Below, one piece after another: positions 1 through 64,000 of a stretch of DNA of 64,000 nt (position 1 is its first letter; each line of letters begins with the position of its first letter). Both the position numbers and the translations under genes were made by a program. The DNA is from Adhaeribacter pallidiroseus (lineage in GTDB: Bacteria > Bacteroidota > Bacteroidia > Cytophagales > Hymenobacteraceae), in contig NZ_QASA01000001.1 in the NCBI RefSeq assembly GCF_003340495.1, positions 2,666,001 through 2,730,000 of the forward strand, given 5' to 3'. The notes beneath the pieces were generated by a model. The model made no database searches. It saw only the letters and a list, made by a program, of their open reading frames with translations, and was not told the origin of the DNA.

Positions 1-2
1 CT

Positions 3-572
3 AGCTCCTACCCCATTATAATCTGGCTGACGGTAGTTCCGATGGCGCTGGCTTGTTTATTTTTATTGCTGTATATCACATTTCAGCCTTTCGTAGTGAA
101 AGCTTTGCATCATCATCCGGTGGCGAAACACTACCGGGCAGTCGAGTATCAACCCTTAGCGAAACCTATTTACTCGCGGGTAGCCATTGCCTTAGATTTT
201 AGCGAAGTAGATAAACACGTTATTAATAATGCTTTGGCCATTGGTAACCAGTCCGCCGAATATGTGCTGATTCATATTGTGGAGACCGCCGGCGCCTTAG
301 TTATGGGGCCGGATATTGTGGATTACGAAACTAGCTCCGACCAGCAAAATTTAGATCGTTACGCGAAAGATCTTCGCGCAAAAGGCTACCAGGTAACCGT
401 AAAGTTAGGTTACGGCAATCCAAAAAAATGCATCCCCATAATAGTAAAAGATTTTGATGCCGAGTTATTAGTAATGGGTTCCCACGGACACCAACTCATG
501 AAAGATTTAATACTGGGCACTACCATTGATTCGGTGCGGCATTCAGTTAAAATTCCGGTACTTATTGTTTAA
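3..572 (+). CDS. Nramp-family metal transporter, C-terminal part with universal stress domain (5' partial)
   Basis: The reading frame is open to the left edge, so the gene begins outside the window; the ATG at 42 is internal. The first ~30 visible residues form the end of a membrane helix (a run of L, I, V and F ending in TFQPF), then a linker, then a universal stress protein domain of about 130 residues. That domain starts at YSRVAIALDFS and carries the ATP-binding pattern G-2x-G-9x-G-T (GSHGHQLMKDLILGTT), ending in VLIV. In Bacteroidota this tail is typically fused to Nramp-family H+-coupled Mn/Fe importers; that part of the call is family knowledge because the transporter core is not visible. 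Other transporters with a USP tail are possible. Confidence 0.72.
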   Translation, partial: SSYPIIIWLTVVPMALACLFLLLYITFQPFVVKALHHHPVAKHYRAVEYQPLAKPIYSRVAIALDFSEVDKHVINNALAIGNQSAEYVLIHIVETAGALVMGPDIVDYETSSDQQNLDRYAKDLRAKGYQVTVKLGYGNPKKCIPIIVKDFDAELLVMGSHGHQLMKDLILGTTIDSVRHSVKIPVLIV

Positions 573-717
573 GCTTTTGGGCTGCTGACAAGTTAAAAAT
601 TTAAAAATTTGCCAGATTTAAAGCTTTTTAAAACCGGAACGAATACGGACGCGGCGGATGTTTCGTTAAAAGCATAAACCTAGGTCTTTATTTGTATTTT
701 CATTTTTGTTGCTCCCA

Positions 718-1290
718 ATGCGCTTCTTACCTACTTTTTTTAAATTTTTTATTGCCTTGTTGCTGGTGGCTTCCGTTGTTCCAGCTTTTAGTAAATCCGT
801 TCTTCATCCGCCGGGTAAAACCAAGAAAGGCGCTATAAATTGGTTAACTTTTGAGCAGGCCGTGGCGCAATCTAAAAAAGAACCCCGTAAAATTTTTATC
901 GACGTGTATACCGATTGGTGCGGCTGGTGCCGGAAAATGGAAAAAAGCACTTTTACCGATCCCGTTTTAGCAGATTACGTGAACAAAAATTTTTACGCCG
1001 TTAGGTTAGATGCCGAAAGCCAAGAACCTATTACCCTGGATGGTAAAACTTTTAATTACAACCAACAGAAAAGAGCCCACGAGTTAGCTTTTATTTTGCT
1101 GCAAGGTCAGTTGAGCTTCCCGACTACGGTTTATTTAGACGAAAATTTAAAAATATTGGCACCTGTGCCGGGTTATCTGGATGTGCCGGCTTTCCGGGAT
1201 ATAATTACCTTTTTTGGCGACAATCATTATAAAAAATTAACTTTCCCGCAGTATACCGCTAATTTAAAAACAGCCAAAAAGGCAAATTAA
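718..1290 (+). CDS. Exported thioredoxin-like protein with CGWC motif
   Basis: 190 residues from the ATG at 718. TTG codons at 706 and 709 would add four residues, but the ATG gives a cleaner signal peptide: MRF, a hydrophobic stretch to about residue 20, then Ala-x-Ser. A thioredoxin fold follows with the dithiol motif CGWC at about residues 68-71, preceded by DVYTDW and followed by RKMEKSTF, and a cis-Pro-like loop SFPTTVYLD near residue 140. This matches the DUF255/thioredoxin_7-like group of periplasmic thiol oxidoreductases. The substrate is unknown. The gene lies 14 nt ahead of mnmE on the same strand and may be co-transcribed with it. Confidence 0.82.
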   Translation: MRFLPTFFKFFIALLLVASVVPAFSKSVLHPPGKTKKGAINWLTFEQAVAQSKKEPRKIFIDVYTDWCGWCRKMEKSTFTDPVLADYVNKNFYAVRLDAESQEPITLDGKTFNYNQQKRAHELAFILLQGQLSFPTTVYLDENLKILAPVPGYLDVPAFRDIITFFGDNHYKKLTFPQYTANLKTAKKAN

Positions 1291-1304
1291 TAACGCACCT
1301 TCAT

Positions 1305-2690
1305 TTGGGAAATACAACCTATCTCCATTCCACAGATACCATTGTAGCTTTAGCCACGGCGGCCGGTAAGGGTGCCATCTCGGTTATCCGTTTATCCGGT
1401 CCGCAAGCCATTAGCATTTGTAATGCAATTTTTAGTGGAAAGAACTTGCTGGAGCAACCTTCTCATACCATTCACTTTGGTACCATTCGAGATGGTGCCC
1501 GCGTAGTGGATGAAGTATTGGTTTCCTTGTTTGTAGCGCCGCATTCTTACACCACAGAAAATGTAGTAGAAATTTCTTGTCACGGCTCCGATTACATTGT
1601 ACAGGAAATCATTAAACTTATACTTCAAAAAGGTGCTCGGTTGGCGCAAGCGGGTGAATTTACGAAACGCGCTTTCTTAAACGGGAAATTCGATTTAACG
1701 CAAGCCGAAGCCGTGGCGGATCTGATTGCCGCCGATTCTTCGAAAGCGCACGAAGTAGCTATAAAACAAATGCGCGGTGGGTTTTCAGTTGAAATTAAAG
1801 CCTTGCGTGCCCAACTCATTCATTTTGCCTCGTTAATCGAACTTGAATTAGATTTTGGTGAAGAAGATGTAGAATTTGCCGATCGTGCGGCTCTGGAAAA
1901 CCTGGTTCATCATCTGCAAAATCTTATTCGTAATTTGCTCCAATCTTTTACTTTGGGTAATGTGCTTAAAAATGGCGTAGCCACGGTTATTGTGGGTAAA
2001 CCCAACGCGGGTAAATCTACTTTACTGAATGTACTTTTAAACGAAGAAAAAGCTATTGTCTCGGATACCCCGGGCACTACCCGCGATTTTATCGAAGACG
2101 AAATATCCATTGAAGGCATATTATTCCGGTTTATTGATACCGCTGGTTTGCGCGAAACCCAGGACAAAGTAGAAGCCATGGGCGTAGAACGGTCGCGCCA
2201 GAAAATAGAAGAAGCAGCGCTCGTTATTTACCTTTTCGACGTGAATGAACTCACCCCAGCGGACTTAGCTACCGAGTTGGCTGCTTTAAACGTGCCGGAT
2301 AAACCGCTTTTGGCCGTTGCGAACAAAGTAGATTTAGCCGCTGATCTAGAGGTAGCAGCCTACCAAGCTATAGCCCCCGTGTTATTTATTGCGGCGGCTG
2401 ATAAAATAGGAATCACCGAGCTAAAGCAACACTTACTCCGCGCCGTGAACCAAGGCGACCTCACCACCGGTGCCAACACCATTGTTACCAACCTACGCCA
2501 CTACGCCAGTTTAGAACAAACCTACCAAGCCCTCGATGCGGTTTTACAAGGCTTAGCCAACGGCACCACCGGCGATTTTCTCGCATCCGACATCCGAAGA
2601 GCCTTATACGCTTTAGGAGAAATAACCGGTGATATTACTACGGATGATTTGTTGGAAAATATTTTCAGTAAGTTTTGCATTGGTAAGTGA
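1305..2690 (+). CDS. mnmE: tRNA modification GTPase MnmE
   Basis: 461 residues, the usual family length. With MnmG it installs the 5-carboxymethylaminomethyl group on wobble uridine 34 of certain tRNAs, in the cytoplasm. The N-terminal tetrahydrofolate-binding domain begins DTIVALATAAGKGAISVIR; the central helical domain carries the inserted G domain with P-loop GKPNAGKST near residue 230, DTPGTTRDF, and NKVD near residue 340; the C-terminus is the invariant FCIGK with the catalytic Cys. No in-frame ATG occurs before residue ~155, so translation must start at a non-ATG codon; the TTG at 1305 fits the family N-terminus. Confidence 0.96.
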   Translation: MGNTTYLHSTDTIVALATAAGKGAISVIRLSGPQAISICNAIFSGKNLLEQPSHTIHFGTIRDGARVVDEVLVSLFVAPHSYTTENVVEISCHGSDYIVQEIIKLILQKGARLAQAGEFTKRAFLNGKFDLTQAEAVADLIAADSSKAHEVAIKQMRGGFSVEIKALRAQLIHFASLIELELDFGEEDVEFADRAALENLVHHLQNLIRNLLQSFTLGNVLKNGVATVIVGKPNAGKSTLLNVLLNEEKAIVSDTPGTTRDFIEDEISIEGILFRFIDTAGLRETQDKVEAMGVERSRQKIEEAALVIYLFDVNELTPADLATELAALNVPDKPLLAVANKVDLAADLEVAAYQAIAPVLFIAAADKIGITELKQHLLRAVNQGDLTTGANTIVTNLRHYASLEQTYQALDAVLQGLANGTTGDFLASDIRRALYALGEITGDITTDDLLENIFSKFCIGK

Positions 2691-2951
2691 GATAACAACT
2701 TACCTAACCTTTAATTAAGAAACTACTTGCATAAAGTACTTTTTTAGAATTTAAAAGAATCTATAACTATTTGGTCTAGCTATTTACTAGCAGCAACATA
2801 AACCAAAAGCCTATAGGTTTTTATTCTAAATGCATCAAATTTAGATATTATAAGCTATCTAAACAATTGCATAGCCACAACTTAAAAAATCGAACTAATT
2901 TTTAAAAATGGGTTATGCTATATTCTTCAAGTACTTCATAAATTTCAAAAT

Positions 2952-3323
2952 CTATTCTATTGCATCCACTTTGTAGTGGGCTTTACCCAATGAACACGCA
3001 TGAGTATTTTCGAACCGGGCGTTCCATTCGCACACCGAGGCTAATATTGGTAATAAAGCCTGGCCTTTTTCGGTTAAAGAGTACTCCACGCGGGGTGGCA
3101 GTTCGCTAAAAGACTCCCGGAACAAGATACCGTCTTCCTCCAGTTCCTTTAATTGCTCGGTTAATACTTTCCGGGTAATCAGGGGAATTAAGGCATTTAG
3201 TTGCCCAAAGCGTACTTTCCGGGTATTAATAGTATGAATTATAATCGGCTTCCATTTGCTGCCGAGGGTAGCCATGGCCCGGGTCATGGCGCAGCTTTCC
3301 CCGGTAAATCTATCGTCTCTCAT
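2952..3323 (-). CDS. HxlR-family transcriptional regulator
   Basis: 123 residues; a winged-helix DNA-binding protein of the MarR-related HxlR family. Family hallmarks are visible: an N-terminal Cys in ESCAMTRAMATLGSKWKP, the recognition-helix region RFGQLNALIPLITRKVLTEQLKELEEDG, and the wing PPRVEYSLTEKG. Members often sense quinones, aldehydes or other electrophiles through the N-terminal Cys and repress nearby detoxification genes. The gene faces away from the RND efflux operon across a 1.2 kb interval that contains a perfect 12-bp palindrome at 4093-4104, so regulation of the efflux genes is a reasonable inference. Confidence 0.88.
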   Translation of the reverse strand: MRDDRFTGESCAMTRAMATLGSKWKPIIIHTINTRKVRFGQLNALIPLITRKVLTEQLKELEEDGILFRESFSELPPRVEYSLTEKGQALLPILASVCEWNARFENTHACSLGKAHYKVDAIE

Positions 3324-4092
3324 TTTACTTGTAATTATAAACTCAAATACTGACTAATTATAACGCTGGTAACACCAATTTAATTCTTTTGGGTTATCAT
3401 CTGTTTATACCGAATCGGCACAAGGCCGGATGTATTTTAATAAAATTTAAAAAATCTCGCTCAACCTTCTATTATTATATATCTCGAATAGTAGTTCACC
3501 ATCTGGCAAGCGGGTCCAGACGGAACTGGAACTAGTAGGCTTTACTCTTGGTACCTTTATCACCTGCCACATGAAAAGGTGCTTGAATCCTTTTGTTAAC
3601 CCCATGGCTCCAGTTTCTCAAATCAGCCTAGGGTCGTCAATCCAGCCATTTAATCTAAAAGCCCAGAAAAAATTAAATGCGCAATTTATTTAATTTTTAT
3701 TTTTCAGATTTCCTAATACCTCCGATTCGTTGAAGCTGCCAAAGGAGTTTTTGAAAAAAGTATTTGCCCCATACGAGCTTTGGTAAGGAGGAGCAAATTG
3801 CTGCGGTTTCTATTTTACGCTTTAGTTTACATGAACTCCTTTCTTTATGGCATTAATTACACCCAAACTGCTGCCCCTGGATAATTTATATCTGAAATCT
3901 TATAAACTACATACTCGTCGATAGTGCTTCTAAGTACTTGAGCAAAATTAAATTGATAAATATTAGGGGTTAACTAATTGATTAATAGCGCTTTATTATA
4001 CGAATAACGAACAACTAAAAACGACAAACTACTTATATACCAATGGTTACCTATAAGTAACTACTATTTTTCCCAATTAGTATCTTTTTGAA
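3324..4092. other. Non-coding interval between the HxlR gene and the efflux operon
   Basis: No convincing gene is seen. The interval is AT-rich and contains one copy of a 110-nt dispersed repeat (3927-4036), annotated separately, and several short inverted repeats such as GTTAC-6nt-GTAAC near 4048-4063. A 34-codon open stretch ending LPKEFLKKVFAPYELW near 3787 has no start and no recognisable relatives. Confidence 0.5.
3927..4036 (+). repeat. Dispersed intergenic repeat, copy 1 (110 nt)
   Basis: This stretch matches 20336-20445 end to end with the same length. It starts with identical CTTCTAAGTA, shares CAAAATTAA and TTGATAAA, and ends with a nearly identical block around ACGAACAACTAAAAACGA and then ACTACTTAT. 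The middle is diverged. Both copies are intergenic. Confidence 0.7.
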
Positions 4093-4111
4093 ACTATTAA
4101 TAGTACCTTTG
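4093..4111 (+). promoter_or_regulatory. Candidate operator palindrome overlapping a TAnnTTTG promoter element
   Basis: ACTATTAATAGT at 4093-4104 is a perfect 12-bp palindrome. Its last base begins TACCTTTG (4104-4111), an exact match to the Bacteroidota -7 element TAnnTTTG. A TTTTTG lies just upstream at 4085-4090, but the 13-nt spacing is shorter than usual. HxlR regulators bind AT-rich palindromes of this kind, so a site for the neighbouring HxlR protein, controlling the small ORF at 4155 and perhaps the efflux operon, is plausible but inferred. Confidence 0.45.
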
Positions 4112-4154
4112 GGTAACAAATGTAATCAAAATCTCCTGCAATAAAAATAAAACC

Positions 4155-4295
4155 ATGAAAATCAGTAGTATTAAGCAGATTCATAATCCGAAAACGCTAA
4201 CCAGTAATCGTGCTGGGGCCGAAAATCAAACCATTACTCATGAAAACATAAAAGCAAACTCTTCTATTAAATTTTTTAATTGTTGCCTATTCTAA
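4155..4295 (+). CDS. Possible 46-residue leader peptide or small protein
   Basis: An open frame of 46 codons starts MKISSIKQIHNPK and ends IKFFNCCLF, with a Cys pair near the C-terminus. It lies about 44 nt after a TAnnTTTG element and 274 nt before the efflux operon. No signal peptide or known domain is visible, and the upstream A-rich stretch (ATAAAAATAAAACC) is typical of Bacteroidota leaders rather than a Shine-Dalgarno site. It may be a true small gene, a regulatory leader, or chance. Confidence 0.3.
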   Translation: MKISSIKQIHNPKTLTSNRAGAENQTITHENIKANSSIKFFNCCLF

Positions 4296-4569
4296 TCTTT
4301 ACTCCTAAATAATTTTTAAAATAACTTCGTGTGCTTTGATCACTTCCTTATAAATCCCACACGATCTATTGTACCTCCATTAAATTTTTTAATTTTTTGC
4401 TGCGCAAACTAAAAAGTTTTCGATGGCGAATCTACTTCAATTTTAATCAAACCTTTCTAATCCCAGTCCTCTGATAAAGAGGCTTCCGGCGGCATATTTT
4501 TTCTTCTTTTTTAAACCATCTGCCTAGTGTAGTAGAAAAAGTCGCATTTACTATTTTAAAAATTTAATC

Positions 4570-5745
4570 ATGAAAAAAACCCAAAATTTTAATTATACCA
4601 GGCCCAGCTACTTTCTTGGAATAATAGCGGCTTTAATCTTGTCGGCTTGTGGCGCGAAAGAAGTGGCCCAAACGCCCCCGCCGGTACCTTCCTTGCCGGT
4701 CCTCAGCTTACAAGCTAATGCCGTTACCACTTACCAGGAATATCCGGCCACCGTGGAAGGTTTAACTACTATCGAAATCCGGCCGCAAGTAAACGGGTAC
4801 CTGGAGCAGGTTTATGTGGATGAAGGCGCTTATGTGCAAAAAGGCCAGGCACTTTTTAAAATAAATGAGCTGCCTTATAAAGAACAGCTCAATACTGCCT
4901 TAGCCGGCCTGCATGCCGCCGAAGCCGAACTCATCAATGCCCAACTGGAAATCGATAAACTGACTCCGCTGGTTCAAAACAAAGTAGTATCGGATATTCA
5001 GCTTAAAACGGCCAATGCCGCTTATTCCCTGGCTAAAGCCAGAGTAGAACAAGGAAAAGCCGCCGTAGCTGCTGCTAACATTAACCTGGGCTATACCGTG
5101 GTAAAAGCTCCGGTAAGTGGTTACGTCGGGCGATTGCTCCGCAAGCAAGGTAGTTTAGTAGCTCCCACCGATGCGCAGGCTTTAACAGAAGTCTCGGACG
5201 TGCACGAAGTACATGTTTATTTCTCATTGGGCGAGCAGGACTTTAATAATTTTAAAAATCAATACCCCGGCCAGAATCTAGCGGAGAAGCTGCGCTTGCT
5301 GCCCCCCGTGGATTTAGTTTTAACCGGCCAAAATACCTTTGCCAACCAAGGTAAAATCGATATGGTCGACGGCCAATTTGATAAAAATACCGGCGCGATT
5401 ACCGTAAGAGCTACTTTTCCCAACGCCGAAGGATTTTTACGGTCCGGGAATACCGGTAAAATAAGATTAAGCCGGAACCATACGAATACCATTCTGGTAC
5501 CCACCTCCGCTACCGTAGAATTGCAGGATAAAGTTTTTGTTTTTGCCGTGGGCGATAGCAATAAAGTAGCCCGGCAAGCCATCCAAATAGCCGGCAAAAG
5601 CGGCAGCGCTTACCTCGTGAAAGAAGGCTTAAAAATCGGGGATCGGATCGTCCTGAATGGTTTCGACCATTTACAGGAAGGCCAGATTATTCAGCCCGAA
5701 AAATCAGTACCCGATAGTTTGAATCGCACCACTTTTATCAGATAA
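4570..5745 (+). CDS. RND efflux periplasmic adaptor (membrane fusion) lipoprotein, AcrA-like
   Basis: 391 residues. The signal sequence ends in lipobox LSAC with Cys27, so this is a lipid-anchored periplasmic adaptor. The order is typical of AcrA/MexA: barrel-sandwich half (PQVNGYLEQVYVDEGAYVQKGQALFKI), a coiled-coil hairpin from about residue 110 to 175, the second lipoyl half (YTVVKAPVSGYVGRLL), then beta-barrel and membrane-proximal domains (LVPTSATVELQDKVFVF). It bridges the inner-membrane pump and the outer-membrane channel. It is the first gene of a three-gene operon; its stop is 5 nt before the pump gene. Confidence 0.94.
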   Translation: MKKTQNFNYTRPSYFLGIIAALILSACGAKEVAQTPPPVPSLPVLSLQANAVTTYQEYPATVEGLTTIEIRPQVNGYLEQVYVDEGAYVQKGQALFKINELPYKEQLNTALAGLHAAEAELINAQLEIDKLTPLVQNKVVSDIQLKTANAAYSLAKARVEQGKAAVAAANINLGYTVVKAPVSGYVGRLLRKQGSLVAPTDAQALTEVSDVHEVHVYFSLGEQDFNNFKNQYPGQNLAEKLRLLPPVDLVLTGQNTFANQGKIDMVDGQFDKNTGAITVRATFPNAEGFLRSGNTGKIRLSRNHTNTILVPTSATVELQDKVFVFAVGDSNKVARQAIQIAGKSGSAYLVKEGLKIGDRIVLNGFDHLQEGQIIQPEKSVPDSLNRTTFIR

Positions 5746-5750
5746 TCATC

Positions 5751-8700
5751 ATGCTTAAAAAATTTATTGACCGACCTGTTTTAGCTACCGTAATCTCGGT
5801 AATTATGGTGCTATTGGGTATTCTGGGATTATACCGGTTACCCCTGCAGCAGTTCCCCGACATCGCCCCACCGGCCGTGCAGGTAGTCGCGAATTACCCG
5901 GGGGCCAACGCGGAAACCGTATTACGTTCCGTGGCGCCTTCGCTGGAAGAATCGATCAACGGGGTGGAAAACATGACCTACATGAGTTCTACCGCCAGCA
6001 ACGATGGTTCGCTCATCATCACGGTTTATTTTAAACTCGGCACCGACCCCGACCAGGCCGCCGTGGACGTGCAAAACCGGGTAGCGCAAGCTACCAGTCA
6101 ATTGCCCGCCGAGGTGATTCAACAAGGTATTACCACTTCCAAGCAGCAAAACAGCTTAATTATGGTGGTAGATATGTATTCGGAAGATGCCAGTACCTAC
6201 GACCAGACATTTCTGGCCAACTACGCCCAAATCAACATTATTCCGGAAATTAAGCGGATTCCCGGCGTAGCCCAATCTATAATATTTGGAGGTAATAAAG
6301 ATTACTCCATGCGCGTGTGGTTGAACCCGGCCCAAATGGCTACTTACCAGGTAACGCCGCAGGAAGTAATGGCCGCCATCCGGGATAAAAACCTGGAAGC
6401 CGCTCCCGGCAAGTTCGGGGAAAGCAGCGCAGAATCGTTTGAATACGTGATTAAGTACAAAGGCAAATTAACCCAAACCAGCCAATACGAAAACATTGCC
6501 ATCCGGTCGAATGCCGATGGTTCGGTGTTGCGTTTGAAAGATGTAGCCCGCCTGGAATTTGGGGCTTTTAGTTACGGTAATTTTACCCGCGTGAATGGCA
6601 AGCCCGGAATCAACATCGCGGTGCAGCAATTATCGGGTTCTAACTCCAACGAAATCCAAATTGCCGTAGCCGAGCTAATGGCAAAAGCTTCCCGCGATTT
6701 TCCAAAAAATGTAAAATACCTGACACTCTACAATACTAAAATTTCGCTGGACTTATCTATTAAGCAAGTACAGCAAACTTTGCTGGAAGCTTTTATTCTG
6801 GTATTTATCGTGGTTTTCCTGTTTCTGCAGGATTGGCGTTCTACGTTAATTCCGGCCATTGCGGTGCCGGTGGCTATTGTGGGTACCTTCTTTTTTATGC
6901 AGCTATTCGGCTTCTCCATTAACCTGCTCACCTTGTTTGCTTTGGTACTGGCCATCGGGATTGTAGTGGACGACGCCATTGTGGTGGTGGAGGCCGTGCA
7001 CGCCAAAATGGAAACGAAACACCTGGCCCCGAAAGCCGCCACTGTGGAAGCTATGTCGGAAATTACCGGCGCGCTTATTTCCATTACCCTGGTGATGTCG
7101 GCGGTATTTTTACCGGTTGGTTTCCTGGAAGGTTCGACGGGCGTATTCTACCGGCAGTTTGCCTACACCCTGGCCATTGCCATTGTGATTTCGGCAGTAA
7201 ATGCTTTAACGCTTACGCCGGCGTTAACGGCTCTTTTTTTAAAAAATAATCATGCTAGTGCCGTAAATGGGCAAACACGAAAGAGTTTTCAAGCGCGGTT
7301 CTTTGCCGGTTTTAACACGGGCTTTGAGGCGTTTACGCAACGGTACGTGGGCAGCATCCGGTTTTTACTGCGCACCAAATGGCTGGCTCTGGGCGGTTTG
7401 GTGGTGGTTACCCTGAGCACCGCCTGGATGATGAGCCGCACCCCGACCGGCTTTATTCCTTCCGAAGACCAGGGCTTTATTGCGATTTCCTTAACCATGC
7501 CTTCGGGCGCTTCCTTGGAGCGCACTACCAAAGTAATGGCGCAACAAGAAAAGTTACTGGGCACGATGGAATCTAAAAAATACCTGATGGGCTTATCCGG
7601 ATTTAATATTCTGACGCAATCTTCGAGTCCATCATCCGGTATTGCCTTCGTGTTATTAAAACCGACCGAGGAAAGAGGACAAGTAAAAGATATTAATGCG
7701 ATTATGAATGAAGTACGGCAAAAACTTTCCGCCATTAAAGGAGCCGATTTTTTCGTCTTTACCTTCCCTACGGTGCCGGGTTTTAGCAACGTAGACGCCT
7801 TGGACTTGGTGTTGCAAGACAAGACCGGCGGCCCCTTGGATAAGTTTAGCGGTATTTCTCAGAATTTTATTGGCGAGTTAATGAAACAACCCGAAATCGC
7901 GTTTGCCTTTACGGCTTTTAAAGCGGATTATCCGCAGTTTGAACTGGAAGTGGACGAAAAGAAAGCCGACCAGTTAGGCGTAAAACTGAAAGATGTTCTG
8001 GAAACCATGCAGGCTTATTTTGGCAGCGCCCAGGCTTCGGATTTTAACCGCTTCGGGAAGTATTACCGGGTACTGGTACAAGCCGATAAACAAAACCGGT
8101 CTGATCCTTCGGCGATTGACCAGGTTTTTGTAAAAAATAATACCGGCGAGATGGTACCGCTGAATACTTTGGTGAAATTAAACCGGGTGTATGGTTCCGA
8201 AAATGCTTCGCGCTATAATTTATTTAATTCTATTCAGATAAACGCTATACCAAAACCCGGCTTCAGCTCTGGCGATGCCATTGGCGCCATCCGGCGAGTA
8301 GCCGAAAAGCAATTACCGAACGGCTATGCCTATGAATTTTCGGGACAGACCCGCGAAGAGATTTCCTCGGGCGGGCAATCCGCGATCGTGTTTATTCTGT
8401 GTCTTATTTTTGTGTACTTCTTGCTTTCGGCCCAATACGAAAGTTACCTCTTACCTTTTTCCGTAATACTTTCCATCCCGACCGGTATATTCGGCGTATT
8501 TGCGGCTATCGGGTTAACCGGAATTACCAACAACATTTACGTACAGGTAGCCTTAATTATGCTCGTGGGTTTACTGGCTAAAAACGCCATCTTGATTGTA
8601 GAATTTGCCTTACAGCGGCGACAGGCCGGCTTATCCTTAGTAAAAGCGGCCCTGGAAGCCAGCCGTTTACGATTGCGGCCCATTATTATGACATCCTTGG

Positions 8701-8948
8701 CCTTTATCGTGGGTTTGATTCCGATGATGTTTGCCTCCGGGCCCTCGGCGCAAGGTAACCACTCCATTAGTATCGGCGCGGCGGGCGGTATGCTTTCCGG
8801 GGTTATTCTGGGCTTATTAATTATTCCGGTATTGTTTGTCTTGTTCCAGCATTTGCAGGAAAAAATTACCGGCAAACCCCTTACCATCTTACCCGAACAA
8901 ACCAAGGAACACATAAAGCTCGGCTCATTACAAACAGTTAAAAATTAA
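5751..8948 (+). CDS. RND multidrug efflux pump, inner-membrane permease (AcrB/HAE1-like)
   Basis: 1065 residues, the family's usual size. A proton-driven trimeric inner-membrane pump that exports drugs, solvents or other amphiphiles. It starts MLKKFIDRPVLATVISV, the typical HAE1 N-terminus. The proton-relay aspartates are present as DD at residues 407-408 in GIVVDDAIVVVEAV (TM4), with a conserved Lys in LLAKNAILIVEFA near residue 943 (TM10). The two large periplasmic loops after TM1 and TM7 are complete. The hydrophobic/amphiphilic efflux branch fits better than the heavy-metal branch. It lies between the adaptor and the outer-membrane factor. No frameshift is seen. Confidence 0.96.
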   Translation: MLKKFIDRPVLATVISVIMVLLGILGLYRLPLQQFPDIAPPAVQVVANYPGANAETVLRSVAPSLEESINGVENMTYMSSTASNDGSLIITVYFKLGTDPDQAAVDVQNRVAQATSQLPAEVIQQGITTSKQQNSLIMVVDMYSEDASTYDQTFLANYAQINIIPEIKRIPGVAQSIIFGGNKDYSMRVWLNPAQMATYQVTPQEVMAAIRDKNLEAAPGKFGESSAESFEYVIKYKGKLTQTSQYENIAIRSNADGSVLRLKDVARLEFGAFSYGNFTRVNGKPGINIAVQQLSGSNSNEIQIAVAELMAKASRDFPKNVKYLTLYNTKISLDLSIKQVQQTLLEAFILVFIVVFLFLQDWRSTLIPAIAVPVAIVGTFFFMQLFGFSINLLTLFALVLAIGIVVDDAIVVVEAVHAKMETKHLAPKAATVEAMSEITGALISITLVMSAVFLPVGFLEGSTGVFYRQFAYTLAIAIVISAVNALTLTPALTALFLKNNHASAVNGQTRKSFQARFFAGFNTGFEAFTQRYVGSIRFLLRTKWLALGGLVVVTLSTAWMMSRTPTGFIPSEDQGFIAISLTMPSGASLERTTKVMAQQEKLLGTMESKKYLMGLSGFNILTQSSSPSSGIAFVLLKPTEERGQVKDINAIMNEVRQKLSAIKGADFFVFTFPTVPGFSNVDALDLVLQDKTGGPLDKFSGISQNFIGELMKQPEIAFAFTAFKADYPQFELEVDEKKADQLGVKLKDVLETMQAYFGSAQASDFNRFGKYYRVLVQADKQNRSDPSAIDQVFVKNNTGEMVPLNTLVKLNRVYGSENASRYNLFNSIQINAIPKPGFSSGDAIGAIRRVAEKQLPNGYAYEFSGQTREEISSGGQSAIVFILCLIFVYFLLSAQYESYLLPFSVILSIPTGIFGVFAAIGLTGITNNIYVQVALIMLVGLLAKNAILIVEFALQRRQAGLSLVKAALEASRLRLRPIIMTSLAFIVGLIPMMFASGPSAQGNHSISIGAAGGMLSGVILGLLIIPVLFVLFQHLQEKITGKPLTILPEQTKEHIKLGSLQTVKN

Positions 8949-8982
8949 TGCGGCAGGCTTTCACAAAATTTAAAAAAATAAC

Positions 8983-10398
8983 ATGAGAACATATAGGATA
9001 GGCTGGACTTACCTGCTGGTAATGCTGGTGGTAGCGGCCTGTAAAGTTTCCGAAGATAAAAATAATTCATTGGCCATAATACCAGAGCAGTTTCGCAACG
9101 CACCGGTAAACGCATCCAAAAGCATTGCGGATATAAAATGGAAAAACTTTTTTACGGAGGCTACTTTACAACGATTAATTGACAGTGCCATTGCCAAAAA
9201 TTACGACATGCAGGTGGCGGTAAAAAACATAGAAGCGGCTAATCTGCGCCTGCGACAAAGCAAATGGAATTACGTGCCGGACATAAATTTGCAGGTAAGC
9301 ACCAGCACCAACCGGCCCTCCGACAACAGTGTAACCGGTTTAAATTTAAGTCAGTTTGATTTGGGTACCCGGCACATTAACGATTATACCACCAGCCTGG
9401 GTTTGTCTTGGGAAGCCGATATTTGGGGAAAAATTCGGAATCAGCAAAAAAGCGCTTTAGGAACTTACTTGCAAACCCAGGAGGCCCGCAAAGCCATCCA
9501 GACGAATATTGTAGCCGCGGTTTCGAAGGGTTTTTATAATTTACTGATGCTGGATGCCCAGTTAAGAATTGCGCAGCGGAACAGGTCCTTAAACGATAGT
9601 ACCCTGGCCATTATTCGCCTGCAATACCGGGCCGGGCAGGTTACGGCGTTGGCCGTGCAGCAAGCCGAAGCCCAGTTACAAGCCGCTTCGCAGTTAATTC
9701 CGCAGTTCGAACAAAATATTACCACCCAGGAAAACCTGATTAAAATTTTATCCGGCGAATTGCCCGACCATGTGGAACGCCAGGTAAGCTTGGATCAGCT
9801 AGTTTTCCCGGAAGAACTCTCGTCCGGCATTCCCTCGGCCTTGGTGAGCCGCCGGCCCGATGTAAAAAGTAACGAGTTAGCCTTAACGGTAGCTAATGCG
9901 CAGTTGGGCATTACCAAAGCCAGCCTGTACCCGGCTTTACGCATTACGGCCACCGGCGGCATTAATTCTTTTAGCAGCAGCAACTGGTTTAACGTGCCGG
10001 CTTCTTTGTTCGGTATCGTGGGCGGCAGCGTTTTACAACCGGTTCTGCAGTCGCGGCGCTTAAAAACCAATTACGAAATTGCGAAAGTAGAGCGCGACAA
10101 AGCCGTAATGCAATTCCGGCAATCGGTACTAACGGCGGTCGGTGAAACCTCGAATGCTTTAATAAAAATTGAAAAACTGAAGGCGCAGGAAGCTACCGCC
10201 AACCAACGCGTACAAACCCTCCGGCAAGCTACCACCAACGCTAATCAGTTATTTAAAAGCGGCCTGGCCAATTACCTGGAAGTAATTACCGCGCAAAGTA
10301 ATGTACTGCAAAGCGAACTAACTTTGGCAACAATTAAAAAACAACGACTCGATGCGGTTACCGAATTATACGCCGCCTTGGGCGGAGGATGGAAGTAA
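8983..10398 (+). CDS. Outer-membrane efflux channel lipoprotein (TolC/NodT family)
   Basis: 471 residues with a lipoprotein signal ending VVAAC (Cys20). Two repeats of the outer-membrane efflux protein domain are visible, each with long amphipathic helices, for example the AEAQLQAA segment near 225-235 and the FKSGLANYLEVITAQSNVLQ segment near residue 425. The motif SRRPDVKSNELAL is typical of NodT-type outer-membrane factors. It completes the efflux system by forming the exit duct. It starts 34 nt after the pump gene and is followed by a strong terminator. Confidence 0.94.
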   Translation: MRTYRIGWTYLLVMLVVAACKVSEDKNNSLAIIPEQFRNAPVNASKSIADIKWKNFFTEATLQRLIDSAIAKNYDMQVAVKNIEAANLRLRQSKWNYVPDINLQVSTSTNRPSDNSVTGLNLSQFDLGTRHINDYTTSLGLSWEADIWGKIRNQQKSALGTYLQTQEARKAIQTNIVAAVSKGFYNLLMLDAQLRIAQRNRSLNDSTLAIIRLQYRAGQVTALAVQQAEAQLQAASQLIPQFEQNITTQENLIKILSGELPDHVERQVSLDQLVFPEELSSGIPSALVSRRPDVKSNELALTVANAQLGITKASLYPALRITATGGINSFSSSNWFNVPASLFGIVGGSVLQPVLQSRRLKTNYEIAKVERDKAVMQFRQSVLTAVGETSNALIKIEKLKAQEATANQRVQTLRQATTNANQLFKSGLANYLEVITAQSNVLQSELTLATIKKQRLDAVTELYAALGGGWK

Positions 10399-10423
10399 CA
10401 CTGGAAAAAAACGATCAAATTTT

Positions 10424-10461
10424 AAAAAGCGGCGGGTTACTGAAAAAGTTCGCCGCTTTTT
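10424..10461 (+). terminator. Rho-independent terminator of the RND operon
   Basis: A perfect 11-bp stem, AAAAAGCGGCG at 10424-10434 paired with CGCCGCTTTTT at 10451-10461, closes a 16-nt loop 26 nt after the stop codon. The right arm provides the U-run. Confidence 0.88.
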
Positions 10462-10734
10462 GCGTTTTAACTATCGAAACCGGCACCATGCCTTCCCTGT
10501 CCATCAACCCGATTCAGGGTATAAATCCGTAGTACCACTCACGAATTGTTACGCTACAATCCATATGGCCTAAAAACATTTCACTGGACTACTAATGGTA
10601 ACCCTTTAAAATCTGGTACCTACTGGCTAAAATATAACATTGTATATTAAAACATTGTATATATATTCACTTTCTAATACAAACACAGTCAGGAAAATAA
10701 TTTTTTTTAAAATTTAGATAATCATTCCTCCATC

Positions 10735-10777
10735 TATAGTGCAGATAACCGGAACAACTCCGTTTATCCGTTAGTTG
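10735..10777 (+). repeat. 43-nt conserved palindromic repeat, copy A (start of cassette A)
   Basis: It is identical at 38 of 43 positions to 63205-63247. An imperfect hairpin has arms GATAACCGGA (10744-10753) and TCCGTTTATC (10759-10768) around a 5-nt loop. It ends in TTAGTTG, where the cassette box GTTGGGC (10774-10780) begins. Both copies sit immediately ahead of an AT-rich accessory gene. Confidence 0.8.
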
Positions 10778-10840
10778 GGCGTAATAGAAAGAGTCAGGAT
10801 TAGAAGATGAATATAGGATACTTACTAATAATAAACATGT

Positions 10841-11149
10841 ATGAGCGGAGATGATTTTTTAGGAATAGTTTTAAGTGGCTTTATATTAGTAGGATATTAC
10901 AGTGTAGCAGGATTAGCTTATGCAATAATGCTTTTTAATCCCAAAAGGTATATTCTTGTTGACTTATTTAGTTATTTAATATGTTTGATAGCAATCCTTA
11001 TCTCATATTATCAATGGCTATCAAGTATTCAGTTTCCCCTCTATCAAATTTCTTTGTGGCTACTAATTGTTATACCTTTCTTCTTAATCATATTTAAAAA
11101 TATAAGGGACAGAATTTTAAAGCATAGGAATAATTCTACAATTGATTAA
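10841..11149 (+). CDS. Small membrane protein, cassette cargo (unknown function)
   Basis: 102 residues with three predicted membrane segments: about residues 4-30, 39-61 and 68-89, ending in a basic tail (KNIRDRILKHRN). No family is recognised. The gene is much more AT-rich than its neighbours, which fits recent transfer. It lies between box GTTGGGCG (10774-10781) and its complement CGCCCA-AC (11175-11180 continuing at 13024 after the intron), the arrangement expected of an integron gene cassette. The start ATG at 10841 is preceded by no clear Shine-Dalgarno sequence. Confidence 0.7.
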   Translation: MSGDDFLGIVLSGFILVGYYSVAGLAYAIMLFNPKRYILVDLFSYLICLIAILISYYQWLSSIQFPLYQISLWLLIVIPFFLIIFKNIRDRILKHRNNSTID

Positions 11150-11180
11150 ATAAAAGAATAAAAATAATTACTCCGCCCAA

Positions 11181-13023
11181 TCGAGTAGACGGCCCCACCA
11201 GTGTTGGCTGATGGGGAGCGCCTCTCACACCACTGTACGTACGGGTCTCGTATACAGCGGTTCGTTAAGTTGGGGGGCTACTTGTTTGTAGTAATCGAAC
11301 AACGATTCATAACCTTTCTTGACCAACCGTTTCAGCGTGATAGTGGTCACCAGGATGGGGCTTTGCGCTACTGCCCAGCCCCCTTTCCGGGTCTGGCTCC
11401 AGGCATAGGCTTCCCCTTTTGAGACGCCTAATCGGATCAGGTTCTTTCTTTTCCGCTCGGGTTTCTTCCAGTCGTGCCAGATGCAATGGCGCAGCCGGTT
11501 TCTGAGCCAACTATCCACTTGCTTTAACTTCCCCTGAATGCTGGCTAGACGAAAGTAGTTTACCCAGCCTCGCTGCACTTCCTTGAGTTGCTGAACGCGC
11601 TGCTCAAAGGCACTGGGCGTGGTCTTGCGGGTAATCCCTTTCAGGTTCTGCTTCAGCCTGGCCCAAGCCTTTTCTGCTACCACCAACTGGTATTTACCTT
11701 TCTCCCCTTTCCGGTAAGTGGGTACAAACCGGTAGCCTAGTATCTGAAAATCTACGGGTCGTCTAATGCCGCTCTTTTCCCGGTTGATGGGTAGCCTTAG
11801 CTTATTCTTCAGGAACAGGAAAAGGTTGTTGCCCACCTGCCGGGCCTCCGACTCACTTTTGGTATAAACACTAAAGTCATCGGCATAGCGCACGTACCGC
11901 AAGCCTTGCTTTTCCAACTCTTTATCCAGCTCGTGAAGCAGAATATTGGAGAGCAGCGGACTCAACGGACTGCCCTGTGGTACCCCTTTCCGGCGTTTGG
12001 TTAACTTTCCCCCAATAAGGATAGGGGCCCGAAGCCATTTGCGGATCAGGCGCAGCGTGAGCGGGCATTTTACTTTCTGGTATACCAGTTGCAGGAGCAG
12101 GCAGTGCTCTACTTCATCAAAGAAGCTTTTCAGGTCCATATCGACAATATGCTGATAGCCTTCATTAATGTTCTTCTGGGCTTGCCACACCGCCTGATGG
12201 GCGTTGCGGTTGGGCCGGAAGCCGTAGCTGTACTCTTTGAACTCCAGCTCGAAAAGCGGGGCTATGGCTTGGTTGACTGCTTGTTGTAGCAGCCGGTCGG
12301 TTACGGTAGGAATGCCTAACCGGCGCTTCTGGCCGTTGCTCTTAGGTATTTCTACCCCTAAGATGGGTAGAGGAAAGTACTGGCTGCTCCGGATAGCCGT
12401 AACTAAGGCCTCCTGATTTACTTGCAGATGCCCAGCTAGTTCAAGTACGGACATACCGTCTACGCCGGCTGCCCCTTGGTTAGCCTGCACTTGCCGGTAG
12501 GCTAGCAGCAGGTTGCCCCGGTGCAATACTTTCTCAATCATCCTACTTTCTACTTTATCTGTAATCCCTGTTCCGCTTACGCTAAGGCTGGCCAGGCCTC
12601 CTTACCACATTTGGAACAACTTCACGTTCGGCCCTTCGTCATCTTGTGAGACCTCCGCAGCGCTTACGGCTCGTTTCCTGATGGCTACTATGGCTTCTGC
12701 TGACTTCTCTCTTACCAACCCGTGGCCGAGAGACCTCCCCAGGTAAGAGCATATTCCTTCCTCCGATTCCTGGTACATCTACCCACTAGTACTTGTTGGT
12801 CAGGAGCTTTGCAAAGAGGTGCTTGCTTACCCGCACTAATGGGCCTCTTATGTACTTTCTGTTCGTCAGTACCGGATTTTGTAGTCCCGCTTTCTTCCCT
12901 GCTTATCTCACGATAAACCAGCTTGCGGCTTACTAACAGGCTGCACCAACTCGCCTGTAAGGGTCTTGCACCCTCTGGAATAATTTGGTACCTTTCAGTA
13001 CCAGATGCCCATACTGGGCGCAC
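11181..13023 (-). mobile_element. Group IIC intron (complete, about 1.84 kb)
   Basis: Read on the minus strand the intron begins GTGCGCCCAGTATGGGC at 13023 and ends CTACTCGAT at 11181. Domain V lies at about 11229-11263, with the CGC catalytic triad usual in class IIC (in AACCGCTGTATACG) and the GTACGTACAGT return arm; domain VI follows to the 3' end. The ends closely resemble those I recall for the Oceanobacillus IIC intron. The maturase reading frame in domain IV runs through domain V, also a class C habit. Domains I-III fill 12542-13023. The 5' exon carries a terminator-like hairpin, and the insertion splits an attC-type box. Confidence 0.88.
11225..12541 (-). CDS. ltrA: Group II intron reverse transcriptase/maturase
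   Basis: 438 residues. It splices its host intron and copies it into DNA at new sites. RT motifs are in order: GVDGMS near 26, YGFRPNRNAHQA near 106, DMDLKSFFDEV near 134, QGSPLSPLLSNI near 189, and the catalytic YADD at 219-222. The maturase X domain follows (WLRNRLRHCIWHDWKKP), and there is no HNH endonuclease domain, as expected for class C. The C-terminal codons (NEPLYTRPVRTVV) overlap intron domain V. The frame is intact, so the intron may be mobile. Confidence 0.95.
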   Translation of the reverse strand: MIEKVLHRGNLLLAYRQVQANQGAAGVDGMSVLELAGHLQVNQEALVTAIRSSQYFPLPILGVEIPKSNGQKRRLGIPTVTDRLLQQAVNQAIAPLFELEFKEYSYGFRPNRNAHQAVWQAQKNINEGYQHIVDMDLKSFFDEVEHCLLLQLVYQKVKCPLTLRLIRKWLRAPILIGGKLTKRRKGVPQGSPLSPLLSNILLHELDKELEKQGLRYVRYADDFSVYTKSESEARQVGNNLFLFLKNKLRLPINREKSGIRRPVDFQILGYRFVPTYRKGEKGKYQLVVAEKAWARLKQNLKGITRKTTPSAFEQRVQQLKEVQRGWVNYFRLASIQGKLKQVDSWLRNRLRHCIWHDWKKPERKRKNLIRLGVSKGEAYAWSQTRKGGWAVAQSPILVTTITLKRLVKKGYESLFDYYKQVAPQLNEPLYTRPVRTVV

Positions 13024-13072
13024 ACCACACCTAAAAATCACTAAAGCGCTTTTTAGCTAAAGAGCGTTGCAA
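13024..13072 (+). other. Right part of an attC-like site interrupted by the intron
   Basis: Removing the intron joins GCCCA (11176-11180) to AC (13024), recreating GCCCAAC, a perfect RYYYAAC integron core box and the complement of GTTGGGC at 10774. Downstream is a hairpin CTAAAAA (13031-13037) / TTTTTAG (13050-13056), then GTTG at 13066. The right-hand GTTRRRY box is imperfect (GTTGCAA). Outer CAAC and GTTG can pair around the inner hairpin, as in attC. Confidence 0.55.
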
Positions 13073-13430
13073 GTAACTTTAAAAAACAAAGATAGGATTC
13101 AGATAGCAGAAGAATTGATAATCGAGCTAGAACTATACTCCCGGGTACAGAAGTCCGCTTTTGTATAGCTTGCTGGTAACTTTTTAATTTGCTTAATGCC
13201 TGCTGCAAACAAAAGCTACTTTCGACTGTTTTCTGGCCGACGGTCGGGAGGGAGGATTTCAGTTACTCTTAAATTTTGAACAAGCCGTTGAGGTTATCTA
13301 CTAGCTTCCGGTTTAAACCCATGAAAAAATAACGGCCCCTTACCGAAAGCTGTTTGCTTAAAAGCCTCTACTTTTTAGCTGCCCGGCGGCACCTTACCGT
13401 ATACTCCTTCGATTTACTAACCAATTAAGC
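13073..13430. other. Non-coding interval after the intron locus
   Basis: No gene, hairpin or repeat that I can support. It presumably holds the promoter of the NmrA-type gene at 13431. Confidence 0.4.
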
Positions 13431-14279
13431 ATGGCAGCTACAATTCTTATAACGGGCGCTACCGGCCACATTGGCCACCGCGTTGCCGAACTTTTACCCA
13501 ATCAACCGTTGCGGTTAATGAGCCGCCAACCCGACAAATTAGCCCATTTTACCCAGGCCGAAAAAGTAGCTGGGGACTATCAGGATCGGGCAGCCCTGGA
13601 AAAAGCTTTTCGTGATATAGCCATTGCTTTTGTGATTTCGGGTTATGCGCCGCCGGGTATTCGCGCATCGCTGCATAAAAACGCCATAAGCGCGGCGGTG
13701 TTAGCCGGAGTGCGGCACATCGTTTATCTTTCGTTTCAGGGAGCTTCGCCGGTGAGTAAGTTTCCCATGTCCCAGGACCATTATCAGACGGAAGAATTTA
13801 TTAAACAAAGCGGCTTATCCTATACCATACTCCGCGATAGCTTTTACATGGATTTAATTCCGGAGATGTTCGGGGAGCAGCGCCTGATGAAAGGACCAGG
13901 CGGACAAGGGCAGGTAGCCTGGATTGCCCGGGAAGATGTAGCCCGCACCGTGGCTCAGGTACTGCGGGACCCGTTTGCTTACTCGGGAACCTACGATTTG
14001 ACCGGGCCGGAAGCCCTGACGCTAACGCAAACGGCCGAACGACTTACCCACCTAACCGGAAAAGAGTACCGCTACCAGCCGGAAACCATTACGCAGGGCA
14101 TACGCTGGCGCAACGACTTAGGCGCTCCCACCTGGGAAGTAGCCACCTGGATTGGCTCTTACCTGGCCATTGCGGCCGGCGAAGTGGCACCGGTGAGCTC
14201 CGCGGTAGCGCAAATTACAGGACAGAAGCCTTTATCTTTAGAAGCATACTTTAGTAAACATCCTGAAATTATAACTTAA
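13431..14279 (+). CDS. NmrA-family NAD(P)-binding reductase (QorB-like)
   Basis: 282 residues. A Rossmann fold opens with ITGATGHIGHRVAELL (the GxxGxxG nucleotide-binding loop), followed by the SRQP segment that suggests NADP(H) preference. Atypical short-chain dehydrogenase features follow, including VRHIVYLSFQGASP and YTILRDSFYMDL. The general arrangement resembles NAD(P)H:quinone oxidoreductase QorB/YtfG and NmrA-like sensors. Cytosolic, no signal peptide. A single-gene unit; substrate not predictable. It lacks the complete YxxxK catalytic pair of classical SDRs, which is normal for this branch. Confidence 0.82.
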   Translation: MAATILITGATGHIGHRVAELLPNQPLRLMSRQPDKLAHFTQAEKVAGDYQDRAALEKAFRDIAIAFVISGYAPPGIRASLHKNAISAAVLAGVRHIVYLSFQGASPVSKFPMSQDHYQTEEFIKQSGLSYTILRDSFYMDLIPEMFGEQRLMKGPGGQGQVAWIAREDVARTVAQVLRDPFAYSGTYDLTGPEALTLTQTAERLTHLTGKEYRYQPETITQGIRWRNDLGAPTWEVATWIGSYLAIAAGEVAPVSSAVAQITGQKPLSLEAYFSKHPEIIT

Positions 14280-14319
14280 ACCACGAATAGATTTATAGTA
14301 AAATTTAAAAAATAAGAGC

Positions 14320-14755
14320 TTACGAAAAGAAGTAAATATTACTCCAAGGCAAGAGCCACATTAAGACTTCTTCTTTATTCAAAAACGTTTTTATTTCTAA
14401 CGGATTGTTATCCGGTGGGTTTGTTTCTACCGCCAATTGAATCTGGAAAACATCTAATGCCGCAAAAGTAGTTTGACTGATTACATAAGCAAAGCGCACT
14501 TTTTTTCTGCGCAAATAAAGGTACTATCTCGCGCGTCAGCCAATTCTGGTCGGCCATTTCCAGATAAGCCCGCTGCCGCACATTAAATAACGCTTTGTTT
14601 ATGTTATTAGCCAAGGCATAATCAACTACTTGTTGTAGTTGCTCCCGAAATTGGCTACTGGTAGGTTGCCGCAACCAGGTAGTTTGCAAAAATCGTAACT
14701 CCTGATCTACTTCCAGCTTAATGTACTCATTCGAAAAGACCAAGGTTAAGTTCAT
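14320..14755 (-). pseudogene. STAS-like small protein, frameshifted
   Basis: The first frame (14755 down to about 14500) starts MNLTLVFSNEYIKLEVD; the second (to 14320) continues RFAYVISQTTFAALDVFQ and ends EEVLMWLLPW. The switch falls in a run of seven T on the plus strand (14500-14506); six would restore one frame of about 144 residues. The rebuilt protein resembles its divergent neighbour at 15156 at both ends (L[VI]F....LE.D..L and a C-terminal M.WL), like the SpoIIAA/STAS-related proteins of Bacteroidota. Function unknown; probably a small regulator. It may be a sequencing error rather than a dead gene. Confidence 0.65.
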
Positions 14756-15155
14756 TTACTTATAAGTTAATCGGTTTTACATAAAACCAGGGGTAATGGG
14801 CTATAAATAAAATCTGAATTTGGCTTTTATATTTATCTTACTTAAAAGCTGCTTTAATACTACTGTACGGAGAGGTATTAAAAGAAAGTAATCTTAAAAT
14901 TTTAAATTTTCAATAAATCAACCCTCCTCAAGGAATCAAAATTTAAAAATTTAAAAAAAACTAAAATTTTTTGTATTTTTTTTAATTTTAAACTACTATC
15001 TAATTTAAAGATCGTATATTAATATTCTACAAAGTTCACTTCCACGATTCCTAATTTATTGGTTGTTTATGTTTATACCAGATAGCTTGGCCGCACCATA
15101 ATAGTCCAGCTAATATACTCGGATGATACCATAATGCGCCTAAATTAAGATCAGT
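14756..15155. other. AT-rich divergent promoter interval
   Basis: 400 nt between two divergent STAS-like genes. It contains a long A/T block at about 14936-14995 built from repeated AAAATTTAAAAA-type words and no supported gene. Promoters for both flanking genes presumably lie here. Confidence 0.45.
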
Positions 15156-15566
15156 ATGCTTATTTTCACCCACAACAATATGGAATTGGAGTACCATCCG
15201 GCACTAAAGTTAGCCGAAATTAGATGGGTGGGCATTTTACACCTGCAGGACTTGGCTTTACTGTGGTTAAAAACAGTTGCCGAAATTGATAAGTACGAAA
15301 TAGAGTTGATTTTACTGGATGCCTCTAATGTGGCGGTAGAGAACAGTCCGCAAATAGACGGTGAAATGATTAAAAAGTATTTTTCAGAAAATTTCCCCAT
15401 ACCAGCCGTAAAAAAAATTGCCCGCGTGTCGGCCGGTGCTCCCACCTACGACGCGCAAATGGCCGGTATCTATCAAAAGTTCTTAGAACAAAATAACTCC
15501 ACCTCGGTATTTGCTAATTTCCACCATCACTATGAGGCGATGGATTGGTTAACTGACCATGCCTAG
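15156..15566 (+). CDS. STAS-like small protein
   Basis: 136 residues, cytosolic. The predicted strand-helix alternation (ALKLAEIRWVGIL, then LALLWLKTVAEID, then IELILLDASN) suits a STAS/SpoIIAA-like alpha/beta fold. The start at 15156 is kept because MLIFTHNNMELEYHPAL aligns with the start of the neighbouring homologue MNLTLVFSNEYIKLEVD. The pair is divergently arranged. Such proteins are common in Cytophagales near signalling genes, but no partner or ligand can be named. The residue equivalent to the phosphorylated Ser of anti-anti-sigma factors could not be identified with confidence. Confidence 0.6.
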   Translation: MLIFTHNNMELEYHPALKLAEIRWVGILHLQDLALLWLKTVAEIDKYEIELILLDASNVAVENSPQIDGEMIKKYFSENFPIPAVKKIARVSAGAPTYDAQMAGIYQKFLEQNNSTSVFANFHHHYEAMDWLTDHA

Positions 15567-15727
15567 TTTCTGCTTATTGGTTTATAAGTACCTAAAACCA
15601 GAAAATCTTAAAAAGTAGAAAGAACGAACGGCTTGCGTGGTATTTACTATTTACATATTATTTGCCAAAACTAACTAATTCCATTTAGGTGCGTTTACTG
15701 GTTTAAACACTAACAAAGAATAAAACT

Positions 15728-16165
15728 ATGTTCGATCAAATTTTAGATTTAGTAAAACAGCAGGTGGGCAGCAATCCGCAAGTAGCCGCGGCTATACCCG
15801 CGGGCCAGGAAGATGCCGTTCACAACGAAATTGCCCACCACGTTACCCAGGGTTTAGCGAGTCAAGCGACTGCCCAAGGTGGAGTTGGCGGATTACTTTC
15901 CATGTTACAAGGGGGAATAGCTTCGGGCAACCCAATCACCAGCGCTATTGAAGGGGGCCTGGCCAGTAGCTTAGGCAGCAAGTTTGGTTTGCCCCCGGCG
16001 GCTACGGGTGCCATTGCGGCCGCGTTGCCCGGCTTACTTCAAAGATTTTCCAGCAAAGCCGCTGACCCCAATGACTCCAGCATTACGCCAGATAGTATTT
16101 CGCATTCGCTGTCTAACTTAGGCGGTGGCGGCATAGGTGGCGCTTTAGGCGGATTATTTAAATAA
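15728..16165 (+). CDS. DUF937/YidB-like protein
   Basis: 145 residues, rich in Gly, Ala and Ser. It opens MFDQILDLVKQQVGSNPQVAAAIP, then alternates amphipathic helices with Gly-rich turns (GGVGGLLSMLQGGI, FGLPPAATGAIAAALPGLLQRF) and ends GGALGGLFK. This composition and the LPGLL segment resemble the DUF937/YidB family, whose role is unknown. No signal peptide. Monocistronic, with its own terminator. Confidence 0.62.
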   Translation: MFDQILDLVKQQVGSNPQVAAAIPAGQEDAVHNEIAHHVTQGLASQATAQGGVGGLLSMLQGGIASGNPITSAIEGGLASSLGSKFGLPPAATGAIAAALPGLLQRFSSKAADPNDSSITPDSISHSLSNLGGGGIGGALGGLFK

Positions 16166-16193
16166 GGCCGGCCACTGCTTAGTTAAAATTTAA

Positions 16194-16258
16194 AAAAAGC
16201 CCTGTACAACAAGAGTTCTGGTGTAAAATACCCGCTCATTTGTGGTGCAGGGCTTTTT
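16194..16258 (+). terminator. Terminator after the DUF937-like gene
   Basis: AAAAAGCCCTG (16194-16204) pairs perfectly with CAGGGCTTTTT (16248-16258), an 11-bp stem with a 43-nt loop. The start is 29 nt after the stop codon. Confidence 0.7.
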
Positions 16259-16799
16259 GTTTGTTTTTGTTGTCTATTTTTGAAATTTAACTAATCTTAT
16301 CCGCAGCAAACACTTTACGCTAGGTTTATGCTATAAGCCGTGCAGCGCAAGTATCTAATGTGTGTGGTAGTTATACCCAATAGTATTTAGTTACTGCCTT
16401 AGTAGCCTGTTCACAGGATAACTTTTTTGTAAAAACTAAGTAAAAGGACCAATTGAAAGCTACATTCCAATATTGAAAATACAAGGTTAAATTACTGATA
16501 TTTAAGTTATTATATTTTATTTTGTCTTGATACTTGTGTCTTACTACTTGTGTCCATTTACTTATATTTCAGTCCTTTCCCAGTCGCTTCAATAAACATA
16601 TAATCTTCTAAGAAAGCTTTTTTCCCTTCTACGGATTAAGACTATTCTATCCTACTAATCCGATTTAAAAAATACCGGAATTGCTCCGGATTTAACTATT
16701 TTGGGTTCTAATTGTTCTAGTTACTGCCGTCTACCCAGCCAGTGATTTAGCAAATAATCTCGCAAATTCCGGTATATTTCCCGAAACAATCTTCTGCTT
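16259..16799. other. Non-coding interval ahead of the histidine kinase
   Basis: About 540 nt, AT-rich, with no supported gene or repeat. It includes a TATTTTTG (16275-16282) that matches TAnnTTTG but lies too far upstream to assign. Confidence 0.35.
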
Positions 16800-18205
16800 A
16801 TGCAAACAGTTACAACCGAGTGGTTACAATCCATTGATGCGTTAAAAGATGTTCCAGCCGACCAATTGCAATGGTGGCTAAATAACAGCGTGCATCAGGA
16901 ATTCCCCGAAGACAGTTTTCTTTTTAAAACCGGAGAACCTATTACCGGCACCCACGTGGTGGTAAAAGGCCGCATCCGCTTGTTTGTGCAGCAAAAAACC
17001 AATACCCGTAAAATCGGTTATTTTGAAGTGAAAGATATTCTGGGCTACTTGCCTTTTTCGCGCGGTACCGTATCCTCGGCCAACGGCCAGGTGGACGAAG
17101 CTTTGCAGATCATGACCTTCCCGGTTGCGAAAATGAAGGATTTAATCATCCAGCACTACGAGCTTACCCAGGCCCTGGTGCATATCATGACCTCCCGCGT
17201 GCGGGATTTTACGACCATGCAGCAGCAAAACGAAAAAATGATGGCGCTGGGTAAATTATCGGCGGGTTTGGCGCATGAGTTAAATAATCCGGCCTCGGCC
17301 ATTGTACGGGGTTCTATTTCTTTAAAAAAACATTTACAACTGGTACCCGAAACCTTTAAAAAAGTCATCGCTATTAAAATGAGTGCCGATGATGTAGATA
17401 AAGTAAACGATAAAATGTTTAGCGTGCTGGCCCGCCCGGAAAAGCCTATCCTAACATTAATGCAACGTACAGCCCTGGAAGATGATTTGGCCGAGTGCCT
17501 GGAAGGGCTTGCCGTAGAAAACAGCCAAGAGTTAGCGGAGAATTTTATTGAATTTGGCTTTACCTGCAACGATATGGACGAATTCTCGGAGTTAGTGCCA
17601 CCTGCTTATCTTTCGCCGGTGTTAAACTGGATTAACAATAACCTGGTAACCGAAAAAATGGTGAACGATCTGCAGGATGCCTCCCAGCGCATCGAAAAAC
17701 TGGTAACCGCCATTAAAAATTTTACCCACATGGACCGCGACCACGATAAAGAATACGCCGATATTCACGGAGGTATTAAAAACACGCTGACCATGTTGGG
17801 TTATAAACTTAAAAAAACAACGTGGAGTTAGTAGAAGAATACGATACCGCTTTACCACCCGTAGAAGCTTATATTGGCGAATTAAACCAGGTTTGGACGA
17901 ACTTAATTGATAATGCCTTGGATGCCATGGACGGCGTTCAAAAAGGCCGTTTAGAAATAAAAACCAAACGGGTAAACCAGTTCGCAGAAGTGTGCATTTC
18001 CGACAATGGCACCGGCATACCAGATGAAATTAAAAATCGTATTTTTGACCCATTCTTCACCACCAAAGATGTAGGCAAAGGTACCGGTTTAGGCCTGGAC
18101 GTAGTGTCCCGGATTGTGCAGCAACATAATGGTTCTATCAAAGTAAATTCCGTGCCGGGCAAAACTTCCTTTATGGTGTACTTTCCGCTGAACGGCCAGA
18201 CTTAA
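16800..18205 (+). pseudogene. Sensor histidine kinase with cyclic-nucleotide-binding-like domain, frameshifted
   Basis: The rebuilt length is about 468 residues. Residues ~30-130 form a CRP-like cNMP-binding fold (FKTGEPITGTHVVVKGRIRLF), then a helical dimerisation domain with phospho-acceptor His159 in AGLAHELNNPAS, then a HATPase domain with N box LIDNALDAMD, G1 DNGTGIP and G2 GKGTGLGL. No membrane segment, so it is cytosolic. The first frame ends at 17831; the kinase domain resumes in another frame from about 17813. The switch sits in a seven-A run (17811-17817); one more A would restore the gene. It lies 61 nt before the receiver/reductase gene, its likely partner. Sequencing error is as likely as a real break. 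Confidence 0.82.
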
Positions 18206-18266
18206 TTTTAAAAAATACTTTATCAAATAGACAATTAGCAGGAAATAAATTACAACTATTTAAATT

Positions 18267-19928
18267 ATGAACGAGCCTATTATCTTTTCAATCGATGACG
18301 ACATCCAGGTTTTAAGGGCTCTTAACCGTGATTTAAAAGCCCAGTACCGGAAAGAATACAAAATCCTGAGTACGCCCTCGGTGCAGGAAGCCCTGGATAG
18401 TTTACTGGAACTCAAAAATAAAGGGGAAACGATTGCCTTGTTTATCGCGGACCAGCGCATGCCCGAAATGGACGGCGTATCGTTTTTAGTAAAAGCCACG
18501 GAGTTTTATCCCGAAGCCAAACGGGTATTGCTTACCGCGTATTCCGATACCGATGCCGCCATTAAAGCCATTAACGAGGTGCGTTTAGATTACTATTTAA
18601 TGAAGCCCTGGGACCCGCCCGAAGACAAGTTATTCCCGGTAATTGATGATTTATTGGATGAGTGGCAACATAGTTACCAACCCGATTTTAAAGGCATCAA
18701 ACTCATTGGTTACCAGTTTTCGCCTAAGTCGCATACCATTAAAGAGTTTTTGGCGGGTAATCTCATTCCGTACCAATGGCTCGACGTAGAAAAAAGTAAA
18801 GAAGCCAAACAATACGTGGATATAAACCAAATTAAAACCAAAGATTTGCCGGCCGTTTTCTTTGAAGATGGTACTTCTATCCAATCGCCTACGCTAAGAG
18901 AATTAGCCGACAAAGTAGGTTTAACGCCTATTTTAAAAAACGACGTGTACGATGTCGTGATTATTGGGGCCGGTCCCGCCGGTTTAGCGGCTTCGGTGTA
19001 CGGCGCTTCCGAAGGCTTAAAAACTCTACTCATTGAGCGGTACGCCCCGGGTGGCCAGGCCGGCACCAGCTCCCGCATCGAAAATTACTTAGGTTTCCCT
19101 TCGGGCTTAAGCGGTTCGGAGCTTACCCGTCGGGCCATTACCCAGGCCACCCGTTTTGGTACCGAGTTTTTATCGCCCCAAGATGTAAAAGCCATTCACG
19201 AAAAAGACGGGTATAAACGCATTGTACTGGACGGCGGCGAAGAAATTAATACCCGCACGGTGGTAATTACCACGGGGGTCGATTACCGGAAACTGGAAAC
19301 CAAGGGCGTAGAAGATTTTACCGGGGCCGGCATCTACTACGGGGCCGCCATGACCGAAGCAGCCTCCTGCAAAGACAAAGAAGTGTATATTGTAGGTGGC
19401 GGCAATTCGGCGGGACAAGCGGCCATGTACCTGGCTAAATTTGCCCGCCACGTATACATTGTTATCCGCAAAGAAGATCTTACTTCTTCCATGTCGTCCT
19501 ATTTAATCGACCAGATTAGCGTAACATCTAATATCCAAATATTAGGTAAAACCGAGATTAAAGAAGCCCTAGGCGACGGCAAATTAGAGCAGGTAAAAAT
19601 TGGCCCGATAAACAGCGACGAAAGTGAAACCAAACAAGCCGATGCTTTATATATTTTTATCGGCGCACGGCCTTACACCGATTGGATTGGTCAGGAAATT
19701 ATTCGGAACGATAAAGGCTTTATTGAAACCGGCCGCGATGTAAAAAGTTACCATGCCTTTGGTAAAATCTGGAAACTACAACGCGATCCGTATTTACTCG
19801 AAACCAGTGCTCACGGTATTTTTGCCGCCGGCGATGTGCGGGCTAACGCCATGAACCGGGTAGCCTCCGCCGTAGGCGAAGGCAGTATGGCCATCAGCTT
19901 TGTGCATAAGTATTTAGCCGAAGTTTAA
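18267..19928 (+). CDS. Response-regulator receiver fused to thioredoxin-reductase-like flavoprotein
   Basis: 553 residues. Residues 1-~125 are a receiver domain: acidic DDD near 10-12, phospho-acceptor Asp62 in FIADQRMPEMDG, and Lys113 in LMKPWD. A short thioredoxin/glutaredoxin-like linker follows (~150-215, no CxxC). From ~228 comes an FAD/NAD(P)H disulfide-reductase fold: FAD loop VVIIGAGPAGLAA, NADPH loop YIVGGGNSAGQAA, and FAD site GIFAAGDVRANAMNRV. The redox CxxC of thioredoxin reductases is replaced by AAMT (GIYYGAAMTEAASC). It therefore probably transfers electrons to something other than thioredoxin, under control of the kinase just upstream. Substrate unknown. Confidence 0.88.
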   Translation: MNEPIIFSIDDDIQVLRALNRDLKAQYRKEYKILSTPSVQEALDSLLELKNKGETIALFIADQRMPEMDGVSFLVKATEFYPEAKRVLLTAYSDTDAAIKAINEVRLDYYLMKPWDPPEDKLFPVIDDLLDEWQHSYQPDFKGIKLIGYQFSPKSHTIKEFLAGNLIPYQWLDVEKSKEAKQYVDINQIKTKDLPAVFFEDGTSIQSPTLRELADKVGLTPILKNDVYDVVIIGAGPAGLAASVYGASEGLKTLLIERYAPGGQAGTSSRIENYLGFPSGLSGSELTRRAITQATRFGTEFLSPQDVKAIHEKDGYKRIVLDGGEEINTRTVVITTGVDYRKLETKGVEDFTGAGIYYGAAMTEAASCKDKEVYIVGGGNSAGQAAMYLAKFARHVYIVIRKEDLTSSMSSYLIDQISVTSNIQILGKTEIKEALGDGKLEQVKIGPINSDESETKQADALYIFIGARPYTDWIGQEIIRNDKGFIETGRDVKSYHAFGKIWKLQRDPYLLETSAHGIFAAGDVRANAMNRVASAVGEGSMAISFVHKYLAEV

Positions 19929-20245
19929 TATTTTTAAAAAATAGGTGTTCGTATTATACCTGGCAGGCTATCGTGTTGTAGTTCTTTGGAGTGTTTACCA
20001 GTATCCGCGGGCTCTGGTGCTATCTTGTTTGCCTCGTATCGCGTTTGCTGGCTCCGTATGGCTTTTACGGGTGATCTAAGCTTTTTTTCTCGCTCCTCGC
20101 AATGCTGCGCACCATAACACGGGCATGCTTTCCGGAGCCAAACTAATGCTGTTTACTGGTAGCATCTACTATTACTAATTAAGCTGTAAGAATTAGTATA
20201 AAGTATTTATAGAATGTTGTTTAAGAATTTAAATATCGCCTGCAT
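19929..20245. other. Non-coding interval downstream of the receiver/reductase gene
   Basis: Nothing supported beyond an AT word (ATTTTTAAAAAATAGG) right after the stop; the transcript may end at the hairpin at 20246. Confidence 0.35.
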
Positions 20246-20286
20246 AAAGAAACCGCTTCCCCAATACTAGAAGAAGCGGTTTCTTT
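20246..20286. terminator. Bidirectional terminator hairpin
   Basis: AAAGAAACCGCTTC (20246-20259) pairs perfectly with GAAGCGGTTTCTTT (20273-20286) around a 13-nt loop. It lies between the plus-strand reductase gene and the minus-strand winged-helix gene and can serve both. Confidence 0.8.
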
Positions 20287-20335
20287 TATATCCAAAAAAT
20301 TTTCCAAAATAAGATCAGAATAGTAGCACTTTTAT

Positions 20336-20445
20336 CTTCTAAGTAACAGGACAAAATTAAGTTGATAAAAACCCAAGTTTAAGCATTTGATAATCAAATT
20401 CTTAACGATCGAACAACGAACAACTAAAAACGAACAACTACTTAT
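20336..20445 (+). repeat. Dispersed intergenic repeat, copy 2 (110 nt)
   Basis: Partner of 3927-4036: same length, identical first ten bases, conserved CAAAATTAA and TTGATAAA, and a nearly identical last ~35 bases. It ends 30 nt before the stop of the minus-strand gene at 20475. Confidence 0.7.
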
Positions 20446-20474
20446 TATGGTCTTTTAAGCAATTTTTAACTTAC

Positions 20475-20735
20475 TTAAAACGCAATGGCTTTTAAATAAT
20501 TTAATCCTTTTTGGGTAACAATGTACTTCTCTTGGCGCGACCGGCGTTTGTCGAGTAAATTTGTTTTGATAAACCGGTTAGTAAGTAAGGCCCCAATGTA
20601 CCGCGAATAATTACCCGAGGTACAATCCAGGTGGAGGAAATTCAGAATATCTTCCCGGCTTTGCGGCTGTAAACAAAGTTCTAAAATATCCTTCTTTACA
20701 TCTTCTAAATTTAAAATTTCTTGTTTTTCTACCAT
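20475..20735 (-). CDS. Small winged-helix DNA-binding protein
   Basis: 86 residues. A compact helix-turn-helix with wing can be read: LEDVKKDILELCLQPQSREDIL, then SGNYSRYIGALLTNRFIK, then the basic wing DKRRSRQEKYIVTQKGLNYL. This resembles small ArsR/archaeal-type winged-helix proteins in which YIVTQKG is the wing strand. No ligand domain. Target unknown. A terminator lies 189 nt downstream. Confidence 0.6.
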   Translation of the reverse strand: MVEKQEILNLEDVKKDILELCLQPQSREDILNFLHLDCTSGNYSRYIGALLTNRFIKTNLLDKRRSRQEKYIVTQKGLNYLKAIAF

Positions 20736-20853
20736 AACCCTGATTATCTCTTATTTTTAGATGGTTCTACGTTAAAAAGCTATCTGGTGTATAGCTTGCT
20801 TACATAATTATTACGGATAAATACTTAACCCGTAGTCACGCAAGAGTTCTTCA

Positions 20854-21081
20854 TTAATATTGAAACACGAAATTGGTACCGTTCCGGATATACTTTTCGA
20901 AAAATGAGTTGTCGTTGTATTCGCCGGAAAGTAATTCGAAGTTATCCTCGTTTTTCTGCGGACGCGTATTCATAAAATTGGCAAGAAACTTTTGATTGTT
21001 GGGAGTCCAATCTTTGCCTTTTTGCACCGCCACGCACAGGTATTCGCGGGTAGTCTTATCCACTAAATATTTTCGGTTCAT
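20854..21081 (-). CDS. Conserved-looking small hypothetical protein
   Basis: 75 residues, soluble, rich in Asn, Lys and Phe. It starts MNRKYLVDKTTREYLCVAV and contains a conserved-looking WTPNNQKFLANFM. No known domain or signal peptide is recognised. It lies between the winged-helix gene and the cold-shock gene on the same strand, preceded by its own AT-rich spacer. Confidence 0.5.
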   Translation of the reverse strand: MNRKYLVDKTTREYLCVAVQKGKDWTPNNQKFLANFMNTRPQKNEDNFELLSGEYNDNSFFEKYIRNGTNFVFQY

Positions 21082-21144
21082 GGTAAAAATTTAAAAATTA
21101 ACTTAAAACAAATAGGGCCAATTCGGGCCACTGGTAAAAATAAA

Positions 21145-21169
21145 AAAGCCTTACGGCAGGTAAGGCTTT
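21145..21169 (-). terminator. Terminator of the cold-shock gene
   Basis: AAAGCCTTAC (21145-21154), loop GGCAG, GTAAGGCTTT (21160-21169). On the minus strand the hairpin is followed by a U-run (AAAAAA at 21142-21147 on the plus strand). It begins 23 nt after the stop codon of the gene at 21192. Confidence 0.85.
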
Positions 21170-21191
21170 CGGTATTTAGGTAACTAGCAAA

Positions 21192-21383
21192 TTAAGCGAG
21201 TTTCACGTTCACGGCGTTTAATCCTTTTTTACCTTCTTGCAGGTCAAAAGTTACCTGGTCATTTTCCTGGATATCCTGGAGCAAACCAGATACGTGTACA
21301 AAATAATCTTGATCTGAATTTGTTTCTTTGATGAACCCAAATCCCTTCAGGTTATTAAAAAATTTTACTGTTCCGTTATTCAT
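21192..21383 (-). CDS. Cold-shock domain protein (CspA family)
   Basis: 63 residues, a single cold-shock beta-barrel that binds single-stranded RNA/DNA and melts RNA structure. RNP1 is KGFGFIK and RNP2 is DYFVHVS, with the expected start GTVKFFN and end KGLNAVNVK. Slightly shorter than the E. coli protein, as is usual in Bacteroidota. The 5' leader is AT-rich; no cold-responsive element can be claimed. A clear terminator follows. Confidence 0.95.
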   Translation of the reverse strand: MNNGTVKFFNNLKGFGFIKETNSDQDYFVHVSGLLQDIQENDQVTFDLQEGKKGLNAVNVKLA

Positions 21384-21903
21384 AAATTGTTGTTATACTT
21401 TTATTACATGCATTTAGCAGTTAAGGTTCATTTGTTTTTTTCAATGCCAACGCCGAATTGTACAAAACTTTATAATTTTAAGGTATAAACCCCATCCAGG
21501 ACCTGCGTACGCCTAATACCTGCCTCTAAACTTTTTTTAAAAAAAGCCTATTTTCTGAATTTTAAACCGACTTTGTTTTAAGTAATCAGCGAGTAAAACC
21601 AGGTTAAAGTAAATTCTTGCAAAATTTTCCAGTTTTTCCGTTTAGAACTCTTTACTACCGCCAAGGCTATTTAACCCCCACCGAATTAAACTTTGAAGAA
21701 CAACGAACGTTTAAGGGGAACGTTTACCGTGGTATATACTTGAATATTCTAATTTAAAATACGTAAGATTCTACTGCTTAAAATCTATGCTTTACCAAGC
21801 TGAGAATTTTATTGACTTAACAGAGTATGGCAAGAACTAAAATTTTAAATTTTGATATACCAACGGCATCCTTAACCATACAACGCTACTAAACACGAAA
21901 ACT
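21384..21903. other. Divergent promoter interval between cspA-like and TerY-like genes
   Basis: 520 nt, no supported gene. It should carry the leader of the cold-shock gene (minus) and the promoter of the VWA/phosphatase/kinase cluster (plus). No exact TAnnTTTG element was found in a sensible place. Confidence 0.4.
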
Positions 21904-22542
21904 ATGAGAAGATTACCCGTCTATTTATTACTAGATACCTCTGGCTCCATGACCGGCGAACCCATTGAGGCCGTTAAAAACGGCGTGCAGGTAATGATCA
22001 GTTCGCTACGCCAAAATCCGCAGGCTATTGAAACCGCTTTTATAAGTATTATTACTTTCGATAGTACGGCCAAGCAAGTGGTACCGCTCACGGATTTAGC
22101 TTCTTTTCAAATGGTAGATATTAAAGCAACCGGCACTACCAGTTTAGGCGAGGCTTTAAAGCTGGTTGCTACCTGCATCGATAGCGAAGTAACTAAAACT
22201 ACCGCCGAGCAAAAAGGCGACTGGAAACCTTTGGTATTTATTATGACGGACGGAATCCCGACGGATGATTGGCAAAGCGGCTTAGTCGAATTTAAGCAAC
22301 GCAAAACTGCCTACACCGTGGCGTGTGCGGCTGGCAGTGCCGCCGATTCTAACTTACTTAAACAAATTACCGAAAACGTAGTGAGCCTCGATACCGCCGA
22401 CAGCCAGAGCATCGCGAAGTTTTTTACCTGGGTAAGTGCTTCCATTGGGGTTACATCAACCAAAGTAGAAGACGCGGGCAAAGAAGTAACCGGGTTGGGC
22501 GAGTTACCGCCACCCCCTTCTGAGTTAAACATTGTTACTTAA
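21904..22542 (+). CDS. TerY-like von Willebrand A domain protein
   Basis: 212 residues, almost the length of TerY. A single VWA domain with a complete metal-binding MIDAS: DTSGSM (Asp11, Ser13, Ser15), Thr in ATGTTSLGEAL, and MTDGIPTDDW. No signal peptide, so cytosolic. VWA proteins of this type scaffold metal-dependent complexes. It heads a five-gene plus-strand cluster with a PP2C phosphatase and a protein kinase, matching the TerY-P triad described for tellurite-resistance-linked stress systems (established knowledge). No TerC/TerD partners are seen here. Confidence 0.86.
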   Translation: MRRLPVYLLLDTSGSMTGEPIEAVKNGVQVMISSLRQNPQAIETAFISIITFDSTAKQVVPLTDLASFQMVDIKATGTTSLGEALKLVATCIDSEVTKTTAEQKGDWKPLVFIMTDGIPTDDWQSGLVEFKQRKTAYTVACAAGSAADSNLLKQITENVVSLDTADSQSIAKFFTWVSASIGVTSTKVEDAGKEVTGLGELPPPPSELNIVT

Positions 22543-22704
22543 TAATGCAAATTCAGCACTGCTGTTCTAAAGTTCTGCTGGTGGCGCTTTTTACCCGAGC
22601 TCCTGGCTACCATTCGTTTTTATTAGCAAAAGAGCGAATATAAGTTTTTCGGTGGAGATAAAACAGCTGCTTTTAAACACTTACCCATTGCCCTACCATT
22701 ATTC

Positions 22705-24144
22705 ATGAACTCGGAAAATAACAGCAAAAAAGCTACGGCAAGCGAAATTAAACAGCTGGTAACGCAAATTTTTAAAAATAATAACATCAGCCTGCCTGCT
22801 AACCACTCCGGTTTGTTCGAAACGTTTTTGCAGGAAGAGCAAAATCAAGCCCTGATCCAAGCCATCATTCAAAATCAAAACCTGCTTATGCGTAACTGGC
22901 AACTAGACGAGCGAATAGCCGAAATTTTGCAACAACCTGTTCGGGTAGTAAATGGCACGGTGGGGAAACCCTACGAGGCCGCATTTGATTTAGAAAAATT
23001 TAACTGGACGGATATTACTTTTTTTGAATTACAAGGCCTGGAAACAGTGGGCTTAACATACGACCCGGAAAATAAAAAAATAGCCGGCGTACCCACGCAA
23101 AGCGGCGATATACCCCTAACTTTTCAGTTTAAAGTAGCCGGTCAACCAGAAGAAGCTCCTTTAAATAAAAAGCTACTAACCCTGATTATTAACCCGGATC
23201 CCAGAAGCTTATGGAAAAATCTGGAAAGTGACCCGAATGATCCGTACGGGAAGGCAGATAATGTTACGGTTTTAGCCCCGCTCAACGACCGGCATATTTT
23301 GGTTTCTTCCAAAAGAGGCCGTTCGCACGCCAATATGGGTTCTTTTCGGGAAGATGATTTTGCTTTTAGCGATTTAGCCAATGGTTGGAGCATTGTGGTA
23401 GTAGCTGACGGAGCTGGTAGTGCCAAACTCTCCCGGAAAGGGTCTGCGTTGGCTTGCAACGGCATCGTGGAGTATTTTAAAGATCCTGCTTCCGTAGAAA
23501 GCATGACGGCCTTTGACGAACTGCTGCTCCAACATACCAACAATCCTACCGACGCTACGCAAAAGGAACTAACCCGGTTCGTGTATAATAATTTGGGCAA
23601 AGCGGCTTTTCAGGTACATAAACAACTCGAAGCTTTTGCGGCTACCGTTGGCGCTCCGCTTAAAGATTTAAGCGCCACTTTAATTTTTGCTTTGTTTAAA
23701 AAGTACGATACGGGTTACGCACTGCTATCGTTTGGAGTAGGCGATTGCCCGATGGCCGTTATAAACAAAGACGCCTCAGAAGTTACGCTCCTGAACTGGA
23801 TTGACGTGGGCGAGTTTGGCGGGGGCACCCGGTTTATTACCATGCCGGAAGTTTTCCAAAGCGATAAATTTGCGACCCGGTTTGGTTTTAAACTGATCCC
23901 GGATTTCTCGTATTTAATCTTAATGTCCGATGGTATTTACGATCCCAAATTTGTGGTGGAAGCCAATTTACCCAACATTACAAAATGGCAGGAGTTTCTC
24001 GGGGATTTAAATGGGCAAAACGAGGCCGGAATACAAGTTGAATTAAACCCCAAAAATCCCGAAATAGAAGCGCAATTTTCCGGATGGATGGATTTCTGGA
24101 GCCCCGGCAACCACGATGACCGAACTTTAGCCATTGTTTTTTAA
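22705..24144 (+). CDS. PP2C-type Ser/Thr phosphatase with N-terminal Ig-like domain
   Basis: 479 residues. The N-terminal ~75 are helical; about 80-165 resemble a putative Ig/cadherin-like (He_PIG) module (VNGTVGKPYEAAF, then YDPENKKIAGVPTQSGD); the C-terminal ~280 form a PP2C fold. Metal-ligand motifs are visible: EDDFAFSD, VVVADGAGSAK, LMSDGIYDPK, and the terminal HDDRTLAIVF. It should dephosphorylate Ser/Thr on cytosolic partners, probably reversing the kinase encoded next. An Ig-like module on a cytosolic phosphatase is unusual. Confidence 0.87.
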   Translation: MNSENNSKKATASEIKQLVTQIFKNNNISLPANHSGLFETFLQEEQNQALIQAIIQNQNLLMRNWQLDERIAEILQQPVRVVNGTVGKPYEAAFDLEKFNWTDITFFELQGLETVGLTYDPENKKIAGVPTQSGDIPLTFQFKVAGQPEEAPLNKKLLTLIINPDPRSLWKNLESDPNDPYGKADNVTVLAPLNDRHILVSSKRGRSHANMGSFREDDFAFSDLANGWSIVVVADGAGSAKLSRKGSALACNGIVEYFKDPASVESMTAFDELLLQHTNNPTDATQKELTRFVYNNLGKAAFQVHKQLEAFAATVGAPLKDLSATLIFALFKKYDTGYALLSFGVGDCPMAVINKDASEVTLLNWIDVGEFGGGTRFITMPEVFQSDKFATRFGFKLIPDFSYLILMSDGIYDPKFVVEANLPNITKWQEFLGDLNGQNEAGIQVELNPKNPEIEAQFSGWMDFWSPGNHDDRTLAIVF

Positions 24145-24221
24145 ATTTTTGGGATTACAAGTATCCGAAAGTCCCCTCTTAGAAGGGATAGGAGAATGAT
24201 AAGTTCTAAAAAACACTACTT

Positions 24222-24360
24222 TCGCGAGCGTCTTCGCTCGTGCAGAATATTTAGGAGGCCTCTGGCCGAGCGAGCCAGTAGTGCTTCTTAGAAGATAAAG
24301 AGTAAAATTTCCACCGGCCAGAAACCGGACGATAACACTCACGAGCAAAGACGCTCGCGA
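24222..24360. repeat. REPIN-like inverted repeat pair
   Basis: Two 21-nt arms, 24222-24242 and 24340-24360, are reverse complements with one mismatch. Each arm is itself a small hairpin built on CGAGCG/CGCTCG (GCGAGCGTCTTCGCTCG in the left arm). They flank ~97 nt. Two inverted REP-type palindromes in a phosphatase-kinase spacer fit a REPIN. It could also form one large hairpin within the operon's mRNA. Confidence 0.7.
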
Positions 24361-24435
24361 TAGAATTAGAATTTAACGACCCTGCCTTCCAAGTGGGACA
24401 ATATAAGGTTAACCATTTATTAAAAAATATAACCT

Positions 24436-25989
24436 GTGCAGAGCATTATAGGCACTTTTTCTAATAATCCCGGACCGGGTACGAACATAAAAACGGCACC
24501 TTCCCTGATTCATCCGGGTAAAACCTACCCGTACGTGGATAATGGCGAGCCCATGCGCGGTGGCATGAAGGATGTTTATTTTGGGCCGGATAAATCGTAT
24601 GTGGTGGCATTTTACCGCGATAAGCAAGATTATAATTCGCGGGAGCGGCTGAAGAAACTGGTAACCCAGTATCAAGATAATTTTTTTAACCGGGAGGGCG
24701 GCGATTATTTTAAAGAACTGTATTGCTGGCCCACCGATATGGTAGAAGTGGCCGGAAAAACCGGATTAGTTGTACCGGCTTATCATAAAAACTTTTTTTT
24801 TAAAAAAGGCTACGCTACCAGCGAAGGCATAAAAGGCAAAGAAAAGCAAGGGTTGTGGTTTGCCTCGGCTAAGTTCCGGCACAAGCAATTTACCTTACGC
24901 CTCGATGAAAGTGAACTGGGTAACTGGCTCAGCTATTTTCAAATCTGCGTCCGGATAGCGCGCGGGGTAAAACGCTTGCACGCCGCCGGCTTAGCTCATT
25001 CCGATTTATCCTACAAAAACGTATTAATCGACCCGGTAAGTAAATCGGCCACGATAATTGATATTGATGGGCTGGTAGTACCGGGCCTATACCCGCCGGA
25101 TGTAATTGGCACCGCCGATTTTATTGCGCCCGAGGTATTAGCTACCAAGCACCTGAACCTGCGCGACCCGAACCGCAAACACGCGAACCGGACCACCGAT
25201 TTGCACGCTTTGGCCACGATGATTTATTTGTACCTGCTCTACCGCCACCCTTTAAAAGGCGGCAAAATCAACTCCCTGGACACCGAAGAAGATGATTTGC
25301 TCTCGATGGGGGAAAAAGCTTTGTTTATTGAGCACCCCACTGATACCTCAAACCGACCTAAAATCGACCAGGTAAGCAAATGGGCATTGCCCTGGGCGGA
25401 TGTTACCAAACTGCCTTATACCTTAACCGGGCCTTACCTGAAAACCTTGTTCGATCAGGCCTTTGTTACCGGATTGCATAATCCTAACCTGCGGCCCAAT
25501 GCCGACACCTGGGAGCAAGCCTTATTAAAAACTACCGATCTCATGCAGCCGTGCAGCAATTTGCAGTGCGACCAAAAGTGGTTTGTTTTTGATAATACTG
25601 CTTCCCCGAAATGTCCGTTTTGCGGTACACCGGTAACAGGTACTTTACCGGTACTGGATTTGTATTACGAATTTAAACCTACCGTTTGGAAACCGGAAAA
25701 CCATCGTTTAATGGTATACCATAATCAATACTTGTTTCAGTGGCACGTTAACCGCAATGTTGTCCGGAACGAGAAACTAACCGCCGAGCAGAAAATACCA
25801 GTGGGTTATTTTACTTATTTCCAGAATAAGTGGGTATTCGTTAATCAGAAACTTACTTCTTTAAAAGACTTAACCGAAGACAAAGAAATTCCCGTTAATA
25901 CCATGGTAGATATTACCGATGGCAAGCGCTTACTATTAGCTAAAGAAGAAGGCGGTCGGGTAGTGGTAATAACGATGGCGAACAAGTAA
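24436..25989 (+). CDS. Protein kinase-like protein with zinc ribbon
   Basis: 517 residues. A Ser/Thr kinase-like catalytic domain spans about 30-370: glycine loop GGMKDVYFG, catalytic loop HSDLSYKNVL (HxD and N present), a DFG-equivalent DIDG, and activation-segment IAPEVL. A zinc ribbon follows near 380-405 (CSNLQC and CPFC), then a beta-rich C-terminal domain of ~95 residues that may be a degenerate FHA-type sandwich. The start codon is GTG at 24436. With the upstream PP2C and VWA genes it forms a kinase/phosphatase/VWA triad. Targets unknown; the two downstream gene products are candidates. Confidence 0.85.
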   Translation: MQSIIGTFSNNPGPGTNIKTAPSLIHPGKTYPYVDNGEPMRGGMKDVYFGPDKSYVVAFYRDKQDYNSRERLKKLVTQYQDNFFNREGGDYFKELYCWPTDMVEVAGKTGLVVPAYHKNFFFKKGYATSEGIKGKEKQGLWFASAKFRHKQFTLRLDESELGNWLSYFQICVRIARGVKRLHAAGLAHSDLSYKNVLIDPVSKSATIIDIDGLVVPGLYPPDVIGTADFIAPEVLATKHLNLRDPNRKHANRTTDLHALATMIYLYLLYRHPLKGGKINSLDTEEDDLLSMGEKALFIEHPTDTSNRPKIDQVSKWALPWADVTKLPYTLTGPYLKTLFDQAFVTGLHNPNLRPNADTWEQALLKTTDLMQPCSNLQCDQKWFVFDNTASPKCPFCGTPVTGTLPVLDLYYEFKPTVWKPENHRLMVYHNQYLFQWHVNRNVVRNEKLTAEQKIPVGYFTYFQNKWVFVNQKLTSLKDLTEDKEIPVNTMVDITDGKRLLLAKEEGGRVVVITMANK

Positions 25990-26059
25990 ATAAAGCTTCC
26001 GAAATAATTAAAATTTAAAAAATAATCAAAACCTTAACGCTAATCAACCTACAGCTAAA

Positions 26060-27094
26060 ATGAGACTGAAACCAGCCGGTATAATCGTAATTCTTTTAAT
26101 AATAGGCGTATTGGCTTATTTTGCCATTGGTCCCCGTTTATCAGAAATCCGGAAAGAGAATTCCAACCCTATCGCCACCACTCCCCCCGCAGCCGATAAT
26201 TCGGTTGAAAACAGTGGTACGGCCGCCACCACCCCATCTACCTCATCTGGTAACCAAAAGGCTACCACTCCCCCCAACTCTGAAGACCGGGAATTTAATT
26301 ACACCCCCGAAAAACCTGAAAACGGAACCTTGCGCGGCGTAGTAGAAGTGGGCGCTACCGGTTTTAATTCGTTTGTAATCAACATGGATAGTCAAAAACG
26401 TTGGGAAATTGTATCGAAAGATTTTGGACAATCACTAGCCTACGAAGGTTTAGCTACCACCGAAGATATTCGGACCGGTTTAAAAAAGTACTTGGCCAGC
26501 ATGTTTGATAAAGGCGTTTCTAAAAACAACATGCACTTTGTTATTTCTTCCGGCGCGCAAAAAGAACCAAAAACAAGCACCATCAGCAACGAATTAAAAA
26601 AAGTAGGCTACGTGGTAAATAATGTTACCGCCGCGCAGGAAGGAAAATTTGGTTTTCGGGCCACGGTACCCCCCGCGTTTGCGGATAATTCTTTTCTGGT
26701 AGATATTGGTTCGGGCAATACCAAAATATCGTGGGAAGAAAACGGAGACCTTAAATCCATTGAATTGCCCGGGGCTAAGTACTACGAAAAAGGTACTTCC
26801 GATGAACAAGTGTATAACACAGTAAAAGCCCAGGTAAGTAAAATCCCCGAAAACAAACGGAATGTTGGTTTTGTACTGGGGGGCGTTCCGTTTACCCTGG
26901 CTAACCAGCACCGAAACGGCGAAGAACGATACACGGTTTTAAAAAACCCGGGTGATTATAAAGCCGCCGATAAAAAAATGGCCGCAGGTTTGAATATTTA
27001 CAAAGGCATCGTAGACGCCACGAACACCGATACTTTTGTTTTTGACTGGGATGCTAATTTTACCATTGGCTTCTTGTTAAGTTTAAACAAATAA
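26060..27094 (+). CDS. Membrane-anchored ASKHA (Ppx/GppA-like) protein
   Basis: 344 residues. One N-terminal membrane helix (about residues 7-25), a Pro/Thr/Ser-rich linker to ~95, then an actin-like ATPase-type fold. Two phosphate-loop-like strands are visible: VVEVGATGFNSFVINMD near 100 and FLVDIGSGNTKISW near 213. This resembles exopolyphosphatase/GppA-type ASKHA proteins, but no catalytic assignment is safe. It follows the kinase gene by 70 nt and precedes the coiled-coil gene by 10 nt. A sensor or substrate of the kinase/phosphatase pair is an inference from position. Confidence 0.65.
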   Translation: MRLKPAGIIVILLIIGVLAYFAIGPRLSEIRKENSNPIATTPPAADNSVENSGTAATTPSTSSGNQKATTPPNSEDREFNYTPEKPENGTLRGVVEVGATGFNSFVINMDSQKRWEIVSKDFGQSLAYEGLATTEDIRTGLKKYLASMFDKGVSKNNMHFVISSGAQKEPKTSTISNELKKVGYVVNNVTAAQEGKFGFRATVPPAFADNSFLVDIGSGNTKISWEENGDLKSIELPGAKYYEKGTSDEQVYNTVKAQVSKIPENKRNVGFVLGGVPFTLANQHRNGEERYTVLKNPGDYKAADKKMAAGLNIYKGIVDATNTDTFVFDWDANFTIGFLLSLNK

Positions 27095-27104
27095 TTATTT
27101 AACT

Positions 27105-27875
27105 ATGAGTTTTTTGAAGCAGCTATTAACGCCTTTCGTGGAGTTTGAGGACGATCAGAAAAAAGTGCCGGCGCCGGAAAACACCCCACCGGCGCCAGTT
27201 GCTAAACCACCAGTTGTTAAACCAGCTGTACCAACGCCTGCTGCCACCCCGCCTCCGGTAAAACCAACAGCCCCGGTTGCAGATGTACCGGCACAACATC
27301 CTTTAATTAATAGCAATAATACCCCGGCAACGCCCCCAACGCCTACTTATGCGCCCGGTGGCACTATAGCTACACCGTTACCGGAACATGAGCAGTATTT
27401 TGAAAATTTGATAAATGAAGCAAACCTGAAACACCCCTTATTCCAAGGTACCGATTACAAAGAGTTTGTGGATAGCAAAGTAGATATTGACGATATTCAG
27501 GATGAAGCTTTGCGTTATAAAACAGCCTATAACGTATTGAAGAGCACTGGCCTTACCAAAGAAAAATTACTCTCGACGGGGCAGGAATATTTAAATTTAA
27601 TCGGCCGCGATCTTAATTCCTTTCAAAGCGCACACGCGCAACAATACCTGAAAGAAGTAAAACAAAAAGAACAGGTTATTCAGAAAAAAGCCGAAGAGCT
27701 GCAAACGTTAACCCAACGCATAAACGCTCTTAAAGCGGAGATAAACCAAATTACCCAAGATATAAACCGGACGAAAGACCAGCTCAACGTTACTAAAAAC
27801 TCCTTTCTGCTAGCCGGAGAAAACAAGCAAAAAGAAATTGAAACGGAATTACAGAAGATAGCCCAGTATTTTTAA
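27105..27875 (+). CDS. Pro-rich coiled-coil protein of the TerY/PP2C/kinase cluster
   Basis: 256 residues. Residues ~20-105 are a low-complexity Pro/Ala/Val/Thr region (PPAPVAKPPVVKPAVPTPAA-type), ~110-180 a helical domain (HEQYFENLINEANLKHPLFQG), and ~185-250 a strong coiled coil (VIQKKAEELQTLTQRINALK). No signal peptide or membrane segment. The gene starts 10 nt after the ASKHA gene and ends the cluster. The layout suggests an adaptor with a flexible linker. No family is recognised; the helical domain recalls toxic-anion-resistance-type helices but that is only an impression. Confidence 0.6.
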   Translation: MSFLKQLLTPFVEFEDDQKKVPAPENTPPAPVAKPPVVKPAVPTPAATPPPVKPTAPVADVPAQHPLINSNNTPATPPTPTYAPGGTIATPLPEHEQYFENLINEANLKHPLFQGTDYKEFVDSKVDIDDIQDEALRYKTAYNVLKSTGLTKEKLLSTGQEYLNLIGRDLNSFQSAHAQQYLKEVKQKEQVIQKKAEELQTLTQRINALKAEINQITQDINRTKDQLNVTKNSFLLAGENKQKEIETELQKIAQYF

Positions 27876-28237
27876 TACTTATAATTTTTTAAATTTTTAC
27901 TGCCTTAAACGGTTTTGCGGGAGTAATAATCTTATGCCAAATAGTAAGTAGATTTTCCCAAAATAACTATTGGTTATGAAGTTCTTTGGCGTTGGTTCCC
28001 GTATAAAATCTTATTCTTACTTTTCCTCATTCTTTAACAAGATGAGTCAGAAAAGCCAAAGCTACAAGCCACTGATACTCGTTTAGCTGTGGAGCGCCAG
28101 AGCATGGAGACGGAAACTGGCTCTAAAGAGAGGCTGGGAAAAGTAGTAAACTCCCCTTCTGTGGCAGCAATTATTTACTATCCAGTATAATTAGCTTTTT
28201 TATTTTCGATCCAGTATAGCAATAGGAATGATAAATT
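27876..28237. other. Convergent intergenic interval
   Basis: 362 nt between converging genes. It starts with an AT palindromic word (ATTTTTTAAATTTTTACTG) just after the stop codon. No terminator hairpin or gene could be supported. Confidence 0.35.
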
Positions 28238-29392
28238 TTAAAAAACAGCACTTTTGGTAGTGGCGCGTCCTAGGCCAAACTGATCGCCGGCTTTTACCAC
28301 TTGGTTGTTTATGAAATGCACTTCCACCATTTTCTCGCTAGCTACATTATTGTAATTTTCGTCTTGCAGAATAAACAAGGTCTTGCGGGTTTTCACGTCG
28401 ATTACTTCGCCGCTGGATGGATAAGCGTATTTACCATCCAGGCTGAAAGTGATCCAACCGGGCATATCTTGTAAAGGAATAGTGGTAAGTTGTTGGTAAG
28501 GTGGGGTAGCGTTAAAAACGTGCATCCGCATGTTAAAGCCGTCGGCGAGCCACACTTCTTTTTCGTCGGGGGTTAAACCAATGCCGTGACTGGGATTGCC
28601 GTGCCGCCGCACCGGGCCTTTGTTCCAGCCTTCTACTACTTTTCGTTCGAGTAATTTGCCAGTTTTCAGGTCGCCTACTTCAAAGCCCAGCAAACTATCT
28701 ACGGTAACAAACGCTAAAGTTTCGGTGCTGTTAATAGTAAACGGCCGGATGCCAGCGCCAAACGGACCTACTTTTTTCACGATGGTGTGGGTTTTAGTAT
28801 CTGCCACGTGCAGCAAGGGCGAGGCAATATCGGCCAGGTACGCATACTTGCCCGACGGTCCGTAGATTGTGTTATGGGCCCGGCCCACTACTTCTATTTT
28901 CTTAAGAATATTTCCCGTTTCACAATCTACCACGTTCCAGAAAGTATTTTCCAACGAGGGCAGGTACATGGTTTTACCATCCGGCGAAATAGCCATGCGG
29001 TCGGCGCCACCCACAAAAGGTTTTTCCCACACTATTTTATCGGTAGTTAAATCAATGCGCTGCACCGATTGCAGGGTGCTCACGTAAATGCTGTGGAGCG
29101 GCACACTCACGGCAACCCCTTTTACATTGGCCGGTTGGCCGTTCTCGCGTAAGCCCCGGGTTTTAATCCGTTTTACAAATTGGTGATTATTATTTATATC
29201 AAATACCAAAATACCATGGCCTCCGTAACCCAAATAATCCCGGATACCCGGCACAGCAACGTACAAAAAACGCCCGTTACCCGGTGCCTTGTTATTTATT
29301 ACCGAACTAAGTTCTGCTTTAGGCGCCCAGGAGATAAGAACCAAAAGAAGTAATCCGCTGAGCCATCTGGTTACGGGTTTTGTTGCTTTCAT
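28238..29392 (-). CDS. Exported YncE-like beta-propeller protein
   Basis: 384 residues with an N-terminal signal peptide (MKATKPVTRWLSGLLLLVLI, then Ala-rich cleavage region). Propeller-type blades recur: RFLYVAVPGIRDYLGYGG, DRMAISPDGKTMYLPSLENT, GPSGKYAYLADIASP, GLTPDEKEVWLADGFN, FSLDGKYAYPSSGEVID. This matches YVTN/YncE-like periplasmic propellers. No catalytic residues are evident, so binding or scaffold function is likely. Single gene on the minus strand. Confidence 0.75.
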   Translation of the reverse strand: MKATKPVTRWLSGLLLLVLISWAPKAELSSVINNKAPGNGRFLYVAVPGIRDYLGYGGHGILVFDINNNHQFVKRIKTRGLRENGQPANVKGVAVSVPLHSIYVSTLQSVQRIDLTTDKIVWEKPFVGGADRMAISPDGKTMYLPSLENTFWNVVDCETGNILKKIEVVGRAHNTIYGPSGKYAYLADIASPLLHVADTKTHTIVKKVGPFGAGIRPFTINSTETLAFVTVDSLLGFEVGDLKTGKLLERKVVEGWNKGPVRRHGNPSHGIGLTPDEKEVWLADGFNMRMHVFNATPPYQQLTTIPLQDMPGWITFSLDGKYAYPSSGEVIDVKTRKTLFILQDENYNNVASEKMVEVHFINNQVVKAGDQFGLGRATTKSAVF

Positions 29393-29569
29393 ATCTTACA
29401 GGTGTTTAATATTCTTTAGATCTGAAATGTAATAAATTAACCGCTTTACTGCCAGTTAAATATCGGGTAATCTGTTGCACCTTGTTGTTAACTAGTTTTT
29501 TTAAATTTTTTTATGGGTGATGCCAAAGCCAGGAGAATTGCTTATAATTACTAATCTATAGCGTGGCTT

Positions 29570-30433
29570 ATGCATTTCAAGTTTGTTGCGTCTAACCGGT
29601 TTCGGGTAGCTCCTCATTGCCCTTGTGGTAAAAATAACCGGGACGGCAAGTTCTCTCCTATTATTCTGGACGGAATACCTGATCCGACGTTTGGGCATTG
29701 CCACAGCTGCGGGCAAAGTTTTTTTCCAAACGCTGCTGCCAAGGAAAATTTAGCCGGTCCGGTTCTTATTTCCGCCTCCCCAAAACTCGCCCGCACAATT
29801 GCCACGGGTTTAGTAAAGCAAACGCTAAAAAGTTATCACCACAACAATTTTGCACTTTGGCTGCAAGCCAGGTATCCTACTACCGCCGATTATTTGTTGC
29901 AGTATTTTTCGATTGGTACTACCAAAGCCGGAGGCACCATTTTTTGGTACCAGGATAAAGCCGGAAATTATCGAAAACCCAAGCGTATTTACTATAAACC
30001 CGATGGCCACCGCGTAAAAGCCAGCGAAGACGAAGCTAAAAGCAAACCGAGTCCTTTAGTATTCACGAACCAGGCCGGTTACGAATATTGCTTGTTCGGC
30101 GAATTTCAGTTAGCGCAGTACCCCGCCACCGCTAAAATAGTCATGGTCGAAAGTGAAAAATCGGCCCTGATCGGGCACGTGCATTTCCCGGATTTTATTT
30201 GGTTAGCTACAGGTGGGGCCGTCAGTTTAAAAAAAGAACGCGCGGCGGTATTACAAGGCCGTAAAGTGTTGATAATACCGGATATGCACCAAACCGGCCG
30301 GGATGGAGCTTTGCGGATGCAAGTTATTTTAAAATCCGTAGGGGCCCGCACCCGCATCATAGACATGGACAAAGACCGGCAAGACGGCGACGATATTGCC
30401 GATATTTTGATCAGGCGCGCCGAAATCCGGTAA
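29570..30433 (+). CDS. DUF6371-type zinc-finger/toprim protein
   Basis: 287 residues. The N-terminus has a primase-like zinc-binding pattern, CPCGKNNRDGKFSP then CHSCGQSFFP (Cys near 18, 20, 42 and 45). The C-terminal ~110 residues read as a toprim-like domain: KIVMVESEKSALIGH, then VLIIPDMHQTGRDGALRM with acidic metal ligands, then DGDDIADILI. DUF6371 proteins in Bacteroidota are usually linked to mobile elements and primase/helicase functions. Here no transfer, helicase or integrase gene is adjacent. Probable nucleic-acid-binding cytosolic protein; activity not shown. Confidence 0.72.
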   Translation: MHFKFVASNRFRVAPHCPCGKNNRDGKFSPIILDGIPDPTFGHCHSCGQSFFPNAAAKENLAGPVLISASPKLARTIATGLVKQTLKSYHHNNFALWLQARYPTTADYLLQYFSIGTTKAGGTIFWYQDKAGNYRKPKRIYYKPDGHRVKASEDEAKSKPSPLVFTNQAGYEYCLFGEFQLAQYPATAKIVMVESEKSALIGHVHFPDFIWLATGGAVSLKKERAAVLQGRKVLIIPDMHQTGRDGALRMQVILKSVGARTRIIDMDKDRQDGDDIADILIRRAEIR

Positions 30434-31147
30434 GCAGCCGATTACTCGCTTACCGTGTTTTTCTCTCGACATTAATATAATAAGCTTTCCCAATTCCACC
30501 AGCCTGCTTCTGTCTACAGGTATGATAGAGAACAAGCGGTATCTGGCGAAAGAAACAAAGCTAAACGGGTTTATAATCCGAATAGCTTCTGGTATGGCTC
30601 TAGGTCAACAAATAGTCTATCTGGTACAAACCAACAGTCTTTGGGATTACCGGTAAATAAAACCAGTTTCCGGCGTTAATTTCCGCTTAGGCCTATCAGG
30701 CAATTTCATTCTCCTGGCTACCTGGTTTTAATTGTCCCTCTAAAAAATTCATTTACAACTAAATCTCTACTAATTCTATAGATAATATTTTGTATTTAGA
30801 TCTAATTTTTATCTTTGCCTCCTAAACTTTCAAAACATTGCTTTTAACCAGCGAGTCCCTAACCAGAAATTACAATAGTGCCTGCTTAAACAGTATTATC
30901 ACAAGCATATTAGCCGACCAAAAAGAACAGGATACGAGAAAAAGAACCAGCTTCAACCCCAAAAAAGAAAAAATTTAAAAATTCTCACTTTTTAACTAAT
31001 CACTATGCGCTAATCTTACTTCCACTCTCAGAACCGACAAGTTTCCTTATTGGTTTAGTCAGGTAAAAAGCAGTTCGTATCGCTAATTACTGCTGCATTT
31101 TCCCGCCTTTGTTTATACGTGCATCACCAACTAAACTTTTTAAATGT
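30434..31147 (+). promoter_or_regulatory. Promoter and long leader of the susC-susD-sulfatase operon
   Basis: A textbook Bacteroidota promoter: -33 TTTTG at 30788-30792, 17-nt spacer, -7 element TATCTTTG at 30810-30817 (exact TAnnTTTG). Transcription would start near 30824, leaving a ~320-nt leader before the susC ATG. No antiterminator hairpin or ORF could be supported in the leader, which contains AAAAATTTAAAAATT near 30968. The rest of the interval is featureless. Confidence 0.65.
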
Positions 31148-34100
31148 ATGAAAAAATATAGCTTTACTAAGCTATCCATTCTCCGGAAAACCGGACAACT
31201 CTCGTCGTTGGCAATATTAATGCTGGCCATGAGTTCCGAAGTAAGGGCATTTTCCTTTGTAAAATCTCCTATCAGGGTAATAATCAATTCACCGGACCAA
31301 CTAATTACAGGCAAAGTAACCGGCGATAAAGGAGAAGAACTACCGGGCGTCAGCGTACGGGTGAAAGGAAGCCAGCAGGGAACTACAACCTCGCCCACCG
31401 GCGAATTTGAATTATCGGTGCCGGAAAACAGCGTGCTGGTTTTTTCTTTTATCGGGTACAAAACGTTGGAAGTACCTGCTGCCCAAGGCCAGCTAATTGT
31501 AAAATTACTGCCCGACCAGGAACAACTGAACGAAGTGGTAGTGGTGGGTTATGGCTCCCAGAAAAAAGTAAACGTAACGGGTTCGGTAACCAGTTTAGAC
31601 CAAAAAGTACTAGCTAACCGGCCAATCACCAACTCTACGCAAGCATTGCAAAATTTACCCGGGGTATTCACGAACCAAACCAAAGGGCGGCCCGGTGCCG
31701 ATGCCGCTACCATCCGCATCCGGGGCGTAGGTACTTTAAATAACAGCAATCCGCTGGTATTGGTGGATGGCGTAGAGTTTCCGTTGGGCGATGTAAACCC
31801 GAATGATATTGAAAGCATTACGGTGCTGAAAGATGCGGCTTCGGCGGCTATTTACGGAAACCGCGCCGCGAACGGCGTTATTCTGGTAAAAACCAAAAGC
31901 GGCCAAAAAGGTACTTTCCGGGTGGATTATAACTTTTACGTGGGGAAACAAAAAGCCACCCAGTTCCCCGACGTAGTAACCAATTCCATCGAGTATATGG
32001 AAGGCAAAAACCGGGCTTTGGCTAACGAAGGCAAACCGGCCGAAAGTACGCCCGCTCTGCTGGAAGAATACCGCAACGGCACCGACCCGTACATTTACCC
32101 CAACACCAACTGGTTTGATTTGATGTTTCGCTCCGCTCCCATCCAGGAACACAACCTACGGCTTTCCGGTGGCAGTGAAAAAACCGCCTTTTCGGTTTCG
32201 TTAGGCTATTTAAACCAGCAAGGCATTCTGATCCAGACTTCGGGCAAACGGTATTCTTTAAACACGAATGTTTCCGCGGACATCAGCAAAAAAGTAAAAA
32301 TTGGCGCCAGTTTAATTGGTAATTTCTGGATAAACCAAGAAAGTGCTTACAGCGCCGACGAAGGCAACGGCGAAGGCGGCTTAATGGGTTTAATTTACCG
32401 CGGTTTACCCATGCAAACGCCGTACGCCCCAAATGGCACTTACGCTGACCAGTGGATTCGGGTACCCGGCCATAACTTTTTCCGGAACCCGGTAGCTCTA
32501 TCCAAAGAAGGTTTCCGGAAAAATAACCAATACCGCACCTTGGCCAATTTGTTTCTGGAATACCAATTACCATTTAACATTCGCTACAAAACCACCATAG
32601 CCACTAATATTTTATTTGGCGTAGAAAAATACTCCTATCCGCAAATAAATTTGACTAATCCTAAAACCGGTGTCATCAGCCCAATTGGTAATACTCCTTT
32701 GCGCGGCATCCGGCAGATTAGCCAGAACAACATTAACTTAACCAATTTCCATACTTTAAATTGGGAGCAAACCTTTAACCAACATACCCTTACTGCCTTG
32801 GCTGGCTTTAGCGTCGAAAAGTTTAACGATGGCAATTTCTCGGCTTATAACCAAGGGTATTTAGGCAACGATTTAACCGAATTAAACGCCGGCAGCACCG
32901 CACCGCAGGTAACCGGCACCTCGGGCCAATCGAGACTGCTTTCCTATTTTGGCCGCATTAATTACAACTACGCCGAAAAGTATTTACTGGAAGCCAACTT
33001 CCGCTACGATGGCTCCTCGCGGTTTGCGCCCGGTAACCGCTGGGGATTTTTTCCGTCGTTCTCGGCGGGCTGGCGTTTGAGCGAAGAAGAATTTTTAAAA
33101 AATAACCCCTTTGTGAGTAATTTAAAACTGCGCGGCTCTTACGGTCGTTTGGGTAATCAGTTAATTCCCTTATTCAGCTACGTCGATGCTATTTCTTTAG
33201 GTCAGGGCTATAACTTTAACAATACCCTGGTGAGCGGCGCCGCTATTACTCAACTCAGCGACCCTAACATTACCTGGGAAACCACCACCATGCTGGACTT
33301 TGGCTTAGAAGGCGGCTTTTTTGAAAACCGCTTATCTTTTGAAATAGATTGGTTCGATAAAAAAACTTCCAACATTTTACGACAGGTGGCTATTCCGGCC
33401 CAAGTCGGCAATTTGGATGGACCTTTTCGGAATATTGGCGCGGTAACCAACCAAGGCGTGGAAGTAAATATAGGTTTTCGGAATTCCATTCAGCAATTCC
33501 GGTACAGTGTGGATGCGAACGTAACTTTTTTAAAAAATGAAGTAACGGATCTGGATGGCCAGGTGTATTACAACGGCAATACCATTACGCAGGAAGGCTC
33601 CGCCATCAGTGCTTTTTATGGCTTAGAAGCCGAAGGCATCTTCCAGAATAAAGATGAAATCCAGAACCACGCTTTTCAGAACGCCGGCACCCAGCCCGGC
33701 GATTTAAAATACCGCGACATCGATGGCAATAAAGTCATCGACAACAACGACCGGGTAGTGATTGGCAACAGCATTCCGCAATATACCTACGGCTTTAATT
33801 TAAGTGCCAGGTACAAAGACTTGGAGCTGAGCGCCATTTTTCAAGGTTTGGCCAACGTGGACACCTATTTAACCGGTAACCTGGCCCAGCCCTATAAAAA
33901 CGGCGCCGGCGTTACCCGGGAATGGCTCACCAATTCCTGGACGCCGGAAAACCCCACCGCGAAACTGCCGCGCTTAACTACTTCCAACGGGTATCCGCAA
34001 AATTATCTTACTTCCAGTTTCTGGATCAAAGATGCTTCTTATTTACGGTTAAAAAATATTCAGCTCAGTTACAATTTGCCGAAAACTTTGTATACCAAAG

Positions 34101-34258
34101 GGGGCATTACTCAATTTAAGTTATTTGTAAACGCCCAGAACTACGTAACCTTTACCCAATTTAAATTCAGCGATCCGGAAAGAAATTTAACCCGCGGTGA
34201 TTTAATTGAATACCCGAATGCCAAAAGTTTCACGGCCGGTTTAAATGTTTCGTTTTAA
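31148..34258 (+). CDS. SusC/RagA-type TonB-dependent outer-membrane transporter
   Basis: 1036 residues from the ATG at 31148; an in-frame upstream TTG at 31109 would add 13 non-signal residues and is rejected. A long N-terminal leader (MKKYSFTKLSILRK) with a hydrophobic stretch is followed by the carboxypeptidase-regulatory-like domain (ITGKVTGDKGEELPGVSVRV), the plug beginning NEVVVVGYGSQKKVNVTGSV, and a ~800-residue barrel ending in an aromatic residue (AGLNVSF). It imports large oligosaccharides with the SusD lipoprotein encoded 13 nt downstream. No STN signalling domain is visible. Confidence 0.95.
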   Translation: MKKYSFTKLSILRKTGQLSSLAILMLAMSSEVRAFSFVKSPIRVIINSPDQLITGKVTGDKGEELPGVSVRVKGSQQGTTTSPTGEFELSVPENSVLVFSFIGYKTLEVPAAQGQLIVKLLPDQEQLNEVVVVGYGSQKKVNVTGSVTSLDQKVLANRPITNSTQALQNLPGVFTNQTKGRPGADAATIRIRGVGTLNNSNPLVLVDGVEFPLGDVNPNDIESITVLKDAASAAIYGNRAANGVILVKTKSGQKGTFRVDYNFYVGKQKATQFPDVVTNSIEYMEGKNRALANEGKPAESTPALLEEYRNGTDPYIYPNTNWFDLMFRSAPIQEHNLRLSGGSEKTAFSVSLGYLNQQGILIQTSGKRYSLNTNVSADISKKVKIGASLIGNFWINQESAYSADEGNGEGGLMGLIYRGLPMQTPYAPNGTYADQWIRVPGHNFFRNPVALSKEGFRKNNQYRTLANLFLEYQLPFNIRYKTTIATNILFGVEKYSYPQINLTNPKTGVISPIGNTPLRGIRQISQNNINLTNFHTLNWEQTFNQHTLTALAGFSVEKFNDGNFSAYNQGYLGNDLTELNAGSTAPQVTGTSGQSRLLSYFGRINYNYAEKYLLEANFRYDGSSRFAPGNRWGFFPSFSAGWRLSEEEFLKNNPFVSNLKLRGSYGRLGNQLIPLFSYVDAISLGQGYNFNNTLVSGAAITQLSDPNITWETTTMLDFGLEGGFFENRLSFEIDWFDKKTSNILRQVAIPAQVGNLDGPFRNIGAVTNQGVEVNIGFRNSIQQFRYSVDANVTFLKNEVTDLDGQVYYNGNTITQEGSAISAFYGLEAEGIFQNKDEIQNHAFQNAGTQPGDLKYRDIDGNKVIDNNDRVVIGNSIPQYTYGFNLSARYKDLELSAIFQGLANVDTYLTGNLAQPYKNGAGVTREWLTNSWTPENPTAKLPRLTTSNGYPQNYLTSSFWIKDASYLRLKNIQLSYNLPKTLYTKGGITQFKLFVNAQNYVTFTQFKFSDPERNLTRGDLIEYPNAKSFTAGLNVSF

Positions 34259-34271
34259 TTACTTCGACCTC

Positions 34272-35804
34272 ATGAAAAAATTTATTTTTTATACCCTTGT
34301 CTTATTTTGTTTCAGCAGCTGCCAGGATTCGTTTCTGGACGTAACGCCGACCGATAGGTTTACCCAAGAAACTTACTGGAACACCAAAGAACAAGCCGAA
34401 GCGGCTTTAAATGCTACCTACGCCGTTATTGTAAATACCAATTCATTGTACTCGGCCGGTAATACCGTTTACCTCGATGCCCTTACGCCCAACACCTACC
34501 AGTATAACCGCGACGAAAACATTATTTCGCGGGGCTTACACAATGCCGCTACAAGTATATTTAATACCACCTGGAACACCAGCTACCTGGGCATTGGCCG
34601 GGCCAATAATTTACTGGCCAATATCGATAAAGTAGCCATGGATGAGGTGCTGAAAAACCGGTACAAAGCCGAGGCTAAATTTTTGCGGGCTTTGTTTTAC
34701 TTTCCGTTGTGGAATTTATACGGCGGCGCTCCTTTAATAACCGAAGCCACCAATTACGAAACCCAGGCTACTTTACCCCGGAACTCCGGAGAGGAAGTAC
34801 TGGCCCAAATTTTAAAAGATTTAGACGAAGCGGCGGCTGGGGATGTGTTACCTCTTACTTACACCGGCGCCGATAAAGGCCGGGTAACCCGCGGTGCGGT
34901 TTACGCTTTTAAAGCCCGCATGTTATTGTACGCCAGCCGCTGGGAAGAAGCCGCGGTAGCCGCCAAAAAGGTAATTGATTTAAATACTTATTCGCTATTC
35001 CCGAACTACCGGGCTTTGTTTTACCTCGAGAACGAAGGCAACACCGAAGTTGTCTTTGATGCGCAGTACAAGTTTCCGGAGTTTACCCATTCTTTAGACG
35101 TGAGTTTAGATCAGCAATTAGGCTCGGCGCCTTTACCCGGCCTGGTAGACGATTATTACGCTACCGATGGTTTGCCCATTGCCAGCTCCACCGTGTACAA
35201 TCCGGCTAAGCCGTTTGAAAACCGCGACCCGCGCTTACAAGCTACCGTAATTATTCCGGGTACTACTTTTAAAGGCGCTCCCGTTACGGACATTCAGTAC
35301 CCCAGCACTGGTTACGGACTAAAGAAGTACACTATTTTTAAGGATAGCGAAAAGCCAACCATTGTACCCACCAGTAATACCTCGGAGTTAAACTTTATTA
35401 TCTTGCGCTACGCCGATGTATTGCTCATGTACGCCGAAGCTCAAAACGAAGCTTTTGGTCCGGAATCCGGTGCCGATAAAAATTTAACCGTAGCCCAAGC
35501 GGTAAATTTAGTACGGCAACGGGTTCAAATGCCTGCTCTTCCAGCTGGCTTGTCGCCAGAGCAAATGCGGGCCGAAATCCGGCACGAACGTCGGGTAGAA
35601 CTGGCGGCCGAAGGTTTGTATTATTACGACATTCGACGTTGGAAAATTGCCGAACAAGTCTTAAACACCGACGTGTACAACAACAAAGGTGGCCGGATTG
35701 ATAACCGGATGTTCAACGCCGGGCGTGATTATTTATGGCCCATCCCCTCCATTGCTATTCAGAATAACCCGGCTTTAAAGCAAAACCCGGGTTACGGTAA
35801 TTAA
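34272..35804 (+). CDS. SusD/RagB-family surface glycan-binding lipoprotein
   Basis: 510 residues from the ATG at 34272; upstream in-frame codons would precede the signal sequence. Lipobox FSSC places the lipid Cys at about residue 17. Family features: TPTDRFTQETYWNTKEQAEAAL, tetratricopeptide-like helices (YKAEAKFLRALFYFPLWNLYGG), and the C-terminal signature RHERRVELAAEGLYYYDIRRW and WPIPSIAIQNNPALKQNPGY. It forms a lid on the SusC barrel and captures glycan. The sulfatase follows by 22 nt. Confidence 0.95.
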   Translation: MKKFIFYTLVLFCFSSCQDSFLDVTPTDRFTQETYWNTKEQAEAALNATYAVIVNTNSLYSAGNTVYLDALTPNTYQYNRDENIISRGLHNAATSIFNTTWNTSYLGIGRANNLLANIDKVAMDEVLKNRYKAEAKFLRALFYFPLWNLYGGAPLITEATNYETQATLPRNSGEEVLAQILKDLDEAAAGDVLPLTYTGADKGRVTRGAVYAFKARMLLYASRWEEAAVAAKKVIDLNTYSLFPNYRALFYLENEGNTEVVFDAQYKFPEFTHSLDVSLDQQLGSAPLPGLVDDYYATDGLPIASSTVYNPAKPFENRDPRLQATVIIPGTTFKGAPVTDIQYPSTGYGLKKYTIFKDSEKPTIVPTSNTSELNFIILRYADVLLMYAEAQNEAFGPESGADKNLTVAQAVNLVRQRVQMPALPAGLSPEQMRAEIRHERRVELAAEGLYYYDIRRWKIAEQVLNTDVYNNKGGRIDNRMFNAGRDYLWPIPSIAIQNNPALKQNPGYGN

Positions 35805-35826
35805 TCTTTTTTTTTAAATTTTTACT

Positions 35827-37248
<1,422 letters not shown>

Positions 37249-37340
37249 AGTTTGTCTCCTGCGCATTATCGATAAAAATGTTTTTCTTTGAGGTGCCCTA
37301 AGGTTAGAATTTTTTAAATTTTTTGCATGTGCAGTACTTA

Positions 37341-37365
37341 CTGGGAGCCTATTTCCGGCTCCCAG
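37341..37365. terminator. Hairpin terminator between convergent genes
   Basis: CTGGGAGCC (37341-37349) and GGCTCCCAG (37357-37365) form a perfect 9-bp stem with a 7-nt loop. It lies between the plus-strand sulfatase and the minus-strand oxidoreductase. Flanking T-rich sequence is modest, so its strength in either direction is uncertain. Confidence 0.65.
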
Positions 37366-37400
37366 TCATATTTCTCCTCAAACCATCGTCATTGATCCCG

Positions 37401-38351
37401 CTACGGTACCAGCACAATTTTACCGGTAGTATGGTGGGTTTGAATCTGATTGAAAGCTTCTACGGTTTGATCTAAAGTAAACGTTTCGCTCACGTGTACG
37501 CGCAGTTTTCCGGCATTTGTTAATTCCCGCAAGTGCTCCAGTTGCGAGCTGTTGGGTTCCACGAAAACGTATTGAAAATGGATAGCCGGGTTCAGGCCTT
37601 CGCCGTGGTGCAGAATGGAAACCAGCTTACCCGCGGGTTTCAGGGCTGGTAAGCTTTGCTGCAAGGTGTCACCGCTGGCGCAGTCGAAAATTAAGTCTAC
37701 TCCTTTCGGCATTATTTCTTTTACCATCACCCCGATATTGCCTTGCTGATAATCCAGGGTAAAATCGGCGCCGAGTTGTTGCATGTAGTCGTGGTTTTTG
37801 GCACTGGCCACCCCAATTACACGGGCACCTTTGGCTTTAGCCAATTGAATACCCAAACTGCCTACTCCACCTGAAGCACCCAATATTAAAACAGTTTGGT
37901 CCGCCTGCAAATTACCCGCCTCGTACATGCTTTGATACGCCGTAAGCCCTACCAACGGAATACCCGCCGCTTCTTCAAACGAAACGGTTTCGGGCTTGTG
38001 CGCCAGGTAACTCTCCGGAATAACAATATACTCGGCAAAAGTGCCGTATTGCACCAAGGGCCGCCGGGCATACGCATATACTGCATCCCCCACAGCAAAC
38101 CGCCGAGCACTAAAACCCCGGTCTGCCACAACACCCGCCATGTCCCAGCCCGGGATTATCGGAAACCTGTACGGCAAATAATTTTTTAAAAAACCTTCCC
38201 GCACCGCTGCATCCACGGGGTTTACACCGGCCGCTTTTATTTTTACAAGTACTTCGCTTTCTTTTAACTCAGGTATAGTTATGGAACGAATCTGAATTTT
38301 ATCTGCTCCGCCAAACTCTTCGTAAACCGCCGCTTTCATTTCTTTTTCCAT
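37401..38351 (-). CDS. Quinone oxidoreductase-like medium-chain dehydrogenase
   Basis: 316 residues. A GroES-like N-terminal domain (VKIKAAGVNPVDAAVREG, then PIIPGWDMAGVV) is followed by a nucleotide-binding Rossmann domain (TVLILGASGGVGSLGIQLAKAKGARVIGVAS) typical of zeta-crystallin/QOR-type NADPH oxidoreductases. The zinc-binding Cys/His of alcohol dehydrogenases are absent, consistent with the QOR branch. Cytosolic, monocistronic. The start at 38351 (MEKEMKAAV) could instead be the Met at 38339. Substrate unknown. Confidence 0.88.
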   Translation of the reverse strand: MEKEMKAAVYEEFGGADKIQIRSITIPELKESEVLVKIKAAGVNPVDAAVREGFLKNYLPYRFPIIPGWDMAGVVADRGFSARRFAVGDAVYAYARRPLVQYGTFAEYIVIPESYLAHKPETVSFEEAAGIPLVGLTAYQSMYEAGNLQADQTVLILGASGGVGSLGIQLAKAKGARVIGVASAKNHDYMQQLGADFTLDYQQGNIGVMVKEIMPKGVDLIFDCASGDTLQQSLPALKPAGKLVSILHHGEGLNPAIHFQYVFVEPNSSQLEHLRELTNAGKLRVHVSETFTLDQTVEAFNQIQTHHTTGKIVLVP

Positions 38352-38622
38352 GGAGGTAAGGTATTAGGTATATAGGACTTATACCTGGATTTATGGAAGG
38401 AGGTTGAGCTGGTAAAAATTCAATATATTATTTAACTTCTGATAGAGCATATTTTATATTAAACAATTAAGTACTCAAAAGCTATATATAATAAGTTTTA
38501 TAAGCTATTTCATATAGTTTTATTACTGAAATTCTCAGGCATTGCATCCCAAGTCCTACCTAGTAGAACCCTTCCATTAGCTTTTATATTAGAGCCACCA
38601 AAGTTTTAAAAACTTAATTTAT

Positions 38623-39441
38623 TTAAACAAGCCCAGTTTCCTGCCCCTCTACATATTTTAAGTACCATTCCGGAAGTTCGGTAGCATGGTATATTATCTC
38701 CCCTTCCGGCGAGAGTTCGGCAATTAATACTGGTTGTTCCCCTTCAGAAGAGTTATCAAAAAGATAAGCTCGAGAACTGTTCTGCAATGCTTGTTTTAAG
38801 TTTTCAAGCGTTTTTTGATACCGCTGAATGATAGCATGATCGGGTACAGGATGGCCGCCCTGGGTTACGCGGTAATGAACCCTGCCAAGGTTGATTTTAA
38901 CATCTTTAGTAGTTACAAAATATAGATAAGTCCGGTACCCAGCAGCTTGAGCATTTTTAAGCAACGTTACTTTATCTTGGCCCGACATTACGGTTTCGAA
39001 AGAAAAAGATTGCCTGGTTGCCAGCAGCTCCTGCCTAAGCCAATCTGATAGAATGGCGGCCAAGTAATTTCCAACATAATCAGCCGAAAATCCGGACTGG
39101 GAATCAAGGAAAAACGGAACGGAGGAAAAATCCGCTACTGTGCTAGTTACTTTAAGGTTTGTAAATAAATGGCTTATACCTTTATTAATCGCCAACGGGT
39201 GGGTTGTAAAGAAAGCTATAAAATTGTTTTGCGCTGGAATTGGTAAATTATATTGTTCAAAAAGCAAGGTTGGCTGCTCACGAAGTTGTTTCAGAAACTC
39301 ATCCGCGTTAATGTAGTGCCCGAAAAATTCAGTTGATTCGTATCCCAGTTGTCCAAGTTTATGAGCGACATAGTCTTTCAGCACACTCTTACCAGAACCG
39401 TTAGGTCCGGCAAACATACGCAGGCGAAGCCAATTACTCAT
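38623..39441 (-). CDS. Zeta-toxin-family P-loop kinase
   Basis: 272 residues. The N-terminal Walker A motif GPNGSGKS near residues 12-19 and zeta-like features (HYINADEFLKQL, SFSFETVMSGQDKVTLLKNAQAAGYRTYLYFVTT, RVHYRVTQGGHPVPDHAIIQRY) fit the zeta-toxin domain, whose members phosphorylate UDP-N-acetylglucosamine or nucleotide-like substrates. An insert at about residues 65-115 is not typical of short zeta toxins. Its ATG overlaps the stop of the upstream 74-residue gene (ATGA at 39441-39438), showing translational coupling. Probably the toxin of a toxin-antitoxin pair. Confidence 0.8.
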   Translation of the reverse strand: MSNWLRLRMFAGPNGSGKSVLKDYVAHKLGQLGYESTEFFGHYINADEFLKQLREQPTLLFEQYNLPIPAQNNFIAFFTTHPLAINKGISHLFTNLKVTSTVADFSSVPFFLDSQSGFSADYVGNYLAAILSDWLRQELLATRQSFSFETVMSGQDKVTLLKNAQAAGYRTYLYFVTTKDVKINLGRVHYRVTQGGHPVPDHAIIQRYQKTLENLKQALQNSSRAYLFDNSSEGEQPVLIAELSPEGEIIYHATELPEWYLKYVEGQETGLV

Positions 39442-39662
39442 CTTATTCTAAATCCACTCTTACCAGGAATTACTTTTTTACCAGGTTTTACTTTTCCTAT
39501 TATTTTTTCATGGCCGTCTGAGCCGATTTCCACTATTTCGGAACCTCTTACAACAGTTACCGTCTGCCCGGAAGCAATAGCATTTTTATAAGCAGCTTTA
39601 AAAGCTTCCTGCGCTAATCCAGGAATAAGTTCTTCCGATTCTTCGTTTATATGCTTTTTCAT
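39438..39662 (-). CDS. Probable antitoxin or partner of the zeta-toxin-like kinase
   Basis: 74 residues from the ATG at 39662 (a longer open frame extends upstream without a good start). The N-terminal half is acidic and helical (MKKHINEESEELIPGLAQEA), the C-terminal half basic and beta-like (TVTVVRGSEIVEIGSDGHEK, ending PGKKVIPGKSGFRIR). It overlaps the kinase gene by the ATGA junction. It is not recognisably epsilon-like. Position and size suggest an antitoxin; function is inferred. Confidence 0.6.
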   Translation of the reverse strand: MKKHINEESEELIPGLAQEAFKAAYKNAIASGQTVTVVRGSEIVEIGSDGHEKIIGKVKPGKKVIPGKSGFRIR

Positions 39663-39772
39663 TAATGCAAGATTTAAGTTTATTAAATATACATAGAATA
39701 CAACAAAACGGTTTAGATTTCCAGTAACACTCAATAATAGCAAATCATTTTAAACGCGCCTAAAACAATCAT

Positions 39773-40069
39773 TCAACTTCCTATATCCAGAAAATAGCAA
39801 ATTTTGCTTACATCTACTTTCTGCCGTGCTTGCCACAATTCATAGTTCTTCTGTAGGTTTAACCAGAACTCCGGGGTGGTGCTAAACGCCACTGAAAGCT
39901 TCCGGGCCATTTTGGTGCTTATGCCCGTATGCCCATTTAAAATAAGTGATAAATGTTTACGGCTACTTTCTAAAGCTGCGGCTACTTCCGTTACGGTTTT
40001 ATTCAGGCCATTTATGTATTCCCGCAGTATTTCGCCGGGATGCGGCGGGTTGTGCATCATCATATTCAT
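39773..40069 (-). CDS. higA: HigA-family XRE antitoxin
   Basis: 98 residues. HigA signature HNPPHPGEILREYI opens the protein, followed by a helix-turn-helix (TVTEVAAALESSRKHLSLILNGHTGISTKMARKLSVAF) and the family motif TTPEFWLNLQKNYELWQA. It normally represses its own operon and neutralises the HigB mRNA interferase. No intact higB lies upstream: the minus-strand frame just ahead reads as a short stretch ending YLEYH at 40080, which could be a higB tail relic but is too short to be sure. It therefore looks like an orphan. Confidence 0.85.
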   Translation of the reverse strand: MNMMMHNPPHPGEILREYINGLNKTVTEVAAALESSRKHLSLILNGHTGISTKMARKLSVAFSTTPEFWLNLQKNYELWQARQKVDVSKICYFLDIGS

Positions 40070-40192
40070 ACGCTCTGATTTAATGGTATTCCAAATAATT
40101 TAGGTTCAGTACCTCCACTATTACTTTTACAAAAAGGAAGGTGCTATGTAGTGAGATAAAGTATAAAAATTTAAAAATTGTCCACAGTTTTA

Positions 40193-40496
40193 TCATCCTA
40201 CCATCTCATCCAAATTTTTATCCTTGTTCAGTAAGAACTGCTGCTGGTGGAGGAGTTCCAGTTTTTTTAAAATTTGGAGGAGTTGCTGCTGTTCGAGTAG
40301 GTCCAGGTTGCCGCTGATGATGCGGGATACTTGGCGGATGTGCTCTAGTGGGGAAAACAAAGCCGCTTTACCGCGGTCGTTACTGGTTAAGTATATCTTT
40401 CTTTTGTCGGCTTCGTCGCGGATTTTGTTTACCTAACCTTGCCGGATGAGGCGTTTGATAATTATGGTATTGATTTCTTCGCCCTCCTTTTGTTTT
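40193..40496 (-). pseudogene. MarR-family regulator remnant
   Basis: Read on the minus strand: KEGEEINTIIIKRLIRQG, stop (TAG at 40435-40433), then VNKIRDEADKRKIYLTSNDR and a helical C-terminus with KKLELLHQQQFLLNKD, ending at 40193. This is the recognition helix, wing (DEADKRKIYLT) and dimerisation helix of a MarR regulator, with an internal stop. The upstream sequence contains stop codons and no N-terminal half. A truncated, dead gene. Confidence 0.75.
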
Positions 40497-40630
40497 TAAC
40501 GAAAACCAAGTTCTTTACCATGAATCACGAAGAAAGGATTAAATATTAGTATCCTACTAAAGAAGGTTTTTATCTATCTTTCCTGTTGGTAAGCTGATTC
40601 TTGCTATACTTTTACTAAGTCTTTCTTTAA

Positions 40631-41623
40631 ATGAGCAAAAAATACCGGGTAGTTATTACTGACTTTTTGAGCGATTCTCTGGAAACAGAAACTAAAATTT
40701 TAAATAATCTGGCCGATGTAGTGGCTCTGAATGCTTTTTCAGAAGAAGATTTAATGGGAAAAATAGAAGAAGCGGATGCGGTTATTTTGTATCATTTGCT
40801 TACTATTTCTAAAAACACCATTGCTCGGCTTAAAAACTGCCGTTTAATCGTTCGGGCCGGGGTTGGAATCGACAATGTAGATTACCGGTATGCCCGCACT
40901 TGCAATATACCGGTTGTAAACATTCCGGATTACGGTTCAGAAGATGTGGCGGATACGGCCATGGGCATGTTGCTTTCGCTGATGCGCGGAGTGCATTTTT
41001 TAAATTCCCGCCTGCGCGCCGGACAAGGCGAGTGGAGTTATACTCAAGTGCAGCCACTGCGCCGTTTGCGCGGTTGTTCTTTGGGAATAATAGGTCTTGG
41101 TCGGATTGGTACCGCCATGGCCTTGCGGGCCAAAAGTTTGGGCATGGAGGTAAGCTTTTACGATCCTTATAAACCCGATGGCTATGATAAAGCCTTGGGC
41201 ATTAAACGGGTGGAAACCTTGCCCGAATTGTTGGAAAAATCGCAGGTAGTAAGCTTGCATTGTCCTTTAACCGAAGAAACGCAGCACTTAATTAATGCCT
41301 GTTCTTTGGCGTATATGGCACCGGGCGCTTACCTGATTAATACCGCCCGCGGCGCTGTAGTGGATACCAGCATTATACCAGAAGCTTTGGTAAGTGGCCA
41401 ATTAGCCGGAGCGGCCTTGGATGTGTTGGAACAAGAACCACCCGGTAATAATCCGCTTATCCAGGCCTGGCAGGATCCGCAACACTCGGCTCACCACCGC
41501 CTTATTCTTAATCCGCACGCGGCTTTTTACTCCGAAGAAGGTTTGGCCGAAATAAGAGTAAGAAGCGCTCAGGCTTGTTTAAATGCTCTCGCGGGCAAGC
41601 CTTTGCGAAACGTTATTAATTAA
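40631..41623 (+). CDS. D-2-hydroxyacid dehydrogenase, CtBP-like
   Basis: 330 residues, NAD-dependent. Nucleotide-binding loop GLGRIGTAMALRAKSLGMEVSFYDP near 150-175, substrate/cofactor segment AGVGIDNVDYRYA near 78-90, conserved INTARGAVVDTS near 238 (Arg), and the acidic residue in AALDVLEQEP (Glu) and catalytic His in LNPHAAFYS. The overall pattern resembles C-terminal-binding-protein/phosphoglycerate-dehydrogenase-like enzymes. Cytosolic; single gene. Substrate not predictable. Confidence 0.9.
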   Translation: MSKKYRVVITDFLSDSLETETKILNNLADVVALNAFSEEDLMGKIEEADAVILYHLLTISKNTIARLKNCRLIVRAGVGIDNVDYRYARTCNIPVVNIPDYGSEDVADTAMGMLLSLMRGVHFLNSRLRAGQGEWSYTQVQPLRRLRGCSLGIIGLGRIGTAMALRAKSLGMEVSFYDPYKPDGYDKALGIKRVETLPELLEKSQVVSLHCPLTEETQHLINACSLAYMAPGAYLINTARGAVVDTSIIPEALVSGQLAGAALDVLEQEPPGNNPLIQAWQDPQHSAHHRLILNPHAAFYSEEGLAEIRVRSAQACLNALAGKPLRNVIN

Positions 41624-41722
41624 GAAATAGATTCGGATCATCATAAACATACCAGTGTACTTTCAAATTAAATTTTAAAAATAAAGCTAGTTTTCCCATT
41701 ATGTGAGAAATCTTTTAACCCA

Positions 41723-41764
41723 AATTTCTAATTCATAATTTCTAATTTTTAATTCGGCCAAGCA
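41723..41764 (-). repeat. 42-nt inverted repeat, left copy (abuts beta-helix gene stop)
   Basis: The reverse complement of this stretch matches 43856-43897 at 38 of 42 positions, including the perfect core AAAAATTAGAAATTATGAAT. It ends exactly at the stop codon of the beta-helix gene (41765). Confidence 0.75.
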
Positions 41765-43738
41765 TTACCGGTAAAAAGGCTGATCTTGGTTTCCTCGGGG
41801 GCCGTACACCGGCACAGGCTCTCCTGCTTCTAAAGCCCCCAAATCCGGGGCATTGCCCTTATAATTAGCGTTTATATTCGGCAGTTTCAATCCGGCGTCA
41901 ACGGCTTTACTTTTTGGTTTAAGTTGAAATGAAAAATCCGTGGCGTGGTAAATACCGTGTGGTTTGGCGGGGTCGGGTGCTTGCAAATTTTTAAAAATAG
42001 AGTAATCCAGTTCCACGCTGTGTGCTTCTAGGCCGCTGGCTTTTGTTAAACTGGTTATATTGGGGAAAGCTAGGGCATCTTTCACGGTTATATTATAATC
42101 GCGGAGTTGTTCTTTGGCCGGCGAAACCCAACGGAACTGATCGGCGCTGGCCCGATTGGGCCGGTAACCGTTATAATCGGAAGTAGAATAAGCAGTTGCA
42201 TTCGGGAAAATAATAAGCGGCCTTTGCGGGGCATCGGTACCTAAAAACAAATTATTGCGGAAATGGGCGTTGGAGAATGTTTGTGGATTTACATTCTCCG
42301 AAATAAAGGTATTGTGATACACTATTAGCCCCGCTGGTTTCGACATAAATTTAAGCGCACAACCATTAGGAATATGATAGAGCACATTCCGGATAAAATA
42401 GGCCGGTCCGCCAAAAATAGGTTGCGCACTTAACCCGCATTGCGCGGCATTTACCCCCCGGTTACGCATCACCCGGATATTATGCACTCCCCCATCGGCT
42501 TCAATAAAATCATCCACCATTAAATGAATATCATTATTGTAGATGTCTATGGCTACCGCTTTTTGCGCGGAGTCTGGAGTACCGTAGGTAGATACCGTAA
42601 TGGCATCGTGAAAGTAGGCTACCGCGTTATGGCAGATAACATGACCAGAACCATACACTTTTACCGCAAAATAACTTTTTAGCGGGGTAGGTGCGTACAA
42701 ACCTGGGTTCGCCCATCCTACTAAATAATGCCGGTCATCACGGCCCAGAATAATATTATCGGCTATGTAAAAGTTTTTGGAACCGGCGTATTCGGTGGTG
42801 AGTGCTATACCTACATCTTCTATCCGGCAATTTCGCACGGTTAGGTCGGTAGCACCCAGCACTTCTTTCTGGCCGGCGGCAAAAGCCACATCGGTGTTCC
42901 GGATTGTTAAATTTTCAAAAATATGATAAGCGGTGGCCATTACATCGAAAAGTTGGTGCGCCCCTGCCCCATCGAAAATAGCCGCGCCATCACCGGCTCC
43001 CCGAATCACAATGGGTTTATCGGCAGTTCCTTTGGCGGTTAAAACGTAGGTGCCATCAAACGGAATCCCATGCGGCTCCACGTAATTTAATCGATCGGCT
43101 TTATACAAACCGGCGTGCACCAGTATAATATCGCCAGGTTGTACTTTGCGCTCACTCACTACCGACCAATCTCCAAGTCCGGAACCGTAGTAGGCGGCTT
43201 TCAGTCCCAGAAAAGAAGGTTCTTGTTTTGGCCCTTTCCAGTCCGGTGGGTACACGTGCAGCACCCGTCCGACTGTGGCAGCTTTAGGCTCAATTCGGGT
43301 TCTTACTTTTACCACCTGCACTGCGGTGCCTTGCACGCCATCAGGGTCCAGCATGGTTAAACGGCATTCGTACTCCGTACCTGGCTCCAGGTCCAGGATA
43401 CTTCCGGCAAATCCATTAGGTACCGTATAATCCAGAAACTCCGTTTCGCGAATAACGCGTTCCCCACCTATGCGCAACAGCGGCAGCGCGTCCAGCCAAA
43501 TATTAGTGCCGGTTTTTCGAAAAGCTACCTGAACGGTTGCATTCCGGTTATTATCGCCATTAATAGACCAATCAAAACCTAGATTTAGTAAAGTAGGAGG
43601 TTCTACGGTTAACTGACCCGGAACTACGGCGTTTTCCGCTTTTAAAAGTACCGGAAACAAAAGCAAACCGAACAAACAAACAATGTAATGGCCAAACCAA
43701 AGGTTGGGTCGGATTAAGAAAACGTAAAATTTCTGCAT
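41765..43738 (-). CDS. Exported parallel beta-helix protein
   Basis: 657 residues with a signal peptide (hydrophobic stretch HYIVCLFGLLLFPVLLKA). Residues ~40-150 are an Ig/fibronectin-like module (LLNLGFDWSINGDNNRNATV, then LDLEPGTEYECRLTMLDPDG); from ~185 short repeating strands suggest a right-handed beta-helix (DIILVHAGLYKADRLNYVEP, GSGHVICHNAVAYFHDAITV, IYNNDIHLMVDDFIEADGG). Such proteins are often polysaccharide lyases or hydrolases, but no catalytic residues can be named. It lies downstream of the CE15-type gene and is bracketed by 42-nt inverted repeats. Confidence 0.75.
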   Translation of the reverse strand: MQKFYVFLIRPNLWFGHYIVCLFGLLLFPVLLKAENAVVPGQLTVEPPTLLNLGFDWSINGDNNRNATVQVAFRKTGTNIWLDALPLLRIGGERVIRETEFLDYTVPNGFAGSILDLEPGTEYECRLTMLDPDGVQGTAVQVVKVRTRIEPKAATVGRVLHVYPPDWKGPKQEPSFLGLKAAYYGSGLGDWSVVSERKVQPGDIILVHAGLYKADRLNYVEPHGIPFDGTYVLTAKGTADKPIVIRGAGDGAAIFDGAGAHQLFDVMATAYHIFENLTIRNTDVAFAAGQKEVLGATDLTVRNCRIEDVGIALTTEYAGSKNFYIADNIILGRDDRHYLVGWANPGLYAPTPLKSYFAVKVYGSGHVICHNAVAYFHDAITVSTYGTPDSAQKAVAIDIYNNDIHLMVDDFIEADGGVHNIRVMRNRGVNAAQCGLSAQPIFGGPAYFIRNVLYHIPNGCALKFMSKPAGLIVYHNTFISENVNPQTFSNAHFRNNLFLGTDAPQRPLIIFPNATAYSTSDYNGYRPNRASADQFRWVSPAKEQLRDYNITVKDALAFPNITSLTKASGLEAHSVELDYSIFKNLQAPDPAKPHGIYHATDFSFQLKPKSKAVDAGLKLPNINANYKGNAPDLGALEAGEPVPVYGPRGNQDQPFYR

Positions 43739-44135
43739 GACAAGTGGGCGCGAATAATTATTGCGGTGAAAGCAGGCTAAATACGTAATGGTTCGTATTA
43801 ACTGCCTCTAACGAATATAAGAATCCGTGTAATTTAAGAAAATGTCCGATTTTAATGCTTTGCCAAATCAAAAATTAGAAATTATGAATTTGAAATTCAG
43901 GCCTAAATAGATTTCAAGCGACGAGCAATATTCATCCTATTTTTACAAAGTAAATTTGGCGATGCACTGGCAAGTATGTTAAAACGATTTTATGAAGCTT
44001 CATTCGGTTTATTAAAGTTATTTTGTACAAATCATATCAGTAAGTAACCGATAAGATGCTAGCGGCATGACTGAATAAAGTGAAATAGCATCATCCAAAT
44101 AACACCACAACTAATCTCAATTTAATGGAAAATAG
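43739..44135. other. Non-coding interval upstream of the beta-helix gene
   Basis: It holds the right copy of the 42-nt inverted repeat (43856-43897) and presumably the promoter for the beta-helix gene. No gene is supported. Confidence 0.45.
43856..43897 (+). repeat. 42-nt inverted repeat, right copy
   Basis: Inverted partner of 41723-41764, located 118 nt upstream of the beta-helix gene's start. The pair encloses that gene and its promoter, about 2.1 kb. Confidence 0.75.
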
Positions 44136-44172
44136 AAAGCCGCTGCTGGGCAATCCTGCTGCGGCTTTTTTT
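44136..44172. terminator. Terminator downstream of the CE15-type gene
   Basis: AAAGCCGC (44136-44143) pairs with GCGGCTTT (44161-44168), with further GCTG/CCTG-type pairing near the loop and a T-run to 44172. It is the first hairpin after the minus-strand gene that ends at 44208. Confidence 0.6.
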
Positions 44173-44207
44173 AAAATTATTGTTTATTAGCTTCTATTTC
44201 CTTTTAC

Positions 44208-45752
44208 TTACCGGTTAGCTGTAAGCGATTTATAACCGATCATTTTGTTGGCCCACGGAATAAAATACTTAATGTTAGGCGCATCGGTATGGCCACCATC
44301 GTGCTGACGCCAAGCGAGTTCCCCCTCCAGCATATCCACGTTTACGCCCGGCATTTTGGCCGTTTTGTAGCTTTCCGTTACTCCTAAATCTCTTGCTCCT
44401 AACAACTTAAAAACGGGTCCGGCGGCTACGGTGGCCATGTAGCTGCCTTGCTGATCGAGCCATTTAGAATCGCCTTTTTCCGGGATACCGTAACTAATAA
44501 AGGTTGGCCGCGGCGCGCATAAAGCTATTAATTGGTGGGCGTCCACGGGAATATCGTGGGCGTTTTTACTCCCGAAAGTAGCCTGGGAAGCCCCGTATTT
44601 TAAAAAATTACCGGCCATCCAGTGGTACTCGCCGCTGCCGGTTAAACTTTCTACCGCCTCGCCAAAATTACGTCGGTGTAACTTGGTGCCGCCCTCACCC
44701 GCCGAACCAATTAAACCTAAAGCAAAGCGCTGGTCAAATGCTTGGGTCACCAAAGCTGCTTTCCCGTACCGCGAAACTCCTTCAATTCCTACGCGTTTAG
44801 CATCTACAGCAGGATCCGTTTCTAAATAATCTAAGCCCCGCGATGCTCCCCAGGCCCAAGCGCGTAAGGCTCCCCAATCATCGGGTTTGCGCGGCTGTCC
44901 TTTGTTTACCAATCCAATGATCCCCTTCGTTAAACCCGCCCCATTATCGGCCTGAATACTGCCGGGTTCTATTAACACGTAACCCCAACCAGCCGCTAAT
45001 AACTGATTAGGCGTAGGTGGATCGCCAACAGGCGCACCCATCGGGAAGGTTGTTGGCGCAGCCGGAATGGGTGTATAAGCCGGAAATTGCTCGAAAATAG
45101 CTTTTAAAGATGGATCATTTTTAACAAGTAAATCCTTTAAAGCATTATTAATTTTTTCTAGGCTTTCCTTGGAAGGTTGCGCTGGAGCCGGCAAAGCACT
45201 GCGGCTAAACATCATGAGAACCGGTACCGGTCCTTTGGCATTGGCGGGTGTTACTACCGTCATGGCCATATTAACTTCTAACTGCGGGTACTCGCTATTA
45301 TCTACCTGGCCCACTAACTGCTTGGCTATTACGGGTGTCCACCCTACCATTTCCCGTTCGTTGATCAACACTTTCCAGTTTACTTTCGGCACTTGCTTCG
45401 GTACCCGCCCCACTACTTCTTTTTCAAAATCCTCGATAATTTCGGGGCGCCGTTGCTTCCACCATTGCTCAGGCGTGGTTACTTTTTTGCCGTTTTTTAA
45501 GGTTAATACTTCTGGTAAGTTTGGGTACGGATTTGCCAATGCCTCATCGTAGTTTGCGTGGTTTGGAGCTGTTTCATCCCCGCTTGGTCCGGGCCGCAAA
45601 GATTTAATGCCTAACTGCTGCATCATGTTCTGATGATCCTGCTCCGTGGTAAAACTTACTGGTGCAGGATTTTTTTTGTCAGCCGAAGGTGTATGCTGGG
45701 CCAAAGCCGTGGAAATAGTTAAAACGAAAAGTAAAAAACCGACTTTTTTCAT
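44208..45752 (-). CDS. CE15-type glucuronoyl esterase-like hydrolase
   Basis: 514 residues with a signal peptide (MKKVGFLLFVLTISTALAQ). An alpha/beta hydrolase with the CE15 nucleophile motif G-x-S-R-x-G-K (GVSRYGKAA) and a catalytic His candidate in WRQHDGGHTDAPN. The N-terminal extension contains NYDEALANPYPNLPEVLTLK. CE15 enzymes cut ester links between lignin and 4-O-methylglucuronic acid of xylan. It is downstream of the minus-strand susC-susD pair, suggesting plant cell-wall glycan use. Relatives can act on other uronate esters. Confidence 0.84.
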   Translation of the reverse strand: MKKVGFLLFVLTISTALAQHTPSADKKNPAPVSFTTEQDHQNMMQQLGIKSLRPGPSGDETAPNHANYDEALANPYPNLPEVLTLKNGKKVTTPEQWWKQRRPEIIEDFEKEVVGRVPKQVPKVNWKVLINEREMVGWTPVIAKQLVGQVDNSEYPQLEVNMAMTVVTPANAKGPVPVLMMFSRSALPAPAQPSKESLEKINNALKDLLVKNDPSLKAIFEQFPAYTPIPAAPTTFPMGAPVGDPPTPNQLLAAGWGYVLIEPGSIQADNGAGLTKGIIGLVNKGQPRKPDDWGALRAWAWGASRGLDYLETDPAVDAKRVGIEGVSRYGKAALVTQAFDQRFALGLIGSAGEGGTKLHRRNFGEAVESLTGSGEYHWMAGNFLKYGASQATFGSKNAHDIPVDAHQLIALCAPRPTFISYGIPEKGDSKWLDQQGSYMATVAAGPVFKLLGARDLGVTESYKTAKMPGVNVDMLEGELAWRQHDGGHTDAPNIKYFIPWANKMIGYKSLTANR

Positions 45753-46099
45753 AAACTTATTTTATATGTAAAGCACCTGATTCGTGTAAAAACAAGACTT
45801 TCGGTAATAATTATGCCTTTTCTAATTTAGCGTTTGGCCTTGGATTACAAAACAGTTCAAACAAGCATTAAAGGCTTCTTAGAAATTAAAATTTTTAAAA
45901 TCTTCTTTTATTTGTTTGAATTAGCGGGCTTGCTTATAGAAGCTTAGGTTCCAAAACGAAAGACTGTGAAGATAATTTAATTCTGAAGATTTTCAGAGGT
46001 TTTAACTTTTTATAAAGCCGCTGATTCGTAAACAAAAGTTATAGAAAAGTAACTAATGTGCGCTGTTCAACTTTTTTAAATTTTAGACTTGATAGCAAC
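45753..46099. other. Interval between the SusD and esterase genes
   Basis: About 350 nt, AT-rich, with no supported gene. It probably carries a separate promoter for the esterase, but no exact TAnnTTTG element was found on the minus strand. Confidence 0.35.
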
Positions 46100-46134
46100 A
46101 AAAAAAGCCCTGAATAAATCTCCAGGACTTTTTT
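46100..46134 (-). terminator. Terminator of the minus-strand susC-susD operon
   Basis: AAAAAAAGCCCTG and CAGGACTTTTTT pair across a 10-nt loop with one position that is G-U on the minus strand. On the minus strand it follows the SusD stop (46161) by 27 nt and ends in a U-run. Confidence 0.75.
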
Positions 46135-46160
46135 GTTAATTAGAATTTTAAATTTTTCAC

Positions 46161-47771
46161 CTATTCCGTACCACCATCCCACCAAACTTTGGTAGTGTAA
46201 GTATCGGGTTTAGTTGCGCCGGTTAAGTAATTTTGATTACCAGCAGCTTCTGTAGCCGGGTATTTCAACCGTACCGGAATAGTACCATTCGTTACATTGC
46301 CTTGGTAATTAACCGGGGTTAACTGCGGCGTGTCGGTTCTTCTCCAATCCGACCAGGCTTCCCACCAGTTAAAGAATTTGTTTACCCATAGTTGCTCGTA
46401 AATCATAGGCAAGGCTGCTTTGGCTACGCCGTAGGGGTAAGTAGTTAAGTAAGTAGCCACTGCTGCGTCCGAAACAGTGAGGGAAGCATCGTAGGGTGTA
46501 TACATTTGCATAGAGGCTTTAACCCCGGCATTGTAATGATCTGCGGCTGTACCGGTAATTCCTGTGCCAATGCCTCTTTCCAGTGCTTCGGCTAATAACA
46601 GTTCAACCTCGCCGTAGTTCATCACCATGTAAGGCTCGTCCAGTTGCAGCATCAGGAAATTGATCCGGGAGTACGTTTTGCTTTGATCAACTGGTTTACC
46701 TTCCAGAGCATCCAAGCCACTCTGATCGAAACCATTGGGCATGCCTTTTTGAGCTAACGGATCGATGTTTATTGGTTTCCATTCTGCCGCGGACCAATCA
46801 GCAATACCGCCACTTAAAATCATTAAGCGAGGATCGTCGTCGGTGCTTATGCCGGAGTTAGCGCCTTTCAGAAAATCAACCAAGGTTTTACTCAAGTAAG
46901 AAGGCTGTCCACCATCACCAGGATAAAATGCCCGGGAAATACCGTTTTGGTTAGTCCATTGACTAGGACCGGCCGCCATTTTTACCCAAACGTTATCGGC
47001 GTTGCTGGTAAATACGCCACCGGCCACTGCTTTGGTAACATATTGCTTCGCTAAGTCGGGGTTTACATTAGAAACCCGCATGGCTAAGCGCAGCATAAGC
47101 GAATAACCCCATGTTTTCCATTTAGCTACATCACCGTTGTAGATAAAGTCCGATTTAGAAAAGCCTTCGTCCGGATTGGCAGCGTTTAAAGCCGCTGAAG
47201 CTTCATCTAATTCTTTCAATAAATCAGCATATATGGCTGATTGCTTATCGTATTTTGGAAAGAAAATAGTTTCCATACCTTGATTCGCTTCAAAGTAAGG
47301 CACATTCCCGTAAAAGTCCGTTAACCGGTGAAAGCTGAAAGCCTTTATAATCCGGGAGGCATTGCGCAAATTCTGGTACTTGCCTTCGGCAAATCCGCCG
47401 GGGTTGGTTTGTTTTAAAATCTCGGCAATGTTTTTTAACTGGTCGTTGTAGGTAAATTCAAAAGGCGCGGCTGCCGTTTCAAAGTTATCCTGATACTTAT
47501 CGCCCGGTGCAATACCGCCGCCCGCATTCGCCAAGTGCTGAATAGCATAAGCGGTCATACCAATGTTGGTTCGCCAATCAATAAACCGGTTATCACCAGC
47601 TGAACCGTTCGAACCAATGCCTAACTCGGCGGCCGTAAAGAGGTAATTTAAATCGATTTGATTAACGGCCTGCGGGTTTACATTTAAATTATGAAGTTCA
47701 TCCGTATCGCAGCCGGCCAGGGGAAGTGCCATCCCGAAGGCCCCTAATAGTATTTTATGTATGTATTTCAT
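46161..47771 (-). CDS. SusD-like outer-membrane lipoprotein
   Basis: 536 residues from the Met at 47771 (MKYIHKILLGAFGMALPLAGC), with lipobox LAGC. An upstream in-frame ATG at 47798 would hide the signal peptide. The sequence reads as the SusD-like_2 subtype: NVNPQAVNQIDLNYLFTAAE near the start, SRIIKAFSFHRLTDFYGNVPY, MNYGEVELLLAEAL and KFFNWWEAWSDWRRTD. It binds the transported glycan with the SusC encoded just upstream; the two genes are separated by 23 nt. Confidence 0.93.
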   Translation of the reverse strand: MKYIHKILLGAFGMALPLAGCDTDELHNLNVNPQAVNQIDLNYLFTAAELGIGSNGSAGDNRFIDWRTNIGMTAYAIQHLANAGGGIAPGDKYQDNFETAAAPFEFTYNDQLKNIAEILKQTNPGGFAEGKYQNLRNASRIIKAFSFHRLTDFYGNVPYFEANQGMETIFFPKYDKQSAIYADLLKELDEASAALNAANPDEGFSKSDFIYNGDVAKWKTWGYSLMLRLAMRVSNVNPDLAKQYVTKAVAGGVFTSNADNVWVKMAAGPSQWTNQNGISRAFYPGDGGQPSYLSKTLVDFLKGANSGISTDDDPRLMILSGGIADWSAAEWKPINIDPLAQKGMPNGFDQSGLDALEGKPVDQSKTYSRINFLMLQLDEPYMVMNYGEVELLLAEALERGIGTGITGTAADHYNAGVKASMQMYTPYDASLTVSDAAVATYLTTYPYGVAKAALPMIYEQLWVNKFFNWWEAWSDWRRTDTPQLTPVNYQGNVTNGTIPVRLKYPATEAAGNQNYLTGATKPDTYTTKVWWDGGTE

Positions 47772-47794
47772 TTTCGTGTTTACATTTAAATAGA

Positions 47795-50700
47795 TCAAAA
47801 TCCTACCCGTAAGTTAAAACCATAACTGCGTGTACGCGGCATACCAAAGTAATCCAAACCCTGGCCATTACCGCTGGAATAGCTTGATTCCGGATCGATG
47901 TTATCGGTATTTTTCCAAAGAATGGCTAGGTTACGGCCGACAAAAGACAAGCTCAAAGTTTGGAAAGGAGTCTTTTTCAGGAAGCTTTGCGGAACGTTAT
48001 AGCCGAAAGTAAGTTGGCGCAGTTTCGCAAAAGAAGCATCGTACACAAAGCGATCTTGGGCTCTTTCGCCTAGTTGGTTCCAGTAGTTTTGGGCTTCCTG
48101 GGGGGTTAAGGTTTTATTGAATTCCGCATAGATTGGATTTCCACTGGCATCTTTGCCATTTTGGGTTACGCCGGATACTGTTAAGGGCTCTTGACCTTCG
48201 CGCCCAATTAAAGATTGCTTGTGCAAGCCCCACTGGGTTAGGCGTACGTTGGTACCGGAGTAAATTTCACCGCCTAATTTAAAATCAACCAAGAAATTCA
48301 AATTGAAGTTTTTAAAAGAGAAAGAGTTAGTTAAACCACCAGTCCAATCGGCTAAGCCATTGCCAATAATCTCCATTTTATCGGATTGTACGGGTGCCCC
48401 ATTGGCTTCAAACACTAACCGTCCATCAGGAGCTTTTTTCTGTACCCAACCGGTTAATTCGCCGTAAGGATGACCTTCAATGTGTTTTACAAACACGGTC
48501 CGGGTGCGTGGCTCTTCCACAATAAGTTCCGGATTACCTTCAATCAGTTTAATTACCTTATTGCGGTTGCGGGCTACGTTTAAAGAAGCATCCCAAGTAA
48601 AGGCCCCTCTTACCGGCGTAGCAGTTAATAAAATTTCTATCCCTTTATTTTCCAGTTCGCCAATATTTACCAAAGTTGTGCCGAAGCCAGAGGCCCGGGA
48701 AATAGTAGCATTGAGAATATCATCAGTAGTTTTCTGGTGATAATAAGTAAATTCTAAGCCCAAGCGATCTTCCAAAAACCGCAACTCGGTTCCAAATTCA
48801 AGCTCTGTAGAAGTTAAAGGAATTAAATTTGTATTGGGGATTAAGCCGTTATTACCACCCGCCGTCGAGAAAGAGGCCATGGGGCGACCCAGATGAGTAG
48901 CTCCTAAAAGCGAATAGGTGTTATTCGTTTGGTAGGAATCTACTGAGTTGGCATCTCCTACTTGTGCCCAGGAGGCCCGCACTTTACCAAAGCTTAACCA
49001 TTCCGGCATCGTACTAAACGACTCTGTAAATACATAGCTAGCCCCAATCGAAGGATATACAATATCGTTAATTGCTGGGTTTAAAACAGAAAACCAGTCT
49101 TTACGCAATGTTCCGGTTAAAAACAAATAATCATTATAACTAACCTCAGCCGAGGCAAATACGGAATTAATTCCTCTTTCCCCGTAAGCATAGTCGAAAG
49201 TACGGGTAGCGGCATTATTAATAAATTGCTCGAAAGGTACGTTAAAACCATTGCCATTTAAATTAAGGCGCTCATTGCTCCGGCGCATGCGGTTAGCCCC
49301 CACAAAAGCATTTACCCCAATTTTACCGAAGGTTTTATCAATTCCCAGAATAGATTCCATGTTTATTTCCCGAACGCGGTCTTCACCTTCGTTCATAGAA
49401 CCGCTTCGGGTATGGCCGGTTCCTTGAGGAGTAACTTGCTGGTCGCGCCGCGTGAACCAATCCATACCCATCCGGCCGGAAAGGTATAAGTAATCGGTGA
49501 TGTTGTACCGCAATTGTGCCGATGGTATAATTCGATCCCGCACGTCATCAACCGAAGTTTGATAGGCTACCCAATACGGGTTTTGCCCCCAGGGATTGTT
49601 GGATTGCTGGAATTCTTCGCCCACGGTTTTACCCCAAATACTTAAGAGAGCCGGATCGGTATTAGCCGCAATGGCCCCTGGCTTATTCGGATCGCCTTTA
49701 TAATCCAGTACATTATAATTACCCGGCATCCGGTAAATAGATTGAAAAGCGTTGTTAGGAGAATCGGATAAGAAAGGACGGTTTTTGGCATCTTCGTGGG
49801 AGTACAATATTTTGGCATTGAAAGTAACTTTTTTGCCAAATCTACCATCAGTAGCTAGAGACATGTTCATCCGGTCGAAGCCAGAATTTGGCATAATGGA
49901 TTTACTGCGTAAATCAGAAACAGAAAAACGGAAGGTCTGATTTTCGCCGCCACCCGTTAAAGCTAGCGTATTGGTAAAAGCGGTACCCGTTTCGTAAAAA
50001 CGTTTCCAGTTATCACCGGTGTAGGAATATGGCCGCGTTACGCCATCGAACTGAATAACCGGGCTGCCATCAAAACGGGGTCCCCAGGATACATCGCCCC
50101 AGTTATACGCTTGTAAAGGACTAGTTGGTTTAGCCGCTACAAACGGCGAAGTGGGATCGGTGGGATTAGAACGAACGTAGTTACCACTGCCGTAATCTTT
50201 TTGTAAATCAGTTTGATTATTCAAGGTTTCAAATACAAAATTAGAATTATACTCAACGCCTAGTCCTTTTCTTTTGGAACCTTTTTTGGTAGTAATGTTG
50301 ATTACACCGTAAGCGGCGCGGGACCCGTAAAGTGCAGATGCTGCTCCTCCTTTTAAAACCGTAATAGATTCAATATCATCGGGATTGATACTGGCCATGC
50401 CATCACCTCTATCTACGCCACCCCATACGCCAGCCTGCCCAAAATTAGAGTTGTCCATCGGTATACCATCCACCACGTAGAGTGGTTGGTTAGAACCTTT
50501 TAGCGATTTGTTCCCTCTGATCACTACCCGCGAAGAACCAGCGGGTCCGGAAGCTACTCCGCTTACGTTTACCCCGGCTACTCTACCGGATAGTGCATTG
50601 GCTAAGTTATTTTCGCGCGCTTGGGTCAGATTCTCCCCTTTTACTTCGGATATAGTATAACCTAAAGACTTCTTCTCCCGCTGAATACCGAGAGCGGTTA

Positions 50701-51013
50701 CTACTACCTCGTTTAACTGTTTGGTATCTGCGTCCAGGGTAACGTTAATAGTTGACTGGTTGTTGATGGCTACATTTTTGGCGGTATAGCCAATGTAAGA
50801 AAAAACCAAAGTGCCGGAAGCAGGAGCTTGTAAGGTATAGTTACCGTCTACATCGGTGGTGGTACCTTGGTTGGTGCCCTGAACTAGAATGCTAACTCCC
50901 GGTAAGGGCTCATTACCAGCAGCAACTACTTTTCCTTTTATAGATACCTGAGCCAGCACGTTTACCGTGAGCCAGCACATCATAAAGGAAATAAGAAGTA
51001 ATTTTTTTCTCAT
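47795..51013 (-). CDS. SusC/RagA-type TonB-dependent outer-membrane transporter
   Basis: 1072 residues. Signal peptide (MRKKLLLISFMMCWLTVNVLAQ), carboxypeptidase-regulatory-like domain (SIKGKVVAAGNEPLPGVSI), plug starting KQLNEVVVTALGIQREKKSL (the short AxG variant of the SusC plug motif), and a barrel ending in RSYGFNLRVGF with a terminal Phe. No STN domain, and no sigma/anti-sigma pair or hybrid two-component regulator is adjacent. It heads a transcript with SusD; the CE15 esterase and beta-helix genes lie downstream. Confidence 0.95.
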   Translation of the reverse strand: MRKKLLLISFMMCWLTVNVLAQVSIKGKVVAAGNEPLPGVSILVQGTNQGTTTDVDGNYTLQAPASGTLVFSYIGYTAKNVAINNQSTINVTLDADTKQLNEVVVTALGIQREKKSLGYTISEVKGENLTQARENNLANALSGRVAGVNVSGVASGPAGSSRVVIRGNKSLKGSNQPLYVVDGIPMDNSNFGQAGVWGGVDRGDGMASINPDDIESITVLKGGAASALYGSRAAYGVINITTKKGSKRKGLGVEYNSNFVFETLNNQTDLQKDYGSGNYVRSNPTDPTSPFVAAKPTSPLQAYNWGDVSWGPRFDGSPVIQFDGVTRPYSYTGDNWKRFYETGTAFTNTLALTGGGENQTFRFSVSDLRSKSIMPNSGFDRMNMSLATDGRFGKKVTFNAKILYSHEDAKNRPFLSDSPNNAFQSIYRMPGNYNVLDYKGDPNKPGAIAANTDPALLSIWGKTVGEEFQQSNNPWGQNPYWVAYQTSVDDVRDRIIPSAQLRYNITDYLYLSGRMGMDWFTRRDQQVTPQGTGHTRSGSMNEGEDRVREINMESILGIDKTFGKIGVNAFVGANRMRRSNERLNLNGNGFNVPFEQFINNAATRTFDYAYGERGINSVFASAEVSYNDYLFLTGTLRKDWFSVLNPAINDIVYPSIGASYVFTESFSTMPEWLSFGKVRASWAQVGDANSVDSYQTNNTYSLLGATHLGRPMASFSTAGGNNGLIPNTNLIPLTSTELEFGTELRFLEDRLGLEFTYYHQKTTDDILNATISRASGFGTTLVNIGELENKGIEILLTATPVRGAFTWDASLNVARNRNKVIKLIEGNPELIVEEPRTRTVFVKHIEGHPYGELTGWVQKKAPDGRLVFEANGAPVQSDKMEIIGNGLADWTGGLTNSFSFKNFNLNFLVDFKLGGEIYSGTNVRLTQWGLHKQSLIGREGQEPLTVSGVTQNGKDASGNPIYAEFNKTLTPQEAQNYWNQLGERAQDRFVYDASFAKLRQLTFGYNVPQSFLKKTPFQTLSLSFVGRNLAILWKNTDNIDPESSYSSGNGQGLDYFGMPRTRSYGFNLRVGF

Positions 51014-51485
51014 TGCTTTAATTGTTTGGTGATTAAAATTTTAAAATGTGTTACAATAGTCGTGTTTGTTTCAACTTCCTGAAACTCTACCATTTTTAAA
51101 ATGGTCGTAAGGGGCTCGTACAAAAAGGGAGATTAGCTATTATGGTTATAAATTTAACATTTAATTTGGCATGCCCTATTTAGTTTGAAAAATTTTAATA
51201 ATTAGTTGAATTATACTCATAACCTTGAAAAAAATTTAAATATTCAGGTATATAGTTATATATTATCAAATTGTTTATAATAACTACTGGGTAATAGCAA
51301 TCTACCCGGATTTTGCTTGTGCGCTTACTGCAATAAATTAAATAATAATTACAAAAAGCACCCCACAGTGCGCAACCCAATTTAAATGGCAACAAGGTAG
51401 ATTTTCAGCTATTTAATAGAGCACATTTAGGATAAAAGATACTCTAAAATTTTAAATTTTTAATATTTTTTCCGCAGTAGCTTAA
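51014..51485. other. Interval upstream of the minus-strand susC
   Basis: 472 AT-rich nt. The susC leader and promoter must lie here, but no clean TAnnTTTG was found. A 66-codon open frame at 51195-51395 has no coding features. Confidence 0.35.
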
Positions 51486-52805
51486 TTATTCTTGCTTTAA
51501 CTTTTGTAAGACATACTGCCCGATTTGCTGGCCCTGGCTAAAACCGTTATCAATGGCGTCACGGAAGTGAATGCCGCCGTACAAACGGGAGAGAGCCGCT
51601 TCCTGGGCTGCTTGCTGAAAAGAAGTAAAAGACCGCGCGGGTAGGCCAAATTCCACTTCTACCGTATCCGTATAAGAAAATTTATCGCCTAAAAGTGCAG
51701 TGAGTAAGGTAGCAACTGCCGCTGATACCACACTGTGGCCACTGGTATATTCCGGAAAAGGCGGCGTTTGCAGCAAAGCCCGCCAGTTGCGGTCGAGGTG
51801 GGTGTTAATAAACGTTTCGGGCCGGATGCGGTTACTCCGGTATTTCTCATTCCAGCAAGAAATAAAAGCATCGGCCATGGTAATACTCACCAAAGCATGA
51901 CAGCGAATAGTTGCCGCCAGATTAAGTTGTTTTTGCATACAAGCAATACCGGTAATGCCCATCCAATGCCCGCCCGGCGAAATCTTTTTGGTACCATAAC
52001 TCACGTGCCCTTGCTGCACCAGAAAAAAAGGATTGCAATCCCAGAAGTTAGCAATATTGCGCTGTTCGGGGCTCATAGTTTTGCCTATATTGTACACCTC
52101 GCGGGCTAAATTATAAAAAGGCGTACCGTCCTGTTCGTTATAAGCTACTGCTGGAGTTGGTTTAAACTGAGCGGCACTATCCAGCAAAAACGGCCGCAGC
52201 GTTCCCCAATGAGGTTCGTAAGCTTCCTGGTAAGCCGGCGGGGTGGGCTGCCAGTGGCTACTTTGTTTTAATGGTGTATACCGCAGATAACCCGTTGTTT
52301 TTAAATAGCCGTCTTTTGCAGCATACTGCAGTAAATGCTTAACGATTTGGTCGGCGTAAGCTACGGAACCGTCTAGTTGTGCTTTACTCAGGCGGTGCTT
52401 TTTAACGGCTTCCAGCAGTAATTGCCGGCGCGACTCTTCCAGTAAATAACCGGATGGCAATAATTCTTCGCCCATGCGGAGCAAGGCGTACAAACTGGCA
52501 AAGTTGGCATTAACAGCGGGATTTGCAGCAAGATTAAATTCCGGATAGTCGCGGATAATTCCCCGGAAAGACGTATACTGGACCGGAGGAGCCTGTTGGT
52601 TTTGTACTTCGTAGGCGGCCAGGTTGGCATAAGCATAATAACGGGCGGCGGCACAAGGCCCGGTTACATCCTGCACCATTACATCCGTTAATTTCTTTAA
52701 AATCTGAACATAGGTTTTTGCATCGGCGGGGTAACTGGCCGGCGTGGCATTGCTTGTAGCTCTTATACCCAGTACCAGTAGCACCAGCCAAATTGCTCTT
52801 TTCAT
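51486..52805 (-). CDS. Vanadium-dependent haloperoxidase/PAP2-like protein
   Basis: 439 residues with a signal peptide (MKRAIWLVLLVLGIRATSNA). The C-terminal half carries the three vanadate/phosphate-binding blocks of this superfamily: RIRPETF, TSGHSVVSAAVATLL, and SRLYGGIHFRDAI. These fit vanadium haloperoxidase-like proteins, although acid phosphatase activity is also possible. The start ATG (52805) overlaps the stop of the upstream CRTAC1 gene (ATGA), so the two are translationally coupled. Location is expected to be periplasmic or extracellular. Confidence 0.88.
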   Translation of the reverse strand: MKRAIWLVLLVLGIRATSNATPASYPADAKTYVQILKKLTDVMVQDVTGPCAAARYYAYANLAAYEVQNQQAPPVQYTSFRGIIRDYPEFNLAANPAVNANFASLYALLRMGEELLPSGYLLEESRRQLLLEAVKKHRLSKAQLDGSVAYADQIVKHLLQYAAKDGYLKTTGYLRYTPLKQSSHWQPTPPAYQEAYEPHWGTLRPFLLDSAAQFKPTPAVAYNEQDGTPFYNLAREVYNIGKTMSPEQRNIANFWDCNPFFLVQQGHVSYGTKKISPGGHWMGITGIACMQKQLNLAATIRCHALVSITMADAFISCWNEKYRSNRIRPETFINTHLDRNWRALLQTPPFPEYTSGHSVVSAAVATLLTALLGDKFSYTDTVEVEFGLPARSFTSFQQAAQEAALSRLYGGIHFRDAIDNGFSQGQQIGQYVLQKLKQE

Positions 52806-55800
52806 AAACCAGGAATGTTAAGGATATAACCTTGCGTGCTTTGATTATTCCGGCCGAATAGCAACAAGGTAGAACTGCCTTTTTTAATAACCGCAATATC
52901 CCGGACATCGCCTTTTACCTGTAAGCCGCTCTGCCACTGGGGCACGTACGTAAATTTAAGTTTTCCCTGATTACGCAGCACCATGCCATAATTGGCATCC
53001 ATTTTTCCAATTTTTAACCGGGTGTAAGATTGATTGCCGCCCAGAATAATATCCTTGAAACCATCGTGGTCTACGTCCACGAGGGCAATAGCATACACGG
53101 GTGCAAACTGGGCTTCCAGCGGTAATTCCTGCATCGCAAAAGTGCCGTCGCCTTTGTTTTCCAGGATAACCGATTGGAAAGTAGCGGCTTGCAGAGTTTG
53201 AGCCTGTTGCTGTTGCTCCGGGGTTAAAATATCAGTTATGGTGGCATTAGCGTACGCCCGGTAACTGGTAAACTTCTTGCGCAGCGGAATCATTTGATTT
53301 AAAGCTTCGTCGCGGCTAACTAATGGATACGATTTACCCTGGATATAATAACACAGAAAAGGATCAATGGCTTCGTTCTGATCAAAATCGCCGTAAACTA
53401 TTGTAACCGGCTCTTTTTCGGTAGGTTTTAATTGCGTATTCTGCCCAAAGTTGCCCGCTACCAGATCCTGGTCGCCGTCTTTATCTAAATCTTCTAGGGC
53501 CAAACGGTTCCACCAGCCGGTAGTACCCGGGCCAAGCACCGCTTTTTCAGATTTTTTTAAAATTCCTTGCTGGTTCAAGATTACGGTGATGGGCATCCAC
53601 TCACCCGCAATAATTAAATCGGGCCAGGTGTCTTTGTTTACGTCCAGCACTACGGCATCGGTTACTAAGCCTATTTTTGCTAAAAAAGGCGCCCGTTGTA
53701 CGGTTTCTTCGGTAAACTTGCCTTTACCATCGTTGAGTAAAATGCGGCTACTGGCGGGCTCGGGGTATTTGCCCGGAATTACCCGCCCCCCACGAACAAG
53801 TCCAGGTCTCCGTCTTTATCTATATCCAAGGTTGTAACACAGGCATCGCTGCTGCTTTCGTAAGGAATATTACCGTGCGCCCGCGAAAAATTACCAGTGC
53901 CATCATTTAAGTACAACCGGTCTTGCAGCAGCATGTCTTTTTCCAGGTACGCATAGCCGCCGCTTACCACGTATAAATCCGGATCACCGTCCTGGTCCGC
54001 GTCAAAAAAGACGGCGCCGGTATCTTCAAACATAAAATCGTTTACAAAAGCCGGCGGGTTACTAGCTTTCCAGGACCCGTTTTTCTGCTGCAAAAGCAAG
54101 GTACCAGCCTGCCCTTTGGCACCAGCTGCGTATATATCCGTTAGCCCGTCTTTATCAACATCGGCCTGCGCGAGGCGAGGCCCCTGGTACGACAACATGT
54201 TGGGCATTAATAACTGCCGCTTAAAATCATTATATTCGTCTTCTTGATGCTCGTAGGGCAAAGTATCTTTACTTACCGCGGTTAAAAGCGTTTTGACCCG
54301 TGTTACCGGCAACCCATTTTTGATAGCTCCCGAAGGTTCTAAAATTATTTTCTGATCGGCTTTTACCTGCGTTAAAGTTTGCTGCTTACCATCGGGCCAT
54401 ACCACGCGCACGCTATCGGCAGCAGTGGCCGTACCTAAACCAAAATGTAACGGCTGGTACATACTCGACTGAAAGCCGCGCGAAGGGTAAAATTCCTGAT
54501 ATTGCTGGGTGCCTTTGCTGTACACCCAGACTTTGGTTCCTAAAGCTTTGGCCAAATATCCGGCCCCGCATTGTACTTGCAAATAATGTGCGGTAGCAGG
54601 GCGCGCTTCGTTGCGGTAAATAGCAACTTCCTGATTTACGTTGTTTGTAATTATTTCTAAATCGCCATCATTATCCAGGTCGGCGTAAACAGCACCATTT
54701 GAGAGAAAAGTTTGATCGAAGCCCCATTCTTTTACTTTATTCTCAAATCCTAACCGGCCGTTGTTACGAAAGATATAGTTTTGGGTAGCTGTGGCCGGCA
54801 TTTGCTTCATAATATCCATTAAGGCCGTAGGACTGCCCTGGGCTTCCTTCATTTTCTGGTCGGCATAGAACTTCATAAAGTCCATGTTGGTGTAATCGCG
54901 CAGGTAACCATTGGTAATAAACAAATCTTTCCAGCCATCGTTGTCGAAATCCGCTACCAACGGTGCCCAGCTCCAATCGGTGTTGGAAATGCCCGCCAAC
55001 TGGCCCACTTCGCTAAAAGTACCATCGCCGTTGTTTAATTGCAGCATATTCCGCATGAGCTGGTGATAGAACCCGTTCTGGAGCATGTTCTGGTAGGTCT
55101 CGTAGTTTTCGGGACCGTACAGTAATTTCTGCCGGTAATTATCGGCAGGCAACATGTCTAAAGTAAGAATATCCGGCAAGCCATCGTTGTTGATATCGGT
55201 AATTTCGTTGCCCATGGAAAAGTAACTTACATGCCCGATAGCCTGCTCCAACTTATCGGTGAAAGTACCATTCTTATTATTCAGGTAAAAATAATCCTGC
55301 TCAATGTAATCGTTGGATACGTAGATATCGGGCCAGCCATCCTGGTTTACATCCGCTATAGCCACGCCTAAACCAAAACCAATTGGGTTGCCTTTAATAC
55401 CAGCCTGGGCGCTTACATCCACAAACTTACCATTGTCGTTGCGCAACAGCCGGTCGCCGGCAAACTCGTCGCGCATGGCTTTTACCGCCGCGGCATCAAA
55501 GCGTTTAAAATCTTTCACGTTATGGTTCAGGCTGAAGCAGTCCAGATCACCATCTCTGTCGTAATCAAAAAAGCAGCCTGGGTGCTGTGGGTATTTAAAT
55601 CTAACCCATATTCGGCGGCCTTTTCACTGAAAGTGAGGTTTTTGTTATTCAGGTAAAGTTTGTTACGCCGGTTTTCCGGTTGGCCGTTGCCGGAATAGCA
55701 CACGTAAATGTCCAGCCAGCCATCCTGGTTTAGATCTACCAGCGACACGCCCGTTTTCCAGCCTTTGGCGGCATTCAAACCCGACTTAAGCGTAACATCC

Positions 55801-56171
55801 TTAAATTGCAGGTTACCCTGATTGATATAAAGCCGGTCGGGAACCATGTTGCCCGTAAAAAACAAATCTGGTAAGCCGTCGTTGTTTAAATCGCCCACTG
55901 CCGCGCCGCCGCCGTTGTAAAAATATTCGTAAGCCAGCACATTGGCCGTCTCCGATTCGGTTAATTTGTTTACAAAACCAACGCCGGTTTGCTGGGCTGG
56001 CAATAATGTAAACTGAGCTAAGCCGCGCGGGGCGATTAACAGAAACAAACCCCAGAATAGCAAGTTTTGGCCAGTTAACCGCCATTTTAAACGTAGGTTA
56101 CTCCGGACAGGACTGTTTTTTTTAAATTTTAACGTAATTGTTTTTGTTTTCAAGGCACCCAATTTCTGCAA
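52802..56171 (-). pseudogene. CRTAC1-type FG-GAP/ASPIC-UnbV protein, two frameshifts
   Basis: The rebuilt product is about 1120 residues: signal peptide (LLFWGLFLLIAPRGLAQ), then many FG-GAP/VCBS calcium-type repeats (DLNNDGLPDLFF, DVNQDGWPDIYV, DIDKDGDLDLFV), an ASPIC/UnbV segment near VRVVWPDGKQQTL, and more repeats. The frame breaks at 55567-55572 (six A) and 53786-53791 (six C); one extra base in each run restores a continuous protein. Pieces: 56171-55527, 55518-53779, 53650-52802. It is coupled to the haloperoxidase gene by ATGA. These proteins often accompany SusC/D systems; the role is unknown, probably extracellular binding. Confidence 0.85.
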
Positions 56172-57241
56172 CTACTAAAGCTAACCCGGAAGAATGGCTT
56201 TTTCCACCGGAAAATGTGGTGGTTTTTGCGTTCTTCTCTACAATATACTTATCTATTTTATTTTAAGAAAATAATTATTTTTTCTTTGAAAGTTTATAGA
56301 TGCTGGAGGTTGGCAAGAAAAGGATAAAACAAAGTTAACTTCTCGGTTTTACAAAGCCACTTCCCTAAAAATAAGCGCTGTGTTCAGCAGTGATAGATAA
56401 AAAAATACCTAATCATTATTCCAGTAGTTAGTTTGTCTGTTTTACTTTAAACAGCTTGGCGCTTTTTCTTTCTGGTACTTGTTAAAAGCGATATACCGAC
56501 AACTTATGGCTCCATTACCAATCACCTTTAGTTATACCACAGCCCACTGGTAAGCCGCTCCTGAAAAATTATTTTATTCTACATAAGTTATATAGCTACT
56601 CCGCAAAAAGTTGAACCGGAATAGAAACAATTCGGCATCTGTTAAATTAAAAAATTCTCATTCTGATTCGCGCAACCTGAGGCGGTACTTGAAACATACT
56701 GCACCCGAAATTTTGGTTTTAGACCGCTGATTATTGAATGAAGTTGAAATTATTAAAAGACTAAACAATTACAATTTTAAGAAAAGCGGCTAATGTATAT
56801 TGTTCTATTTACCAGAACTCTACACCGTATAATTTCTATTTTTAATCGTTTGTACGCCAATAAGTCTGGGATTTTCTACCTGAATCCGGATGCGCTGTTC
56901 CTGAATAAATTTTTAAATTTTCAGGCAGTTTAAATTCTAAAAAGTGCCATTTAGGATGCCGAACGTATCTTAAAAGTTATGCACTTACGGGTTTAATTGC
57001 AGGGGTTTTTAAGTTTTTTAATAAATATATCTTTCCCCCATTATTTCCAGTAAGTTCAGCATTAATTTTGCCTACTTCATTTATAAGCAGGTAGTAAAGT
57101 TTCATTAATTCATTAATCCATTCATCTTTTTAATACCTATAAGCTAGAGCTAAATATAACTGCTATAGATTTTGAAGCACCGGATTTAAAAATCAGAATT
57201 CCGTAAGTACAACTTACAAACCTTAAAATTTTAAAATACTT
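56172..57241. other. 1.07 kb divergent non-coding interval
   Basis: No gene is supported. On the minus strand TAACTTTG (56337-56330) exactly matches TAnnTTTG, with TTTG at 56355-56352, though the 14-nt spacing is short; it may drive the CRTAC1 gene. The rest is AT-rich, with several AAATTTAAAAA-type words. A 47-codon frame at 56791 has no coding features. Confidence 0.45.
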
Positions 57242-57619
57242 ATGAATAAATTAATACTCCTGTTAACAATTGGTTTTCTAAACCTGCCATTGGTAGATCC
57301 GGTAAATGCAGCCGGAAAGTTTGAAGTGGCTCCCGCAGCCATAGTAGCCACCACACACCAAGAACCAGTTCAGGAAATAAAAATATATCCGAATCCAACT
57401 ACCGGTAAACTATTTTTATCGCTCAAAGGCTTTCGGGAGAAGAATGTAGAGTTACAGGTAATAAACATAATAGGCAATGTGGTACTGCACGAAAAGTTTT
57501 ACGAAACCGAAGATCAAACCACTAAAATACTGGAACTAAGCCGATTTAATAAAGGATTGTACTACATAAAACTACAAGCCGATAAATACAGCGAAATGCG
57601 AAAAGTATTCTTGAACTAA
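57242..57619 (+). CDS. Minimal protein with type IX secretion sorting domain
   Basis: 125 residues. Signal peptide (MNKLILLLTIGFLNLPLVDPVNA), about 25 linker residues, then a complete type A C-terminal sorting domain: IKIYPNPTTGKLFLSLKG, then VELQVINIIGNVVLHEKF, then NKGLYYIKLQADKYSEMRKVFLN. There is no cargo domain. The family domain directs export through the outer membrane by the type IX system and anchoring to the surface. Here the sorting domain is essentially the whole mature protein. Own terminator downstream. Confidence 0.85.
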   Translation: MNKLILLLTIGFLNLPLVDPVNAAGKFEVAPAAIVATTHQEPVQEIKIYPNPTTGKLFLSLKGFREKNVELQVINIIGNVVLHEKFYETEDQTTKILELSRFNKGLYYIKLQADKYSEMRKVFLN

Positions 57620-57693
57620 AAAACTAAGAGAGTAACGTAGCCGAACTAACACCAGCTCCTCGTTAAATAAATTTAATTTTTTTACTATTCTTC

Positions 57694-57722
57694 AAAAGGA
57701 GCTCATTTGCGCTCCTTTTTTG
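57694..57722 (+). terminator. Terminator of the type IX-sorted protein gene
   Basis: AAAAGGAGC (57694-57702) pairs with GCTCCTTTT (57711-57719), followed by T residues; loop TCATTTGC. Confidence 0.85.
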
Positions 57723-57820
57723 CTTTTTAATAAATCCCCCATTACGCAACCCACTAGCGGTTTAAGCTTCAGAAACGCAATTTTTTTTAAATTTTTAAAA
57801 AACAAGAGGTAAGACAATTG

Positions 57821-58989
57821 CTAGTAAATGTCCATGGGCACTTGCACAAAGAAAGTAGAGCCTTTATTTTCCTCGCTTTCGAACCAGATAGTACCGTGGT
57901 GTAATTCTACAATTAATTTAATAATAGACATTCCTAAACCGGTGGTTTTTTCTCCTCTAATGCCCCGGCGACGGGCTTTGGTAAATTTGTCGAACAAACA
58001 TTTTTGGAAGCGTTCGGGTATACCAATACCGTTATCGGCTACCTGAATTATAACAAAACCGGCTTGTTCTTCGATGCTAACGGTTATCTGGCCGTTGTCG
58101 TTGGTAAATTTAATCGCATTAGAAATTAAGTTATTGATTGCCTGCATAAACTTCATCTCATCCAGGTACAGGTAAATGGGGTGGCCACTTGTTTTCAGGA
58201 TAAAAACTTTGGCCAGTAAGTCGGCTTGCTGTTGGTAATTCTCCAACACGTTCGTTAATTTCTGCACAATATCAATGCGTTTTTTGCGCAGCACTACCTG
58301 CGATGATTCCAGAAATTCGTTGTCTACAAAATCATGAATCATATCGGAACCGACCTTGGCATTTTCCCGGATATAATGCAGCAACTTCGATAATTTCCCA
58401 TCTTTGTCCGGAATTTGTTCTTCCAGTATATCTATTAAGCCCTGAATATTATTAAACGGACCGGCTAAATCGTGGGATAATATCTCGAGCGTAGCGTTCT
58501 TTTTGGCGTTAAATTCTAGAATGTTATGCAGGTATTCTTTTTGCTTCGAAATATCTTCGGCGTATCCGCTTACCAGCAGATGCTTGCCAGGCTCCGCGTG
58601 ATTTGTGTAAATAGCTAAACTAAGGTGTTTTACAGCTTTATCCGGAAATAAAAGCCTAAATTCTATCTTCTTTTTACTTGCCCCTGCATCAGGTTTTGGT
58701 ACTCGGCGTGTACATATTCCTGATCTTCGGGATGAAGGTAATCCAGCAGTATAGCTGGATTCTCGATTATAGCAACTGGCCTCCGGGCAAGTATATTTTC
58801 AACCGCCGGATTCAAATAAATAAATTGCTGCTTCTCCAGATCAAAAGTAAAATATACCTGACAAAAATAAGTAGCTATCTGCTCTTGGTGAGAACCTGAG
58901 AAAGAATCTTTTAATAACATATTTACAAGATAACACCTATCTCCTGCACTTACTTTATTTAAAAAACAAGAGGCTATAAAGATACTCAT
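57821..58989 (-). pseudogene. PAS-domain sensor histidine kinase, frameshifted
   Basis: The first frame (58989 to 58663) encodes a PAS-type sensor (FTFDLEKQQFIYLNPAVENI, then DYLHPEDQEYV) and ends in QVKRR. The frame resumes with KKIEFRLLF and continues through a histidine box (EILSHDLAGPFNN) and a HATPase domain (NLISNAIKFTND, VADNGIGIPERF, GEKTTGLGMSI) to 57821. The break is at five T (58671-58675); one more would restore about 390 residues. No membrane segment. The Met at 58920 is an alternative start. No response regulator is adjacent. Damage may be a sequencing error. Confidence 0.82.
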
Positions 58990-59085
58990 AAAATAATGAA
59001 AGAATTTATTTACCTGCGGGCAGAAGAATTACTACTTTTTATTCACAAATTTTTGCGCCGGTACTTTGGATTTTGCGTCTTGTAC

Positions 59086-60495
59086 TTAATTGCTCTCGGC
59101 AAAGTTGGCACCGGTATGAAACGTGGAAGCTGGCAAACCCGCTTTGTTATACAAATTAGGTTCCGCAATATTATCCCAGGCAAACCGCACGGCCACCGGA
59201 TTTTTAATTTCCGGGGCTTGCACAAGTACTGTTTTACCACTAATCTTGGCAGAAGCAGGCACAAACCGATTATCCGGTCCGGCTATTTCAAAGTGGGTTA
59301 GTTCTTTGCCGTTTTTTACTACTAATCCGGTTTCCACGTGATCAAAATTAATCCGGATTTTGTTACCTTCTACTTGCATGCTTTTGTACAAAGGGCCTGA
59401 ATAAGTCACTTCTTTTTTGCCGTAGGTTTTCGCTAAAGCCAGATTAGCCAATCGTAAACCCACGTCTATCTTATTTCTGGGGTGAATATCGTCTTTATTA
59501 CCAATATCACTGATAACCACCATGCCGGTACCAGGAGTAGTTAAAGTGCGTCGTTGAGCTTCGCGCAACATGGCGCCTTCGTGCGGTCGGCCGTACTTAT
59601 AAGGTGCTAGTTGCACCAAATAAAAAGGAAAATCTTGCTGCCATTGTTGGCGCCAATTCTGTATTAAAGCCGGAAGCAACTGCGCATAATTGCCCGGATC
59701 ACTCACGTTGGCTTCGCCCTGGTACCACAAAGCACCAGCCACCCGGTACGGAATAAGCGGGGCAATCATGGCGTTATAAGCTTTACCGGGTTTAACCGGC
59801 CCCCAGGGTACCTCCTCGAGTTTCGCCGCCGCCTGGGCTAAGCTTTGGTTTTGCGCAATAGCCTCAGGATTGATCCATACTTCGGCGGGCGTGCCTCCCC
59901 AACTACTATTAATTAGGCCAACCGGCTGATTTAGGGTTTGATGAATTTGCCGGCCAAAAAAGTAACCTACTGCGCTAAAATGCGGCATAGTTTGCGGCGT
60001 GCACACTACCCATTCGCCCGCGACATCAATTTGGGCGCCATCGGCGGATCTGTGAGGCACCGTAAAAAACCGGATGGACGGAAAATTAGCCTTGGGGATT
60101 TCCGGCGCTCCGTTATCAATACCGGCATTGGTGGTCCATTCCATGTTCGATTGCCCGGAGCACAGCCACACTTCTCCAATCAGTACATCTTCCAGGTTAA
60201 TGGCGTTGTGCCCTTTTACTGTCATGGAAAAAGGACCTCCCGCCGCCGGCGTTTTGAGTTTTACTTGCCATTGCGCCAGATTACTCGCCTTTGTTTTAAC
60301 GGCTTCCTGGTTCCAGCTGCCGGTAACCGTAACCTCTTCCCCGGGATTGCCCCAACCCCAAATAGTAACTTCGGCATTTTGTTGCAACACCATGTGGTTC
60401 CCGAATATCTTAGGCAAGGATACGGCCTTAGCCGGCACAATACTATGTATTAACGCCAAGCTAAGCGTAATGGTAAACAAGAAGAATCTAGACAT
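59086..60495 (-). CDS. Sialate O-acetylesterase-type esterase
   Basis: 469 residues with a signal peptide (MSRFFLFTITLSLALIHSIVPAKA). An SGNH-like hydrolase: block I CSGQSNMEW near residues 112-120 with the nucleophile Ser, ALWYQGEANVSDPGNYAQLL as the middle block, and a DDIHPRNKIDVG block with catalytic Asp/His. N- and C-terminal beta domains flank it (HMVLQQNAEVTIWGWGNPGE). The family removes acetyl esters from sialic acid or from plant polysaccharides. Next to an alpha-galactosidase, a plant or mucin glycan role is plausible. Confidence 0.9.
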   Translation of the reverse strand: MSRFFLFTITLSLALIHSIVPAKAVSLPKIFGNHMVLQQNAEVTIWGWGNPGEEVTVTGSWNQEAVKTKASNLAQWQVKLKTPAAGGPFSMTVKGHNAINLEDVLIGEVWLCSGQSNMEWTTNAGIDNGAPEIPKANFPSIRFFTVPHRSADGAQIDVAGEWVVCTPQTMPHFSAVGYFFGRQIHQTLNQPVGLINSSWGGTPAEVWINPEAIAQNQSLAQAAAKLEEVPWGPVKPGKAYNAMIAPLIPYRVAGALWYQGEANVSDPGNYAQLLPALIQNWRQQWQQDFPFYLVQLAPYKYGRPHEGAMLREAQRRTLTTPGTGMVVISDIGNKDDIHPRNKIDVGLRLANLALAKTYGKKEVTYSGPLYKSMQVEGNKIRINFDHVETGLVVKNGKELTHFEIAGPDNRFVPASAKISGKTVLVQAPEIKNPVAVRFAWDNIAEPNLYNKAGLPASTFHTGANFAESN

Positions 60496-60912
60496 GAAGT
60501 AAATTAAGTGGTTATTTCCTAACTACAATACTGATATTTATTTTTGAAGATAACAACGAGTGAGTTTCCGAATTTTTTAAATTTTTGCGTTGGTAGAGCC
60601 ATGGCTTGGCCTAAATTTCTCGTTGACTGGTTTTTACTCACCAGCTCCGAACTTTTCTGCCCCAGGAGCCTCTTTTTTAACTTTAAAGAAGCGGCCCTGC
60701 CGTGCGCCAGGGTTCTACTCTGGCCGCAATGCATGTAACCCACCCACTTAAATTTTTAAAATTAGTACTTACCCTTTTGGTTACAATCCCCTTTATCGGT
60801 TCATGAAATCAGAAAAAATATGTGCGAATTTCCAAAACTTACCTGTAATTTACCGGTATTAACCAGCCTTATCCTGGGCCTAAACTCCATTCATCTGCTT
60901 TAATTATTGATT
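60496..60912. other. Divergent interval upstream of the alpha-galactosidase
   Basis: 417 nt, no supported gene. An AT word (TTTTTTAAATTTTTGCG) lies at about 60574-60590. It presumably holds promoters for both flanking glycan enzymes. Confidence 0.35.
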
Positions 60913-63144
60913 ATGAACCACTTTACCCGCGGCAATTTTTTATCCGGCTGCTTTTTAAAAAGCAGTAGTTTGTTTCTTTTTTTTATTTGTAGTTCTATGG
61001 TACCGGTCCTAGCCCAAAAAGCCACCATTATTCCCATTGAAACGCAGCACTTTGGCATGGCCCTGCAGGTAGGAACCGACCAACGAGTCGGGATCATTCA
61101 TTTTGGCACCAAACTAAATAATAGCGCCGAGTACCAGTACGCCCCGGCGATGAACCGGCGCGGCGACGATTATTCGGGCATTCTAAACGCCGCTTATACC
61201 CCCGGTGGGTCGCGCAACCTGGTAGAACCAGCTATACAGGTAACCCACGCCGACGGCAACACGTCGCTGGATTTACAGTACGTGCGCCACAATGTACAAA
61301 AAGCCGATAACAATGTTAGCACCACCAGTGTGGTGCTCCGCGACCCAGCCTATGGGCTGGAAGTTACCCTGTATTATAAAGTATACGCCGCCCAGGACGT
61401 AGTAGAACAATGGTCAGTAATTAAGAACAACGAAAAAGGCAACGTAACCCTTAATAAATACGCTTCAGCTAACCTGTACTTATCGGCAAATAATTATTGG
61501 CTGAAACACTACCATGGCGATTGGGCCAAAGAAATGCAACCCGAAGAAGTTCGCCTGACATCCGGTATTAAAGTACTCGACACGAAACTGGGTACCCGCG
61601 CCAACCTATACCAACCGCCTACCTTTATGGTTTCGCTGGACCGGCCGGCAACCGAAGACGAAGGCCGGGTGTTGTACGGCTCGGTAGAATGGACCGGTAA
61701 TTTCCGGGTAGATTTAGAAGTAGATCCTTTAAATAATTTACGCCTGATTGCCGGCATTAACCCGCACGCCTCGGAATACACCTTAACCAAGGGCCAGGAA
61801 TTTACTACACCGCTGTTTTTATATACCTATTCGGATAAAGGTAAAGGAGCCGCTAGCCGCAGCCTGCATCGCTGGGCCCGCCAATACCGCATCTTGCAAG
61901 GCAACGGCTCACGCCTGACTTTATTAAACAACTGGGAAGCTACTTTCTTTGATTTTAACGAACCCAAATTGGCCGAGTTAATTAAGGATACCAAAAAATT
62001 AGGCGTAGACTTGTTCTTACTCGACGACGGCTGGTTCGCCAACAAATATCCCCGCAACGCCGATAACGCCGGCCTCGGTGACTGGCAGGAAAACGTAAAA
62101 AAATTGCCGCACGGCATAGGTTATCTGGTAAAAGAAGCCCAGAACAACCAGGTAAAATTTGGTATTTGGGTAGAACCCGAAATGGTAAACCCCAAAAGTG
62201 AGCTGTACGAAAAGCACCCGGAATGGGTCATTAAAGAACCGAAGCGGCCCGAGCATTTGTACCGCAACCAATTGGTGCTGGATTTAAGTAACCCGAAAGT
62301 ACAAGATTTTGTGTTCGGCGTACTGGATAATATTATGACCAAAAACCCAAATGTCGCTTTTTTTAAATGGGATTGCAATGCAGTTATATACAACGCGCAC
62401 TCCGCGTATTTAAAAGATAAACAGTCGCATTTGTACGTCGATTATGTGCGGGGTTTATACCGGGTGCTGGAACGATTCCGGGCTAAATACCCCAACTTGC
62501 CCATGATGTTGTGTTCCGGTGGCGGTGGCCGCGTAGATTATGGGGCCTTAAAGTACTTTACCGAGTTCTGGGTAAGCGACAACACCGATCCGCTGGAGCG
62601 CATTTTTATGCAGTACGAGTATTCTTACTTTTTCCCGGCCATTGCCCACGACAACCACGTAACCGACTGGGGCAAGCAACCCATTAAATTCCGGACCGAT
62701 GTTGCTATGATGGGGAAATTGGGTTTTGACATTGTAGTAAGCAAACTGGAACCGAATGATCTAAAATTCTGCCAGGACGCCGTAAGCACTTATAAATCGC
62801 TGAGTGACGTTATTTGGCACGGTGATTTATACCGTTTAGCCAGCCCGCGCGAAAACGATTTTGCCTCCGTGTTATACGTGAACGAGGCCCAAGACCGGGC
62901 CGTGATGTTTAACTATTTGGTATCGAGCCGTTACCAAGCTGGCACTACCTCTCCGATAAAACTCAGCGGTTTAAACCCAACTAAAAAGTATCAGGTAAAA
63001 GAAATTAATTTATATCCTGGCACAAAATCTAACATTACCGGCGAAACCAGCTTATCCGGCAATTACCTCATGACCATTGGCTTTAACCCCAACGTTAATG
63101 CCCGCCGGGCCAGCGTTATCCTCGAAGTAACGGAAATAAAGTAA
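60913..63144 (+). CDS. GH36-type alpha-galactosidase
   Basis: 743 residues from the ATG at 60913 (a TTG at 60907 would add two). Signal peptide (FLKSSSLFLFFICSSMVPVLAQ), N-terminal beta-supersandwich, then a TIM barrel: LFLLDDGWFANKYPRN, WVEPEMVNPKSELYEKHPEW, the nucleophile Asp near 487 in FFKWDCN, and the acid/base region VSDNTDP near 556. GH36 enzymes release terminal alpha-1,6-galactose from raffinose-type oligosaccharides or galactomannan. Periplasmic. Adjacent divergent acetylesterase. Confidence 0.94.
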   Translation: MNHFTRGNFLSGCFLKSSSLFLFFICSSMVPVLAQKATIIPIETQHFGMALQVGTDQRVGIIHFGTKLNNSAEYQYAPAMNRRGDDYSGILNAAYTPGGSRNLVEPAIQVTHADGNTSLDLQYVRHNVQKADNNVSTTSVVLRDPAYGLEVTLYYKVYAAQDVVEQWSVIKNNEKGNVTLNKYASANLYLSANNYWLKHYHGDWAKEMQPEEVRLTSGIKVLDTKLGTRANLYQPPTFMVSLDRPATEDEGRVLYGSVEWTGNFRVDLEVDPLNNLRLIAGINPHASEYTLTKGQEFTTPLFLYTYSDKGKGAASRSLHRWARQYRILQGNGSRLTLLNNWEATFFDFNEPKLAELIKDTKKLGVDLFLLDDGWFANKYPRNADNAGLGDWQENVKKLPHGIGYLVKEAQNNQVKFGIWVEPEMVNPKSELYEKHPEWVIKEPKRPEHLYRNQLVLDLSNPKVQDFVFGVLDNIMTKNPNVAFFKWDCNAVIYNAHSAYLKDKQSHLYVDYVRGLYRVLERFRAKYPNLPMMLCSGGGGRVDYGALKYFTEFWVSDNTDPLERIFMQYEYSYFFPAIAHDNHVTDWGKQPIKFRTDVAMMGKLGFDIVVSKLEPNDLKFCQDAVSTYKSLSDVIWHGDLYRLASPRENDFASVLYVNEAQDRAVMFNYLVSSRYQAGTTSPIKLSGLNPTKKYQVKEINLYPGTKSNITGETSLSGNYLMTIGFNPNVNARRASVILEVTEIK

Positions 63145-63204
63145 CGCCTAGAAGTTCCGGTTATCGGTTAATTTTGGGTGGATATATGGAATAGTTAAGG
63201 TAAA

Positions 63205-63247
63205 TATAATGCAGATAACCGGAGTAACTCCGTTTATCTGATAGTTG
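63205..63247 (+). repeat. 43-nt conserved palindromic repeat, copy B (start of cassette B)
   Basis: It matches copy A (10735-10777) at 38 of 43 positions. Here the hairpin is longer, CAGATAACCGGA (63212-63223) and TCCGTTTATCTG (63229-63240), with one mismatch and a 5-nt loop. It ends in GTTG, which begins the box GTTGTACCAA (63244-63253). Confidence 0.8.
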
Positions 63248-63262
63248 TACCAAATTTAAAAA

Positions 63263-63610
63263 ATGGAATATCCAGAAGAGTATGAGTTAATGGCGGTATT
63301 TGAGTCCGAACCAATTATGCTTGATCCAGATGTTCCATTTTATTATAACAAATCGACATATAAATACACAAACTCTGAAAAAGAGGAATTTACATTTTCG
63401 ATTTTACCCTCATATAGTGAAATTTCCATTAATGTAACTATAGCTAATTTTGAAATTGCTAATTTGAGTTTGCAAAATATAAGAAACTTCAAAATACTAA
63501 GCGACAACAAATTAGAAAAAAGAATTATGTTATCTGGAGAAAACTACTTGCTGAAAATTCAATTGAAACCAAAATTCAGCATTCAGTTCAAAGAAGAAAT
63601 AGAAAAATAG
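63263..63610 (+). CDS. Hypothetical cassette-borne protein
   Basis: 115 residues, soluble, acidic and Lys/Asn/Ile-rich, starting MEYPEEYELMAVFESEPIML. Alternating strands (FTFSILPSYSEISINVTIAN) suggest a beta-rich fold; no family is recognised. The gene is clearly more AT-rich than the GH36 gene beside it. It starts 10 nt after box GTTGTACCAA and its stop is 5 nt before the complementary box TTGGTACAAC (63615-63624). This tight fit is that of an integron gene cassette. Confidence 0.7.
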   Translation: MEYPEEYELMAVFESEPIMLDPDVPFYYNKSTYKYTNSEKEEFTFSILPSYSEISINVTIANFEIANLSLQNIRNFKILSDNKLEKRIMLSGENYLLKIQLKPKFSIQFKEEIEK

Positions 63611-63614
63611 AAAC

Positions 63615-63683
63615 TTGGTACAACACAATGTATACAAAACCCTTGCTTCGCTACAGGCTTTGCATACACGCAGCCCGTTGTGT
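63615..63683 (+). other. attC-like recombination site between cassettes
   Basis: It starts with TTGGTACAAC, the exact complement of the cassette's own left box, and ends GTTGTGT (63677-63683). Inside, TGTAT-a-CAAA-a-CC (63629-63641) pairs with GG-c-TTTG-c-ATACA (63656-63668) around a 14-nt loop, with single mismatches like the unpaired bases of attC. The AAC/GTT core triplets are kept; the full RYYYAAC and GTTRRRY consensus is not. Confidence 0.65.
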
Positions 63684-63692
63684 TTAATTAAA

Positions 63693-64000
63693 ATGAAAGA
63701 AGGATACAAATTCATAATACAACCTGACGGGAGTGAACGAGAAATCGACTGGCCTGAATTGAATCATTTAAAGAAGGATATTCTTTGGATTTTTGATGAG
63801 AATTATGGTGACCTTGGGAATGCCTTTGTTCCATCCTATTCATTTTCACAGAGATATTGGGAGTATTTAACTTTGGATGGTGATAAATGGTTTTATGAAG
63901 AAGATAAAGCCTTTTATCATCGGGGCTTGCTTATCATACTATTGTGTTGCTGTTCCGAATATATAGATATCCCAACAGGTAGCCAGGAAGTTTTTCCTCG
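63693..64000 (+). CDS. Second cassette-borne hypothetical protein (3' partial)
   Basis: 102 complete codons from the ATG at 63693 to the window edge with no stop. It starts MKEGYKFIIQPDGSEREIDW and continues YSFSQRYWEYLTLDGDKWFY. Acidic and aromatic-rich, no signal peptide, no recognised family; the general look is of a small cytosolic immunity- or SMI1-like protein, which is only an impression. It begins 16 nt after the presumed crossover G|TT at 63677. Confidence 0.6.
   Translation, partial: MKEGYKFIIQPDGSEREIDWPELNHLKKDILWIFDENYGDLGNAFVPSYSFSQRYWEYLTLDGDKWFYEEDKAFYHRGLLIILLCCCSEYIDIPTGSQEVFP

Follow-up and report, generated by a model that had tools for sequence, protein, structure and literature searches.

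A recombinase-free cassette array in Adhaeribacter pallidiroseus: a probable decayed integron of a class linked to a tyrosine recombinase without the IntI-specific domain

Introduction

What is a run of small genes bounded by complementary boxes and separated by hairpins, when no integrase stands beside it? The question is raised by the right end of a 64,000-nt stretch of DNA from Adhaeribacter pallidiroseus, here called the window, which corresponds to C1:2666001-2730000 within a 6.4-Mb genome of the Hymenobacteraceae, the family to which Pontibacter and Rufibacter also belong. An earlier note, made from the letters alone, had read the locus as a CALIN, a cluster of attC sites lacking an integron integrase. 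CALIN are defined with canonical attC models. In the literature, the IntI-specific domain is held to define the integron integrase and to be necessary for it (PMC7784347; PMC9668308), surveys filter on this domain (PMC9668308), and with IntegronFinder 2.0 one complete integron was found in Bacteroidetes proper, in Salinibacter ruber (PMC9024848). A class whose recombinase is devoid of the integron-defining domain is therefore missed by standard surveys.

The Array at the End of the Window

The array has the following elements (positions in the window, strand).

63205..63246, +: attI-like site at the array head, TGCAGATAACCGGAGTAACTCCGTTTATCTGATA followed by GTT (E 2.7e-6, the window being left out of the profile)
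63244..63676, +: cassette A, from its own GTT to the base preceding the next GTT, with complementary start and end boxes and then an attC-like site
63244..63257, +: start box of cassette A, GTTGTACCAAATTT, complementary to the end box at 10 of 10 scored positions, with A.C at position 11
63263..63610, +: ORF of cassette A, 115 aa
63611..63624, +: end box of cassette A, AAACTTGGTACAAC, complementary to the start box
63622..63679, +: attC-like hairpin site of cassette A, AAC ... GTT
63677..64000, +: cassette B, starting GTTGTGTTTAATTA, cut at the window end and continuing to L008 4286
63693..64000, +: ORF of cassette B, 180 aa, whole in L008 3693-4235

When checked against the sequence, the boxes of cassette A (GTTGTACCAA at 63244 and its complement TTGGTACAAC at 63615-63624), the 115-aa ORF, the hairpin, GTTGTGT at 63677 and the second gene, whose ATG follows 16 nt later, all lie where the earlier note had placed them. 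Pairs of 10-bp complements arise 1.15 times per 64 kb in order-1 Markov sequences, that is, about once per window by chance, and are therefore insufficient by themselves; the full 14-bp pattern (10 scored matches, A.C at position 11) is seen a single time in the window and not at all in 60 simulated windows. The hairpin of cassette A scores 37.2 bits (E 3.3e-8) with R1, a covariance model of its site family which counts this hairpin among its 61 training sites, so that independent support comes instead from two further genomic copies, 95% identical to it in a DNA search.

A box complementary to GTTGTGT had been predicted beyond 64000, with more hairpins to its right, and both are there: cassette B ends ...AACACAAC at L008 4239-4246, with TAACTGAACACAAC as its end box and an attC-like site at L008 4244-4289, and is followed by a third cassette, C, with GTTGGCGG at its start and CCGCCAAC at its end; past C the array breaks. 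The reading of the genes as cassettes has thus held. No Pfam family was found for the ORF of either A or B in a Pfam search, the ORF of cassette A has no relative among 58 other genomes, and for ten array ORFs few Pfam families were found.

The label CALIN is right only in that no integrase adjoins the array. It falls short in that the array is headed by an attI-like site, detected by an HMM built from 31 such sites lying 131-152 nt past recombinase stop codons in relatives, with the window left out (a genome-wide attI model that contains the window row gives E 1.2e-8). The locus is hence better described as a platform minus its recombinase. Directly upstream of the site at 63205 there is no adjacent recombinase remnant, and the case for a loss of the recombinase here is made by the position of the site and by other loci.

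The Cassette Boxes and the Hairpin

The earlier note had given as established that the first bases of a cassette (TTRRRY) complement the first box of its own attC. Complementarity between the start of a cassette and its own attC is indeed present, but the rule is wider here, extending over 14 bp with a fixed A.C mismatch: a cassette starts with GTT, seven variable bases, A and three further bases, and ends with a complementary sequence of three bases, C, seven bases and AAC. The canonical core boxes GTTRRRY/RYYYAAC are not observed, since the GTTGTAC and GTTGTGT of the window do not fit them, and positions 5-7 of the box are unconstrained across 256 sites. The complementary run between the start and the end of the same cassette measures 7.84 bp, versus 3.85 bp in random pairs (sd 0.08, n = 218 consecutive site pairs), while the two boxes flanking one hairpin within an array share 4.04 bp, no better than random. 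The complementarity is therefore between the ends of one cassette, and a matched site exists only on the excised circle and is absent in the array.

At position 11 of near-perfect boxes, A.C was counted 283 times and its mirror G.T 281 times, versus 5-33 for the other base combinations, and on the bottom strand the mismatch becomes a T.G wobble. According to DNA folding, the bottom strand is the more stable one in 182 of 184 reconstituted sites, and in 179 of the 184 the excised circle folds better than the in-array hybrid; a lone site folded outside its box context gives no significant signal (z -0.33 top, -1.56 bottom). The hairpin arms carry 146 double changes versus 37 in shuffled controls and very few one-sided changes, a pattern to be expected if the structure forms in DNA and not in RNA. 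Of 167 cassettes, 161 carry their gene in sense orientation; the median start lies 24 nt past the GTT, and the gene stops 18 nt short of the point where the box finishes. As to the procedures, a hairpin-first scan with fixed arms returned many false sites, and covariance models together with the box rule were used instead; a simple chain test for the strand turned out to be symmetrical under reverse complement, and it is the A.C rule that does give the strand.

It might be supposed that these hairpins do not move, being terminators, repeat elements or the like which stand between small genes by chance, and they do follow genes closely. This supposition leaves unexplained both the end-to-end complementarity of each gene unit and the fixed A.C mismatch, and it is refuted in practice by identical units found in differing contexts, with left junctions at GTT (see below), so that it is scarcely credible.

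Other Loci in the Same Genome

Over the whole chromosome, covariance models built from confident sites, nearly all of them from relatives, detect about 65 attC-like sites, and the attI model detects some dozen attI-like sites. One of the two 95% identical copies of the cassette A hairpin lies 2 kb from a tyrosine recombinase gene with at least five cassettes downstream. The expectation of an intI gene elsewhere in the genome was borne out as far as a recombinase with its own array at C1:1339.5 kb is concerned, but this recombinase is not IntI (204 bits vs 265, insertion absent), and a frameshift splits its N-terminal modules from its catalytic part. The attI profile missed this genome's own linked array (L009), whose head site is, by eye, like that of the same-genus genomes G014 and G019. 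No canonical IntI over the family cut-off was found in the source genome by model search, and two further Xer-type tyrosine recombinase genes are present.

At several loci, attI is followed by one to four attC sites without a recombinase. Two of them are in the window, at 63205 and at 10720, the latter being composed as follows.

10720..10776, +: second attI-like site, also without a recombinase (E 4e-11; C1:2676717-2676776 in the genome-wide search)
10774..13062, +: single cassette, with an ORF at 10841-11149 and an end box at about 11168-11180, interrupted by a group II intron
11225..12541, -: maturase/reverse transcriptase ORF of the group II intron, inside the attC box
12747-12917, -: intron RNA core, RF02001 (Rfam, 109.7 bits)
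13023..13068, +: remainder of the attC-like site (35.5 bits, model R2)

Canonical integrons, too, are known to have group II introns at attC sites. Upstream of two other arrays, at C1:3679194 and C1:4983985, there are recombinase fragments with stops. Taken together, the attI loci without recombinase, the fragments and the frameshifted copy make the window feature best read as one of several decayed integrons. It is very probably a decayed sedentary integron, retaining an attI-like site and cassettes A, B and C and having lost its recombinase, of a class run by an IntI-related tyrosine recombinase without the IntI-specific domain. Since the one linked recombinase gene left in the genome carries a frameshift, the array is probably inactive, barring a recombinase that acts in trans.

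Linkage to the Recombinase in Relatives

In relatives the recombinase gene is intact and stands beside the array: the sequence after its stop codon reads ...CATAGTGCAGATAAGCG...TATAC.GTA, the boundary lying before GTT, and then the array begins. In the Hymenobacteraceae this attI-like site, 131-152 nt past the stop, is kept after nearly every copy examined, and the distance from the stop codon to the first cassette is constant within a lineage. Cassette density is 0.435/kb downstream of recombinases vs 0.024 upstream and 0.031 on the other strand, an 18-fold downstream enrichment, and at the locus with the largest array 28 cassettes were detected in 17 kb. Thus, relatives have an attI site beside the integrase, at which a cassette shared between species begins exactly, and an array with folded attC sites. 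Those with arrays include Pontibacter, Rufibacter, Winogradskyella epiphytica, Flavobacterium palustre and Algibacter onchidii and, beyond the Bacteroidota, Halanaerobacter jeridensis, while Hymenobacter-type relatives of the same family (L066, L072, L073) have one or two candidate cassettes only. Plasmids of Pontibacter kalidii and of a Chryseobacterium sp. (L218, L219) carry the recombinase with candidate cassettes, and the Rufibacter tibetensis plasmid NZ_CP012644.1 carries the recombinase at 108493-109944, so that mobile versions of the IntI-less class exist.

The array of the window could still be an ordinary CALIN, made of attC cassettes shed by a canonical integron, with IntI serving in trans. 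The plan is the same (AAC, hairpin, GTT, one sense gene per cassette), and canonical IntI genes above the family cut-off are present in 84 of 296 sampled Bacteroidota genomes, many more than the one complete integron of IntegronFinder 2.0 would suggest. Against this, the source genome has no IntI over the cut-off, its attI-like sites match those beside the IntI-less recombinase, and at canonical IntI loci in the phylum A.C cassettes are no more frequent than background, which means that the box rule goes with the IntI-less family; this origin is therefore very improbable.

It has also to be considered that the recombinase could be a bystander or a regulator sharing a hotspot, while XerC/XerD or another host recombinase moves the cassettes. 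Such an arrangement would suit the two Xer-type genes of the source genome and the several relatives of the recombinase that lie at contig ends or beside few cassettes. It is at odds with an enrichment confined to the downstream side, with the lineage-specific constancy of the stop-to-cassette distance, with the retention of the attI-like site and its position in the Hymenobacteraceae, and with the recombinase fragments upstream of two decayed arrays, and is only a little less improbable than the ordinary CALIN. Many contigs (L097-L106, L112, L115, L117, L120 and others) end a few hundred bases past the recombinase, as if arrays break assemblies.

The Recombinase

Homologues of the recombinase, mostly of about 485 aa, occur in 76 of 150 genomes of the family, and at E 1e-70 its profile detects members in 94 of 296 sampled Bacteroidota genomes and 64 of 140 genera, an array not being implied for each. 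Alignments of 22 and of 27 relatives show no variation at the equivalents of the catalytic residues R, K, H, R, H and Y. The best NCBIfam relative is the integron-integrase model TIGR02249 (integrase_gron), the 'integron-like' tyrosine recombinase subgroup of PMC8138268, with which the recombinase scores 204.4 bits, below the cut-off of 265 and slightly better than with Xer models; in the part of PMC8138268 that was seen, arrays beside insertion-less members are not described. The distance from KDR to HxLRH is 58-63 residues in 104 members vs 100 in 17 IntI of the same phylum, a short spacing which means that the IntI-specific domain is absent; compared with structure 2a3v, about 43 residues are missing.

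In a tree rooted with two Xer outgroup sequences only, both on long branches, the recombinase family (39 rows, 98/92) and IntI (17 rows, 100/100) form separate sister groups, with Xer outside. The recombinase could in principle be a true IntI that has lost the insertion secondarily, rather than a lineage that split off before IntI gained it, and the sister relationship, the common C-terminal SPLD end and the slightly higher score with IntI than with Xer models are compatible with such a loss. The two groups are nevertheless separate and well supported, with no IntI nested in the family, and Xer proteins are also without the insertion, so that a single gain in IntI is the simpler history and a secondary loss is unlikely.

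In a whole-model structure comparison, archaeal Xer/XerA and IntI are closest (Z 24.2, 21.6, 19.4). Each recombinase has one or two copies of an N-terminal module, for which no Pfam family was found by Pfam search and no confident match by Foldseek alone. The seven top rows for its predicted fold are the archaeal XPB damage-recognition domain (Z 5.4-6.2 over 54-57 residues), the best of which (Z 6.2, 57 residues) is within the range that a common arrangement can produce, and the SMARCAL1 HARP domain is matched with Z 3.7. The likeness to these domains is thus one of predicted fold with no detectable sequence family, and the module is here fused to a recombinase. Viral relatives of the recombinase exist as well.

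Cassette Exchange

On comparative evidence, the cassettes move between sites. Two species share 1019 bp at 100% identity, placed beside attI in L077 and mid-array in L083, with GTT as the exact start of the shared sequence. In Rufibacter (L050 = G053), a copy with 94% identity to the first cassette of the source genome's own recombinase-linked integron lies in the middle of an array. Cassette B of the window is itself found a second time 1.3 Mb away in the same genome, 100% identical over 603 bp, where it follows attI-like sequence and has its left junction at GTT. The last ~7 nt before the right GTT differ between the two copies (CGCGGCCC vs CAGCC; L203 vs L008 4286), which is one unclean junction, unexplained if the crossover is always at GTT.

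tet(X) Cassettes

In plasmids from Acinetobacter, a truncated family member and an attI-like hairpin come immediately before tet(X3) and tet(X5), which begin GTTATGTGCCATTT. tet(X2) on pWB8 of Sphingobacterium faecium starts in the same way and ends AAACGGCACATAAC, the two forming a perfect box pair including the A.C mismatch, and downstream there are a strong hairpin (z -7.7) and then another GTT (features of tet(X2) and of tet(X3)/tet(X5): L220 5001-6345; L217 5290-5374; L221 4105-4193). With this box pair, hairpin and GTT, tet(X) has the anatomy of a cassette of the IntI-less class, and the box rule places at least one clinically important resistance gene in such a cassette. In PMC8635130, where the words integron and cassette are only incidental, the gene beside tet(X3) is treated as xerD in an ISCR2 structure; in this ISCR2-xerD-tet(X3) arrangement, the 'xerD' occupies the place of the truncated IntI-less family member, and the attI-like site follows. 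A scan of viral contigs found no tet(X).

Proposed Mechanism and Relation to Known Integrons

Beyond the anatomy, the box rule, the linkage, the cassette exchange, the absence of the IntI-specific domain and the decay in the source genome, which are read from the sequences, a mechanism can be proposed. The linkage and the intact catalytic residues suggest that the linked recombinase catalyses cassette recombination. The excised circle would fold into a hairpin on its bottom strand, on which the mismatch is a T.G wobble and the stem is the more stable one. The recombinase would then bind the folded strand, and the XPB/HARP-like N-terminal modules may recognise the distortion of the marked hairpin, replacing the IntI domain. 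The circle would be joined to attI between G and TT, the newest cassette entering at the array head. Once integration has taken place, every site is made of two unmatched halves, each from another cassette, and this should make storage more likely than excision.

As in canonical integrons, there are an attI-like head site, tandem single-gene cassettes in sense orientation, a recombination point at GTT, hairpins whose bottom strand is the more stable, ends of cassettes that complement their starts and exchange between species. Unlike in canonical integrons, the integrase is without the IntI-specific domain and has an extra N-terminal module, the box is a hypervariable one of 14 bp (GTT N7 A N3, vs GTTRRRY) with a fixed A.C mismatch, and the recombinase gene points toward the array. 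The array of the window resembles a CALIN in having no adjacent integrase but differs in keeping an attI-like site and in having attC-like sites of the IntI-less class.

The wider proposal, whose chances we judge evenly balanced, is that of a second integron class, carried by Bacteroidota but also by some Halanaerobiales and in other phyla, which is the sister of the IntI class and may be the older of the two. Its integrase would have exchanged the IntI domain for an N-terminal module that binds mismatches or forks and reads the fixed A.C-marked bottom-strand hairpin, anonymous cassettes would be stored phylum-wide, and tet(X) would have been captured before it spread into Acinetobacter. A literature search yielded no account of IntI-less integrons or of arrays linked to insertion-less members, which is weak evidence, as preprints and most subscription journals lay outside its scope. 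If arrays and attI sites are indeed run by recombinases devoid of the IntI-specific domain, integron activity is possible without that domain, published counts greatly understate how common integrons are in Bacteroidota, and a comparison of the sister lineages offers a way to test how the folded single-strand reaction arose. For cassettes of the IntI-less class, the pattern GTT N7 A N3 ... N3 C N7 AAC offers a simple detector.

Elsewhere in the window, two adjoining ORFs at 53779-56171 (- strand), which encode the halves of an FG-GAP-like repeat protein, look like one gene split by a frameshift or a stop.
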